In this document: in pieces, positions 1-41,161 of the stretch | Numbering within the stretch: the stretch's first letter is position 1 | Layout of the letters: each line of letters starts with the position of its first letter | Origin: a virus | DNA: 41,161 nucleotides | Reading direction: 5' to 3' (one strand) | IMG/VR virus record: IMGVR_UViG_3300005356_000011 | Span: 1-41,161 of that record | Notes under the pieces: model-generated | Told to the model about the DNA's origin: nothing | The model's database searches: none | Seen by the model: the letters and a program-made list of their open reading frames with translations, nothing else | Program-made: the position numbers and the translations under genes

Positions 1-621
1 GAAACATGGACGCAGCATTTCACCGGGCCGGGATGGCAGACGATCAACGATCAGATCGCTGCCGGGTTCCCGATCTACGCCCAGCCGGCCAATACGACGC
101 CGGCCCTAGTTTCCTGGGAGTACGACTACATCAACCCATTGCCGCCGCTGATGGTGTCGGCCGATGCGACTTATGACGTGCTGGCACCGGCGCCCACCGT
201 GACGATGCGCCTGTGGGCCAAGCTCTCGGGCGGGTCGACCTGGATCCTCATGCAGGAAGCGCTCGATTCCGCCGCGAGCTTGTTGCCGGCAAACACCCGG
301 TACGTCAAGGTTGATACTGAGGTCGCCACCAGTGCGGACAAGAAGGGCATGGTGCTGCTGACGGCCGTCTCCTATCGCATTGATGTCAAGTACAAGGACG
401 ATTCCGGGATTGCCACGACTGACGCAAGCGGGCAATGCGTGGTTGTTTTCAACGTGGACTTTTTAGATATCCGCGGAGTTTCGATTACCAGCATGGACGC
501 GAATATCACCTATGGCCGGGCCATCATTGCCTTCGATCAGCAGAGCATGACGGTCTACACGTTTGGCGCAACAGGCTTACCCGCGGGCGGCAAGTTCTCG
601 TGGATTGTCAAAGGGGTTTGA
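1..621 (+). CDS. C-terminal part of J-like tail tip protein (5' part at 37416-41161)
   Basis: The frame is open from base 1 (ETWTQHFTGPGWQ...) to a TGA at 619-621. The first 29 bases repeat at 41124-41152 in the same reading frame as the large ORF starting at 37416. This is therefore the last 206 residues of that protein, which would be 1442 residues when joined. No start codon is needed here. The segment looks beta-rich, ends in ...GGKFSWIVKGV, and has no motif I recognise. In J-type proteins the extreme C-terminus often contacts the receptor. The tail fibre gene starts 2 bases after the stop, so both are probably translated from one late transcript. The joining is well supported; the receptor role is inference. 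Confidence 0.85.
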   Translation, partial: ETWTQHFTGPGWQTINDQIAAGFPIYAQPANTTPALVSWEYDYINPLPPLMVSADATYDVLAPAPTVTMRLWAKLSGGSTWILMQEALDSAASLLPANTRYVKVDTEVATSADKKGMVLLTAVSYRIDVKYKDDSGIATTDASGQCVVVFNVDFLDIRGVSITSMDANITYGRAIIAFDQQSMTVYTFGATGLPAGGKFSWIVKGV

Positions 622-622
622 A

Positions 623-2167
623 ATGACGATTGACTATGCCCATCCCTTGCCGGCCGACCTTTACGACTCGGCCACCCAACCGGACGTTTTGGAATACATC
701 CGCGACAACATGACGGCCAATGCCAAGTGGCTCGAAGGCATGGATCCGGCCGGCAAGCAAACCGGGTTCAAGCGGATCAATAGCGGACTGCTCGAGGAAT
801 GGAACGGGACGGCATGGGTGAGCAAGGCTCTTGGTTATGTGCCGAAGACGGGCGCAACCGATATCACGGGTTCGCTTGGAATGCAGACAACGAGCTTTGG
901 CGGCTATCAAGTCCACATTACGGATGCTCCAGCCAACAAGAAGAAAACCATGATGGCCGGGCAAAGCGACGGGCAGAGTTATTTTGGGCAATTGAATGAT
1001 GCAGGAAGCACATGGACCGCCGGAATGAGAATAGGCGCCGATGGCAAGGCTTACGATATTGCAAGTGGCTTGCCATTCGTGACGACCAATCCGGTAGGGG
1101 CGTATTTGCCGCTGACGGGCGGAACGTTGACAGGACAGCTAAATATTTCGCCTGGTGCTGGGCAGGATGCCAGACTGGCCGTGAACGCGCCAAGCTCGGG
1201 CAAAGATGCACTGATCTTGTTTCAGGCTAATAATCTTAGCCGTTGGGCTCTTTCCAAGGACACAGGTGCGGAATCAGGCAGCAACGCTGGGAGTGATTTT
1301 GTAATATGGCGGTATAACGATGCAGGGATCATCGTAAGCCCACCGGTAGTGTCTATCGCGCGCGCTACCGGCGCAATGAATTTCAGTACGGGCTTTCTGA
1401 GCCTGAATACGCCAGGATCATCGGGGCAATGCCTGCTGACGCTCAATTCAGCTAGTAGCACGGATGCTTGTTATATCGTGTCGTCTCGATTGGGTTTGCA
1501 GCGGTGGTTGATAGGGATGGGCATTGCTGGGGCGGGGGGTGAATTCACTATCCAGAATTATGACGACGCCGGGACTTACAAAGGAATGCCGTTTATCATA
1601 AATAGGAGTACAAGCGATGTGACGATTCAAGGCGGCAATACAGGGCAAACATTGAAGGTGGTTGCAACTGGTGGAGTGGGCCCTGCAATCCAACTGTTTT
1701 GTACAGGTGTCACGACCACAACTCTGCGTATCAATCCAGCGACTGGCGCATTAGGTATTCTTAACGGTGCATCCACCGAAGTTCTGAAAATGGAAGATAG
1801 CGGACGTTTGTCCAGCAGCTATGGCTATGGCTGCCGTAACGGCACATCGGGTGCAACTTCAGGCTACACGTTCAATATCTGGTATGACGGCAATGTCTGG
1901 ATCGTCATCGACAACCTGAAGCTGAAGGTGACGGTGGCAGCGCTGTTCGCGGACGAAGAAATCGCCAAGGCGGAACCGCAGAAACTCGAGCCGAAGTGGT
2001 TCGACGCCTTGCAACCCCAGGTTACCCTTTCATCGTCCGAGTTGATCCCGGAGGGAAAACTGGCCGGGCTTATTCCTGGTGATCCTGAGCCGAGCCTATT
2101 ACTTGGCCAGATGATTTTGCAGATTCAGGACTTGAAGCGCCGCATCAGCGCACTCGAGGCAGCATGA
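623..2167 (+). CDS. Tail fibre protein
   Basis: A 514-residue protein predicted to form a trimeric fibre at the tail tip that binds the cell surface. The N-terminus (VLEYIRDNMTANAKWLEGMD, then a segment with ...EEWNGTAWVSKALGYVPKTG) resembles attachment regions of phage fibres. The motif YLPLTGGTLTGQL, about residues 155-167, is a hallmark repeat of tail fibres and pyocin fibres. The centre is Ser/Thr/Gly-rich and beta-like. The end, LLGQMILQIQDLKRRISALEA, is a short coiled coil that may register the trimer. The ATG at 623 follows the upstream TGA by one base. An in-frame upstream ATG at 563 lies inside the preceding gene and is rejected. Confidence 0.85.
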   Translation: MTIDYAHPLPADLYDSATQPDVLEYIRDNMTANAKWLEGMDPAGKQTGFKRINSGLLEEWNGTAWVSKALGYVPKTGATDITGSLGMQTTSFGGYQVHITDAPANKKKTMMAGQSDGQSYFGQLNDAGSTWTAGMRIGADGKAYDIASGLPFVTTNPVGAYLPLTGGTLTGQLNISPGAGQDARLAVNAPSSGKDALILFQANNLSRWALSKDTGAESGSNAGSDFVIWRYNDAGIIVSPPVVSIARATGAMNFSTGFLSLNTPGSSGQCLLTLNSASSTDACYIVSSRLGLQRWLIGMGIAGAGGEFTIQNYDDAGTYKGMPFIINRSTSDVTIQGGNTGQTLKVVATGGVGPAIQLFCTGVTTTTLRINPATGALGILNGASTEVLKMEDSGRLSSSYGYGCRNGTSGATSGYTFNIWYDGNVWIVIDNLKLKVTVAALFADEEIAKAEPQKLEPKWFDALQPQVTLSSSELIPEGKLAGLIPGDPEPSLLLGQMILQIQDLKRRISALEAA

Positions 2168-2182
2168 CAAAAGGAGATTGAA

Positions 2183-2413
2183 ATGGAAAAACAGTATGAG
2201 TTCAAATTCAGCGCAAGCGCCGTGGGCTACATCCTGGCGCTGTTGAACAAGCGCCCGCGTGAAGAATCGAACGAGTTTTACCTGGCCATTGAACGAATGG
2301 TCAAGGAGCAGGACGAAGAAGCCGAGAAGGGCGTTTCCGAAAGCCAGGTGATGCCGGCCGGAATGCTGGCGGCCAGTAAACCCCATGGCAACGGCAAACC
2401 GCCGGAAATTTGA
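2183..2413 (+). CDS. Small hypothetical protein in fibre operon
   Basis: A 76-residue charged protein with a good ribosome site (AAAGGAG, 2170-2176) before ATG 2183. It begins MEKQYEFKFSASAVGYILALL and continues with a helical, Glu-rich middle. This resembles small phage proteins that follow fibre genes, but I do not recognise a named family. There is no signal peptide or membrane segment. It sits 15 bases after the tail fibre and 11 bases before a small membrane protein, so it is co-transcribed with both. A chaperone or virion role is possible but unsupported. Confidence 0.6.
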   Translation: MEKQYEFKFSASAVGYILALLNKRPREESNEFYLAIERMVKEQDEEAEKGVSESQVMPAGMLAASKPHGNGKPPEI

Positions 2414-2424
2414 AGGGAAACATC

Positions 2425-2580
2425 ATGCTGTTCATTTCCGCCGGGCTGACGCTTGCCGCGCTGGTCTTCTTCATCCTGGCCGCCGCCGGCTTTCCGCCGA
2501 ACAAGACCCTGCAACAGGTGGCCATCGGGCTCGCCTGCCTGGCAGCTGCGCAACTCGCCGCCGGAATCTTGGTGGCCTGA
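2425..2580 (+). CDS. Small two-helix membrane protein (holin-like size)
   Basis: A 51-residue ORF starts at ATG 2425, preceded by GAAGGGA. It is almost entirely hydrophobic: segment one is about residues 2-21 (LFISAGLTLAALVFFILAAA), followed by a short loop with PPNKT, and segment two is about residues 29-50 (VAIGLACLAAAQLAAGILVA). Two closely spaced membrane spans in about 50 residues fit a small class II holin, but many phages carry similar proteins of unknown role beside fibre genes. No endolysin lies next to it, so the holin idea is only tentative. Confidence 0.55.
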   Translation: MLFISAGLTLAALVFFILAAAGFPPNKTLQQVAIGLACLAAAQLAAGILVA

Positions 2581-2589
2581 AAGGGGAAC

Positions 2590-2961
2590 GTGATGATTCC
2601 GGGCAAGTATTCCCTGTTGCTCTACCGCGGCGACACCTGGCGCGTCGACTTCCTGCTTTGGGTAGATGCGGCCAAGACCGAGCCGGCTGATCTGACGGGA
2701 GTCACGGCCGCCGCTGAGATCCGCGACAAGTCCGCCGGCCTGAAAATCACGCCTATCACGTTGACGATCACGTTGCCGAACATGATCTCGGCGGTCCTGT
2801 CGCCGGCGGAAACCGCGCATCTGCCGATGTCGGGCGTCTGGGACTTGCAGCTGACGCGGGCCAATGGCGACATCCAGACGATCCTGGCCGGCCTGGTCAC
2901 GGTGACATCGGACGTCACGGCATCGATCCCGGTTCCGCGGGCCATGGTGAGGCAATCATGA
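2590..2961 (+). CDS. Tail/baseplate-associated Ig-like protein
   Basis: A 123-residue protein. GTG 2590 or the following ATG 2593 may be the start (SD AAAGGGG at 2580-2586, the more usual spacing favouring 2593). The pattern ([52 protein letters not shown], then VTSDVT) is that of a small beta-sandwich family commonly found just before collagen-like and fibre genes in siphophages. It probably links adhesins to the tail tip. The stop overlaps the next start by four bases (ATGA, 2958-2961), which suggests translational coupling. The family match is from memory; the adhesin-adaptor role is inference. Confidence 0.65.
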
Positions 2962-3719
2962 CAACCGTTATTGACACCATCGTCATCGAAGTCCTGACGC
3001 CGGACGAAGTGGAGTCTGTCGACGTGGTGGTGGGCACTACGGGACCAATGGGGCCGCCTGGTCCAGCGGGTCCACAAGGCGACGATGGAGCACCAGGCCC
3101 TGCTGGTCCAGCTTCGACGGTTCCGGGGCCCCAAGGCCCTCCTGGGCCGGCTGGCGCGGCTTCTACGGTGCCAGGTCCAGCAGGTCCGCCGGGTGCCACC
3201 GGGCCGCAGGGTCCACAGGGTCCACAGGGTCCGGCGGGGGGCACTGCCTACACCAATTCCGAAACGGAGCCGGCGACAAAGGTGCTGGGGGATCGCTGGT
3301 ACGTGCCTTCCACGGCGCGGCTTTACACGTACGTCAACGATGGCACCTCGAGCCAATGGGCGGAACTGCCTGGTGCTGCTCTCCAGTCCTATGACCTGGG
3401 TGGTGGTTGTACTGGCGCACCGACCGCATCGCTGGTGCTGATGCGCTACCCGTTCCCGCGTGCTGCGTCATTCCCGGCCGGGCTCACCAATAGCAAGGGC
3501 GTGGCGGCGACGGCAGCGACGGCCCAGACGGATTTCAACCTCCTCAAGAACGGTGTCTCCTTCGGCTCGATGCGATTCGCTGCGGCGGGCACCGTGGCGA
3601 CGTTCATTGCAGCTTCGGCGACATCGTTTGCCGTGGGCGACGTTTTGACGGTGACAGCGCCCGGAACGCCGGACGCTAGTTTGGCAAATATCGGCTTCAC
3701 CTTGGCTGGGACGAGGTGA
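2958..3719 (+). CDS. Collagen-like fibre protein
   Basis: A 253-residue protein. Residues 1-28 match the N-terminal short beta segment of phage collagen fibres ([18 protein letters not shown]). About residues 29-93 are Gly-X-Y triplets ([13 protein letters not shown]..., interrupted by ASTV), expected to form a collagen triple helix. The C-terminal 150 residues are a beta-like globular head ([18 protein letters not shown], then a segment ending GFTLAGTR). Such heads often bind ligands or trimerise the collagen. It is coupled to the upstream gene and followed at 3 bases by the discoidin-like gene. This is a structural fibre, probably surface-exposed. Confidence 0.8.
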
Positions 3720-3722
3720 ACC

Positions 3723-4634
3723 ATGGCAGCGCACCGCTATTGGCGCTTGTACATCACGGCAACCGTTGGCGGCGGGCTGGCTGCAATTGATGAAGTTGAA
3801 TTTCTTGGGATTGTGAATGGAGCACTACTCGCGCCTACTGGTGTTGCTATTTCATCATCAGAGTTTAATGCTTCATGGATTGATGACCAAGCCTTCAACA
3901 GGGCGGGCGGTTCATGGGCGAGCCTCAATACTGCGCCGCCACATTGGATTGGATATGACTTCGGGATAAGCAAGAGCTATGACATCGTTTCGGTCGCTCT
4001 TACCGTTTCCGGTTCAGACACTTCGTGGATGGCGTCTTCGTTCAATGTGCAGTATTCAGACAACGGCTCGACTTGGACGACTGCATGGAGCGTCAGTGGC
4101 GCAACGGGATGGGGAATAGCCGAGCGAAGGGCCTTCACCAATGGGACCGGATTGCCTTCTGTTTCGAAGCAGGCGTGGCGCATCAAAGTGACGAATACGC
4201 ATGCCTTTTCCACCGTCATGGAGGTGGCTTCATTGCAGTGGCGCACAAGCGTAGGGGGTGCAGATCAAGCAAGCGGTGGATTTCCATTTCAATCGAGTTT
4301 TCATACCTATGCTCTTCAGGCAGACAAGGCCTATGACGGTAACAGCACTACTTATTGGCGTAATGCCCCAAGCGAAGGCAATACTTCTGGTGTGATTGGC
4401 TACGGTTTCAGTAGTGCAAAAAACATCGTTGAACTTGTAATGACCGCGCGTAGCGATAATGCCAACGGTGCGCCAAAAACGTTTACCGTCGAGTATTGGG
4501 ACGGTTCAGCCTGGATCGTTACCAACACCTATACAGCAAGTGCATGGGCGGTTGGAGAGACAAAGATTTTTAGTGTGTCGGGCGGCGGTGCGCCTACGGG
4601 CGACTCTGTGCAACGCTACATCGTCAACGGCTGA
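3723..4634 (+). CDS. Double discoidin (F5/8 type C)-like adhesin
   Basis: A 303-residue protein with two repeats of a discoidin-like beta-sandwich, about residues 5-170 and 175-298. Repeat one carries YWRLYITA, AAIDEVEFLG, a segment with HWIGYDFG, then FNVQYSDNGSTWTT. Repeat two carries KAYDGNSTTYWRN, GYGFSSAKNIVEL and FTVEYWDGSAWIV. This family (galactose-binding-like fold) binds glycans or lipid headgroups, so the protein is probably a carbohydrate-binding adhesin on the tail fibre complex. The DNA is visibly more A+T-rich than flanking genes, which suggests separate acquisition. It starts 3 bases after the collagen-like gene. Confidence 0.75.
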   Translation: MAAHRYWRLYITATVGGGLAAIDEVEFLGIVNGALLAPTGVAISSSEFNASWIDDQAFNRAGGSWASLNTAPPHWIGYDFGISKSYDIVSVALTVSGSDTSWMASSFNVQYSDNGSTWTTAWSVSGATGWGIAERRAFTNGTGLPSVSKQAWRIKVTNTHAFSTVMEVASLQWRTSVGGADQASGGFPFQSSFHTYALQADKAYDGNSTTYWRNAPSEGNTSGVIGYGFSSAKNIVELVMTARSDNANGAPKTFTVEYWDGSAWIVTNTYTASAWAVGETKIFSVSGGGAPTGDSVQRYIVNG

Positions 4635-4637
4635 ACC

Positions 4638-5939
4638 ATGGACTTCCCCGACTCCCCTTCCATCGGCGCAACCGTGAATAACGGTATCTCCACCTGGGAG
4701 TGGAATGGCAAGCAGTGGGAAAGGGCAGGGACGGGCGGCGGTGGTGGCGGGGGCGGTGGCACCGACAGTCCTACTTATCGCTACTTGCGGGCCGGCGCTT
4801 CAGGTGGTGGGGATGGCCTGTCCTGGTCGACCGCATGGAACAACCTTAGCCAAGCCAGCGGCCTTACTGCCGGGCAGACCCTATGGATGGCGGGTGGCAC
4901 TTATCCAAACGGATCGATGGCCGCGGGTGGTAGTTCTGGCAATCCCGTCACCTACAAGGCAGCGACTTCGACCAGTCATGGCACGGCGATCGGCTGGGTT
5001 GCGGCCACGATGGCGGTCGACGGTGCTGCTGGGCCGGTGACGTTCACCAACGGCATCCAGGTGGGAACCAGTTTCATCACCATCGACGGGCAGACTCGTA
5101 CGTCACTCACTGCTGGTCACGGCATTCGTGCGATGGCCGGTGATGACGGTGGCGACAATCCCAAGATCAGGGCATATGGGACGCTCAAAAACAACCTGAC
5201 GATTCGCTATGTCCGCTGCAGCGAGGTCACGAGCCCCAACGCCAAAGACGTCGACGGGCTCCAGGGCAACGGCAACAACCTGCTGGTTGAGTATTGCTTC
5301 TTCCAGAACAACGATAACGACGATGCGGTCGGCACCCATGGCGACGGGATCCAGTGGTTCAGCGGCGACAACATCACCGTCCGTTATTCCTTCTTCCGCC
5401 ATTGCGGCCAGCACATCACATTTGGCTGGACCACCGAAGACCCGACGACCGTTTCGAACGTGTCGATCTACTACAACGTCTTCGACGATCTCGACGCCGG
5501 CTCAGGACGCTCCGCAGGCTGGGCGCTGAATGCGGGCGGCAGTGATCCGGGGCAGGCCTTCATCAGCAATTTCAAGTTCTGGAATAACACCATCGGGCAT
5601 ATCACTGCAGCGAACCTGTTCGCGCTCTACCCAAATAGCCAGCGCGGGAACATCAATGTACGCAACAATGCCTTCTACAACACTCAGTGCAATGAGTTCG
5701 CCGCGACTGTTCACAGCTTCAACGGCTATCACAACGGCTCGAGCGGTGCCTGCACCAACATCCCGACCGAGACGGGACGTGTCCTGGCCGACCTGGGTTT
5801 CGTGAATGCGCCGACTGGCGACTACCGGCTCACCAGCGGCTCGCCATTGCGCGGAGTCGGCAACAGTCTCGGACTGGCGATGGACATCCTCGGCAACACA
5901 GTGCCGGCCGTCCCGGATATCGGGGCCTTTCAGTTTTGA
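4638..5939 (+). CDS. Right-handed beta-helix (pectate-lyase-like) tailspike protein, copy 1
   Basis: A 433-residue protein. An N-terminal segment with [12 protein letters not shown] is common in phage virion proteins. It is followed by a run of nine glycines (about residues 33-41), then a beta-helix domain starting [12 protein letters not shown]. Repeating short strands with Asn/Asp turns ([51 protein letters not shown]) are typical of parallel beta-helix enzymes that cut surface polysaccharide. It ends in the family signature VPDIGAFQF. The paralogue at 12674-14230 shares the whole helix. No catalytic residues can be assigned by eye. It starts 3 bases after the discoidin-like gene. Confidence 0.75.
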
Positions 5940-6247
5940 AACCCGTGGCCACCATCATCATCGCATCGTCGCTCGTGAATGCGTGCATGGTGATACGCGG
6001 GCCGTGCAGCGTGACGCCGGTGTCATATGAGTGCACTGATGGTGGCCGGGTACGATTGGTTTGGCCCGTGCGTCTGTTCGACTTGCGAGTTTCCGCTAGC
6101 CCACAAGGGGTGCAAGGCGTCCGAGGAAATCAAGGAAATCAGGGCGTGCAGGGCGTGCAAGGGGTTCAAGGGGTCCAGGGCGTACCCGGCATGCAAGGTG
6201 TTGACTGTCCGGATTCGCCGGGGATCAGGCCGCGGGATCGGAATTAG
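5936..6247 (+). CDS. Short GVQ collagen-like protein with possible lipobox
   Basis: An ORF of 103 residues from TTG 5936 (four-base TTGA overlap with the upstream stop); GTG 5945 is an alternative. The N-terminus has a hydrophobic stretch ending VNAC ([13 protein letters not shown]), which could be a lipoprotein signal. Residues about 57-86 are Gly-X-Y triplets, mostly GVQ, encoded by near-identical codons. The C-terminus is basic and short. There is no clear ribosome site. It may be a genuine short collagen-like lipoprotein or a decayed fibre gene. It is the last plus-strand gene before a convergent cluster. Confidence 0.45.
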
Positions 6248-6267
6248 AAAAGGCCCCGAAGGGCCCT
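6248..6267 (-). terminator. Rho-independent terminator of the minus-strand lipoprotein operon
   Basis: The sequence AAAAGGCCCCGAAGGGCC contains a GGCCC/GGGCC stem with a CGAA (minus: TTCG) loop. Read on the minus strand, the stem is followed by TTTTC. It lies right after the stop of the minus-strand lipoprotein gene and right after the plus-strand stop at 6245-6247, so it separates the two convergent units. The U-tract is present only for minus-strand transcription. Confidence 0.7.
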
Positions 6268-6270
6268 GCG

Positions 6271-6540
6271 TCAGTTGATGGGCGTGAACCGATAATCGCT
6301 GGTCTTGCATCCGTCCACGTTCTTGCCCCATTCAAACGAACGTGAGAAACCGTTTTTCCAATACCAGAACGTCCAGTTGTGATAGTCATCTGAATCGAAT
6401 TTATCGATTTCTTCCGGGTTACGGCCGGCATCCTTTATCGTATCGTCCATCTTGTCATCGCAATTGTCGGCCAGTCCGCCGCCACCGCCACAAGCCGAAA
6501 GAGCAAAAGCCACCGAGCAGAGAATAAGTTTTAGTTTCAT
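6271..6540 (-). CDS. Small lipoprotein, possible superinfection-exclusion moron
   Basis: An 89-residue protein with a textbook lipoprotein signal: Met-Lys-Leu-Lys, hydrophobic core, lipobox LSAC with Cys17, then a Gly5 linker. The mature part is about 70 residues, acidic and aromatic (DDYHNWTFWYWKNGFS), with Cys27 and Cys78 that could form one disulfide. It should be anchored in the outer membrane facing the periplasm. Small phage lipoproteins of this kind (Llp of T5, Cor of N15/phi80) block receptor use by later phages. That role is inference, as I see no sequence match. It is the last gene of a minus-strand cluster and is followed by a terminator. Confidence 0.75.
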   Translation of the reverse strand: MKLKLILCSVAFALSACGGGGGLADNCDDKMDDTIKDAGRNPEEIDKFDSDDYHNWTFWYWKNGFSRSFEWGKNVDGCKTSDYRFTPIN

Positions 6541-6548
6541 GATGCGAG

Positions 6549-6719
6549 TTATCTAGTTTTCTGATGTTGTCGTTTCTGGTACAGCTGGGCCGCATAATCG
6601 CGGATCCGCGGTTCGTCTTCAGGGTGGGACCATAGGTTGCGGATTTCCTTGAGGCCCGCGGCCAGCCTGGAGAGGCGGAAGGCCTTCTGGCGCTCCGTGG
6701 AAGTCTTGGGAATCGTCAC
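6549..6719 (-). CDS. Small basic helical protein
   Basis: A 56-residue ORF starts with GTG at 6719-6717, overlapping the TGA of the upstream gene by four bases (GTGA), and ends with TAA at 6549-6551. The sequence begins VTIPKTSTERQKAFRLSRLA and continues KEIRNLWSHPEDEPRIRDYA before a Gln/Lys-rich tail. The pattern of an N-terminal basic helix, a short strand, then a helix after HPED resembles small ribbon-helix-helix-like proteins of phages and plasmids. A DNA-binding role is possible but unproven. Translational coupling supports that it is real. Confidence 0.6.
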   Translation of the reverse strand: MTIPKTSTERQKAFRLSRLAAGLKEIRNLWSHPEDEPRIRDYAAQLYQKRQHQKTR

Positions 6720-6916
6720 ATTCGATCCTGCATGACGGCAATGCTGCGGTAAATCGCTTCTATGGCGCTTGCGATTTCCTCGAGCACCATGGGCCCCAAG
6801 CCGGCTTTTTCACATATCACATATTCCTTGGAAAGGAAGGCCACAGTTGCCTGGAGTGAGTCGATGACTTGCTGCTGTTGTCGGCGGTCCATTCGTTGTT
6901 CCGTAGCGTTTGTCAA
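6716..6916 (-). CDS. Small helical hypothetical protein
   Basis: A 66-residue protein on the minus strand starting at ATG 6916. It is mostly helical, with RRQQQQVIDSLQATVAFLSK and LEEIASAIEAIYRSIAVMQ. No membrane segment or motif was recognised. It is coupled to the downstream 56-residue gene by a GTGA overlap. The length, cluster position and lack of an overlapping gene on the other strand support it. Its function is unknown. Confidence 0.55.
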   Translation of the reverse strand: MTNATEQRMDRRQQQQVIDSLQATVAFLSKEYVICEKAGLGPMVLEEIASAIEAIYRSIAVMQDRM

Positions 6917-6927
6917 TGAAAAAGGGC

Positions 6928-7056
6928 TTACGCCCTCTCAATAAGGTAGATGATTTCGCCGACTTGGCGATGATAGGCAACACCGGCCGAACGCTCATGA
7001 CCATTAACCCAAATGAGGGCGGTACGAACGTTGGTGATGATCTTGAATAGGTTCAT
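6928..7056 (-). CDS. Very small hypothetical protein
   Basis: A 42-residue ORF starting at ATG 7056-7054 (MNLFKIITNVRTALIWVNG) and ending VGEIIYLIERA. In-frame extension to ATG 7131 adds a stretch unlike protein (MALPCCVTSNVPVLF), so the shorter start is preferred. The sequence has an amphipathic strand pattern and no membrane span. Similar miniproteins are common in early regions of phages. It is 11 bases upstream of the 66-residue gene. Function unknown. Confidence 0.45.
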   Translation of the reverse strand: MNLFKIITNVRTALIWVNGHERSAGVAYHRQVGEIIYLIERA

Positions 7057-7158
7057 TTGCTGGGCTCTGTTGCGTTGTCGATGAATGAATAGTACGGGAA
7101 CGTTCGACGTAACGCAACAGGGTAAAGCCACTCAAACGCGGGGATCGTGAAATTGTTC

Positions 7159-7416
7159 TCAATGTCCCGGGCTATGGCTGGAGACGCCCGAGGCGGGCTC
7201 GATGTTCTCTGTAGCCCAAGTAGCGAAGTCGGCCGCCTTGGAGTGATCGACATCGGTCGAGACGTGGATCCGGCCGGTTTTCTGCTCTGCCAGGATGATC
7301 ATGAAACAGGCATCGACGCCAAGCACTTCCAGGCCGTTCACGATGAGGTCAGAAGCGGCACGGGCAAGATCGGCCATCGCCTGGCGGGTTTCTGCTTCAG
7401 ATAGAGGCACGGTCAT
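7159..7416 (-). CDS. Small hypothetical protein
   Basis: An 85-residue protein starting at ATG 7416-7414, overlapping the upstream stop by four bases (ATGA, 7413-7416). It begins MTVPLSEAETRQAMADLARA and continues with VLGVDACFMIILAEQKTG and a segment with HVSTDVDHSKAADF. The pattern of an N-terminal helix followed by a beta hairpin with an acidic/His loop is consistent with a small soluble domain. I do not recognise the family. The longer in-frame ORF to 7566 is rejected because it would run inside the upstream gene. Confidence 0.6.
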   Translation of the reverse strand: MTVPLSEAETRQAMADLARAASDLIVNGLEVLGVDACFMIILAEQKTGRIHVSTDVDHSKAADFATWATENIEPASGVSSHSPGH

Positions 7417-7814
7417 TCCTTGATTGATGTTGGCCCGACCATCCAGGCCGGCGGGGTGGGAAAAGACTGGCCGACAGGCCGCCACAGGTGCAGCGTGAAC
7501 GGGTGGCAATTCACGTACTGTGATTCCGCCGGGTGGTACTGGATCACCACATCCTCGGCATCCCAAAACATCCGCTTGATGTGCGCCATCATTGGCCAGG
7601 TGGGACAGGCCAGCCCGGACATCGAAACCGAAACGTGTTCCCAGCCATCACCGTCAGATGCAACGGTGCGCAATCGCATGCTTCTGCCGGGATAGGGGAT
7701 GACGAAGACGCCGTTGTTCCCCGCGGCATCGCTCGACGCCATGCGGCCATTGCGCACCCGGTACTGGTGGGGAACGTGGAACATCCGGCGAAGGATAGAG
7801 GCAGAAGCCCACAT
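7413..7814 (-). CDS. DUF7694-like phage protein
   Basis: A 133-residue protein. The C-terminal half carries a recognisable pattern: WEHVSVSMSG, CPTWPMMAHIKRMFWDAEDV, VIQYHPAESQYVN, CHPFTLHLWRP, then FPTPPAWMVG. From memory this is the DUF7694 family found in many phages and of unknown function. It is the first gene of the minus cluster that runs to 6271 and is coupled to the next by ATGA. Its promoter should lie in 7815-7929, divergent from the recombination operon. Confidence 0.75.
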   Translation of the reverse strand: MWASASILRRMFHVPHQYRVRNGRMASSDAAGNNGVFVIPYPGRSMRLRTVASDGDGWEHVSVSMSGLACPTWPMMAHIKRMFWDAEDVVIQYHPAESQYVNCHPFTLHLWRPVGQSFPTPPAWMVGPTSIKE

Positions 7815-7874
7815 TGTCTAGCGTGTCTCTGTTGCTCTGTTCGCCCTAGGTGTTTCCACCAGCATGTGACTGAC

Positions 7875-7903
7875 TTGCGCCAGCCGTCCCCGTTGCCTAG
7901 ACT
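7875..7903 (+). promoter_or_regulatory. Possible promoter for the recombination operon
   Basis: TTGCGC at 7875-7880 and TAGACT at 7898-7903 are separated by 17 bases, in the 115-base gap between divergent genes. The match to sigma-70 consensus is moderate (TTG..., TA.A.T). The gap is otherwise featureless. A promoter is needed here because upstream genes point the other way. Confidence 0.35.
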
Positions 7904-7929
7904 GGTCCCCCTACGGGCAACCAGAAAGC

Positions 7930-8205
7930 GTGACGGAAATGAACTACGACTCCACCGAAGCGCCGAACGTTGATCTGATCGAATACGGTTTCGACGTAGG
8001 CCGCCTGATTCGTCTGCTGGGCGTCAAACGCGAAAACATACCGGCATTGCTCGAGGGCATGGACTTGCCCAGCCCGAGCCATTCGGCCTTGAATGCCTGG
8101 CTCAAGCGTGGATCCTGCTCCGGACAATGGGTCGCCATCCTCCTGCTGGCCCTCAGGATGCGCGGCGTCAAGGTCGACATCTACGATCTCATCCGGAAGC
8201 CGTGA
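7930..8205 (+). CDS. Small HTH-like protein, first gene of early operon
   Basis: A 91-residue protein from GTG 7930; ATG 7939 is an equally possible start and neither has a strong ribosome site. The middle contains DVGRLIRLLGVKRENIPALL, then HSALNAWLKRGSCSGQWVAI, a helix-turn-helix-like arrangement, and the end is RGVKVDIYDLIRKP. As first gene of the recombination operon it could be a Cro-like regulator. I do not recognise a defined family. It overlaps the next gene by GTGA (8202-8205). Confidence 0.6.
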   Translation: MTEMNYDSTEAPNVDLIEYGFDVGRLIRLLGVKRENIPALLEGMDLPSPSHSALNAWLKRGSCSGQWVAILLLALRMRGVKVDIYDLIRKP

Positions 8206-8726
8206 GCGTGGAAGCCCTCGAGATCATCGGTATCGATCCCGGGGCGGCGCCGACCGTCTGCCGGGCTTTCTTCGAGCTGGGCCGTCCTCCGGCGCTCGAT
8301 TTCTGGACCGAGCGCGAGACGTCTGATCTGCTCAAGGTGAACGGCAAGAATCGGCACGAATGCAGCGCGCCGCTGATGGCCGACATCTTCAGCCAGGTCC
8401 GGCCGGCGGCCGTCTTTCTCGAACAGGTGAGCGTGCGTCCCGGCGAAGGCGTCGTCTCGGCCTTCCGTTTCGGGAGGGCAATCGGCATCTGCGAATGTGC
8501 CTGCCTCGCCGCGGGATTCCGGCTGGAGCGCGTGCGACCGCAAGTCTGGCGCAAGGCGCTCAAAGTGCCCGAAGGCAAGGACGGTAGCCGGGCATTCGCG
8601 AGCGATCTCATGCCTCATCTGGCCTGCTGCTTCAACCTGGTCAAGGATCACAACAAGGCCGAAGCATTTTTGCTGGCCTGGTACGGCTTCCGCATCATCG
8701 CGGCGGAAAGGGGAATGCATGGCTGA
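8202..8726 (+). CDS. RuvC-like Holliday junction resolvase
   Basis: A 174-residue protein from GTG 8202, overlapping the upstream TGA by four bases; a longer ORF to 8127 lies inside the previous gene. RNase H-fold motifs are present: IIGIDPGAAP with Asp12, AAVFLEQVSV with Glu74, and VKDHNKAEAFLLAWYG with Asp149/His150 and Glu154. This is the order of the RuvC catalytic tetrad. Length is close to RuvC (about 170). It should resolve four-way junctions arising from phage recombination or before packaging. It is coupled to the YqaJ-like exonuclease, which fits a recombination operon. Confidence 0.85.
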   Translation: MSVEALEIIGIDPGAAPTVCRAFFELGRPPALDFWTERETSDLLKVNGKNRHECSAPLMADIFSQVRPAAVFLEQVSVRPGEGVVSAFRFGRAIGICECACLAAGFRLERVRPQVWRKALKVPEGKDGSRAFASDLMPHLACCFNLVKDHNKAEAFLLAWYGFRIIAAERGMHG

Positions 8727-9606
8727 TCGCACCGGATTCATCGGATCCACCGACGCGGCGCCGATCCTGGGTCTGTCGCCTTGGAAGACCGCGGTCGATG
8801 TCTTCATGGAAAAACGCAGCCAGGCGGAACGGGAGCACTTCGATCCCCAGCGAACCAAACTCCTGAACCGCGGCCGGCGCCTCGAGCCGGTGGTGCTGCA
8901 AATGCTGGCCGATGAAACCGGCATCGAAGCCGTGCGGCGGAACGTCCGTTATGTCGACAAGAGGCATCCCTTCCTGGCCGCCGAGATCGACGCGGAGACG
9001 GAAGACGAGCGAAACATCGAAGTCAAGACTGCCTCGATATTCAGGATGCAGGATTGGGGCGAAGTCGGCACCGATGCGCTGCCGGTTCATTACCTCTGCC
9101 AGGTGCAGCATCAAATGATGGTGACGGATCGGACGCTGACCATCGTGCCGGTGCTCTTTGGCGGCGATGACTTCAAGGTTTACGAAGTGCTCCGCGACGA
9201 CGAAATCATTGAAGAATTGCGCAAACTGGAAGTCGCCTTCTGGCAAGAGTACGTGCTGCCGGGCATCCCGCCGCCGCCGCGCACTGCCGGCGACATCCTG
9301 AAGCAATTCCCAAGGGACAGCGGCAAGGTGGTCCAGCTGCCGCGCGACTGCGCCGAGGCCTTCGATACCCTGCGCCGCGGCCGGCAAATGATCCGGCTGA
9401 TCGAGGAAGAAAACGAGGCGATCGAATTCCGGCTGAAGGCTCTGATGGCCGATGCGTCGATCCTCGAGTGGGAAGGCCGGCCGGTGATTACGTGGAAAGC
9501 GCAGACTTCAAAGCGGATTGATATCGAGCGGCTACGGGCAGAGTTTCCGGACATTGCGGCGCAATTGACGGTGAGTGTGCCGAGCCGGGTGTTCAGGATC
9601 AAGTAA
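8719..9606 (+). CDS. YqaJ-like phage recombination exonuclease
   Basis: A 295-residue protein from ATG 8719 (8-base overlap with the resolvase). Motifs of the YqaJ/lambda-exonuclease nuclease fold: FIGSTDAAPILGLSPWKT near the start, RGRRLEPVVLQML with Glu56, then AAEIDAET with Asp91 and IEVKTA with Glu101 and Lys103 (the E-x-K motif). It should resect double-strand ends 5' to 3' and supply single strands to the RecT annealase encoded at 11694. Exonuclease and annealase are normally adjacent; here two A+T-richer genes separate them. The N-terminal extension seen in the longer ORF (start 8497) is rejected because it overlaps the resolvase. Confidence 0.85.
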   Translation: MADRTGFIGSTDAAPILGLSPWKTAVDVFMEKRSQAEREHFDPQRTKLLNRGRRLEPVVLQMLADETGIEAVRRNVRYVDKRHPFLAAEIDAETEDERNIEVKTASIFRMQDWGEVGTDALPVHYLCQVQHQMMVTDRTLTIVPVLFGGDDFKVYEVLRDDEIIEELRKLEVAFWQEYVLPGIPPPPRTAGDILKQFPRDSGKVVQLPRDCAEAFDTLRRGRQMIRLIEEENEAIEFRLKALMADASILEWEGRPVITWKAQTSKRIDIERLRAEFPDIAAQLTVSVPSRVFRIK

Positions 9607-9608
9607 AA

Positions 9609-10391
9609 ATGACAATTCGAAAAACCGAACAAGGGCAAAGTGAATTGGCGACAGAAGCAAAGGAGCGCGGATTTTCCGCAGCCCTGGCGGTGAATTTCCG
9701 TGTTTTCCAGTCCATAACAAATGTGCCGCATGCCTCATATCAACACTTTGACTTGAACGCAGGCTGTGGAATAAATGACCAAGTTGGCGTTATTGGATCA
9801 CCATTAGTATTCCAGTATGAGTCAGCCCGTTGCGGCTTGCATAGATATGACGCATACTTCTGCGATCATTCACTCGACGCTGTAAATGGACTGAAAACCT
9901 GTCTTGCACCGGCCGATGGCGGTCGCATGCACGTCATCCATGGCGACAACGCACAATTTTGTGAACATATTCCAAGGCTGATCCGTGAAGCGGGGGAGCG
10001 CGAAAAATATGCGCTTGGATCTATTCTCGTAGATCCGAACGGCACATCGATACCGCTTGATGCAGTAGCGAAGGTCGCCCACCAATGCCCTCGCCTAGAC
10101 GTATTTATCGGGATTGCGGCAACGGCTCTGAAACGGGCGGCCGCCTATCAGGTTCCGAGCATTCGAGATATTGTGCATCAAATACCGAAACGGCATTGGC
10201 TGATTAGGACTCCAATCGGACCATGGCAGTGGACCATGCTACTTGGCCGAAACTTCGCAGTGGGAGAACACCGTGCGCTTGGTTTCTATGATCTGGATAG
10301 TGAATCCGGCCAAGAAATACTGGCACGATGTCATTTAACGGCGGCGGAATTTCAAGCCATGAACATGGCAAGGCAACATGCCTTATTTTAG
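9609..10391 (+). CDS. Rossmann-like protein resembling three-Cys-motif partner (TcmP)
   Basis: A 260-residue protein starting 3 bases after the exonuclease stop. It has methyltransferase-like features: FDLNAGCG (residues 47-54, glycine-rich loop), YFCDHS (83-88, acidic end of strand 2), IHGDNAQF (110-117), and ILVDPNG (139-145, motif IV-like). This layout matches TcmP proteins, which sit beside DUF5131/Gp37-Gp68 proteins carrying a three-Cys motif. That partner is indeed the next gene. The reaction is unknown; a nucleic-acid or SAM-dependent role is inference. The DNA is clearly more A+T-rich than the exonuclease and RecT genes, which suggests a recent insertion. The homology is divergent and judged by eye. 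Confidence 0.6.
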   Translation: MTIRKTEQGQSELATEAKERGFSAALAVNFRVFQSITNVPHASYQHFDLNAGCGINDQVGVIGSPLVFQYESARCGLHRYDAYFCDHSLDAVNGLKTCLAPADGGRMHVIHGDNAQFCEHIPRLIREAGEREKYALGSILVDPNGTSIPLDAVAKVAHQCPRLDVFIGIAATALKRAAAYQVPSIRDIVHQIPKRHWLIRTPIGPWQWTMLLGRNFAVGEHRALGFYDLDSESGQEILARCHLTAAEFQAMNMARQHALF

Positions 10392-10400
10392 GATTCCTTT

Positions 10401-11690
10401 ATGAATGCAAAGTTAGAGATATTGCCGGCTGAAAACTACAGCCAGGAATCTGCTGGGCAGTTGGCAGAGAGAGAGGGCAGGATCGAACGTGCCCAAAGGA
10501 ATGCCTATTATGAAATCGGCTTGGAGCTAAGGGCGATTCGGGAGGGATACCTTTACAAGATCACCCGTACAAGGCCGGTTGCAGGCCGCTACAGCTTTGA
10601 CACCTTTGAGGAATACGTCGAGGCGCGTTGGGATATGGAATACAGACGTGTTGTCCAATTGATCGACGCCGCTGGAGCCGCCCAAAACCTGAACAATTGT
10701 TCATCTTTTTTGCCGGCCCGCGAATCGCACGTCCGCCCACTGCTCAAGCTCACTAGCGACTCTGAACGCGCCGCGGCCTGGCAGGCAGTGGTTGGCAAGC
10801 ATGGCAGGGACATCACCGCCAAGGATGTCGAGGCCGAGGTCGAGTTGCTCATCGCCGCGAAGGCCAAGGACTGGATAACTTTGCCGGAGTGGGAGGAACT
10901 CGGCGACGACGAGCGGCGCGCGGCACTCCAAGTTAGCGGAGACAAGGTTTTCAACAAGCAGGACACCGACAGCATCGAATGGGCCCGCTGGTCATGGAAT
11001 CCGATCACGGGATGCCGCCATGACTGCCCTTACTGCTACGCGCGCGACATTGCCGGGCGCTTCTATCCGCAGGGCTTCGAGCCATCCATCTATCCGGCCC
11101 GGATGGCAACGCCTGGGCACATGGAAGTACCTGCGCGCGCCGAGCACGATATCAGCTATCGCAACGTCTTCACCTGCAGCATGGCCGACCTGTTCGGCCG
11201 TTGGGTGCCGGAGCAATGGATCGAGGCAGTGCTGGCCCAAGTACGTGCCGCGCCGCAATGGAACTTCCTCTTTCTGACAAAGTTTCCAAAGCGGATGGCC
11301 GAGTTTGATATCCCGCATAACGCATGGATGGGAACAACCGTAGATTTGCAGGCCAGGGTCAAAGCCGCAGAAGCGGCTTTTGCAAAGGTTGATTGCGCTG
11401 TCAAGTGGCTGTCTGTGGAGCCGATGTTGCAACCGTTGGAGTTCAGCCGATTGGAATTATTCAATTGGATCGTTATAGGCGGTGCCTCGCGCAGCAGTGA
11501 AACACCCGCATGGATTCCGCCGTTTGATTGGATTGCAAAATTGCACACTGCGGCGCGCGAGGCAGGCCTGAAGATTTATTACAAAGCCAATGCAGGAATG
11601 TCCGAGGATCTACGTATCAAGGAATTCCCATGGGAGCATGCAAAACAGAAAAGCCTACCAAAAGAGTTTATGTACTTGGGCAAGGAGTAG
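10401..11690 (+). CDS. DUF5131 (Gp37/Gp68) three-Cys protein fused to a helical N-terminal domain
   Basis: A 429-residue fusion. Residues 1-155 are helical (AQRNAYYEIGLELRAIREG, FDTFEEYVEARWDMEYRRVV, ITAKDVEAEVE), like N-terminal regulatory domains seen on phage methyltransferases and ParB-like proteins. Residues 190-425 match DUF5131: WSWNPITGCRHDCPYCYARD with Cys205, Cys209 and Cys212 (CX3CX2C, radical-SAM-like 4Fe-4S ligand set), FTCSMADLFGRWVP, FLFLTKFPKRM, VKWLSVEPML, WIVIGGAS. The family's substrate is unknown; a DNA or RNA base reaction is a guess. It pairs with the TcmP-like gene 9 bases upstream. The 3' part (11400-11690) is A+T-rich. Confidence 0.8.
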   Translation: MNAKLEILPAENYSQESAGQLAEREGRIERAQRNAYYEIGLELRAIREGYLYKITRTRPVAGRYSFDTFEEYVEARWDMEYRRVVQLIDAAGAAQNLNNCSSFLPARESHVRPLLKLTSDSERAAAWQAVVGKHGRDITAKDVEAEVELLIAAKAKDWITLPEWEELGDDERRAALQVSGDKVFNKQDTDSIEWARWSWNPITGCRHDCPYCYARDIAGRFYPQGFEPSIYPARMATPGHMEVPARAEHDISYRNVFTCSMADLFGRWVPEQWIEAVLAQVRAAPQWNFLFLTKFPKRMAEFDIPHNAWMGTTVDLQARVKAAEAAFAKVDCAVKWLSVEPMLQPLEFSRLELFNWIVIGGASRSSETPAWIPPFDWIAKLHTAAREAGLKIYYKANAGMSEDLRIKEFPWEHAKQKSLPKEFMYLGKE

Positions 11691-11693
11691 AAC

Positions 11694-12659
11694 ATGCCAG
11701 GCAACGAACAGCTACGAGAAACGATGCGCAACATGCAACCCCGCGGCCAGCAGGATCCACCGGGCGATCCGCCACCTGAGCCGCCGCCTTCAGAGCCGCC
11801 CAGCGAGCCCCCTAGCGAGCCGCCAGCGCCGCCGCCGCCATCCGAGCGGGCAGTGGGCAAGCCCGAGCCGAGGAAATCGGCTGGCGAGCTCGTGCGCGGG
11901 TTTGGTTCTTTCCTCGAGGCCCGGCAACAAAACCTGGCGCAGCTGTTGCCGAAGCACATGGACTCGAAACGGCTGATCCGGATCGCGGTGAATGAATTTG
12001 CGATGAACGACAAGCTGCGCCGGTGCACACCGCTGTCCATCTACGGCGCACTCTTGCAGTCGGCCGCAACCGGCCTGGAAATCGGGGTGGGCGGTCAGAG
12101 CTACCTGGTGCCCTACCGCACCAAGGGCGGCGAATTCCTCTGCAAGTGGATCCCGGGCTACCGCGGCCTGATCCTGCTGGCCCGGCGCACCGGTGAGATT
12201 GGCGATATCCGCACCGAAGTGGTCTACCGAGGTGATCGCTTCGAGGTGAGCAACGGCATGCCGCGGGGCTTTGTGCACATCCCGAACCTCGAGCCGCCGC
12301 GGGGCCCGATCTGGGTGTTCTATGGGGTGGCGGAGTACGTTGCCGGCGGCTACCACTTCGAGTACATGCTCAAGTCCGAGATCGACGCCTTCCGGGCGCA
12401 GTACAGCAAGGCCGGCGGGGATGACTCGCCCTGGCAAACCGCCTATACCGAAATGGCGCGCAAGACGGTGTTTCGCAGGATGGCCAAGTGGTTGCCCTCG
12501 AGCATCGAATTGCAGAATGCCCTGGCGCTGGACAACCTGGCGGCGCAGAACCGGCGCGCGGATGTGGTCGACGGGGTGGTGATCCCCACCGACCCGGCAC
12601 CGGAATCCGGCCGCGGCATGGACGATCCGTTCGGCGACGACATGACGATTGACTCCTAA
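11694..12659 (+). CDS. recT: RecT single-strand annealing protein with proline-rich N-terminus
   Basis: A 321-residue protein with a strong ribosome site (AAGGAG, 11682-11687). Residues 15-55 are a Pro/Glu repeat ([18 protein letters not shown]), probably disordered. The core matches Rec[53 protein letters not shown], then [15 protein letters not shown]. It should coat and anneal the single strands produced by the YqaJ-like exonuclease. The proline-rich arm is unusual for RecT. The C-terminus ([12 protein letters not shown]) is acidic, as in single-strand-binding-interacting tails. Confidence 0.9.
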
Positions 12660-12673
12660 CCTTGGAGGTTGAT

Positions 12674-14230
12674 ATGGGAGTTTTCCGTAAAAGTAGCGAC
12701 AAGCCGCCGGAGGCCGACACGGCAAGCGCCGAGGCCACAGAGCAAAAAGGTGGACAAGGCCAAGGCCCTGCTGGTCCTCCCGGTCCTCCGGGGCCACCTG
12801 GACCGCCCGGGCCACAGGGTGTCGCTGGCCCGCCTGGTCCTGCTGGATCGGGTACTGGTCCCGCTGGCCCTGTTGGACCGCCTGGCCCCGCTGGAGCCAA
12901 GGGCGCGACAGGCCCTGCTGGTCCTCCGGGCCCGCCTGGACCCCCGGGGCCGCAAGGTGTTGCCGGGCCACCTGGTGCGCCTGCGCCGGGCCCTTCGCCG
13001 GCTCCCATTCCTCCGTCGCCGACGCCTTCACCGACCCCGCCGTCGCCTTCGCCATCCCCGCCTCCTTCTGGTGGTACGGACAGTCCTAACTACCGCTATT
13101 TGCGCGCGGGTGGTGGTGGCGGGGATGGCAAGAGTTGGAGCACGGCATGGAATCAGTGGAGTCAGATCAGCGGTTTATCGGCGGGAATGACCGTTTTCAT
13201 TGCTGGTGGCAACTACGACTCCAGCGCCGCGCAAGCTGTGAATGGATCCTCAGGACAACCGGTTACGTACAAAGCCGCGACGAAGGCCAGCCACGGCAGC
13301 GCGACCGGCTGGCAAGACTCGTACGCCGTGGATGGCAGTGCAGGGCAAGCCGTGCTACGTGGTGGCTTCAACGTCGAATGGGGGCAGCGACGATCCTTCA
13401 TCACCCTGGATGGGCAGATTCGCGCGTCGTTGTCATCCGGCTACGGCTTTCATTGCGTGAAAGGCTACGCGGGCGACCGTGCGGCAGTTTTCGCTGGCGG
13501 GCAAGTCGATGATTTGACGATTCGCTATTGCGAGCTTGGCGACGAAACTCAGGAGGATTACTGCATCGACGGCATCCAGGGCAAGGGCCACCGGCTACTC
13601 GCGGAGTATTGCTTCATCCACGATTGCGACAACCGGGGCGACGCTCATGGCGACGGCGTGCAATGGTTCTTCGGTGACGGATGCACCTTCCGCTACAACC
13701 TGTTCCGCCACAACGGCCAGCACATCTATACCGGAGACACAGGTGCGCCGGGCGCGACGAATTTTGTTGTCGCCTTCAATCAATTCGACAATAAAGATTC
13801 TGGGTCGGGCGGAAGTGCTGGGTGGGCCATCAACGCCGGCGGTCCAACCGAATGGAACATCGACGTCCGTAATTGGCGGGTCTTCAACAACACCATCAGT
13901 TTCAGCGTCAACCTGTGGTATCCGATCTATCCCAATGCGCAGATGGTCAATCTGCTACTGAAAAACAACGCCTTCGTTGCGTGCGATTGCTACGTGGTGG
14001 CAGACACGACGCATAGCTACAACGGCTGGGATGATTCGTGCAAGGGTGTGCCGGAGGAGCCGGGCAAGGTGACTGGCAACCTCGGATTCAAGAACGAGGC
14101 CGGTTATGACTTCGCCCTGACGTCATCCTCGATCCTGCGCGGCAAGGCCACGGCGACCGACCTGGGCTACACCAAGGACATCGTTGGCAATCCGGTCGGC
14201 AATGACATCGGCGCATTCCAGTTTGTGTGA
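12674..14230 (+). CDS. Collagen/proline-rich beta-helix protein, copy 2
   Basis: A 518-residue protein. GGAGG at 12664-12668 fits ATG 12674; an upstream in-frame TTG overlaps the ribosome site and is rejected. Domains: charged N-terminus (1-34), collagen-like Gly-Pro-Pro repeats (about 35-103), a Pro/Ser hinge ([18 protein letters not shown], about 115-135), then a beta-helix of about 380 residues beginning [11 protein letters not shown]. The helix is a close paralogue of the protein at 4638-5939 (shared landmarks [36 protein letters not shown]). Its place after recT, among early genes, is odd for a virion adhesin. It may be a mobile fibre cassette or may act on the host surface. Confidence 0.75.
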
Positions 14231-14266
14231 CTAGAACTCAGGGAGTCTCTCAAAAAGGAGTTTTGA

Positions 14267-15052
14267 ATGCTTGCTTTGATTATTCCTCTGGGTGGCGGGG
14301 ACTGGGGCGGGCTTCCGCATCCAAGCCATCCGATCATGTTGCCGGGCATGCCGGGCTGGGGTGGTGGTGGTGGCGGGCAAGGGCCCGTGGATCCCGGCTA
14401 CTCGCCGCCATGGGCGCAGGTTCCCCCAGGTGGGCAAGGTGGCGGCCCGGTTGACCCGGGCTACTCGCCTCCATGGGCCCAAGTGCCTGGCGGTGGTGGT
14501 GGTGGTGGCCGTCCTCCCGGCCAGCCGAGCCATCCGATCTACTTTCCGCCCTATCCGTCGCATCCGATCTGGCCGCGCCCGCCGTGGGAAGGTCCACCTG
14601 TCGCCGGCTGGCCAGGGATTCCGGGCTTCCCGAACTTCCCGAAGCCGCCACATCCTGGCGTGCCACCGACGCCGCCGGTCGACCCTGGCTACTCGCCACC
14701 CTGGGCGCAAGTTCCGGGCGGTGGGGGTGGGCCGGTCGATCCCGGCTATTCGCCGCCGTGGGCCCAGGTGCCAGGTGGCGGGCAAGGTGGCGGCCCTGTG
14801 GATCCGGGCTATTCCCCGCCCTGGGCGCAAGTGCCGCCGCCATCGCCGCCGAACTTGCCAGCTGGTGGTGGGGTGGTGATCCCGATTCCCGAGGATCCGC
14901 AGCGCCCGGTTCCGCCTCCGCCGGAAGGCACACCCGAGGACCACAAGCCCTACGTGATTTGGATGGGGCCGGGCACCGTGGCCAGCGTGGTCTATCTGCC
15001 GCCTGTAGCGACGACCAAGCCGCCCGTGCCGGGACAGACGCCGCCCGCTTGA
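14267..15052 (+). CDS. Pro/Gly-rich repeat protein with five PVDPGYSPPWAQVP units
   Basis: A 261-residue protein with an excellent ribosome site (AAAAAGGAG, 14252-14260). The N-terminus MLALIIPLGGGDWGG and HPSHPIMLPGMPGWGG resemble a low-complexity family widespread in uncultured tailed phages. Five copies of a 14-residue unit (PVDPGYSPPWAQVP) are linked by glycine-rich spacers, and HPI/HPS segments lie between units 2 and 3. The C-terminal 60 residues (after GGGVVIPIPEDPQ) look like a small ordered domain. The repeats differ at many third codon positions but not in protein, so they are selected. Role unknown; a fibrous or binding scaffold is plausible. It is followed by a terminator. Confidence 0.7.
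   Translation: MLALIIPLGGGDWGGLPHPSHPIMLPGMPGWGGGGGGQGPVDPGYSPPWAQVPPGGQGGGPVDPGYSPPWAQVPGGGGGGGRPPGQPSHPIYFPPYPSHPIWPRPPWEGPPVAGWPGIPGFPNFPKPPHPGVPPTPPVDPGYSPPWAQVPGGGGGPVDPGYSPPWAQVPGGGQGGGPVDPGYSPPWAQVPPPSPPNLPAGGGVVIPIPEDPQRPVPPPPEGTPEDHKPYVIWMGPGTVASVVYLPPVATTKPPVPGQTPPA
14383..14833 (+). repeat. Five in-frame repeats of a 42-base PVDPGYSPPWAQVP unit
   Basis: Units begin near 14383, 14449, 14677, 14734 and 14797 and each encodes the same 14 residues. Codons for Asp, Pro, Gly, Tyr, Ser and Val vary among copies, so the repeats are not recent DNA duplications. The spacing is irregular, with poly-Gly linkers between most units. Confidence 0.8.
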
Positions 15053-15057
15053 TTCCA

Positions 15058-15071
15058 GTTTGGTGCCAAAC
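15058..15071. promoter_or_regulatory. Short perfect palindrome downstream of the repeat gene
   Basis: GTTTGG-TG-CCAAAC is a 6-base inverted repeat in the 121-base gap between the Pro/Gly-rich gene and the next operon. It could be a protein-binding site or part of the 3' untranslated structure before the terminator. Function unknown. Confidence 0.3.
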
Positions 15072-15128
15072 CGGCGGGCTCCAGGGGCGTTTCTCCTCCT
15101 TCGCTCTTGAATCCCTGGGTGTGATCAT

Positions 15129-15149
15129 CGCCCGCCGGGGCGGCTTTTT
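15129..15149 (+). terminator. Rho-independent terminator
   Basis: CGCCC-GCCG-GGGCG stem-loop followed by GC and five T residues. It lies 77 bases after the stop of the Pro/Gly-rich repeat gene and closes the recombination and fibre operon. Confidence 0.75.
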
Positions 15150-15173
15150 GATAACGCTACATCGATAAGAAAA

Positions 15174-15485
15174 ATGCAAGCCCGAACAACAGGCATCGTG
15201 ATAAACGCGCACAAAGTAATCGAGTTGACTAGCAAGATGTGGGGCGTGTCAGCCATGAAAAACTTCGATGAATGCAAGATCGCCCTGGATGAACTGGGCA
15301 TGATCATCTCGGAATGGAAACCCGTTGGCTATATCGTGCGGGTGCCGGCCTGGCAGATGACTCGGGTGTTCAACGATATCGAATCGGTGGTCGAATTCGC
15401 GGAAAGGATGCAACATGACTTCCCTCATGGAATCCGAAAGCCAAGGACCCGAAAGATTCCGAGAGCAGATAGAAACCGAGGTTGA
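15174..15485 (+). CDS. Small hypothetical protein
   Basis: A 103-residue ORF from ATG 15174; ATG 15255 (MKNFDECKIALDELG) is an alternative that removes an atypical leader. The central part (IISEWKPVGYIVRVPAWQM, VFNDIESVVEFAERMQHDF) has a regular helix/strand pattern. The C-terminal 20 residues are basic and overlap the next gene by 71 bases in another frame. There is no membrane span and no recognised family. It lies first after a terminator, so a promoter should be near 15150-15250, but I see no convincing one. Confidence 0.5.
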   Translation: MQARTTGIVINAHKVIELTSKMWGVSAMKNFDECKIALDELGMIISEWKPVGYIVRVPAWQMTRVFNDIESVVEFAERMQHDFPHGIRKPRTRKIPRADRNRG

Positions 15486-15738
15486 ATGCTACGCCAGGTA
15501 CAAGGCGCAGACGAAGAATATGGACGTAGTGATTGTCATCGTTATCCTGATATCCGCCATCGCCCTGATTGCCATCTATATCACCGACCCCGATGCGCCG
15601 TTGGCCCTGGCCATTGTCGGCGTCTTATTGGGAGCGGTGGCCGTGGCACATATCGTGGTGGTCTACATGATGTATCAGGAAAACAAGGCACTCATGAAAT
15701 TGTTGTACTCAATGGACCAAGCCGCGAAACGCTATTGA
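15415..15738 (+). CDS. Two-span membrane protein (class II holin candidate)
   Basis: A 107-residue protein from ATG 15415; ATG 15427 is possible. An N-terminal acidic helix (ESESQGPERFREQIETEVE) is followed by two membrane segments, about residues 38-57 (VVIVIVILISAIALIAIYIT) and 64-86 (LALAIVGVLLGAVAVAHIVV), then a short charged tail. Two spans, both termini cytoplasmic and a polar tail fit a class II holin, but no endolysin is adjacent. AAGGATG at 15405-15411 gives a reasonable ribosome site. Membrane nature is clear; the holin role is inference. Confidence 0.65.
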   Translation: MTSLMESESQGPERFREQIETEVECYARYKAQTKNMDVVIVIVILISAIALIAIYITDPDAPLALAIVGVLLGAVAVAHIVVVYMMYQENKALMKLLYSMDQAAKRY

Positions 15739-15748
15739 AAGATTGAAC

Positions 15749-16030
15749 ATGCAAGTTACGATGGATATCGAATCACTCGACGATGCCTATCTGCAATTCG
15801 CAGAGGTGTTGATTGCCGCCGGGGCAGTGGGCAGCGCCGAGGATCTGGTGAGTGCCATCATGAAATCCGCGGTCTGCATTTGCAGCTGCGACCGCAAGAC
15901 GCCCGTCGACGCCTTCTATTACCTGCTACGTGAACTGCAAGAGCAGGTGAATGCGGCCTCGACGGGGCAGCGCATCGAGATCGAGTCAGAGCCCGTGAGG
16001 CAAGGGCGCCGGCATGAACCGCTCCAATGA
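15749..16030 (+). CDS. Small hypothetical protein
   Basis: A 93-residue protein from ATG 15749; an in-frame TTG at 15743 is less likely. The sequence is helical: DIESLDDAYLQFAEVLIAAG, SAEDLVSAIMKSAVCICSCD, then DAFYYLLRELQEQVN. The cysteine group CICSC is notable for so small a protein and could bind metal. It starts 10 bases after the membrane protein and overlaps the next gene by 17 bases. Function unknown. Confidence 0.5.
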   Translation: MQVTMDIESLDDAYLQFAEVLIAAGAVGSAEDLVSAIMKSAVCICSCDRKTPVDAFYYLLRELQEQVNAASTGQRIEIESEPVRQGRRHEPLQ

Positions 16031-16277
16031 GAGTCCGCACCCGGCCGCCGACCATGACGCCTTCGAGGTGCAGTCGGCCTTGCTGGGATCGGCCGGAACT
16101 CCGCTCAAGCCCTCGAGGAGGCGTCTGCCGGGATGGCTGGGCACTACCCCTGCGGATACCCGCAGAAACCGCCTGTGGGCCCTCCTGGCGGGCTTGCTGT
16201 CGGCCATGGCTGCACTAGGCTTGGTGCTCGCCCTGGTGCGCCTGGTGCCTCAGCTAGGCGCCTTTTTTTTGCCTTGA
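16014..16277 (+). CDS. Single-span membrane protein with terminator embedded in its 3' end
   Basis: An 87-residue protein from ATG 16014. About residues 1-52 are polar and basic, and one hydrophobic segment spans about residues 54-76 (LWALLAGLLSAMAALGLVLAL), which predicts a C-terminal membrane anchor. The last codons (QLGAFFLP) are encoded by a terminator hairpin and its T-run at 16244-16270, so transcription may end before the stop codon at 16275-16277. No family recognised. A pinholin or spanin-like role cannot be tested by eye. Confidence 0.5.
   Translation: MNRSNESPHPAADHDAFEVQSALLGSAGTPLKPSRRRLPGWLGTTPADTRRNRLWALLAGLLSAMAALGLVLALVRLVPQLGAFFLP
16244..16270 (+). terminator. Strong rho-independent terminator inside a coding 3' end
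   Basis: GGTGCCT-CAGCT-AGGCGCC stem (7 pairs including one G-T) followed by eight T residues. It lies within the last codons of the gene ending at 16277. Transcripts stopping here would lack the natural stop codon unless read-through occurs. Confidence 0.8.
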
Positions 16278-16316
16278 CGAATGCCAGAACTGGCCGCGGC
16301 GAGGCAACAGGAGCCT

Positions 16317-17090
16317 ATGAATGAGCTACATCTATTCGCGGGCGCTGGTGGAGGCATCCTCGCCGGGCAACTGCTCGGGCACCGGTGCATCTGCGCCGTC
16401 GAGTGCGAGCCCTACGCTCAGTCCGTGCTTGTGGTACGACAAAACGATGGATCCTTGCCGCCTTTCCCGATCTGGGATGACGTGCGCACCTTTGACGGAC
16501 GACCGTGGCGCGGCGCTGTTGACATCGTGGCTGGCGGGTTTCCATGCCAGGACATCAGCGAGTCCGGATTCAAGCAAGGGATCGACGGCGAACGGTCCGG
16601 CCTGTGGCGAGACATGGTGCGAATCATTGGCGAGGTTCGACCCCGCTACGTCTTCGTGGAGAACGTCGCAGCGTTGCTTCATCGAGGAATGGGCGTCGTT
16701 CTCGGAGGCCTGGCCAAGCTCGGGTTTGATGCGCAATGGACAGTGCTGGGTACGGCCAACATTGGGGGTGCGCAGCCGCGCGAACGAGTTTGGATCCTGG
16801 CCCACGCTCAAGGCATCGGATGGGGAGCAGTACAGCCGCAACCTCGCTTATTTCCAGCGGCGCCTAAAGATAGCGCCCGACTTGCCGGTGATCGTGGCGC
16901 TGAACACACCTCCAACGCCAGCCGGTTTCTATGGCCGGATCAATCCGGACTGGACCGAGTGGCTGACGGGATGGCCGATAGGGTGGAGCGCATTAGATGC
17001 ATTGGCAACGGCCAGGATCCGCGAGTGGCAGCAGCAGCATTCACCCTGCTCGCCGAAAGACTAGGGATCGAGCATGGCCAAGGATCGTGA
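16317..17090 (+). CDS. C5-cytosine DNA methyltransferase (short, overprinted)
   Basis: A 257-residue enzyme that methylates cytosine C5. Motifs in order: I, LHLFAGAGG (residues 4-12); IV, GGFPCQDIS with catalytic Cys77; VI, VFVENV (113-117, Glu115-Asn116-Val117); VIII, QPRERVWI (153-160); X, CIGNGQDPRVAAAAF (228-242). The gap between VIII and X is short, so the target-recognition domain is minimal. ATG 16317 lies only 3 bases after AGGAG (16309-16313). A second ATG at 16321 opens a 247-codon frame across almost the whole gene. The protein likely shields phage DNA from restriction. The last 17 bases overlap the HNH gene. Confidence 0.85.
   Translation: MNELHLFAGAGGGILAGQLLGHRCICAVECEPYAQSVLVVRQNDGSLPPFPIWDDVRTFDGRPWRGAVDIVAGGFPCQDISESGFKQGIDGERSGLWRDMVRIIGEVRPRYVFVENVAALLHRGMGVVLGGLAKLGFDAQWTVLGTANIGGAQPRERVWILAHAQGIGWGAVQPQPRLFPAAPKDSARLAGDRGAEHTSNASRFLWPDQSGLDRVADGMADRVERIRCIGNGQDPRVAAAAFTLLAERLGIEHGQGS
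16321..17064 (+). CDS. Overprinted +1-frame protein within the C5 methyltransferase gene
   Basis: A 247-residue ORF from ATG 16321, the second ATG in ATGAATGAG and spaced 7 bases from the shared AGGAG. It carries patterns that I remember from phage proteins near cytosine methyltransferases: SSWRTSQRCFIEEWASFSEA, WPSSGLMRNGQCW, GSWPTLKASDGEQYSRNL, and INPDWTEWLTGWPIGWSAL. Some of this (AGFHARTSA) is simply the shadow of motif IV. The WPT and EWL-GWPIGW parts do not coincide with methyltransferase motifs. Both frames end in sensible C-termini, which favours dual coding, but a high-GC shadow ORF is not excluded. No function known. Confidence 0.45.
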   Translation: MSYIYSRALVEASSPGNCSGTGASAPSSASPTLSPCLWYDKTMDPCRLSRSGMTCAPLTDDRGAALLTSWLAGFHARTSASPDSSKGSTANGPACGETWCESLARFDPATSSWRTSQRCFIEEWASFSEAWPSSGLMRNGQCWVRPTLGVRSRANEFGSWPTLKASDGEQYSRNLAYFQRRLKIAPDLPVIVALNTPPTPAGFYGRINPDWTEWLTGWPIGWSALDALATARIREWQQQHSPCSPKD

Positions 17091-17406
17091 TCTCTACGCA
17101 TCGCCCGCCTGGCAGACGATCCGGGCCCGGCAACTGAAACGCCAGCCGTGGTGCGTGGTGTGCCGACAGCTGGGCATCCGCACGCGCGCCATCGAGGTGG
17201 ATCACATCGAATCCGCGAGACTGGGCGGCGCCGCCTTTGCACCGTTGAATCTGCAATCGCTTTGCCGCTCGCACCATTCGCAGAAAACCGCCCGCTCGCC
17301 CGAGCGCGGCGCCTATCAATCAAACAGGCCATTCACCGTCATCGGCCACGATGGGTACTCCGTGCCGGCCGGCCTGTTGCCTCCCGAAGGGGACAAAGAT
17401 GAGTGA
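17074..17406 (+). CDS. HNH endonuclease
   Basis: A 110-residue HNH nuclease. Zinc and active-site pattern: Cys27-X2-Cys30 (WCVVCRQLG), EVDHIESARLGG with Asp43/His44, PLNLQSLCRSHHSQKT with Asn59, Cys64 and His67/His68. This is the compact type often located near phage terminases, where it assists DNA maturation and packaging. Here it sits among methyltransferase and helicase genes, 5 kb before terminase. It could instead be a homing or restriction-type nuclease whose sites are protected by the adjacent methyltransferase. ATG 17074 lies in the last codons of the methyltransferase. Confidence 0.85.
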   Translation: MAKDRDLYASPAWQTIRARQLKRQPWCVVCRQLGIRTRAIEVDHIESARLGGAAFAPLNLQSLCRSHHSQKTARSPERGAYQSNRPFTVIGHDGYSVPAGLLPPEGDKDE

Positions 17407-17602
17407 ACTCGAATTCGAGCAGGACATGCCTGATATGGGTGTCTTTGCAATGGCCCCCGCAGAAACGGTGATTCTGGTGTTTCCCGGCGAACGTTCCGCC
17501 TATCCGGCTTCGAAGGTGAGGGAAAGGATCCAGGGACTGTTCCCGGACTATCACGTGCTGGTCTTCCTGCGCCAGCCGAAGCAAGACGTCGAACACGAAT
17601 AG
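17399..17602 (+). CDS. Small hypothetical protein
   Basis: A 67-residue protein from ATG 17399, overlapping the HNH stop by 8 bases, with AAGGGGA before it. It begins MSELEFEQDMPDMGVFAMAP and continues ETVILVFPGERSAYPASKVR before a strand with HVLVFLRQP. The alternation suggests a small alpha/beta fold. I do not recognise the family. Coupling to the nuclease supports translation. Confidence 0.55.
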   Translation: MSELEFEQDMPDMGVFAMAPAETVILVFPGERSAYPASKVRERIQGLFPDYHVLVFLRQPKQDVEHE

Positions 17603-17659
17603 GCGCCGCAGCGAGCCCAAACAACAGGGAGTCAACAAACGAGGGCAAACGAGGCGGTA

Positions 17660-19009
17660 ATGACTTACGAAGAAGACTCAACTAACGGCAGCAACTATGA
17701 ATCATCCGAACTGAAACTCAAGGCTTGCACCATCAGCGATTTCGTGGCCTACCTGCCCGAGCATCGCTATATCTACAGACCCACCGGCGCGCTCTGGCCG
17801 AAGGAATCCGTCAATTCCGTGATGCCGCACAGGATTCAGATTCCCGACACGAACCGGCGCGTCAAGGCCAGCGACTATCTGGACGAATGCCAGGCAGTCC
17901 AGCAGATGACGTGGGCGCCAGGCTATCCGGAAATCATTCACGATCATCTGGTGCAGGACGGCGGCTGGCACTATCACTGCGGCGCACAGGTATTCAACCT
18001 CTACCATCCGCCGGACGACGAACCGGGCGACGCCACCAACGCCGCGCCATGGATCGAGCACCTGTTGCGCATCTATCCGGACGACGCCGACCACATCACC
18101 AAGTGGCTCGCCCACCGCATCCAGAAGCCGCATGAGAAACTGAACCATGCGCTTGTGCTGGGTGGCAATCAGGGCATCGGCAAGGATACTCTGCTGGACC
18201 CGGTGAAATATGGTGTCGGCGCATGGAACTGGAGTGAGATCAGCCCGCGGCATATGCTGGGACGATTCAACAGCTGGGTAAAGTCCGTGGTGGTGCGGAT
18301 GAACGAAGCGCACGATTTAGGCGAATTCAACAAGTTCGCCTTGTACGACACGTCGAAAACCTATATCGCGGCGCCGCCGGATGTTCTGCGGATCGATGAG
18401 AAACATACGCGCGAATATTCTGTTTTCAACGTGCTCGGACTGCTCATCACTTCCAACAACCGCCTGGACGGACTCTACCTGCCGGCGGACGACCGGCGCC
18501 ACTACGTTGCATGGTCGGAAGCCTCGGCGGGCGACTTCACGGATGCCTACTGGCACACCATCTGGACCTGGTACGAGCAGACAGGCTACGCGGACGTCGT
18601 GGCCTACCTGCGCACCTACGACCTGCGCGACTTCGATCCGAAGGCCCAGCCACCCAAGACGCCGGCCTTCTGGAATATTGTCAACGCGGGTGAATCGAGC
18701 GATGCCGGGGAAATGCGAGACGTGGTCGAGTCGTTCGGAAATCTGATGGCGTTTACCCTTGAAGACTTTATCAAAATGGCTGACAGGTTATATCTTGATG
18801 ATTTGGCTAATGAGTTAAGAGAAAGGAAGAATAGAGCAAAAATACCGCACATAATGTTAAGGGTTGGTTATATCTCCGTCAGAAACCCTGACACCAAAGA
18901 TGGATTGTGGGTTGTCAATGGTAGGCGCGTGGTTATTTACTGCAGACAAGAAATACCAGTAGTCAACCAACTCGCCCTTGCAAAGTCTAGGTGTTTACCC
19001 GCAAGCTAA
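17660..19009 (+). CDS. SF3-type (P4/NrS-1 primase-associated) replicative helicase
   Basis: A 449-residue ATPase. Walker A GGNQGIGKDT (168-177), Walker B region VVVRMNEAHD (210-219) and the sensor asparagine pair in LLITSNNR (261-268) define the helicase found in phage and plasmid primase-helicases. Residues 70-125 (YLDECQAVQQMTWAPGYPEI, FNLYHPP) form the usual linker domain. No primase active site is visible, so this may be helicase alone. It should unwind phage DNA at an origin, perhaps the repeat-rich gap immediately downstream. From about 18745 the sequence becomes strongly A+T-rich, so the last 90 residues may be a recombinant replacement. Confidence 0.75.
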   Translation: MTYEEDSTNGSNYESSELKLKACTISDFVAYLPEHRYIYRPTGALWPKESVNSVMPHRIQIPDTNRRVKASDYLDECQAVQQMTWAPGYPEIIHDHLVQDGGWHYHCGAQVFNLYHPPDDEPGDATNAAPWIEHLLRIYPDDADHITKWLAHRIQKPHEKLNHALVLGGNQGIGKDTLLDPVKYGVGAWNWSEISPRHMLGRFNSWVKSVVVRMNEAHDLGEFNKFALYDTSKTYIAAPPDVLRIDEKHTREYSVFNVLGLLITSNNRLDGLYLPADDRRHYVAWSEASAGDFTDAYWHTIWTWYEQTGYADVVAYLRTYDLRDFDPKAQPPKTPAFWNIVNAGESSDAGEMRDVVESFGNLMAFTLEDFIKMADRLYLDDLANELRERKNRAKIPHIMLRVGYISVRNPDTKDGLWVVNGRRVVIYCRQEIPVVNQLALAKSRCLPAS

Positions 19010-19041
19010 GGGAAATTACTTAGACAACTAGGCGGTTTGAA

Positions 19042-19160
19042 ATCGGTGGTCTAGGTGGTATCGGTGGTTTCCTATTACCTCTGTAGAGAGTCCCTACAGT
19101 TACAATGTTATTCCCGCGGACGTAATAGAAAACCACCGATAGCACCTATGTCACCTATGT
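19042..19160. other. Candidate replication origin: long inverted repeat with GGTGGT iterons
   Basis: In the 191-base gap after the helicase, 27 bases at 19051-19077 are the inverted complement of 19123-19149 with three mismatches, around a 45-base loop. The loop holds a second hairpin, CTGTAG/CTACAG (19081-19086, 19094-19099). Repeated elements include ATCGGTGGT at 19042 and 19060, its complement at 19132, and a tandem CACCTATGT at 19143 and 19152. The region is A+T-richer than its surroundings. Iterons plus a large cruciform beside a helicase gene fit a replication origin; a regulatory or terminator-like role is an alternative. Confidence 0.55.
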
Positions 19161-19167
19161 ACTCAAA

Positions 19168-19186
19168 TTTGACTGAAGTAGTCAAA
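19168..19186. promoter_or_regulatory. Perfect 7-base inverted repeat upstream of the SNF2-like gene
   Basis: TTTGACT-GAAGT-AGTCAAA lies 14 bases before the start codon at 19201. It could be an operator, or a small hairpin covering the ribosome-binding region, since no Shine-Dalgarno sequence is obvious there. Confidence 0.4.
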
Positions 19187-19200
19187 AACTAACAGAAGCT

Positions 19201-20997
19201 ATGACTAACCGCATTGGTTATAGAGAACGTCAATGGGGCTTTGTGGTGCGTTCCTGCCTCTCGGCGCTCGATGCCTGTGGCGGTTCTCTCACGGCCTGGG
19301 ATATAGCTGTTGTCACTGGCCAATCGGTTCGGCTGGTGCGTGCTTATCTCGAGCAGCTGTATCAGGAGGGTGCCGTGTATCGGAGGGCTGATATGTGGCA
19401 CTTGTCTGAGGGATTGCAGAAACATCAAAACAATCAGCCAATGGTGAATCCTCCATCAGATAACGACATGCATAATGAGCAAGGCCCGAACGATGCAGCC
19501 AACATCGACGGGCCTCTGGCCAATCAAAGCAAAGGAGTTGCTTCTATGGTTGACGACAATTATGCGGCCTTCGTGCGTCGCAAATTCATCGCGCACAAGC
19601 CGACCGGCATCACCAACGGATTCACGCAGCCGGCTTCGATGTTCGGCCACCAGGCCGCCCTCGCATCATGGGCTCTGAAACGTGGCAGGGCCGCCATCTT
19701 TGCCGACACCGGGCTCGGCAAGACATTTATTGAACTGGTCTGGGCGGATGTCGTCCACAAGCACACTCGACAGCCAGTGATGATCCATACCCCGCTAGCT
19801 GTCGCGGCACAAATTGCGGCCGAAGGCGCCCGGTTCGGCATAGTGGCGACGGTTGTACGCGAGGCGAAAGACATTCAGCCTGGCATCAACATCGTCAACT
19901 ACGAGCGGCTTCACAAGTTCGATACTTCCATTTTCGGAGGGGTTGTCCTCGATGAGAGTGGATGCATCAAGCATCACGACGCGAAGACATTCCGACTGTT
20001 GATTGACGCCTATCGAGATACGCCATTCAAGCTGCCTGCCACAGCGACGCCTGCGCCTAATGATTGGGCGGAACTCGGCACGCATGCGGAGTTTCTTGGC
20101 ATCTGTTCTCGAGTCGAGATGCTGGCGGAATTCTTCACGCACGATGGTGGCGATACGAGCGTCTGGCGATTAAAGGGCCACGCCCGCGCACCATTCTGGA
20201 AGTGGGTTGCCAGTTGGGGAGCGCTCATTCGCAAGCCATCCGATCTTGGGTTCGATGACGGTGCATATAACCTCCCGCCGCTCAATTTGCACGATCACAT
20301 TGTCGAGATAGATCGTCCCTTGAACGGCGCGTTGTTTGATACAGAAGCACAAACCCTGATGGAGCGACGGGCCGCGCGACGGGAGTCATTGGATGAACGT
20401 GTGGAGGCGTGCTCCAATTTGATTTTCAAGGAGTGGCAAGCCGGCCCTGCTGCGGTTAATGGCGGACATCTTGAGCCGTGGGTCATCTGGTGCGAACTCA
20501 ATTCAGAGCATGACGCACTGGAGCGTGTATTCGGTAGCTGCGCATTCTCCATTCGAGGCGCTGACAGCACCGAGGAAAAGGAAGACAGGTTGATGCGATG
20601 GCTCGCTGGAGAACGCCCCGTCATCATCAGCAAGGCATCGATCCTGGGGTTCGGTTTGAACATGCAACGAGCGGCCAGGATTGCGTTCGTCGGCGTCACC
20701 GATTCATTCGAGAGCTACTACCAGGCCGTGCGTCGATGCTGGCGTTTCGGGCAGAAGCGCCCAGTCGATGTCCACCTTTTCAGCAGTTCGCAGGAGGGTG
20801 CCATTGCCGCCAATCTGAAGCGCAAAGAAGCTGCCGCCCACCAGATGGCAGAGATCCTCAGCGCCGAGACGCATGGTGCCGTGTTCGCTGAAGTTATCGG
20901 TGAGGCCACGCGACAAACCAATACCTATGACGCATTCAAGCGCGTCGCCACCCCTTCATTCCTGGAGCCTGCATGCCATGCATCAATCAAGTCGTGA
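19201..20997 (+). CDS. SNF2-like superfamily 2 helicase with N-terminal winged-helix-like domain
   Basis: A 598-residue protein. Residues 10-72 (LDACGGSLTAWDIAVVTGQS, LVRAYLEQLYQEGAVYRRAD) look like a winged helix, followed by a polar linker (73-118). SF2 motifs: I, ADTGLGKT (168-175); II, VVLDESG (248-254, DESG instead of DEAH); III, ATATPAPN (280-287); VI, YYQAVRRCWRFGQKRPV (506-522). It should translocate on duplex DNA. The linker contains another plausible start (ATG 19546), so the N-terminal domain could be optional. It overlaps the next gene, a DNA methyltransferase, by 25 bases. Helicase-methyltransferase pairs of this kind occur in many siphophages. Confidence 0.85.
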   Translation: MTNRIGYRERQWGFVVRSCLSALDACGGSLTAWDIAVVTGQSVRLVRAYLEQLYQEGAVYRRADMWHLSEGLQKHQNNQPMVNPPSDNDMHNEQGPNDAANIDGPLANQSKGVASMVDDNYAAFVRRKFIAHKPTGITNGFTQPASMFGHQAALASWALKRGRAAIFADTGLGKTFIELVWADVVHKHTRQPVMIHTPLAVAAQIAAEGARFGIVATVVREAKDIQPGINIVNYERLHKFDTSIFGGVVLDESGCIKHHDAKTFRLLIDAYRDTPFKLPATATPAPNDWAELGTHAEFLGICSRVEMLAEFFTHDGGDTSVWRLKGHARAPFWKWVASWGALIRKPSDLGFDDGAYNLPPLNLHDHIVEIDRPLNGALFDTEAQTLMERRAARRESLDERVEACSNLIFKEWQAGPAAVNGGHLEPWVIWCELNSEHDALERVFGSCAFSIRGADSTEEKEDRLMRWLAGERPVIISKASILGFGLNMQRAARIAFVGVTDSFESYYQAVRRCWRFGQKRPVDVHLFSSSQEGAIAANLKRKEAAAHQMAEILSAETHGAVFAEVIGEATRQTNTYDAFKRVATPSFLEPACHASIKS

Positions 20998-21884
20998 CCG
21001 ATACCTACACTGCCATTCATGGCGACTGCATCGAGGCGCTGCGCGATCTGCCGGATGAGTGCATCGGCTACAGCATCTTCAGCCCGCCATTCGCATCCCT
21101 GTACACCTACTCCAACAGCCCACGCGACATGGGCAACTGCAAGAACGACGCGGAGTTCTTCGAGCACTTCCAGTACCTCGTGAAGGAGTTGCTGCGTGTC
21201 CTCAAGCCGGGCCGCGATGTCTCATTCCATTGCATGCTGATGCCCAGCAGCAAGGAACGTGATGGCTACATCGGCCTGCGCGACTTCCGTGGCGATCTGA
21301 TTCGTGCGTTCCAGGCTGAGGGGTTCATCTATCACTCCGAGGTCTGCATCTGGAAGGATCCAGTCACATCGATGCAGCGCACCAAAGCACTCGGCCTACT
21401 GCACAAGACCGTGCGAGGCAACTCAGCCATGGCCAGACAGGGCATCCCCGACTACCTCGTGACCATGCGCAAGCCTGGCGAATGCGAGCGCGTCACGCAT
21501 GGCGAGGAGTACCCGGTGGATCTGTGGCAGAAGATCGCTAGCCCAGTCTGGATGGACATCAACCCATCCGACACATTGCAATATCGATCCGCACGCGACC
21601 ATGACGACGAGCGCCACATTGCGCCGCTTCAGCTTGAAGTGATCCGTCGAGGGGTCCAGCTTTGGACGAACCCCGGCGACATCGTGTTGAGCCCATTCAT
21701 GGGGATCGGCAGCGAGGGCTATGTGTCCCTGCAACTCGGCCGCAAGTTCGTTGGCGTCGAGCTCAAGGAGTCCTACTTTGGGCAGGCCTCGCGCAATCTT
21801 GCAGCTGCCATTGCACAGAAGCCGAACGCTGATCTGTTCGCAGAGCCCGCAGCCGAGGAAGGCATGGCTGATCCCATGCAATAG
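20973..21884 (+). CDS. Beta-class DNA methyltransferase (N4-cytosine or N6-adenine)
   Basis: A 303-residue enzyme. Motif IV is SPPF (residues 37-40) after YSIF, and motif I comes later as GDIVLSPFMGIGSEGYV (235-251), with motif X HIAPLQLEVIRR (215-226) before it; that order defines the beta class. SPPF rather than DPPY suggests N4-cytosine, though N6-adenine is possible. VGVELKESYF (260-269) follows motif I, as expected. The paired SNF2-like helicase may recruit it or couple modification to replication. No restriction nuclease is adjacent. This is the second DNA methyltransferase in the genome. Confidence 0.85.
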   Translation: MPCINQVVTDTYTAIHGDCIEALRDLPDECIGYSIFSPPFASLYTYSNSPRDMGNCKNDAEFFEHFQYLVKELLRVLKPGRDVSFHCMLMPSSKERDGYIGLRDFRGDLIRAFQAEGFIYHSEVCIWKDPVTSMQRTKALGLLHKTVRGNSAMARQGIPDYLVTMRKPGECERVTHGEEYPVDLWQKIASPVWMDINPSDTLQYRSARDHDDERHIAPLQLEVIRRGVQLWTNPGDIVLSPFMGIGSEGYVSLQLGRKFVGVELKESYFGQASRNLAAAIAQKPNADLFAEPAAEEGMADPMQ

Positions 21885-21893
21885 TTATCCACA
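21885..21893 (+). promoter_or_regulatory. Consensus DnaA box (TTATCCACA)
   Basis: TTATCCACA is a perfect match to the 9-base bacterial DnaA box and begins the base after the methyltransferase stop. It lies just upstream of a good promoter match. A degenerate partner starting TTATCG occurs at 21911. A single box could link late transcription or replication to host DnaA, but one 9-mer may arise by chance. Confidence 0.45.
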
Positions 21894-21895
21894 GG

Positions 21896-21924
21896 TTGTC
21901 AACATCAGGGTTATCGTGTATTTT
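21896..21924 (+). promoter_or_regulatory. Sigma-70-like promoter before the terminase operon
   Basis: TTGTCA (21896-21901) and TATTTT (21919-21924) are separated by exactly 17 bases, in an A+T-richer part of the 280-base gap before the small terminase gene. It probably contributes to late transcription. A repeated ACGATTC (21936-21942 and 21950-21956) just downstream could be an operator. Confidence 0.5.
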
Positions 21925-21979
21925 GTGCCATATGTACGATTCAATGCGAACGATTCCCATTTGACGGGGCTGTTACAAA

Positions 21980-22007
21980 TTGACGGGGGGGTGGGAAAAT
22001 TTATACC
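21980..22007 (+). promoter_or_regulatory. Second promoter match with duplicated TTGACGGGG
   Basis: TTGACG (21980-21985) and TATACC (22002-22007) are separated by 16 bases. The 9-mer TTGACGGGG also occurs at 21961-21969, 19 bases upstream, so the repeat may be an activator site rather than a second -35. The remaining 150 bases before the terminase start hold no evident gene; they are C-rich and may be a leader. Confidence 0.45.
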
Positions 22008-22164
22008 GAGGACCAACGCAGACCGCCGCCCCAAGTCGCCCTTCGATCACCTCAAACAACCCCATCCCCGCTCTTATTGACCTACGGGTACGCCCAGCAG
22101 AACGGAACGCGACCATGACATATCTCGCCGGCACGACGCACTGACCTGCGGAGGGGACCACGGA

Positions 22165-22698
22165 ATGCGCCACGATCTGAACCACATGGGGCACTCCAAT
22201 GCCAGCCTGGGCGTGGAAGTTTTCCAGAAACTCGCGGAGAACCGGCTCAAGAAACAGGAACCGGAAATTCCCGAGTGGCTGGAGCCGCCGCAGTATCTGA
22301 CCGAGAAACAGCGCGAGATGTGGCGCCAGGCGGTTATCACGCGTGGGTCGGAATGGTTCACCGGCAGCGATATCGTCGTGCTTGAGCAGTACGTCATCTC
22401 CGCCAGCGATCTCTATCTGTTCCGCAACAAGGCGGTCGCCGCAGGCTGGACGCTCGAAACCGAAGGCATATACCGGCGTGCGCAACGAACCTTCCGTCAG
22501 TATTCCGACATGCTGGGGCTCAATATCGCCTGGCGCATGGGCATGAGCGTGAAATCCAAGCAGGCCAGCGCGAAGGGCGGCAAGTTCAACGAGATTGTTG
22601 ATACCGCGGTTGAGAACGCGCAGGACAAATTGCTGCAGGGCATCGACCCGAATAAGTTTGCTGGCGCGCCCCCGGGGCTTTCAAGTGAACTGATGTGA
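22165..22698 (+). CDS. terS: Terminase small subunit (P27 family)
   Basis: A 177-residue protein from ATG 22165 with GGAGGGGA ahead (22151-22158). It shows the P27-type pattern: PEWLEPPQYLTEKQREMWRQ, then DIVVLEQYVISASDLYLFRN, a helix with AAGWTLETEG, and RRAQRTFRQYSDMLGLN near residues 115-131. It should form the ring that recognises the packaging site and loads DNA onto the large subunit. The four-base GTGA overlap with the next gene supports coupled translation. Confidence 0.85.
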   Translation: MRHDLNHMGHSNASLGVEVFQKLAENRLKKQEPEIPEWLEPPQYLTEKQREMWRQAVITRGSEWFTGSDIVVLEQYVISASDLYLFRNKAVAAGWTLETEGIYRRAQRTFRQYSDMLGLNIAWRMGMSVKSKQASAKGGKFNEIVDTAVENAQDKLLQGIDPNKFAGAPPGLSSELM

Positions 22699-24248
22699 TT
22701 GGCCTCAAGCGCCAGATTACGGAACCGGCAGGCATTGTCCGAGCAGGCATGGTTCGTGATTTTCTGGAAACGCACGTCTACATTTCAGAGACCCAGAAGC
22801 GGATGAAATTGTTGCCCGAGCAGGCGGCCTTCATCAATGATTTATACGGTTATTTGAAGCCCGATGGCCGCCTCAGAACCCGCACGGCGATCCTCAGCTG
22901 TGGCAAGAAGAACGGCAAGACGGCGCTGATATCCGGCATCCTCCAGGCCCATGTCTTCGGGCCCGAGGCCAAGCCGAACAGCACGATTTTCTCCGGCGCC
23001 CGTTCGCGCGAGCAGGCCGGCCTGGTGTACCGCTACGCCTCGCACTCCATCCGGCTGAACCCCAAGCTCGAAGGCCTGGTGAAACTCTCGGACTCGAACA
23101 AGACCATCACCGGCCTGCTCACCGGCGCGACCTACAAGGCGCTGGCGGCCGAGGCGAGTACCGCGCAGGGCAAGAATCCAGCCCTCACGATCCACGACGA
23201 ACTCGGTCAGGTAGTGGGGCCTGTCGACAACTTCTTCGACGCCCTGGAGACGGCCGCAGGGGCCCAGCAAGAGCCTTTGACCATCATCATCTCGACGCAG
23301 GCGCCGACGAATGCGGATCTGCTCTCGACGCTGATCGATGACGCCCTGGCCAACGATGACCCGTCCGTGCTGGTGCATCTGTACGCCGCGGACAAGGCCG
23401 ACGACATCTTCGACCCGGCCACCTGGCGCAAGGCCAACTTTGCACTCGGGCAGTTCCGCACCCTCGAGGAATTCGAACTGGCGGCGCAGAAGGCCCGGCG
23501 CATGCCCTCCTTCGAAAGCGCATTCCGAAATCTTTATTTAAACCAGCGGGTGTCCCTGCTGTCGTCCTTCCTGACGCCCGATGTCTGGCAGGCCAATGCG
23601 CGCAAGGCGCCGGACGAATGGTTCTACGAGTACCCGATGCACCTCGGGCTGGACCTGTCGATGCGTACCGACCTGACCGCGGCGGTGGCGGCAGTGGTGA
23701 ACCCCGACACCGGCCAGGTCGGGCTGAAAGTCTGGGCTTTCACGCCGATGGAAGGGCTCGAGGAGCGCGCAAAGAGAGATCGTGCCCCCTATACCCTGTG
23801 GGTCGATCAGGGCCACCTTGTCGCCTGTCCCGGCCGGGTGGTCGATTATGAATACGTGGTCGAGTATTTAAAGAGCGCCACCGAGGGCATGAAGCTGGAA
23901 TCAGTCTGTTATGACCGCTGGCGCATTGCGAGTCTGAAACGGGACGCCGAGCGGCTTGATTTTGCCGATGGGGCAACCTGGCGCGAAGTCGGGCAAGGCT
24001 ATAAGGATATGTCGCCGCGGGTGGAGTATTTCGAGGAGTTGGCGCTCAATTCGAAGCTGATGCACGGCGGCAACCCGGTATTGACGGCCGCGGCGATGGG
24101 ATCAGCCATTATCAAGGATCCGGCGGGAAATCGTAAGCTGGAAAAGTCTAAGTCTAGTTCACGTATCGATGCACTGGTGGCGGCGCTGATGGCGGCTTAT
24201 GCCACGTATGCCGAAGAAAGCACCGAATATGACATCAACTTCTATTGA
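22695..24248 (+). CDS. terL: Terminase large subunit (packaging ATPase-nuclease)
   Basis: A 517-residue protein from GTG 22695. The ATPase has Walker A SCGKKNGKT (68-76), Walker B LTIHDE (164-169) and the coupling segment TIIISTQAPT (196-205). The nuclease domain starts near HLGLDLSMRTDL with Asp320, continues to SVCYDRWR and ends with SSSRIDALVAALMA. This matches the P27/HK97-like terminase family, which often makes cohesive ends, although the packaging strategy cannot be told from the sequence alone. The usual next gene, portal, is displaced to 28826. Confidence 0.9.
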   Translation: MIGLKRQITEPAGIVRAGMVRDFLETHVYISETQKRMKLLPEQAAFINDLYGYLKPDGRLRTRTAILSCGKKNGKTALISGILQAHVFGPEAKPNSTIFSGARSREQAGLVYRYASHSIRLNPKLEGLVKLSDSNKTITGLLTGATYKALAAEASTAQGKNPALTIHDELGQVVGPVDNFFDALETAAGAQQEPLTIIISTQAPTNADLLSTLIDDALANDDPSVLVHLYAADKADDIFDPATWRKANFALGQFRTLEEFELAAQKARRMPSFESAFRNLYLNQRVSLLSSFLTPDVWQANARKAPDEWFYEYPMHLGLDLSMRTDLTAAVAAVVNPDTGQVGLKVWAFTPMEGLEERAKRDRAPYTLWVDQGHLVACPGRVVDYEYVVEYLKSATEGMKLESVCYDRWRIASLKRDAERLDFADGATWREVGQGYKDMSPRVEYFEELALNSKLMHGGNPVLTAAAMGSAIIKDPAGNRKLEKSKSSSRIDALVAALMAAYATYAEESTEYDINFY

Positions 24249-24266
24249 ATCGCGGAGCCGGCCAGG

Positions 24267-24290
24267 AAAAAGGGAGCGTCAAGCGCCCCC
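24267..24290 (-). terminator. Minus-strand rho-independent terminator overlapping a stop codon
   Basis: On the minus strand a GGGGGCG/CGCTCCC stem (one mismatch) is followed by five T residues (A-run 24267-24271). The stop codon of the minus-strand gene at 24281-24279 lies in the loop. It closes the minus-strand island and shields the late plus-strand operon. Confidence 0.65.
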
Positions 24291-24485
24291 CATGCCAGAA
24301 CCGGGTGTACCGTCCGATTCTCCGGAATAAATCGGGATGACGCGGCGCTCTTGTTGCGGGACATCGTTGCCCTGCTGGCCGGTGAGGCGGGTTATTTCAT
24401 CAACGCATTCCTCCAGTGCGTCTATCAAATCCTCGCGCGTCATCTTGTTGATGAAAACGCCTTTCCAGAACTTCAGCCGAGCCAT
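24279..24485 (-). CDS. Small hypothetical protein, last gene of the minus-strand island
   Basis: A 68-residue protein starting at ATG 24485. The core FINKMTREDLIDALEECVDE followed by ITRLTGQQG is a helix-rich module; the C-terminus is polar and Gly/Ser-rich. No family recognised. It lies 6 bases after the transglycosylase-like gene and its end forms a terminator, so it belongs to the same transcript. Confidence 0.6.
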   Translation of the reverse strand: MARLKFWKGVFINKMTREDLIDALEECVDEITRLTGQQGNDVPQQERRVIPIYSGESDGTPGSGMGGA

Positions 24486-24491
24486 GGCAGT

Positions 24492-25235
24492 TCACCCGAG
24501 CAAATCTAGGTTTTGTTGAACGCCGGCAGATTGATCGCACCATCGGGCGGCGCTGGCGTGCGATTCGATTCGATCCATGAGAATCAAGGCTCGCATGGTT
24601 TTCGAGGCTGGCTTGTAGGTGCCATTCCAGGCACTGTCGATGCCGATGTTTCTGGCCACGTTGCAGGAGTCCGCACTGGAAAACGGCAAGTGAGAAAAGA
24701 TCACGGGATCAAGCATTCGCAAGCCGTGCAGTTTGCAGCGTGGCAATCCATCGGAATCACAGGCCACCTCCATCGCTTCCGCCATGCGATGCCACCATGC
24801 CGTATTACCAGGCTCGGCATATTGCCCACTACTGCCAAAGGCGACACGAGGATAACGGGTTATCAGCCGATCCAGTCTGCCTAGCGATTCGTGCAAATGC
24901 CAAACCGGAACGGAAACGGCATCCTTCAAAGCCCAATCGTCAAGCAACCGATCATTGGCCGATTCGTCCCCGTCGATCACGTCCGGCACGATGCACCAAT
25001 CGACGGCAGGGTGTTTGATCCAGTGTGCGGCCCATTCCTTGAAGCCGGCGAAATCATACGGCCGCTTCTGCATCCAGGCCGAAAAGGCGCCATTGTCGAG
25101 GGCCAGGCTATGGCAGATTTCGGCGGCGGCCTGGAGTTGTTCCGGATGGGCGTAACTCACCATGGCGTGCTTGCCTGTCATGGCCCGAACCATTGCTAGC
25201 TCGGGCCACATCGGCAATCCGTGATAGTGGATCAC
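24492..25235 (-). CDS. DpdA/TGT-like base transglycosylase (DUF7221-like)
   Basis: A 247-residue protein. GTG 25235-25233 overlaps the upstream TGA (GTGA), which favours it over the longer ORF to 25292. Motifs resemble the tRNA-guanine transglycosylase barrel: LALDNGAFSAW (44-54, like the DSGGFQ site), WCIVPDVIDGDE (80-91), VWHLHES, VAFGSSGQYA, KLHGLRMLDP and FSSADSCNVARNIG, whose Asp may be the nucleophile. DpdA relatives swap guanine in DNA for 7-deazaguanines, protecting phage DNA. No queC/D/E/F-like precursor genes are in the genome, so a host-made base or an RNA substrate is possible. The family assignment is from memory. Confidence 0.7.
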   Translation of the reverse strand: MIHYHGLPMWPELAMVRAMTGKHAMVSYAHPEQLQAAAEICHSLALDNGAFSAWMQKRPYDFAGFKEWAAHWIKHPAVDWCIVPDVIDGDESANDRLLDDWALKDAVSVPVWHLHESLGRLDRLITRYPRVAFGSSGQYAEPGNTAWWHRMAEAMEVACDSDGLPRCKLHGLRMLDPVIFSHLPFSSADSCNVARNIGIDSAWNGTYKPASKTMRALILMDRIESHASAARWCDQSAGVQQNLDLLG

Positions 25236-25555
25236 GCCGGAATGAGCAAGTCTTCCAGTTGCCGGCCATTCCTCAAGGCGGTTTCCACCCATGCCGGTTT
25301 CCTGCCGCGGCCGGTCCAGGTGTCGCCGGTCTCGTGGTTGATGTACTTGGGCGCTACCTTGGTTCCGCTGGTGGCTGACACCTTTGATGTCTTGTGCTGG
25401 AAGCGAGCCAGCAGATCGGCTTCCGAGATGTTCACGGATTCCATGATCTCGCGGATCTGGGTGTACGCCGTTTGCAGCTGCGACTGGCGTGCTTGTTCAA
25501 TGTCACGGTTGAGTTGTTCACGCTGCGCGAGCAATTCCGCATAGTTCAGTGCCAT
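25232..25555 (-). CDS. H-NS-like nucleoid protein
   Basis: A 107-residue protein of normal H-NS size. The N-terminal half (residues 1-52, YAELLAQREQLNRDIEQARQ and IREIMESVNI) is an oligomerisation coiled coil. The linker is Ser/Thr/Lys-rich. The C-terminal domain carries KYINHETGDTWTGRGRKPAW (70-89), the A+T-rich DNA binding motif of the H-NS family. Phage copies may silence host or rival genes or poison host H-NS. It has its own promoter with a palindromic operator upstream (25575-25616) and is coupled to the transglycosylase-like gene. The motif resembles betaproteobacterial H-NS. Confidence 0.9.
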   Translation of the reverse strand: MALNYAELLAQREQLNRDIEQARQSQLQTAYTQIREIMESVNISEADLLARFQHKTSKVSATSGTKVAPKYINHETGDTWTGRGRKPAWVETALRNGRQLEDLLIPA

Positions 25556-25574
25556 AGACGAACTCCGAAAGTGT

Positions 25575-25603
25575 TTTAGGAATAAGGAATATAAATCCCT
25601 AAA
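25575..25603. promoter_or_regulatory. Operator-like inverted repeat over the H-NS promoter
   Basis: TTTAGGAAT (25575-25583) and ATCCCTAAA (25595-25603) are inverted copies with one mismatch, 11 bases apart. They flank and cover the -10 element of the minus-strand promoter. The adjacent HTH protein or H-NS itself could bind here. Confidence 0.5.
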
Positions 25604-25616
25604 GCGGACTTCACAA
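25588..25616 (-). promoter_or_regulatory. Minus-strand promoter of the H-NS-like gene
   Basis: Read on the minus strand, TTGTGA (25616-25611) and TATATT (25593-25588) are 17 bases apart, about 33 bases before the start codon at 25555. The element lies in a short A+T-rich gap. A small inverted repeat, GGAC-AAAA-GTCC (25620-25631), lies just upstream of the -35. Confidence 0.55.
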
Positions 25617-25634
25617 GTAGGACAAAAGTCCCAT

Positions 25635-25871
25635 TTAAAGCTCCGCCAACTTGCGGCAAAACAATTCCCATAAGCCGGGGTGGATCCTGCTGGTGCCGCG
25701 CTCGATCCTCTGCCAGGTATGCAGGGACAGGTGGATCAGCCGGGCGGCCTGGCGTTGGGTCATCCGGGCCTGCAGGCGGATGTGTCGGACGTGAGCCGGC
25801 GGCGGCGCATCGGGGCATCCCGCCCTCCGTGGCAGGCCGGCGCCCGGCAGGTACCCTTCCCGTGATGACAT
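25635..25871 (-). CDS. XRE-like helix-turn-helix regulator
   Basis: A 78-residue protein from ATG 25871-25869; a longer frame to 25976 adds unlikely sequence. Residues 27-60 hold the helix-turn-helix: HVRHIRLQARMTQRQAARLI followed by HLSLHTWQRIERG. The C-terminus (RIHPGLWELFCRKLAEL) resembles small phage regulators I remember from betaproteobacterial phages. It heads the minus-strand island and may control the H-NS promoter or the divergent head operon. No clear terminator separates it from the H-NS gene 79 bases away. Confidence 0.7.
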   Translation of the reverse strand: MSSREGYLPGAGLPRRAGCPDAPPPAHVRHIRLQARMTQRQAARLIHLSLHTWQRIERGTSRIHPGLWELFCRKLAEL

Positions 25872-25978
25872 GGCAATAACACTACTCGCAATAGTTGGAT
25901 ATGCCAGCATGGCGCAGTGAAAAAACTGATTGAGGGCCCAAACCCGTAGGACGATGCTTACCGGCACATCGGGCAACG

Positions 25979-26629
25979 GTGAGCCAGCAGGCTAGTCAAT
26001 CCGGTTCCCGGCTTCGAAGCCTTTTCGGGGTCGCCATGGGAACAGTGTCCGAGCCGCAAGTTCGAGCCATCTTCAAAAGCATCGACATCGGGGATGCCTT
26101 CTCGGATCGATTCGAGATCGTGGCGAGCACCGCCGACAAGGATCGATACGGCGACATCGTCGAGCAGGACTGGGATCTGCAGCAGTTCAACGAAAATCCG
26201 ATTGTCCTGTTTGCGCATGATTCGACCCGTCCGGTCGGCACCGTTCCGCGGATTGCAGTTGAAAAGGGCAAGACGGGCAAACGCCTGATTGCGGAAATCG
26301 CATTGGGGCCCGAGGGGACAACCCAGGATATCGACAACCTGCGGCGCCTGGTCGCAGCGAAAATCATTCGTGCAGCTTCAGTCGGCTTCTATTCAGGCCA
26401 TATCGGAGAACTGCGCGACAGCGGACACCTATCCGGATTCCACTTCAAGGAAAACAGGCTGATAGAACTATCCCTGGTATCGGTTCCCGCGAATCCGAAT
26501 ACCTTGGCATTATCACGCTCCCTAGACATTTCCGAAGATTTCTCGAGCCGGCTTTTTACCGGGGTCGATCCCTTGCCGTTTCTATCTCGGAAACGTGCTC
26601 AATTGCAAATTTTGCGAGCCAGGAGCTAA
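25979..26629 (+). CDS. HK97-family prohead protease
   Basis: Up to 216 residues from GTG 25979; ATG 26036 is an equally plausible start (197 residues) and neither has a good ribosome site. Catalytic features: VLFAHDST with His80 and RAASVGFYSG with Ser134 (numbering from 25979), plus RLIELSLVSVPANPNT, which holds the conserved Glu. It should cleave the scaffold-like N-terminal region of the capsid protein during head maturation. It lies 6 bases before the capsid gene and just after the minus-strand island. Confidence 0.85.
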   Translation: MSQQASQSGSRLRSLFGVAMGTVSEPQVRAIFKSIDIGDAFSDRFEIVASTADKDRYGDIVEQDWDLQQFNENPIVLFAHDSTRPVGTVPRIAVEKGKTGKRLIAEIALGPEGTTQDIDNLRRLVAAKIIRAASVGFYSGHIGELRDSGHLSGFHFKENRLIELSLVSVPANPNTLALSRSLDISEDFSSRLFTGVDPLPFLSRKRAQLQILRARS

Positions 26630-26634
26630 TCACC

Positions 26635-28014
26635 ATGCGTACCATCGCCGAACGTATTGCCGACACGAAGAAGCAACGGAATGATTTCGTTGAGTCGATG
26701 CAATCAATTCTTGATGTGTCGGAAAACGAAAACCGCACATTCAATGAAGATGAAAGCGTGCGTTTCGACGATTGCCAGGCCAAGATCAAGGGACTGGACG
26801 ATCAGCTGTCCCGATTCAATGCCGCGCAGGAAATCCAGAAAACCGTGGCCGAGCCGGTCAACGATGGCGGCTCTTACGATACCCGGCATGAAAATCCGCG
26901 CATCGAAGTCGTTCGCAACCTGCCGAAGGGCATCGCCTTTACCCGCTTCGCCCTGGCCCTGATGATTAACAAGGGCCGCCTGGGGGATGCCGAGCACTTC
27001 GTCAAAGGCCGCTGGGGCGACTCCTCGCCGGAAGTCCTGCGCGCGATCAAGACGGCGCAGATGCTGGGCGGCCCGGGGGCCCTGGTGCAGCGGGCGGCAG
27101 TGTCCGTTGGCACGACCACCGATCCGACCTTTGCCAAGCCGCTGGTCGAATATCAGACGATGGCCGATGAGTTCATCGAACTGATGCGGCCGGAATCGAT
27201 CATCGGGCAGATTCAGGGTTTCCGGCAAGTGCCGTTCAACATTCGCATTCCGCGCCAGATTGCCGGCGCGACGGCCAACTGGGTCGGCGAGGGCAAGTCC
27301 AAGCCCGTTTCCAAGCCAGGCTTTGATGCGATCACGATGCCGAGCGCCAAGGTCGCCGTGATCGTGGTGATTACCGAGGAACTGGCCCGTGATTCCCGCC
27401 CGAGCGCCGAGGCTCTCTGCCGAAACGACATGGTTGCGGCCATCAACAGTTTCATCAATTCGGAGTTCATCAATCCCGCGAATGCCGGGACAGCCAGTCT
27501 GTCGCCTGCCTCGATTACCAATGCCGGCCAGCAAACCCCGAGTACGGGCGCTACTGTCGCGGCGGTGATGACCGATGTGGGCGTCATGATGACCAATATG
27601 GCTTCGCAGCAAATCACCAGTGCGAGATATTGGGTGATGAATCCGCGCACGTTCATCAATTTGTCGATGCTGCGGACGGCGCAGGATATATTTGCCTTCC
27701 CGGAATTGGCGCAAAACATGTTCCGCGGCTATCCGGTGATTCAGAGTAATGCCGTGCCTATCGACGGAACGCAAAAAACCATTATGGTGCTGCTGGCGCC
27801 AAATGATATCCTGCTGGCCGACGATGGAGCGGTTTCGCTGGACACGTCGACGGAAGCGAGTTTGCAGATGGATTCGGCGCCGACCTCTCCGCCGACCGCG
27901 CCACTTGTTTCCCTGTGGCAACAAAACCTGCTGGGTATTCGTGCCGAACGTGGCATTTACTGGATGCTGCGTCACCAAGCCGCGGTGCAAGTGTTGACGG
28001 GCGTCACCTATTGA
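26635..28014 (+). CDS. HK97-fold major capsid protein
   Basis: A 459-residue protein. Residues 1-90 are a charged coiled coil (DTKKQRNDFVESMQSILDVS, QAKIKGLDDQLSRFN) like the HK97 delta domain removed by the protease. A central stretch matches the family: FIELMRPESIIGQIQGFRQV, then PRQIAGATANWVGEGKSKPV, and YWVMNPRTFINLSMLR in the later part. The C-terminus (RAERGIYWMLRHQAAVQVL) is typical. It has a strong downstream terminator, which would set capsid mRNA higher than the following genes. Confidence 0.9.
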   Translation: MRTIAERIADTKKQRNDFVESMQSILDVSENENRTFNEDESVRFDDCQAKIKGLDDQLSRFNAAQEIQKTVAEPVNDGGSYDTRHENPRIEVVRNLPKGIAFTRFALALMINKGRLGDAEHFVKGRWGDSSPEVLRAIKTAQMLGGPGALVQRAAVSVGTTTDPTFAKPLVEYQTMADEFIELMRPESIIGQIQGFRQVPFNIRIPRQIAGATANWVGEGKSKPVSKPGFDAITMPSAKVAVIVVITEELARDSRPSAEALCRNDMVAAINSFINSEFINPANAGTASLSPASITNAGQQTPSTGATVAAVMTDVGVMMTNMASQQITSARYWVMNPRTFINLSMLRTAQDIFAFPELAQNMFRGYPVIQSNAVPIDGTQKTIMVLLAPNDILLADDGAVSLDTSTEASLQMDSAPTSPPTAPLVSLWQQNLLGIRAERGIYWMLRHQAAVQVLTGVTY

Positions 28015-28033
28015 GCGTGCCTGGAGCGTTTGA

Positions 28034-28063
28034 CCCGGGGTCCGTAGCGCCCCGGGGTTTTTT
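28034..28063 (+). terminator. Rho-independent terminator after the capsid gene
   Basis: CCCGGGG-TCCGTAGCG-CCCCGGG stem-loop followed, after one G, by six T residues, 20 bases after the capsid stop. Partial read-through would lower expression of portal and tail genes relative to capsid. Confidence 0.8.
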
Positions 28064-28080
28064 CCCGAAGGAAACGAATC

Positions 28081-28338
28081 ATGGGCAAGAAATATCGCGT
28101 CCTGTCGCCTGTCGTCCTGAATACCGCGACCGAGCCGGGCAAAAGGCTGGAGCAGATGTACCAACCCGGCGCCGAAGTCGAGATGGACGAAAAGCAGGCC
28201 GAGCAATACGTGCAAAACGGTTGGATTGTCGACGCCGCCGAGCAGCCGGGGCAGAGTCAAGGCCAATCGCAAAGTCAAGGCCAAGGCCAACCGCAAACCC
28301 CACTGGGCCGCGGCGATATCCCGAAGCCGAAAGGATGA
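28081..28338 (+). CDS. Small head-region protein, paralogue 1 of 3
   Basis: An 85-residue protein with CGAAGGAAACGAATC before ATG 28081. It has a short fold: KYRVLSPVVLN, a loop, then YQPGAEVEMDEKQAEQYVQN followed by GWIVDA. The tail is a Gln/Ser/Gly repeat (GQSQGQSQSQGQGQPQ), probably disordered. The two following genes share the core pattern (strand, G-x2-F/V-E-hydrophobic-D, helix with A, then GW or GF). These resemble small phage proteins that carry a KOW/SH3-like strand fold; role unknown, possibly head decoration. Confidence 0.65.
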   Translation: MGKKYRVLSPVVLNTATEPGKRLEQMYQPGAEVEMDEKQAEQYVQNGWIVDAAEQPGQSQGQSQSQGQGQPQTPLGRGDIPKPKG

Positions 28339-28341
28339 ACC

Positions 28342-28614
28342 ATGCCTCCTCCCTCGCCCGCTCCTTCGCCCGCGAAATACCGGGCCCTGACTTCCCTGAT
28401 GGCCGTGGACTTGTCACAGGCCGATCCGAAGACCGACTTGCGCAATGAACGGTGGATCCCGATTGGCGGGACGTTCGAAGCCGATCCGGAAAAGGCCGAT
28501 CTGTACGTGACGAACGGATGGGTTGAGGCCGTCGAGGAAGCCTCTCCCCAAGCCGGCCAGCCGCAGACCCCCCGGCTTCCCACCGCCCCCGCACCTGAGA
28601 CACCGAGACGATGA
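28342..28614 (+). CDS. Small head-region protein, paralogue 2 of 3
   Basis: A 90-residue protein starting 3 bases after paralogue 1, with AAGGATG as ribosome site. The proline-rich start (MPPPSPAPSPA) is followed by KYRALTSLMAVDLSQADP, WIPIGGTFEADPEKADLYV and TNGWVEAV, aligned to the core of its neighbours. The C-terminus is again Pro-rich. It ends overlapping the next start by four bases (ATGA, 28611-28614). Role unknown. Confidence 0.65.
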   Translation: MPPPSPAPSPAKYRALTSLMAVDLSQADPKTDLRNERWIPIGGTFEADPEKADLYVTNGWVEAVEEASPQAGQPQTPRLPTAPAPETPRR

Positions 28615-28829
28615 TCCCCCTGCGCGCGAACGTCCGTTACATCCACAGCGGAGTCACCCTCAAGCCTGGCGACAGCTTCGAGGTTGACGACGAACAGGAA
28701 GCGCGCGACCTGATTGCGGTGGGATTCGCCTCGCGGCGCGATGTGGCGGCGGTGGAGCAACCTGCAAGGCCCGAGGAAGGCCCCAAATCGGGCCGCTATG
28801 ACCGCCGCGACGTGCGGGGCAGGCCATGA
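28611..28829 (+). CDS. Small head-region protein, paralogue 3 of 3
   Basis: A 72-residue protein coupled to both neighbours by four-base ATGA overlaps (28611-28614 and 28826-28829). The core is RANVRYIHSGVTLKPGDSFE, VDDEQEARDLIAVGFASR, the shortest form of the shared module. The tail is basic (KSGRYDRRDVRGRP), unlike the neutral tails of the other two, and could contact DNA. Role unknown. Confidence 0.65.
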   Translation: MIPLRANVRYIHSGVTLKPGDSFEVDDEQEARDLIAVGFASRRDVAAVEQPARPEEGPKSGRYDRRDVRGRP

Positions 28830-30229
28830 CAGCAGACACCCTGACAAACGGCCACACGCGGCCTTTAAAGCCTCGAGCACGTGCCGCGGTGGCGCCGCAG
28901 GGCTTGGCGCGTCCGGCAGGATCGGGCGCCTCACCGGCTGGCCTGGGGTCGGGATTCCTGGCCACGGTGCGCGAGCCGTTCACCGGCGCCTGGCAGATAA
29001 ACAAGGAATGCACCACGCAAACGGCGCTTGCCTTCTCGGGCGTCTATTCCTGCGTGATGACGATCGCCGATGACGTGTCCAAGGTGCCGATCATGGCGCG
29101 CGAGGTCGATGGCAACGGCATTGCTGCCTGGCGCCCGGATCATTGGGCAAGCCGGCTGTTCAAGCGCCCCAATCCTTTCCAGACCCGCCTTCAATTCGTC
29201 CAGCAATACGTGATCGTCAAACTGCTGGCCGGCAACGTCTATGTCGTCTTTTTGCGGGACTTGAGCAATCGCCCGGTGTCGATGTTCATCCTCGATCCGC
29301 GCACCGTGAGCCCGTTCGTGACGTGGGAAGGCGAGGTCTACTACCAGGTGAATTCCGCCGGTGCCAACACCAATGCGCTGGCGCAACTGGATCCCGACTT
29401 GCCGCTGCTGGCCGCCACCGATGTGCTGCACGACAGGATGGCGACGGTGTTTCATCCGCTGATCGGGGTGTCGCCCTTGTTCGCGGCCGGCGCCAGTGCA
29501 TCGGCGGGCTACTCGATCATCCAGAATTCGAAGTCGTTTTTCCAGAACATGAGCCGGGCCAGCGGTGTCCTGACGGCACCCGGCAAGATTTCCAAGGAAA
29601 CCGCCGAGCGGATGGCGGACAAGTGGAAGGCCAATTTCACGAGCGGCAACATCGGCCAGGTCGCGGTGCTGGGGGACGGCCTGAAGTGGGAACCCATGGC
29701 GATGACGGCGGCCGACGCGCAGTTGATCGAAATCCTGCGCTGGACCATCGAGGACGTGGCCCGGGTGTTCCGGGTGCCGCTGTTCATGCTGGGCGACTTG
29801 TCAAAGGTCAGCTACAAAAATTCGGAGCAACTGGCGCGCACCTACTACCAGTCCACCTTGCAATGGCATTACGAAGCCATCGAAATCGCCTTCGACAAGT
29901 TCTTCGACTTTGGCCCGAGCATGTACATGGAGTTCGACCTGGATACGCTGTTCCGCACGGAAATCGATACCCGCTTCGCCGCTTATCAGATCGCCATCAA
30001 TGCCGGCATCAATTCCGTCAACGAGATTCGCGCGAAGGAAAACTATCCGCCGGTGAAGGGTGGCGCCGAGCCTCGCGTGCAAATGCAGTACGTGCCCTTG
30101 AGCCAGGCCCTCGAGCCTGTCGCACCTCCTGCGCCGGCGCCTGCACCGGAGCCCGATCCTCCCGCTGATGCGCCCCCACCTGGCGACGATCCCGGCAAAG
30201 CCGCCGGCGAGGATGTCCCGAATGCTTGA
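28826..30229 (+). CDS. Portal protein (HK97 family)
   Basis: A 467-residue protein. The family core is clear: FSGVYSCVMTIADDVSKVPI, HWASRLFKRPNPFQTRLQFV, KLLAGNVYVVFLRD, then RVFRVPLFMLGDLSKVSYKN (about residues 312-331) and INAGINSVNEIRAKENYPPV (about 391-410). It forms the dodecameric ring at the head vertex for DNA entry and tail attachment. The C-terminal 40 residues are a Pro/Asp-rich tail. Portal normally precedes protease and capsid; here it follows them and three small genes. Confidence 0.9.
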   Translation: MTADTLTNGHTRPLKPRARAAVAPQGLARPAGSGASPAGLGSGFLATVREPFTGAWQINKECTTQTALAFSGVYSCVMTIADDVSKVPIMAREVDGNGIAAWRPDHWASRLFKRPNPFQTRLQFVQQYVIVKLLAGNVYVVFLRDLSNRPVSMFILDPRTVSPFVTWEGEVYYQVNSAGANTNALAQLDPDLPLLAATDVLHDRMATVFHPLIGVSPLFAAGASASAGYSIIQNSKSFFQNMSRASGVLTAPGKISKETAERMADKWKANFTSGNIGQVAVLGDGLKWEPMAMTAADAQLIEILRWTIEDVARVFRVPLFMLGDLSKVSYKNSEQLARTYYQSTLQWHYEAIEIAFDKFFDFGPSMYMEFDLDTLFRTEIDTRFAAYQIAINAGINSVNEIRAKENYPPVKGGAEPRVQMQYVPLSQALEPVAPPAPAPAPEPDPPADAPPPGDDPGKAAGEDVPNA

Positions 30230-30890
30230 CGAATGGCTAGTCCTGCTGAAGCAGCTGCTGGGCATCCCGGAGGATGACACTTCGCAGGATGTCTTCATCC
30301 TGTTCATGGCGGAAATCGCCCTGTCGGCGATCCAGGCCCGCACTGGGCGCCAGTTCAAGGCCGGCATTTATCTGGACACGTTCCCCGGCCCGCTGCACAA
30401 GGTCTACCTGAATGAAAGGCCGGTCATCGAGGTCATCGAAGTCGGGTTTCCTCAAGGTGGAGTGATTGCCGACACGGAATACCGGGTGGACTACACGAAC
30501 GGCGCGATTGCCTTCCGCTTCGGTTGCCAATGCTCGGACAGGTTCTGGGTCGGCGACGCATGCTGCCTGAGCCCGCTGCAAGTGAAGTACCAGGCCAACC
30601 ACGTCCTGCCGCCGAACTGGCTCACCCTGGCGGTATCCGACGCCATCCGCGCGGCCATGGCCACTCAAGGCGCTGGCAACCAATTCGGCTTCATGGCCAA
30701 GAAAGTGTCCGTCACCGATGTGGGCTCCGTCGAGTTCGGCAACGTCGCGGACAGTCCCGCACAGGCCATCGGATCCATCATCGACGGTGCCCTCGAGGGC
30801 TGGGTGGAGCCGGTGATGGGATTTACCCACCATTGCTGCAACGGCCCGCCCACTTCCGAGTACCTGGGCGAAACCGTGGAGACGGTCTGA
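30222..30890 (+). CDS. Head-tail connector (adaptor) protein
   Basis: A 222-residue protein from ATG 30222 (8-base overlap with portal; GAGGA at 30209-30213). The N-terminal part, LKQLLGIPEDDTSQDVFILF then ALSAIQARTGRQF, fits the helical adaptor family (gp6/gp15-like) that docks under the portal. A middle beta part (VIEVIEVGFP, YRVDYTNGAIAF) and a long Cys-rich end with HHCCNGPP are additional; total length is about twice the simple adaptor. Connector assignment rests on position plus pattern. Confidence 0.7.
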   Translation: MLDEWLVLLKQLLGIPEDDTSQDVFILFMAEIALSAIQARTGRQFKAGIYLDTFPGPLHKVYLNERPVIEVIEVGFPQGGVIADTEYRVDYTNGAIAFRFGCQCSDRFWVGDACCLSPLQVKYQANHVLPPNWLTLAVSDAIRAAMATQGAGNQFGFMAKKVSVTDVGSVEFGNVADSPAQAIGSIIDGALEGWVEPVMGFTHHCCNGPPTSEYLGETVETV

Positions 30891-30891
30891 A

Positions 30892-31218
30892 ATGCTTGGA
30901 CCCTCGCCGCTCGCCCTCCACCGGGTCTTGGCTCGCCCGTTCACCTTCCGGCGCAACTTGACGGAAATCCCCGGCGTGCTGGTCTTCTTCCGCGGCATCC
31001 GCGCCGGCGAGTTGGTGAACAGCGAGACGCAGGCCAACGCCTTCGCGGTGATCGATCCAACGCTGATCCGCGCGGCCGGCATCCAATACCTGCTGAAGTT
31101 CGACCGCTTGGTGTCCGACATCGGCGAGTCGTACACGGTGCAGGATGCGCGCGTGAGTTTCGACACCAGTGAGCCGGTCTTCTTCAAGGCCTTCGTGATG
31201 GGTGGAGGTGCCTCGTGA
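30892..31218 (+). CDS. Head-tail joining or head closure protein
   Basis: A 108-residue protein, 1 base after the connector stop. Features: HRVLARPFTFRRNLTEIPG, VLVFFRGIRAGELVNSETQA, AVIDPTLIRAAG, then YTVQDARVSFDTSEP. The length and beta-rich pattern fit a stopper or head-closure protein. Position between adaptor and tail terminator supports this. Overlaps the next gene by GTGA (31215-31218). Confidence 0.6.
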   Translation: MLGPSPLALHRVLARPFTFRRNLTEIPGVLVFFRGIRAGELVNSETQANAFAVIDPTLIRAAGIQYLLKFDRLVSDIGESYTVQDARVSFDTSEPVFFKAFVMGGGAS

Positions 31219-31631
31219 GCGGCCATACCCGGCAGGTTTTTAAATCCGCGGTCGTGACAGCGGCGGCGCCTCTGCCCTACTACGAGACGATTGGCCAGGT
31301 GCTCGACTTGAACAAGGTCGCCGACTACTGGGTGACGCTCGAGTTCCCGCCGACAATCGCGGAGCGGGTGAGCCTGGGCTTTCCGGCCTGCTACCGAGAA
31401 TCCGGCGCCGTCATTCTTCATGTTCTCGGGCGAAGTGGCCAAGGGGATCAGGCCGTATTCAACTACGCCGAGCAGATCAGGCCCCACTTCGACGGCCCAT
31501 TTCTGGTCGACGTGCGACTCAAGGGCACTTACCCGCCTGCACTCTTCCCGACAGATAACGGTGAATGGCTCGATGTGACGACCGTTATTAACTACGAGTG
31601 GGACTACGTGGTGGCGGGTGTAACTTCTTAG
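31215..31631 (+). CDS. Tail terminator-like protein
   Basis: A 138-residue protein from GTG 31215. It has LPYYETIGQVLDLNKVADYW, VTLEFPPTIAERVSLG, and CYRESGAVILHVLGRSGQGD, then FLVDVRLKGTYPP. This matches the tail-completion/terminator family (DUF4128-like) that caps the tail tube. It directly precedes the tube gene, as is usual. Confidence 0.7.
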   Translation: MSGHTRQVFKSAVVTAAAPLPYYETIGQVLDLNKVADYWVTLEFPPTIAERVSLGFPACYRESGAVILHVLGRSGQGDQAVFNYAEQIRPHFDGPFLVDVRLKGTYPPALFPTDNGEWLDVTTVINYEWDYVVAGVTS

Positions 31632-31641
31632 GGGATCAATC

Positions 31642-32655
31642 ATGCCTGTGTCAGCAGACCTTGTACGCCTGGCCGAAGTACCGGAAGCCATTTACGGCGA
31701 GGTGCCCGCCACCCCGGCCTTCAAGCAGGTTCGGTATACCGGCGAGTCCCTGTCGTTTGCGCCGACCACGGTCCTGAGTGCGGGGATGAATCCGCAACGT
31801 TCCGTCGAGGATTCGATACTGACGGGTGGCTCTGTCACGGGGACCATCAATTACGAGTTGTCCAAGGAAGCCTGGTACGAGGATTTCCTCGCGGGTGCGA
31901 TGTGCAATGACTGGACGACTAACGCACTGAAAGTTGGGACTGTGCTGAAGTCGTTCACCGTGGAAAAGACCCTGCCAGTGGGCGCCGGTGTCACCGATTA
32001 CCACCGGATCCCGGGCAGCATCATCAACGGCTTCACCTTGAGCATTGCGCCGAATGCCATCGTCACCGGCACGTTCGATATCCTGGGCAAGTCCTACGAT
32101 ACGGAATCGGCGGCTGTTGCGGGTTCGACGTATGTAGCGCCGGCGTTGAATCCGGTATTCACGGCGCCGCTGGTCACGGATATTGTCATCGAGGGCGTTC
32201 CGGCAGTTGGCAAGTGCTTCACCAGCATGGTGCTTACCCTGAACAACAATTACCGGGCGCTGGAATGTATCGGAACCCTGGGCGCCCGCGAGATGTCGAT
32301 GGGGCGGGCTGAAATCACCTTTGCATTCTCCCTGTATTACGCCGATGCGACTTTGCTGGATTACCTGACGGCGCAAACCGAATTGGATATCTCCTTCACC
32401 CTCACCGACAGCGACAGTCCGGCCAATACCTACGCCTACGCCTTGCACCGGGTCAAGCTGACGCAATGCAACGTCGTGGCCGGCGGAACCGGGACGGACG
32501 TGCTGGCGGAATGCGTGGCGACGGCCCTGCTGGACAAGACGGCCAACACTCCATTGACGATCACGCGCGCACCTGGCGCGGCTGTACTGGGGACACAGGC
32601 GGCCGGCAGCGAGACGTACCCTGCCACCTTGCCGCGTGAAAAAGTCGCCGCATAG
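31642..32655 (+). CDS. Major tail tube protein
   Basis: A 337-residue protein with AGGGGATC before ATG 31642. It contains AIYGEVPATPAFKQVRYTGE, RSVEDSILTGGSVTGTINYE and GFTLSIAPNAIVTGTFDILG, diagnostic of the phage tail tube family that includes an Ig-like second half. It polymerises into the tail tube around the tape measure. Position after the terminator and before chaperones is standard. Confidence 0.85.
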   Translation: MPVSADLVRLAEVPEAIYGEVPATPAFKQVRYTGESLSFAPTTVLSAGMNPQRSVEDSILTGGSVTGTINYELSKEAWYEDFLAGAMCNDWTTNALKVGTVLKSFTVEKTLPVGAGVTDYHRIPGSIINGFTLSIAPNAIVTGTFDILGKSYDTESAAVAGSTYVAPALNPVFTAPLVTDIVIEGVPAVGKCFTSMVLTLNNNYRALECIGTLGAREMSMGRAEITFAFSLYYADATLLDYLTAQTELDISFTLTDSDSPANTYAYALHRVKLTQCNVVAGGTGTDVLAECVATALLDKTANTPLTITRAPGAAVLGTQAAGSETYPATLPREKVAA

Positions 32656-32674
32656 GACGATCTAGGGGGCTTCC

Positions 32675-33076
32675 ATGGACATGCGAAAGACGTTTGCCAC
32701 CAACGCGCACCTGGAGCAGGAAGGCATCGAGGTCCACTTCCAGAATGGCGCCTACATCCGCCTGGCGCGCGCCGGTGGCGGCAATGCCCGGTATGAGAAT
32801 GCGATGAAACAGCATTTCAAGCCGTACCGCCGTGCGCTCAATACCGGCAGCATGGATAACAAGACGGTGAGCGATATCCTGCAAAAGGTCTACGCTGAAA
32901 CAATAGTCTTAGGCTGGCGCGATTTCGAACTGGACGGCCAGGCCCTCGAGTATTCGCCCGAACAGACATTGAAATTGTTCAAGGAGTTCCCAGAGTTCTG
33001 GCGGATCGTGCAGGAAGAATCGGAGAAATTTGCCAATTACAAGGCTGAAGAAACGGAAGAATCGGGAAAAGCATAG
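32675..33076 (+). CDS. Tail assembly chaperone, short form (lambda gpG-like)
   Basis: A 133-residue acidic helical protein (IEVHFQNGAYIRLARAGGGN, FKPYRRALNTGSMDNKTV, TIVLGWRDFELDGQALEYSP, FKEFPEFWRIVQEESEKF). This matches the tail assembly chaperone family that binds tape measure and tube proteins and is not kept in the virion. The end of the ORF carries G-GGA-AAA, a -1 slippery heptamer (33064-33070) in the correct phase. Slippage would produce a 234-residue G-T-like fusion with the next ORF. Confidence 0.8.
   Translation: MDMRKTFATNAHLEQEGIEVHFQNGAYIRLARAGGGNARYENAMKQHFKPYRRALNTGSMDNKTVSDILQKVYAETIVLGWRDFELDGQALEYSPEQTLKLFKEFPEFWRIVQEESEKFANYKAEETEESGKA
33064..33070 (+). promoter_or_regulatory. 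Programmed -1 ribosomal frameshift site
   Basis: The heptamer G GGA AAA lies in the chaperone's zero frame (TCG GGA AAA GCA TAG), two codons before the stop. A -1 slip gives GGG AAA then AGC ATA GCC ... in the frame of the ORF at 33085-33378. Lambda uses GGGAAAG at the same place between G and T. The site, the frame relation and the gene order all agree. Confidence 0.75.
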
Positions 33077-33084
33077 CCGACCGG

Positions 33085-33378
33085 GTGACGTGGTGGATTG
33101 AATGGGGCGATTCACTCGAAGCCCTCGAGGAAATGCAGGCCGAGGGAATCCCGGTCAAGGCTCTTGAAAACGCGCCCCGCTACCGCCCTGACTTGGCGGT
33201 TTACCTGACATGCTACATGGACGTGAGCGCCGACCGTTCGTTTAACGGCCAGATTACTTTCCAAGCTGTTTCGAATTGGTGCGACGCTTATGAGTTTGAT
33301 GTTTCAGACTTTTGGCCCGTGGTTAGGAATGCCGATACTCAGGTTAGAAAATGGCTACGCTCCAACTCAAGAAAGTAA
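33085..33378 (+). CDS. Tail assembly chaperone extension (lambda gpT-like, by frameshift)
   Basis: A 97-codon ORF, nominally from GTG 33085, lies in the -1 frame relative to the chaperone and has no ribosome site of its own. The frame is open back through the slippery site, so it is most likely translated only as the C-terminal domain of the fusion. The sequence includes WWIEWGDSLEALEEMQ and CDAYEFDVSDFWPVVRNADT. In lambda the T domain binds the tube protein while G binds the tape measure. Overlaps the next gene by 28 bases. Confidence 0.7.
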   Translation: MTWWIEWGDSLEALEEMQAEGIPVKALENAPRYRPDLAVYLTCYMDVSADRSFNGQITFQAVSNWCDAYEFDVSDFWPVVRNADTQVRKWLRSNSRK

Positions 33379-34043
33379 AGGAAACAAAGAACGCCGCCCT
33401 GTTCATGGCCGAGGTGATGCCCGAGGATTTGACGGCAGTTATCAAGTGGACGGCGGAAACCATCATTGAGGAAGAAAAGGCGCGCGGGCGCAATGTCAGT
33501 CTGCAACTGATCGATGGCCGGCGCGGTGGGCTGGACCAGACGAAGTTCCGGGTACAGCTGTTCTACGGCGATCAGACGCAACTGATCCAGGCCCTCGATG
33601 AAACGTTCGAATTGCTGGTCAAGCTGACGCGGATCAAGAGCGGCAAGGCCCGTGGCAGTTATGCGCTGTACAAGAATGGCGAGCCCATCGGCGGCCGGGA
33701 AGCGATTGCCGAGGCGGTGCGGACTTCGAAAACCTCCGATTCATTCTCCGTGGTCGGGCCGGGCGTGGCCTACGGGCGCAAACTGTTCTGGCGGCCACTC
33801 GGCAAGCAACGGAAGATCAAGAAGAAACAGGGCACCTACCGGGTTTCCAAAACCGAGGTTGTGAAAGTCTACGGGACGTATACCGAGCCGCTGCACAAGG
33901 CGGTATTGCGGGGCCTGGGCCGGCGCAAGCGTTACCCGGCACTCTGGATCACCGACAGGTGGGTGGAACTGAAGCATGGCCAGGGCCCGCACGGCGAACG
34001 CTGGCCCGCGATCACCATCGGGATGAAAGGGCAGGGCAGATAA
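33351..34043 (+). CDS. Tail-region hypothetical protein
   Basis: A 230-residue basic protein (EDLTAVIKWTAETIIEEEKA, KFRVQLFYGDQTQLIQALDE, GKQRKIKKKQGTYRVSK). It lies between chaperones and tape measure, where some siphophages have an extra virion or tape-associated gene. The N-terminal helix/strand part and the basic C-terminal part look like two domains. No family recognised. It shares its stop with the next start (TAATG at 34041-34045). Confidence 0.6.
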   Translation: MATLQLKKVKETKNAALFMAEVMPEDLTAVIKWTAETIIEEEKARGRNVSLQLIDGRRGGLDQTKFRVQLFYGDQTQLIQALDETFELLVKLTRIKSGKARGSYALYKNGEPIGGREAIAEAVRTSKTSDSFSVVGPGVAYGRKLFWRPLGKQRKIKKKQGTYRVSKTEVVKVYGTYTEPLHKAVLRGLGRRKRYPALWITDRWVELKHGQGPHGERWPAITIGMKGQGR

Positions 34044-36226
34044 TGGCCGCCGAAACTACCACCCGCGTCATTCAGTACGACATCAAGGGCTCGAGGGAAG
34101 CCATTGCCGCCATCAAGGCGCAATCGGAAGCCTTCGAGCGGCTGGAAAAGAAAATCGACGGATCCATCGGCACCGTCAAGAAATTCTTCGCGGCGCTGAC
34201 AACCTACGTTTCGTTGAGCACGGTCAAGGATATCTTTAGTTCCCTTATCAATGGCATGGACGACCTGGCCGACAAGTCGCAAAAACTCGGCATATCGGCG
34301 GAAGGATTGCAAGCCTGGGCCTACGCTGCGGAAATGTCGGGCACGAATGCCGAAACCCTGGAGGGGGGGATTAAGAAACTTTCCACGGGGTTGGGAAGCA
34401 TCAACGATGCGACGGCGGATAGTACCAAGGCATTAAAGAAATTCGGTATTGACGCTAAAACGTCTACGGAAGATGCCTTGCTAAAAATTGCCGAAGGGTT
34501 TTCCAAGATGCAAGACGGTTCACAGAAGACCGCCGAAGCAATGAAGATATTTGGAAAGTCTGCCGGGCCGGAACTTATCCCGCTCTTGAATATGGGCAAG
34601 GACGGGATTGAAGAATTCCTGAACAAAGCCCGCGAAATGGGGTTAGTCATCAACAATGAAACTATCCTGGCCGTTAACAATATGAAGGACAAGATCGATG
34701 ATATGTCCAAATCGATCAAGGCGGCGGGGTTGCAGTTGGTGTCCGGCATGGTTCCCGCACTGTCGGCGCTTACCGATGAATTCCTTAGCGCCAATACTCA
34801 GGCCGGGGAATTCAAGACGACAGGTGAAGCCATTGGGGACATGCTTATTAACGTGTCCAGTTGGCTGATTCAAGCAACGGCAAACGCGCGGGGATGGGTA
34901 ACGATATTTGCAACGGCCAATGATGTTCTCTCGCCAATGTTCAAAGGCGACAGGACACAGTTAATTAAGGATGCAATCCAGGCCGTAGAGGAATACGACA
35001 AGAAAGCGAAGGAGACCATCGACAGCCTGAACAGGAAATACGATCAAGCCAAGAACCTGCGAGGAAACCAATCTTGGGCGAAGTCGTTAAATCTTCTGCC
35101 GCCAGAACCAAAATTGCGAGGTGGCGGCGGCGGGGAAGTCAAAACCGCAGGCAAGTCGCCCACGGAAAAGGCTATCGAGACAGTGGATGCTTACACGGAT
35201 TCGATTACGAAGGCCAACATCCAGTTAAAGAATCTATCCCAAGTCCAACAGCTTGAATATCTGATTCTGGAAAAGGGAATCGATGTCACCGACAAGAGGA
35301 TAGCGGGGCATTACGCCGAAGCCAAGGCCCGTGCAGAAATGGCCGACTTGCGGGACAGGAATGTGCGCGCCGAGGAAGCAGAAGTCGAAGCCGGCCTAAA
35401 GCATATAAAGGTCATGACAGATGAACAAAAGGAATTCGAGAAGCTGCGGGAAAAATATATCGACATGGGCGATCCGCACGAGGACTACATCCGCTCGCTG
35501 GAGGAGATAAACAAGCTATCTGCCGATCCGCGGGTCACGGACGAACAGCGAAAACAACTACTTTCAGCAATTGATAAATTGGAAAAAGGCTACTTGGCGA
35601 AACTAAGGAAAAATGCGGACGGAACCAAGAGCGAAATTCAGGAAATGGGTGAGTTGCTGCAAAGGGAGATCGAAGGCTTTGCCAAAAACTCTGCCGATGC
35701 GATTGCCGAATTCTGTTTCGGAGCAAAACTTAGTTTCTCGGAAATGATCCAGTCCATGTTGATGGATCTGGCCAAACTGGCTCTGAAACGCGCAATCGAT
35801 CCATTCTTCAAGGCGGTGGGTGATGCATCCGGCGACTTTATCGGAAGCATATTCAAGCCGTCAGCGCAGGGCAATGCATTCGGGCCGAGCGGAATCGTCC
35901 CCTTTGCTCAAGGCGGAGTGCTGGGCGGCGCTACCTTTTTCGGCATGCCAGGCGGAAAGATGGGAGTCGCGGGCGAGGCCGGCGCGGAAGCCGTGGCCCC
36001 GCTGATGCGCAGCAAGAGCGGCAAGCTGGGCGTTTCGTCGGCACCGTTCACCGTCAACGTCATCAATAACAACGGCTCCAAGATCAAGGTCGAGGAATCG
36101 GAATCGACCCAGGGCGGCAAGCAGTTGCAGATCATGGTCGATAACGCCGTGGAGCAGAGCCTGGGCCGCGGACGATTCGACAGGATACTTTCCACATCCT
36201 ACGGGGTTACTCGGAGGGGCAAGTAA
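34043..36226 (+). CDS. Tape measure protein
   Basis: A 727-residue protein from ATG 34043; the longer ORF from 33959 lies within the upstream gene. It has the tape-measure layout: helical N-terminus with phage-minor-tail features (LADKSQKLGISAEGLQAWAY, AEKIFGKSAGPEL-like segment), hydrophobic helices, long charged coiled coils in the middle, and a C-terminal GPSGIVPFAQGGVLGG and GMPGGKMGVAGEAGAEAV region typical of lambda-type tapes. Its length sets tail length; at about 0.15 nm per residue this implies roughly 110 nm. The middle is A+T-richer than flanking genes. Confidence 0.9.
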   Translation: MAAETTTRVIQYDIKGSREAIAAIKAQSEAFERLEKKIDGSIGTVKKFFAALTTYVSLSTVKDIFSSLINGMDDLADKSQKLGISAEGLQAWAYAAEMSGTNAETLEGGIKKLSTGLGSINDATADSTKALKKFGIDAKTSTEDALLKIAEGFSKMQDGSQKTAEAMKIFGKSAGPELIPLLNMGKDGIEEFLNKAREMGLVINNETILAVNNMKDKIDDMSKSIKAAGLQLVSGMVPALSALTDEFLSANTQAGEFKTTGEAIGDMLINVSSWLIQATANARGWVTIFATANDVLSPMFKGDRTQLIKDAIQAVEEYDKKAKETIDSLNRKYDQAKNLRGNQSWAKSLNLLPPEPKLRGGGGGEVKTAGKSPTEKAIETVDAYTDSITKANIQLKNLSQVQQLEYLILEKGIDVTDKRIAGHYAEAKARAEMADLRDRNVRAEEAEVEAGLKHIKVMTDEQKEFEKLREKYIDMGDPHEDYIRSLEEINKLSADPRVTDEQRKQLLSAIDKLEKGYLAKLRKNADGTKSEIQEMGELLQREIEGFAKNSADAIAEFCFGAKLSFSEMIQSMLMDLAKLALKRAIDPFFKAVGDASGDFIGSIFKPSAQGNAFGPSGIVPFAQGGVLGGATFFGMPGGKMGVAGEAGAEAVAPLMRSKSGKLGVSSAPFTVNVINNNGSKIKVEESESTQGGKQLQIMVDNAVEQSLGRGRFDRILSTSYGVTRRGK

Positions 36227-36579
36227 TGGCTACGCCTCTTGATTGGCCTGCTTTGTTGCCGGACTGCGCGGGCACCTACAGCGAAAAGGCCGAACCCGTG
36301 ACAGTCCGAACCAACGTTGAGGAAGGCCCGGCGAAGGTAAGGAAACGGTTCACGCAGCGGGTTATCCGGGCCCAGGTTGGGATGCAGATGCGAATCGACC
36401 AGTACGACATATTGGACGACTTCTTCTACATCGAATTGAATGGCGGGGTCGGACGGTTCAATTTCAAGCATCCGTGGACGGCCGCGCCGAGCGTCTGGCG
36501 CATGGTCGAAAGCCCGGACTATGAAAGCATGGGCCCGATGGCGGTCAGCGTCGTGATGGTCTGGGAACTGATGCCTTGA
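36226..36579 (+). CDS. Minor tail protein (lambda gpM-like position)
   Basis: A 117-residue protein starting one base inside the tape measure stop. Features: DWPALLPDCAGTYSEKAEPV, FTQRVIRAQVGMQMRIDQYD, and ELNGGVGRFNFKHPWTAAPS. It is a beta-rich protein found between tape measure and DUF1833/L-like genes, corresponding in position to lambda M. It probably builds the distal tail ring. It overlaps the next gene by TTGA. Confidence 0.65.
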   Translation: MATPLDWPALLPDCAGTYSEKAEPVTVRTNVEEGPAKVRKRFTQRVIRAQVGMQMRIDQYDILDDFFYIELNGGVGRFNFKHPWTAAPSVWRMVESPDYESMGPMAVSVVMVWELMP

Positions 36580-37046
36580 GAACATTCAGCGCCACCGCGG
36601 TCCGATCCATCCTGGCGCTCGAGACGCCGGACGCATTCTTATTGCTGCTGACCTTGGTGGATCCGGCTTCGAGTTCGACATATCGGGCGGTGCTCAATAC
36701 CGTGGACGTGACCAGCCGCGGCAATGTCTATACCGCATGCTATTTCGAGTTCGCCTGGCCCGAGGACACCGACGAAGCGCCGGCCGGATGCAGCCTGTCC
36801 ATCGATAACGTCGACTTGGGTCTGGTTGATCTCATCCGCGCGATCACGAAGCCGCTGCAAGTCACGGTGGAAATGGTGGTTGCCGCGCAACCCGATGTCG
36901 TGGAAATGCAGATCACAGATTTGATCCTGCGCGAGTTGACGTGGGACCAGTCCGTTATTCAAGGAACATTGATAAGCGACGATCCATTAAACCAGAAAAT
37001 CCCCGGGGATATCTATGAGCCCAGAACTTTCCCGGGTCTGTTCTAA
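36576..37046 (+). CDS. Minor tail protein L-like (DUF1833)
   Basis: A 156-residue protein from TTG 36576, overlapping the previous stop by four bases. The family pattern is seen in AVRSILALETPDAFLLLLTL, AVLNTVDVTSRGNVYTACYF, FAWPEDTDEAPAGCSLSIDN, and the end IPGDIYEPRTFPGLF. This family corresponds to lambda L in tail tip assembly. It overlaps the NlpC/P60 gene by 32 bases, a common arrangement for L-K genes. Confidence 0.75.
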   Translation: MRTFSATAVRSILALETPDAFLLLLTLVDPASSSTYRAVLNTVDVTSRGNVYTACYFEFAWPEDTDEAPAGCSLSIDNVDLGLVDLIRAITKPLQVTVEMVVAAQPDVVEMQITDLILRELTWDQSVIQGTLISDDPLNQKIPGDIYEPRTFPGLF

Positions 37047-37428
37047 ATACGTTGATGTCCCCTATGTGGACAGGGGCCGCGGGCCGGCGGGCTGGGACTG
37101 CTGGGGATTGATCTATTACCTGTCGCGAAATTACTTTGGCAACAAGGTTCCGTCTTATCTTGACTGCTACGAATCAGCGCGAGCCCAGGACAGCGTGACT
37201 CGCGCCATCGTGATAAATGTGTGGAATTGGCAGAAACTTGAACTCGGCCAAGAAGAACCCGGCGACGTGGTGGTGCTGAGGCTGGCCGGCAATCCGATCC
37301 ACGCGGGGCTGATTCTGGAATCAGGGTTCATGCTGCATTGCATGGAAGGCCGTGGGACGGTGCGGGAATCCTACTTGTTGAACGCCTGGCGCCACAGGAT
37401 CGAAGGACTGTATCGATGGATTTTGTAA
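37015..37428 (+). CDS. NlpC/P60 tail-tip peptidase (lambda gpK-like)
   Basis: A 137-residue cysteine peptidase. Active site: GWDCWGLIYY with Cys29, NPIHAGLIL with His96, then FMLHCMEG with His108. Preceding YVDRGRGPAGWDC is the family consensus start. It should cleave peptidoglycan cross-links during DNA entry as part of the tail tip. It is the only peptidoglycan-cutting enzyme I can identify in the genome. Its last 13 bases overlap the start of the J-like gene. Confidence 0.85.
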   Translation: MSPELSRVCSKYVDVPYVDRGRGPAGWDCWGLIYYLSRNYFGNKVPSYLDCYESARAQDSVTRAIVINVWNWQKLELGQEEPGDVVVLRLAGNPIHAGLILESGFMLHCMEGRGTVRESYLLNAWRHRIEGLYRWIL

Positions 37429-40400
37429 TCCGTCCACATCTGCTGAGCGACAGGGACGCGGAGCACCTGGAGGTTCCGGCCGGGACCAGCCTTGCCCAGA
37501 TGGTCGCCGCCTTTCCATGGCCGCATGGCGTCATTAATCAGGTGGTGGTGCTGGTCAATGGCGAGATGATGCCGCGGGCCTGGTGGGGCCGGATTCGCCC
37601 CAAGCAAGGCACCCTGGTGCTGGTGACGGTGCGCCTCGAGGGTGGCAAGAAAAGCAAAGGGATACTGGCCCTCGTCGCATCGATTGCGGTGGCCATTGCC
37701 GCACCCTACCTGGCCGAGCTAGCCGTTGGCCAGATTGGATGGACGACAGCTGGGGCTGGCTACAAGGCTATTACGGCGGGCATCGCCGTCCTCGGAAGCC
37801 TGGCGGTCAATGCCATCTTCAAACCACCACCCGTCCGTACCGCCGCCGCGGAAAACTTCGAAGTATCGAACGCCTATTCCATCGGTGGTCAGTCCAATCC
37901 TGCGCGTCCCTACGGCGGGCTGTTAAAAGTCTACGGCCGGCACCGGGTCTATCCAGACATTTGCGCCGCACCCTATACCACAGTGGAAGGTGACAATAAC
38001 TATTTCACCGGCATCTATTCATTCGGATATTCACCCCTGCTAATCGAAGATATCCGGATCGGCACGACTTCAGTCTGGAACTACAAGGATGTGCAGATCA
38101 AGATTCACGATTCGTACCTGGCGGGTCAGCCGCTGGATTTCTACAAGACGGACGTTTGGCAGGATGGCTATAGCCTGACGCTGGTGCAATGGGTGCCTAC
38201 CGTCATAACGACCCGGCCCGAGACGGATTCGGCGCAGATCGACATTGCCTACCTCAAAGGCTTGGGTTACTTCAACGACAGGGGCGGCATTGAGGGCCGC
38301 ATGTCAGCATATCAAATCTATTACAAGGACGCCTCCCTGGACTCGTGGCTTCCGCTAGGACATTCATCATGGGTGTCGGTAAGCGAAGGCGGATTGAACG
38401 ACAGTTATACCGGCGAATTGCAGACGACATATATAACGGACATCGGCTGGGCCTTCCCGGCTGGACAGAAAGCGTTTGCGGCAAGGTGGGATAACGGTGT
38501 CTTCCCGAACCCGGGGTCATGGATCAACGTGAGCGGCTTCTATGCCACGGTGGAAAGCGCCAATTCCAATACCCTGAACCTGACGTACGGCCTGCCCTAC
38601 ACGATCCCCTTTAGCAAGCCGTACAGCGGTGGCTGGGTGGAGACGGCGGCAGGAGATCCGGAACGGGATACGTGGTATGTATGGCGGGCGACGGCGAGTC
38701 CGTTCGTGGTGGCAATCCATATCGGCTTTCCGTACAAGGCCCGATGGGATATCAAGATCGAGCAGATTGATGATGTTCCGACCGATACCCGCTATGCAGG
38801 ACAAAGGGCCATCGTTGCCGCCAAATCGTTCGCCAGCGGTGTCGCACCCGTGGCGCCGGACGTTCCCGTTACCCTGTTGGAAATCAGGATCAAGGCGACG
38901 GATCAGTTGAGCGGAACGCTGGATAACCTCAACGCTGTGGCAACGTCAATCCTGCCAGGCTGGAATGGCGAGACGTTCGAGTACAAGGCAACGCGCAACC
39001 CGGCGGAAATCTTCCTGGATCTGTTGCGCGGGCCGGCGAACAAGCGCCCGATCCCGGACTCACGTATCGACTTCGCCACGATCAAGCGATGGAAGGAACG
39101 CAACGAACGAATCGAGACGGGATTCAGCCAGCCGAATGCCTACTGTGATTTCGTTGTCGACAAGAGCTATACCCTGTGGGAATTGCTATCGTCCGTGGCT
39201 TCGAATGGGCGGGCCATGCCCACGATGAAGGACAACAAGTATTCCGTCATCATTGACGAGGAAAACCTGACGCCGGTGCAGACATTCACGCCGCGCAACA
39301 GCTGGGGACTGTCATCCAACAAGGCCTTCCTCGATATCCCGCACGGACTGCGCGTCAAGTGGATAGACCCGAGCGCGGACTACAAGCCGGCGGATGGCAT
39401 CGTTTATTCGCCTGGCTATAACCTGTCCAACGCGAGCATATTCGAGGAATACCAGACCTTCGGCATCACGACATGGGAACAAGCCATCCGCGAAGGCCGG
39501 GTAACGCTGGCCCGCGGCTTGCTGCAACAGGAACAATTCAGCCTGTCAACGGACATTGAAAACATCATCTGTACCCGCGGCGATCTGGTTTATGTGGTCC
39601 ATGATGTTTTGAAGGTCGGCGGATGGTCGGCCAGGATCGAGGCGATCAACGGACTGAACGTCACCCTCGATTCGGACATGAAAATGTTTGAGTTGCCGTT
39701 CGGCGTGCGCTTCCGGTCCGACCAGGCGGTGATTTCCAACGTCATCGCGGCAACTGTTGTCGACAACAAAACACTCGGATGCGCATCGGTGCCGGCAACG
39801 GCCAAGGTGGGAGACTTGATCCTCTACGGGACGACGGGGAAAGTCGAGGGCAAGTATTTCGTCAAGGCGGTTCGTCCCGGGAAAGACTTGACGGCGCAAA
39901 TCGACTTCATCGAATACGCGCCGGGAATCTACGACGCGGAACGTGGATCAATCCCCCCCTACATTCCCCAGCCGGGCTCCACCGAATCCTTCACGCCGCA
40001 ACCCGTTCGCAACTTGACGGCCCGGGTCATTGCCTGGATCGACAAGCGAATTCCGAAGGCGGACGCCTTCCTTCAATGGGATGTGCCGGACACTCGCGGC
40101 TTCCTGCCGAGCTATTACCTGATCTATCAAATTTTCCCGGACGGGACGCGCACTGAAATCGGCCGGGCATCCGACACGAGCTACCAGGTGCTGGCCGGCG
40201 TCGAGACGTGGAAGGAGCCCTTCTACGGCGCATCCATCCCCTACGAAGTCGTTCCCGTCTGGCCAGGCTACCAGGGCCCGGCGGCGGGTGTCTCCGTGGA
40301 ATTGCCGGCCGACACGATAGGGATTCCGGATCCGCTGGCGAGCGTCTCTGCTGAAGTCCTGGCGCGGACGGTGCGCGTCAGCTGGCCGGCATCCGCCGAT

Positions 40401-41161
40401 CCGTACCTCGAGTTCTACGTGATCCGCTATGGCCCGGCGGGATCCACCTGGGACGACAACGCGGCGACGGAGCGCAAGATCAAGGCCAACACCATCGACC
40501 TTGGCGCCATCTTCCTAGCCGGCGACTGGTTGGTATTTGCCGCCATGGAAGACGTGTATGGCCTGCGCTCAAGCTCCGTTTCCGGGGCCTTTCACGTCGA
40601 CCGCCCGATGCAAGTCCCTGTGGCCGGAAACTCGGTCGGCAATACCGCCTTCCTGCGCTGGGGCACCCTCACCGGGACGGTATCCGGCGAATGGACGGCG
40701 CAGACTTCATTCCAGATCGAGTATTACGAAATCGTCAAGTCCAAGCTGGCGGCAGCCTACCTGCGCAAGAAATCCCCGGCGCCGTACCGTCTTCCTCATA
40801 GCCTGGGCATCATCCAGCCGGAGACGTTTGCCAAGATCGAGTCCCGGGCATCGAAGGCAGCGCCGGTCTATGTCGGCAAGTATTCCGGCGAGTTCGCGGT
40901 GCTCGATGAGCAACAGCCTGGCGAATGGCAGTATTGCATTGCTGGGGTGGACTACGCCGGCAACCGTGCCGATCCAGCCTGCCTCATCCTCACCCTCGCG
41001 CCGCCGGATAACTACTTCCTGCTGGATCAGATCGACAATCTGCTTCCCGAGCCAGAGACGACCGAAACCAATGTTGCCGATAGCGGAGTTCCGTTTAACT
41101 GGGTGGCGCCGGTCAACACGACTGAAACATGGACGCAGCATTTCACCGGGCCACCCAGTTA
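37416..41161 (+). CDS. J-like tail tip / host specificity protein (continues at 1-621)
   Basis: An open frame from ATG 37416 to the window end. With the left fragment it makes 1442 residues. Residues 1-76 resemble a lambda gpI-like beta-grasp domain (LEVPAGTSLAQMVAAFPWPH, VVVLVNGEMMPRAWW), fused to the J part. Residues 80-135 are hydrophobic (ILALVASIAVAIAAP). Residues about 528-570 (NPAEIFLDLLRGPANKRPIP) match the central tail hub domain, and from about 862 fibronectin III-like repeats follow. It forms the central tail fibre that binds the receptor. The last three codons (after FTGP) come from an artefactual contig end and are not native. Confidence 0.9.
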   Translation, partial: MDFVIRPHLLSDRDAEHLEVPAGTSLAQMVAAFPWPHGVINQVVVLVNGEMMPRAWWGRIRPKQGTLVLVTVRLEGGKKSKGILALVASIAVAIAAPYLAELAVGQIGWTTAGAGYKAITAGIAVLGSLAVNAIFKPPPVRTAAAENFEVSNAYSIGGQSNPARPYGGLLKVYGRHRVYPDICAAPYTTVEGDNNYFTGIYSFGYSPLLIEDIRIGTTSVWNYKDVQIKIHDSYLAGQPLDFYKTDVWQDGYSLTLVQWVPTVITTRPETDSAQIDIAYLKGLGYFNDRGGIEGRMSAYQIYYKDASLDSWLPLGHSSWVSVSEGGLNDSYTGELQTTYITDIGWAFPAGQKAFAARWDNGVFPNPGSWINVSGFYATVESANSNTLNLTYGLPYTIPFSKPYSGGWVETAAGDPERDTWYVWRATASPFVVAIHIGFPYKARWDIKIEQIDDVPTDTRYAGQRAIVAAKSFASGVAPVAPDVPVTLLEIRIKATDQLSGTLDNLNAVATSILPGWNGETFEYKATRNPAEIFLDLLRGPANKRPIPDSRIDFATIKRWKERNERIETGFSQPNAYCDFVVDKSYTLWELLSSVASNGRAMPTMKDNKYSVIIDEENLTPVQTFTPRNSWGLSSNKAFLDIPHGLRVKWIDPSADYKPADGIVYSPGYNLSNASIFEEYQTFGITTWEQAIREGRVTLARGLLQQEQFSLSTDIENIICTRGDLVYVVHDVLKVGGWSARIEAINGLNVTLDSDMKMFELPFGVRFRSDQAVISNVIAATVVDNKTLGCASVPATAKVGDLILYGTTGKVEGKYFVKAVRPGKDLTAQIDFIEYAPGIYDAERGSIPPYIPQPGSTESFTPQPVRNLTARVIAWIDKRIPKADAFLQWDVPDTRGFLPSYYLIYQIFPDGTRTEIGRASDTSYQVLAGVETWKEPFYGASIPYEVVPVWPGYQGPAAGVSVELPADTIGIPDPLASVSAEVLARTVRVSWPASADPYLEFYVIRYGPAGSTWDDNAATERKIKANTIDLGAIFLAGDWLVFAAMEDVYGLRSSSVSGAFHVDRPMQVPVAGNSVGNTAFLRWGTLTGTVSGEWTAQTSFQIEYYEIVKSKLAAAYLRKKSPAPYRLPHSLGIIQPETFAKIESRASKAAPVYVGKYSGEFAVLDEQQPGEWQYCIAGVDYAGNRADPACLILTLAPPDNYFLLDQIDNLLPEPETTETNVADSGVPFNWVAPVNTTETWTQHFTGPPS
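41124..41152 (+). repeat. 29-base repeat of the contig start (circular overlap)
   Basis: Bases 41124-41152 are identical to bases 1-29 and lie in the same reading frame of the J-like gene. The identity stops abruptly at 41153. This is the overlap expected from assembly of a circular or circularly permuted genome, not a biological short repeat. Confidence 0.9.
41150..41161. other. Fold-back assembly artefact at the contig end
   Basis: GCCACCCAGTTA (41150-41161) is the exact reverse complement of 41096-41107, 54 bases upstream. After the 29-base overlap with the contig start the sequence should read GGGATGGCA but instead returns along the opposite strand. This is typical of a chimeric read or assembly-graph error. 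Confidence 0.75.

Follow-up and report, generated by a model that had tools for sequence, protein, structure and literature searches.

A TcmP-like protein with a predicted RlmJ-type fold and a DUF5131 protein with a predicted DNA-binding extension form a recurrent gene pair in a phage recombination operon

Results

The window analysed here is a virus record of 41,161 bases (IMGVR_UViG_3300005356_000011) with the genes of a tailed phage (terminase, prohead protease, capsid, portal and tape measure), the terminase being 46% identical to those of HK97-type phages. An operon in its early region encodes, in this order, a Holliday-junction-resolvase-like protein (8127-8726; match to phrog_1770), a YqaJ/lambda-type exonuclease (8719..9606, + strand; PF09588, E=3.8e-26), a TcmP-like, SAM-dependent methyltransferase-type protein of 260 aa with a predicted RlmJ-type fold (9609..10391, +; assigned from TIGR04474, an AlphaFold model and PDB matches), a DUF5131 protein of 429 aa with a predicted N-terminal DNA-binding domain (10401..11690, +; assigned from PF07505 and AlphaFold) and a RecT annealing protein (11694..12659, +; PF03837, E=4.4e-37). 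The exonuclease gene probably starts at 8719, as read from the sequence (MADRTGFIGSTDAAPILG...), the start at 8497 in the list of open reading frames (ORFs) being over-extended. Gaps of 2 bp, 9 bp and 3 bp separate YqaJ from the TcmP-like gene, the TcmP-like gene from the DUF5131 gene, and the DUF5131 gene from RecT, respectively. The two genes of the pair are real, intact and tightly packed in one operon, with the reading frames, the FDLNAGCG and LVDPNG motifs of the first product and the CX3CX2C motif of the second that a preliminary description of this DNA had assigned to them.

That description had also placed the pair between an exonuclease gene and a RecT gene that are otherwise neighbours. 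Profile matches bear this out: in relatives that have no such pair, YqaJ lies next to RecT, with gaps of 5 bp (L175), 1 bp (L179) and 2 bp (L138), so that "inserted between" is a fair wording. The A+T-richness claimed for both genes holds for the TcmP-like gene, which has a GC content of 50.3% (2.4% of same-size windows are equally low) and a GC3 of 46% against 66-82% in its neighbours, but not for the DUF5131 gene, which at 55.9% GC is unexceptional (18.5% of windows are equally low); the former is compositionally foreign and the latter is not. Given the position of the pair between exonuclease and RecT, early lytic expression is expected. A search of IMG/VR for RecT relatives found none, and neither tRNA genes nor Rfam RNAs were found in the window.

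Several other genes of the window deserve mention. A C-5 cytosine DNA methyltransferase (PF00145) is encoded at 16281-17090, with relatives downstream of the pair in 6/70 loci, and an N6/N4 DNA methyltransferase (PF01555) at 20973-21884; with these, the phage has three methyltransferase-type genes. The RecT N-terminal stretch is proline-rich and partly encoded by a 12-base repeat near 11793-11828. Collagen-like GPP repeats occur in the ORFs at 2958-3719 and 12662-14230. The second of these immediately follows RecT and weakly matches a beta-helix, and the early operon may therefore include a virion-type gene. The ORF at 14267-15052 is made up of some seven repeats of PVDPGYSPPWAQVP, separated by Gly-rich spacers, and contains a 57-base tandem repeat at 14674-14836.

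The DUF5131 domain, predicted to form a radical-SAM-type barrel, spans residues 191-400 (10971..11600, +), and a profile search confirmed its identity (PF07505, E=1e-39; 137 bits against a Pfam cut-off of 28.9). Its CX3CX2C motif, CRHDCPYC (residues 205-212; 11013..11036, +), would provide the ligands of a putative 4Fe-4S cluster. The three Cys and an aromatic residue before the third are invariant in 58/58 DUF5131 sequences, as are SMxD, LTK, SxEP and Gly360, and Cys259, just before SMxD, is Cys in 44/58, Gly in 10 and Val in 3. The radical SAM superfamily motif CX3CX(aromatic)C is thus present in the window protein; the Radical_SAM model itself, PF04055, remained below its cut-off (18.9 vs 29.5 bits), with a match limited to the stretch around the Cys motif. 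In Foldseek searches with the AlphaFold model of the 429-aa protein (pLDDT 92.8), the domain matched best the spore photoproduct lyase (SPL) structure 4fhf, in which the enzyme is bound to a DNA lesion dinucleoside (a weak E=8.8e-3 with probability 1.00), followed by RlmN (E=2.8e-2, also weak). SPL also shares with DUF5131 the CX3CX2C motif and a similar [LI]SxEP stretch. However, the SPL family model that we used, PF20903, had no match in the window record, hhalign of the domain against clostridial SPL gave a short, weak alignment (probability 19%; one SPL sequence was N-terminally truncated), and SPL/SplB-like proteins differ from the window protein, in which DUF5131 is extended by a predicted DNA-binding domain and has a methyltransferase-type protein as its partner.

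Residues 1-175 (10401..10925, +) form a helical domain that Foldseek relates to the Noc/ParB-type helix-turn-helix (HTH), the DNA-binding domain of Noc (6y93) being matched with probability 1.00, a target TM of 0.74 and E=0.17. Among 84 extended DUF5131 proteins, a ParB_N-type domain is present in 53 and the Noc HTH of the window type in 18, with profile matches of the extensions to ParB/Noc structures reaching E values of about 1e-9; ParB_N was sought in the window protein and is absent from it. At least two unrelated modules of DNA-binding type are thus joined to the DUF5131 core, and this exchange of the DNA-binding domain around a constant catalytic core is a sign of DNA targeting. By these sequence and fold comparisons the extension is a predicted DNA-binding module, which, unlike in ParB and Noc themselves, is attached here to an enzyme of the radical-SAM type. 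The preliminary description had regarded this domain as one otherwise seen on DNA methyltransferases. Its reading of the fusion as pointing to DNA stands, but the predicted fold is closest to that of a Noc/ParB HTH, most sister proteins have a ParB domain instead, and the plasmid relatives of the domain are mostly unannotated cyanobacterial ORFs, with one lying within an annotated Dcm. This Dcm-type methyltransferase (L168:1924-3861, Gloeothece verrucosa plasmid) has a domain 33% identical to the window HTH; the unannotated ORFs with the window-type domain occur on many cyanobacterial plasmids.

The TcmP-like protein is predicted with high confidence to be a Rossmann methyltransferase whose nearest solved structure is RlmJ, the 23S rRNA m6A2030 methyltransferase (PF04378). 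TIGR04474 (TcmP) matched it with E=5e-9 and 36.4 bits, under the curated cut-off of 53 bits; Pfam assigned no family to it, PF04378 included. The best 14 PDB structure matches of the AlphaFold model, built from 41 sequences (pLDDT 92.5), were all RlmJ/DUF519 proteins or a Legionella homologue (best E=1.7e-8), and a TM of about 0.5 to the RlmJ structures indicates the same fold and not a close copy. A sequence profile of the family likewise ranked RlmJ first (E=0.013), and in the reverse direction TIGR04474 matched E. coli RlmJ with E=0.0012, the sole NCBIfam match of that protein. Because BLASTP of the TcmP-like protein against its Streptomyces counterparts and RlmJ was not significant, the homology rests on profiles and fold. 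Searches of IMG/VR, of GTDB genomes and of phage and plasmid sequences by degenerate patterns and tblastn found no close homologues, and PDB sequence searches with the single window proteins returned nothing useful; relatives were reached only via the alignment of the DUF5131 partner.

When aligned by hhalign, motif I, GSPL and motif IV of the TcmP-like protein and RlmJ follow in the same order. Motif I, DLNAGCG (residues 48-54; 9750..9770, +), lies in conserved columns and corresponds to DTHAGAG of RlmJ (DxxAGxG in both), and the GSPL motif (residues 63-66; 9795..9806, +) is common to the two proteins, with position 64, Ser in the window, being Ser or Thr in 40/41 TcmP-like relatives; between these motifs the TcmP-like protein has a short stretch that could not accommodate the segment of about 50 residues found there in RlmJ. 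In RlmJ, Ser100 of GSPL contacts the amino-acid moiety of SAM (PMC3814359). Motif IV is DPNG (residues 142-145; 10032..10043, +), with Asp142 invariant (41/41) and Pro143 nearly so (39/41), whereas RlmJ has DPPY. Lys18 in the first helix (codon 9660..9662, +) is invariant in 41/41 relatives and may be the equivalent of the catalytic Lys18 of RlmJ, a correspondence that we keep as a candidate because the automatic alignment is off by one residue. Lys18 and Asp164 of RlmJ are essential for m6A formation, in a site that resembles those of DNA m6A methyltransferases; the enzyme acts on RNA and is inactive on single-stranded DNA (PMC3814359). Since motif IV is DPNG and not DPPY, ordinary m6A activity of the TcmP-like protein is doubtful, and this protein may transfer a different group or act on a different target. 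RlmJ is also a single-gene housekeeping RNA enzyme, unlike the paired TcmP-like protein.

The recurrence of the pair was assessed in loci chosen solely for their similarity to DUF5131, without the use of TcmP. An alignment-based search found DUF5131 relatives in 381 IMG/VR stretches, with further ones in GTDB genomes, and we examined 80 viral loci and 80 loci from genomes, together with the loci collected beforehand, by comparing all ORFs with the window TcmP-like protein. A one-round single-sequence search found TcmP-like proteins in 55 loci; with an iterated profile, a TcmP-like gene was found directly upstream and on the same strand in 66/77 non-redundant loci with an extended DUF5131 and in 0/45 loci with a short one (Fisher p=3e-23, a value that overstates independence because the loci are partly related to each other). 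Gene order and orientation are kept in 58/62 non-redundant extended viral loci, and the independent NCBI model TIGR04474 matches 28/41 of the TcmP-like partners. The co-occurrence is far above chance. Both the similarity of the 260-residue protein to TcmP and Rossmann methyltransferases and the occurrence of the two genes together elsewhere, as the preliminary description had proposed, were detected. Family distances of the two proteins are correlated (Mantel r=0.50, 0/2000 permutations), which supports linked descent, although the correlation may mirror phage lineage only. Clustering of the neighbourhoods found no recurrent third gene (maximum 7/70 loci), and the module is therefore treated as two genes. 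Short DUF5131 genes without TcmP also follow genes for DNA cytosine or adenine methyltransferases, on a Nocardia plasmid (L006:1999-4927) and in Dulem virus 34 (L007:2068-4795).

Many phages, plasmids and bacteria have genes annotated as TcmP or DUF5131. Canonical TcmP–DUF5131 pairs (TIGR04474 and PF07505) were found on Mycolicibacterium and Streptomyces plasmids and in Gordonia phages, with the two genes convergent or divergent. They resemble the window type in that homologous partners adjoin each other in phages, prophages and plasmids, with an invariant CX3CX2C motif and Asp-Pro at motif IV. Canonical TcmP is, however, about 370 aa long and its DUF5131 partner short and bare at about 250 aa (251 and 261 aa in two pairs), whereas in the window type a TcmP of about 260 aa lies upstream and co-directional, and the DUF5131 protein of about 430-500 aa bears an N-terminal ParB or HTH domain. 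A C-terminal GMT-wHTH was found in canonical TcmP of a Gordonia phage (E=3e-9) and of Mycolicibacterium (E=0.003, below cut-off), and in 0/41 window-type TcmPs; from these two canonical proteins, the comparison points to a single DNA-binding domain in every pair, whichever partner bears it.

Canonical TcmP–DUF5131 pairs correspond to the PADLOC defence candidates PDC-M30/M41. Canonical TcmP matches PDC-M30A (E=3e-51) and the window DUF5131 protein matches PDC-M41B (E=3e-37) and PDC-M30B (E=6e-35), while no PADLOC model matched the window TcmP-like protein. In the Gordonia phage ThankyouJordi (genes 41-43; L172:3248-5826), the immunity repressor is followed after 3 bp by canonical TcmP, which is convergent with DUF5131 and close to the integrase; the prophage probably expresses the pair. 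Literature searches for DUF5131, Gp37Gp68, TcmP and PDC-M30/M41 returned passing mentions only, with neither a reaction nor an experimental anti-phage test. The term "undescribed" in the preliminary description consequently fits part of the module: both families and the canonical pair are known, but the DNA-binding-fused, co-directional architecture and the link to RlmJ were not found in the literature searched.

Discussion

We favour, with confidence evenly balanced between its being right and wrong, the explanation that the pair is a SAM-dependent, two-protein DNA base-modification module of the phage early operon, the product of which shields phage DNA. The N-terminal Noc/ParB-type HTH would bring the DUF5131 protein, with its radical-SAM-type and SPL-related active site, to DNA, and the TcmP-like partner with its RlmJ-type fold would share the target base or DNA site with it, for example by transferring a methyl or SAM-derived group to an exocyclic amine, either ahead of the radical step or following it. 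The modified base would then protect phage DNA from host nucleases. DNA as the substrate, one joint product, the order of the steps and the protective role are what we infer. This explanation is suggested by the recurrence of TcmP directly upstream of extended DUF5131, by the apparent DNA-binding fusions on DUF5131 or, in canonical TcmP, the wHTH, and by the predicted structures, in which TcmP has an RlmJ-like fold and the nearest radical SAM enzyme to DUF5131 is one bound to a DNA dinucleoside. The presence of m5C and N6/N4 DNA methyltransferases in the same phage and the position of the pair between exonuclease and RecT suggest it as well. The RNA substrate of RlmJ, the DPNG motif, the weak similarity to SPL and the sub-cut-off Radical_SAM score count against it. 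More tentatively, and as a distinctly less probable proposition, the modification may be a hypermodification by new chemistry, in which a radical SAM enzyme that binds DNA and a group-transfer enzyme derived from RlmJ would together make, in two steps and at recognised sites, a base such as a carbon-modified or N-extended adenine, and so protect phage DNA.

The strongest rival to DNA self-modification is a phage- or prophage-borne defence, such as superinfection exclusion, in which the pair would modify or damage the incoming DNA of a competitor, or else a host target; we consider it unlikely for the window. The matches to PDC-M30/M41 models speak for it, and defence fits the ThankyouJordi pair better than lytic self-modification does because that pair adjoins the immunity repressor. 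Also in its favour, though as a correlation only, 32 P. aeruginosa strains were predicted to have PDC-M30, and 68.8% of these were phage-resistant (PMC10855318). PADLOC candidates are, however, association-based, and another candidate, PDC-M63, was inactive when tested (PMC12409345). The window pair itself lies in a recombination operon with no repressor adjoining, its TcmP-like protein matches no PADLOC model, and neither protein showed a nuclease or other killing domain. An improbable explanation is DNA repair, with a DNA-targeted SPL relative reversing or processing base lesions during phage recombination and the RlmJ-like protein serving as a SAM-binding partner. It would account for 4fhf as the best PDB match, the shared [LI]SxEP stretch and the operon with exonuclease and RecT, and Cys259 might be a hydrogen donor like Cys141 of SPL (PMC5368176). 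That correspondence is only putative, though, and Cys259 is variable; moreover, PF20903 is not matched, known SPLs need no conserved methyltransferase partner, and fusions to sequence-specific DNA-binding domains are more in keeping with modification than with the repair of lesions.

With an rRNA methyltransferase as the nearest solved relative of the TcmP-like protein and RlmN as the second-best enzyme match of DUF5131, the pair could instead modify host or phage rRNA, tRNA or mRNA, as RlmJ and RlmN do, but the HTH fusions of the partner, whether ParB, Noc-type or other, are predicted DNA-binding modules and the neighbouring genes encode DNA enzymes, and we consider an RNA target decidedly improbable. 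Very improbable is that the pair is passenger cargo, independently mobile, newly arrived in the operon and unrelated in function to the phage. Although the low GC3 of the TcmP-like gene and the adjacency of YqaJ and RecT in relatives would agree with this, the GC content of the DUF5131 gene is ordinary, order and orientation are conserved among the extended viral loci, and the active-site columns are invariant.

Altogether, the recognition of TcmP as an RlmJ relative provides a candidate active site (Lys18, Ser64 and Asp142), and the ParB/HTH fusions provide a candidate substrate class, DNA. If a new base is made, radical chemistry would join the DNA-modification repertoire of phages, and if the pair serves in defence, PDC-M30/M41 would gain a candidate mechanism. 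Should hypermodification by new chemistry prove true, it would give a function to DUF5131 and TcmP, two widespread families without an assigned reaction.
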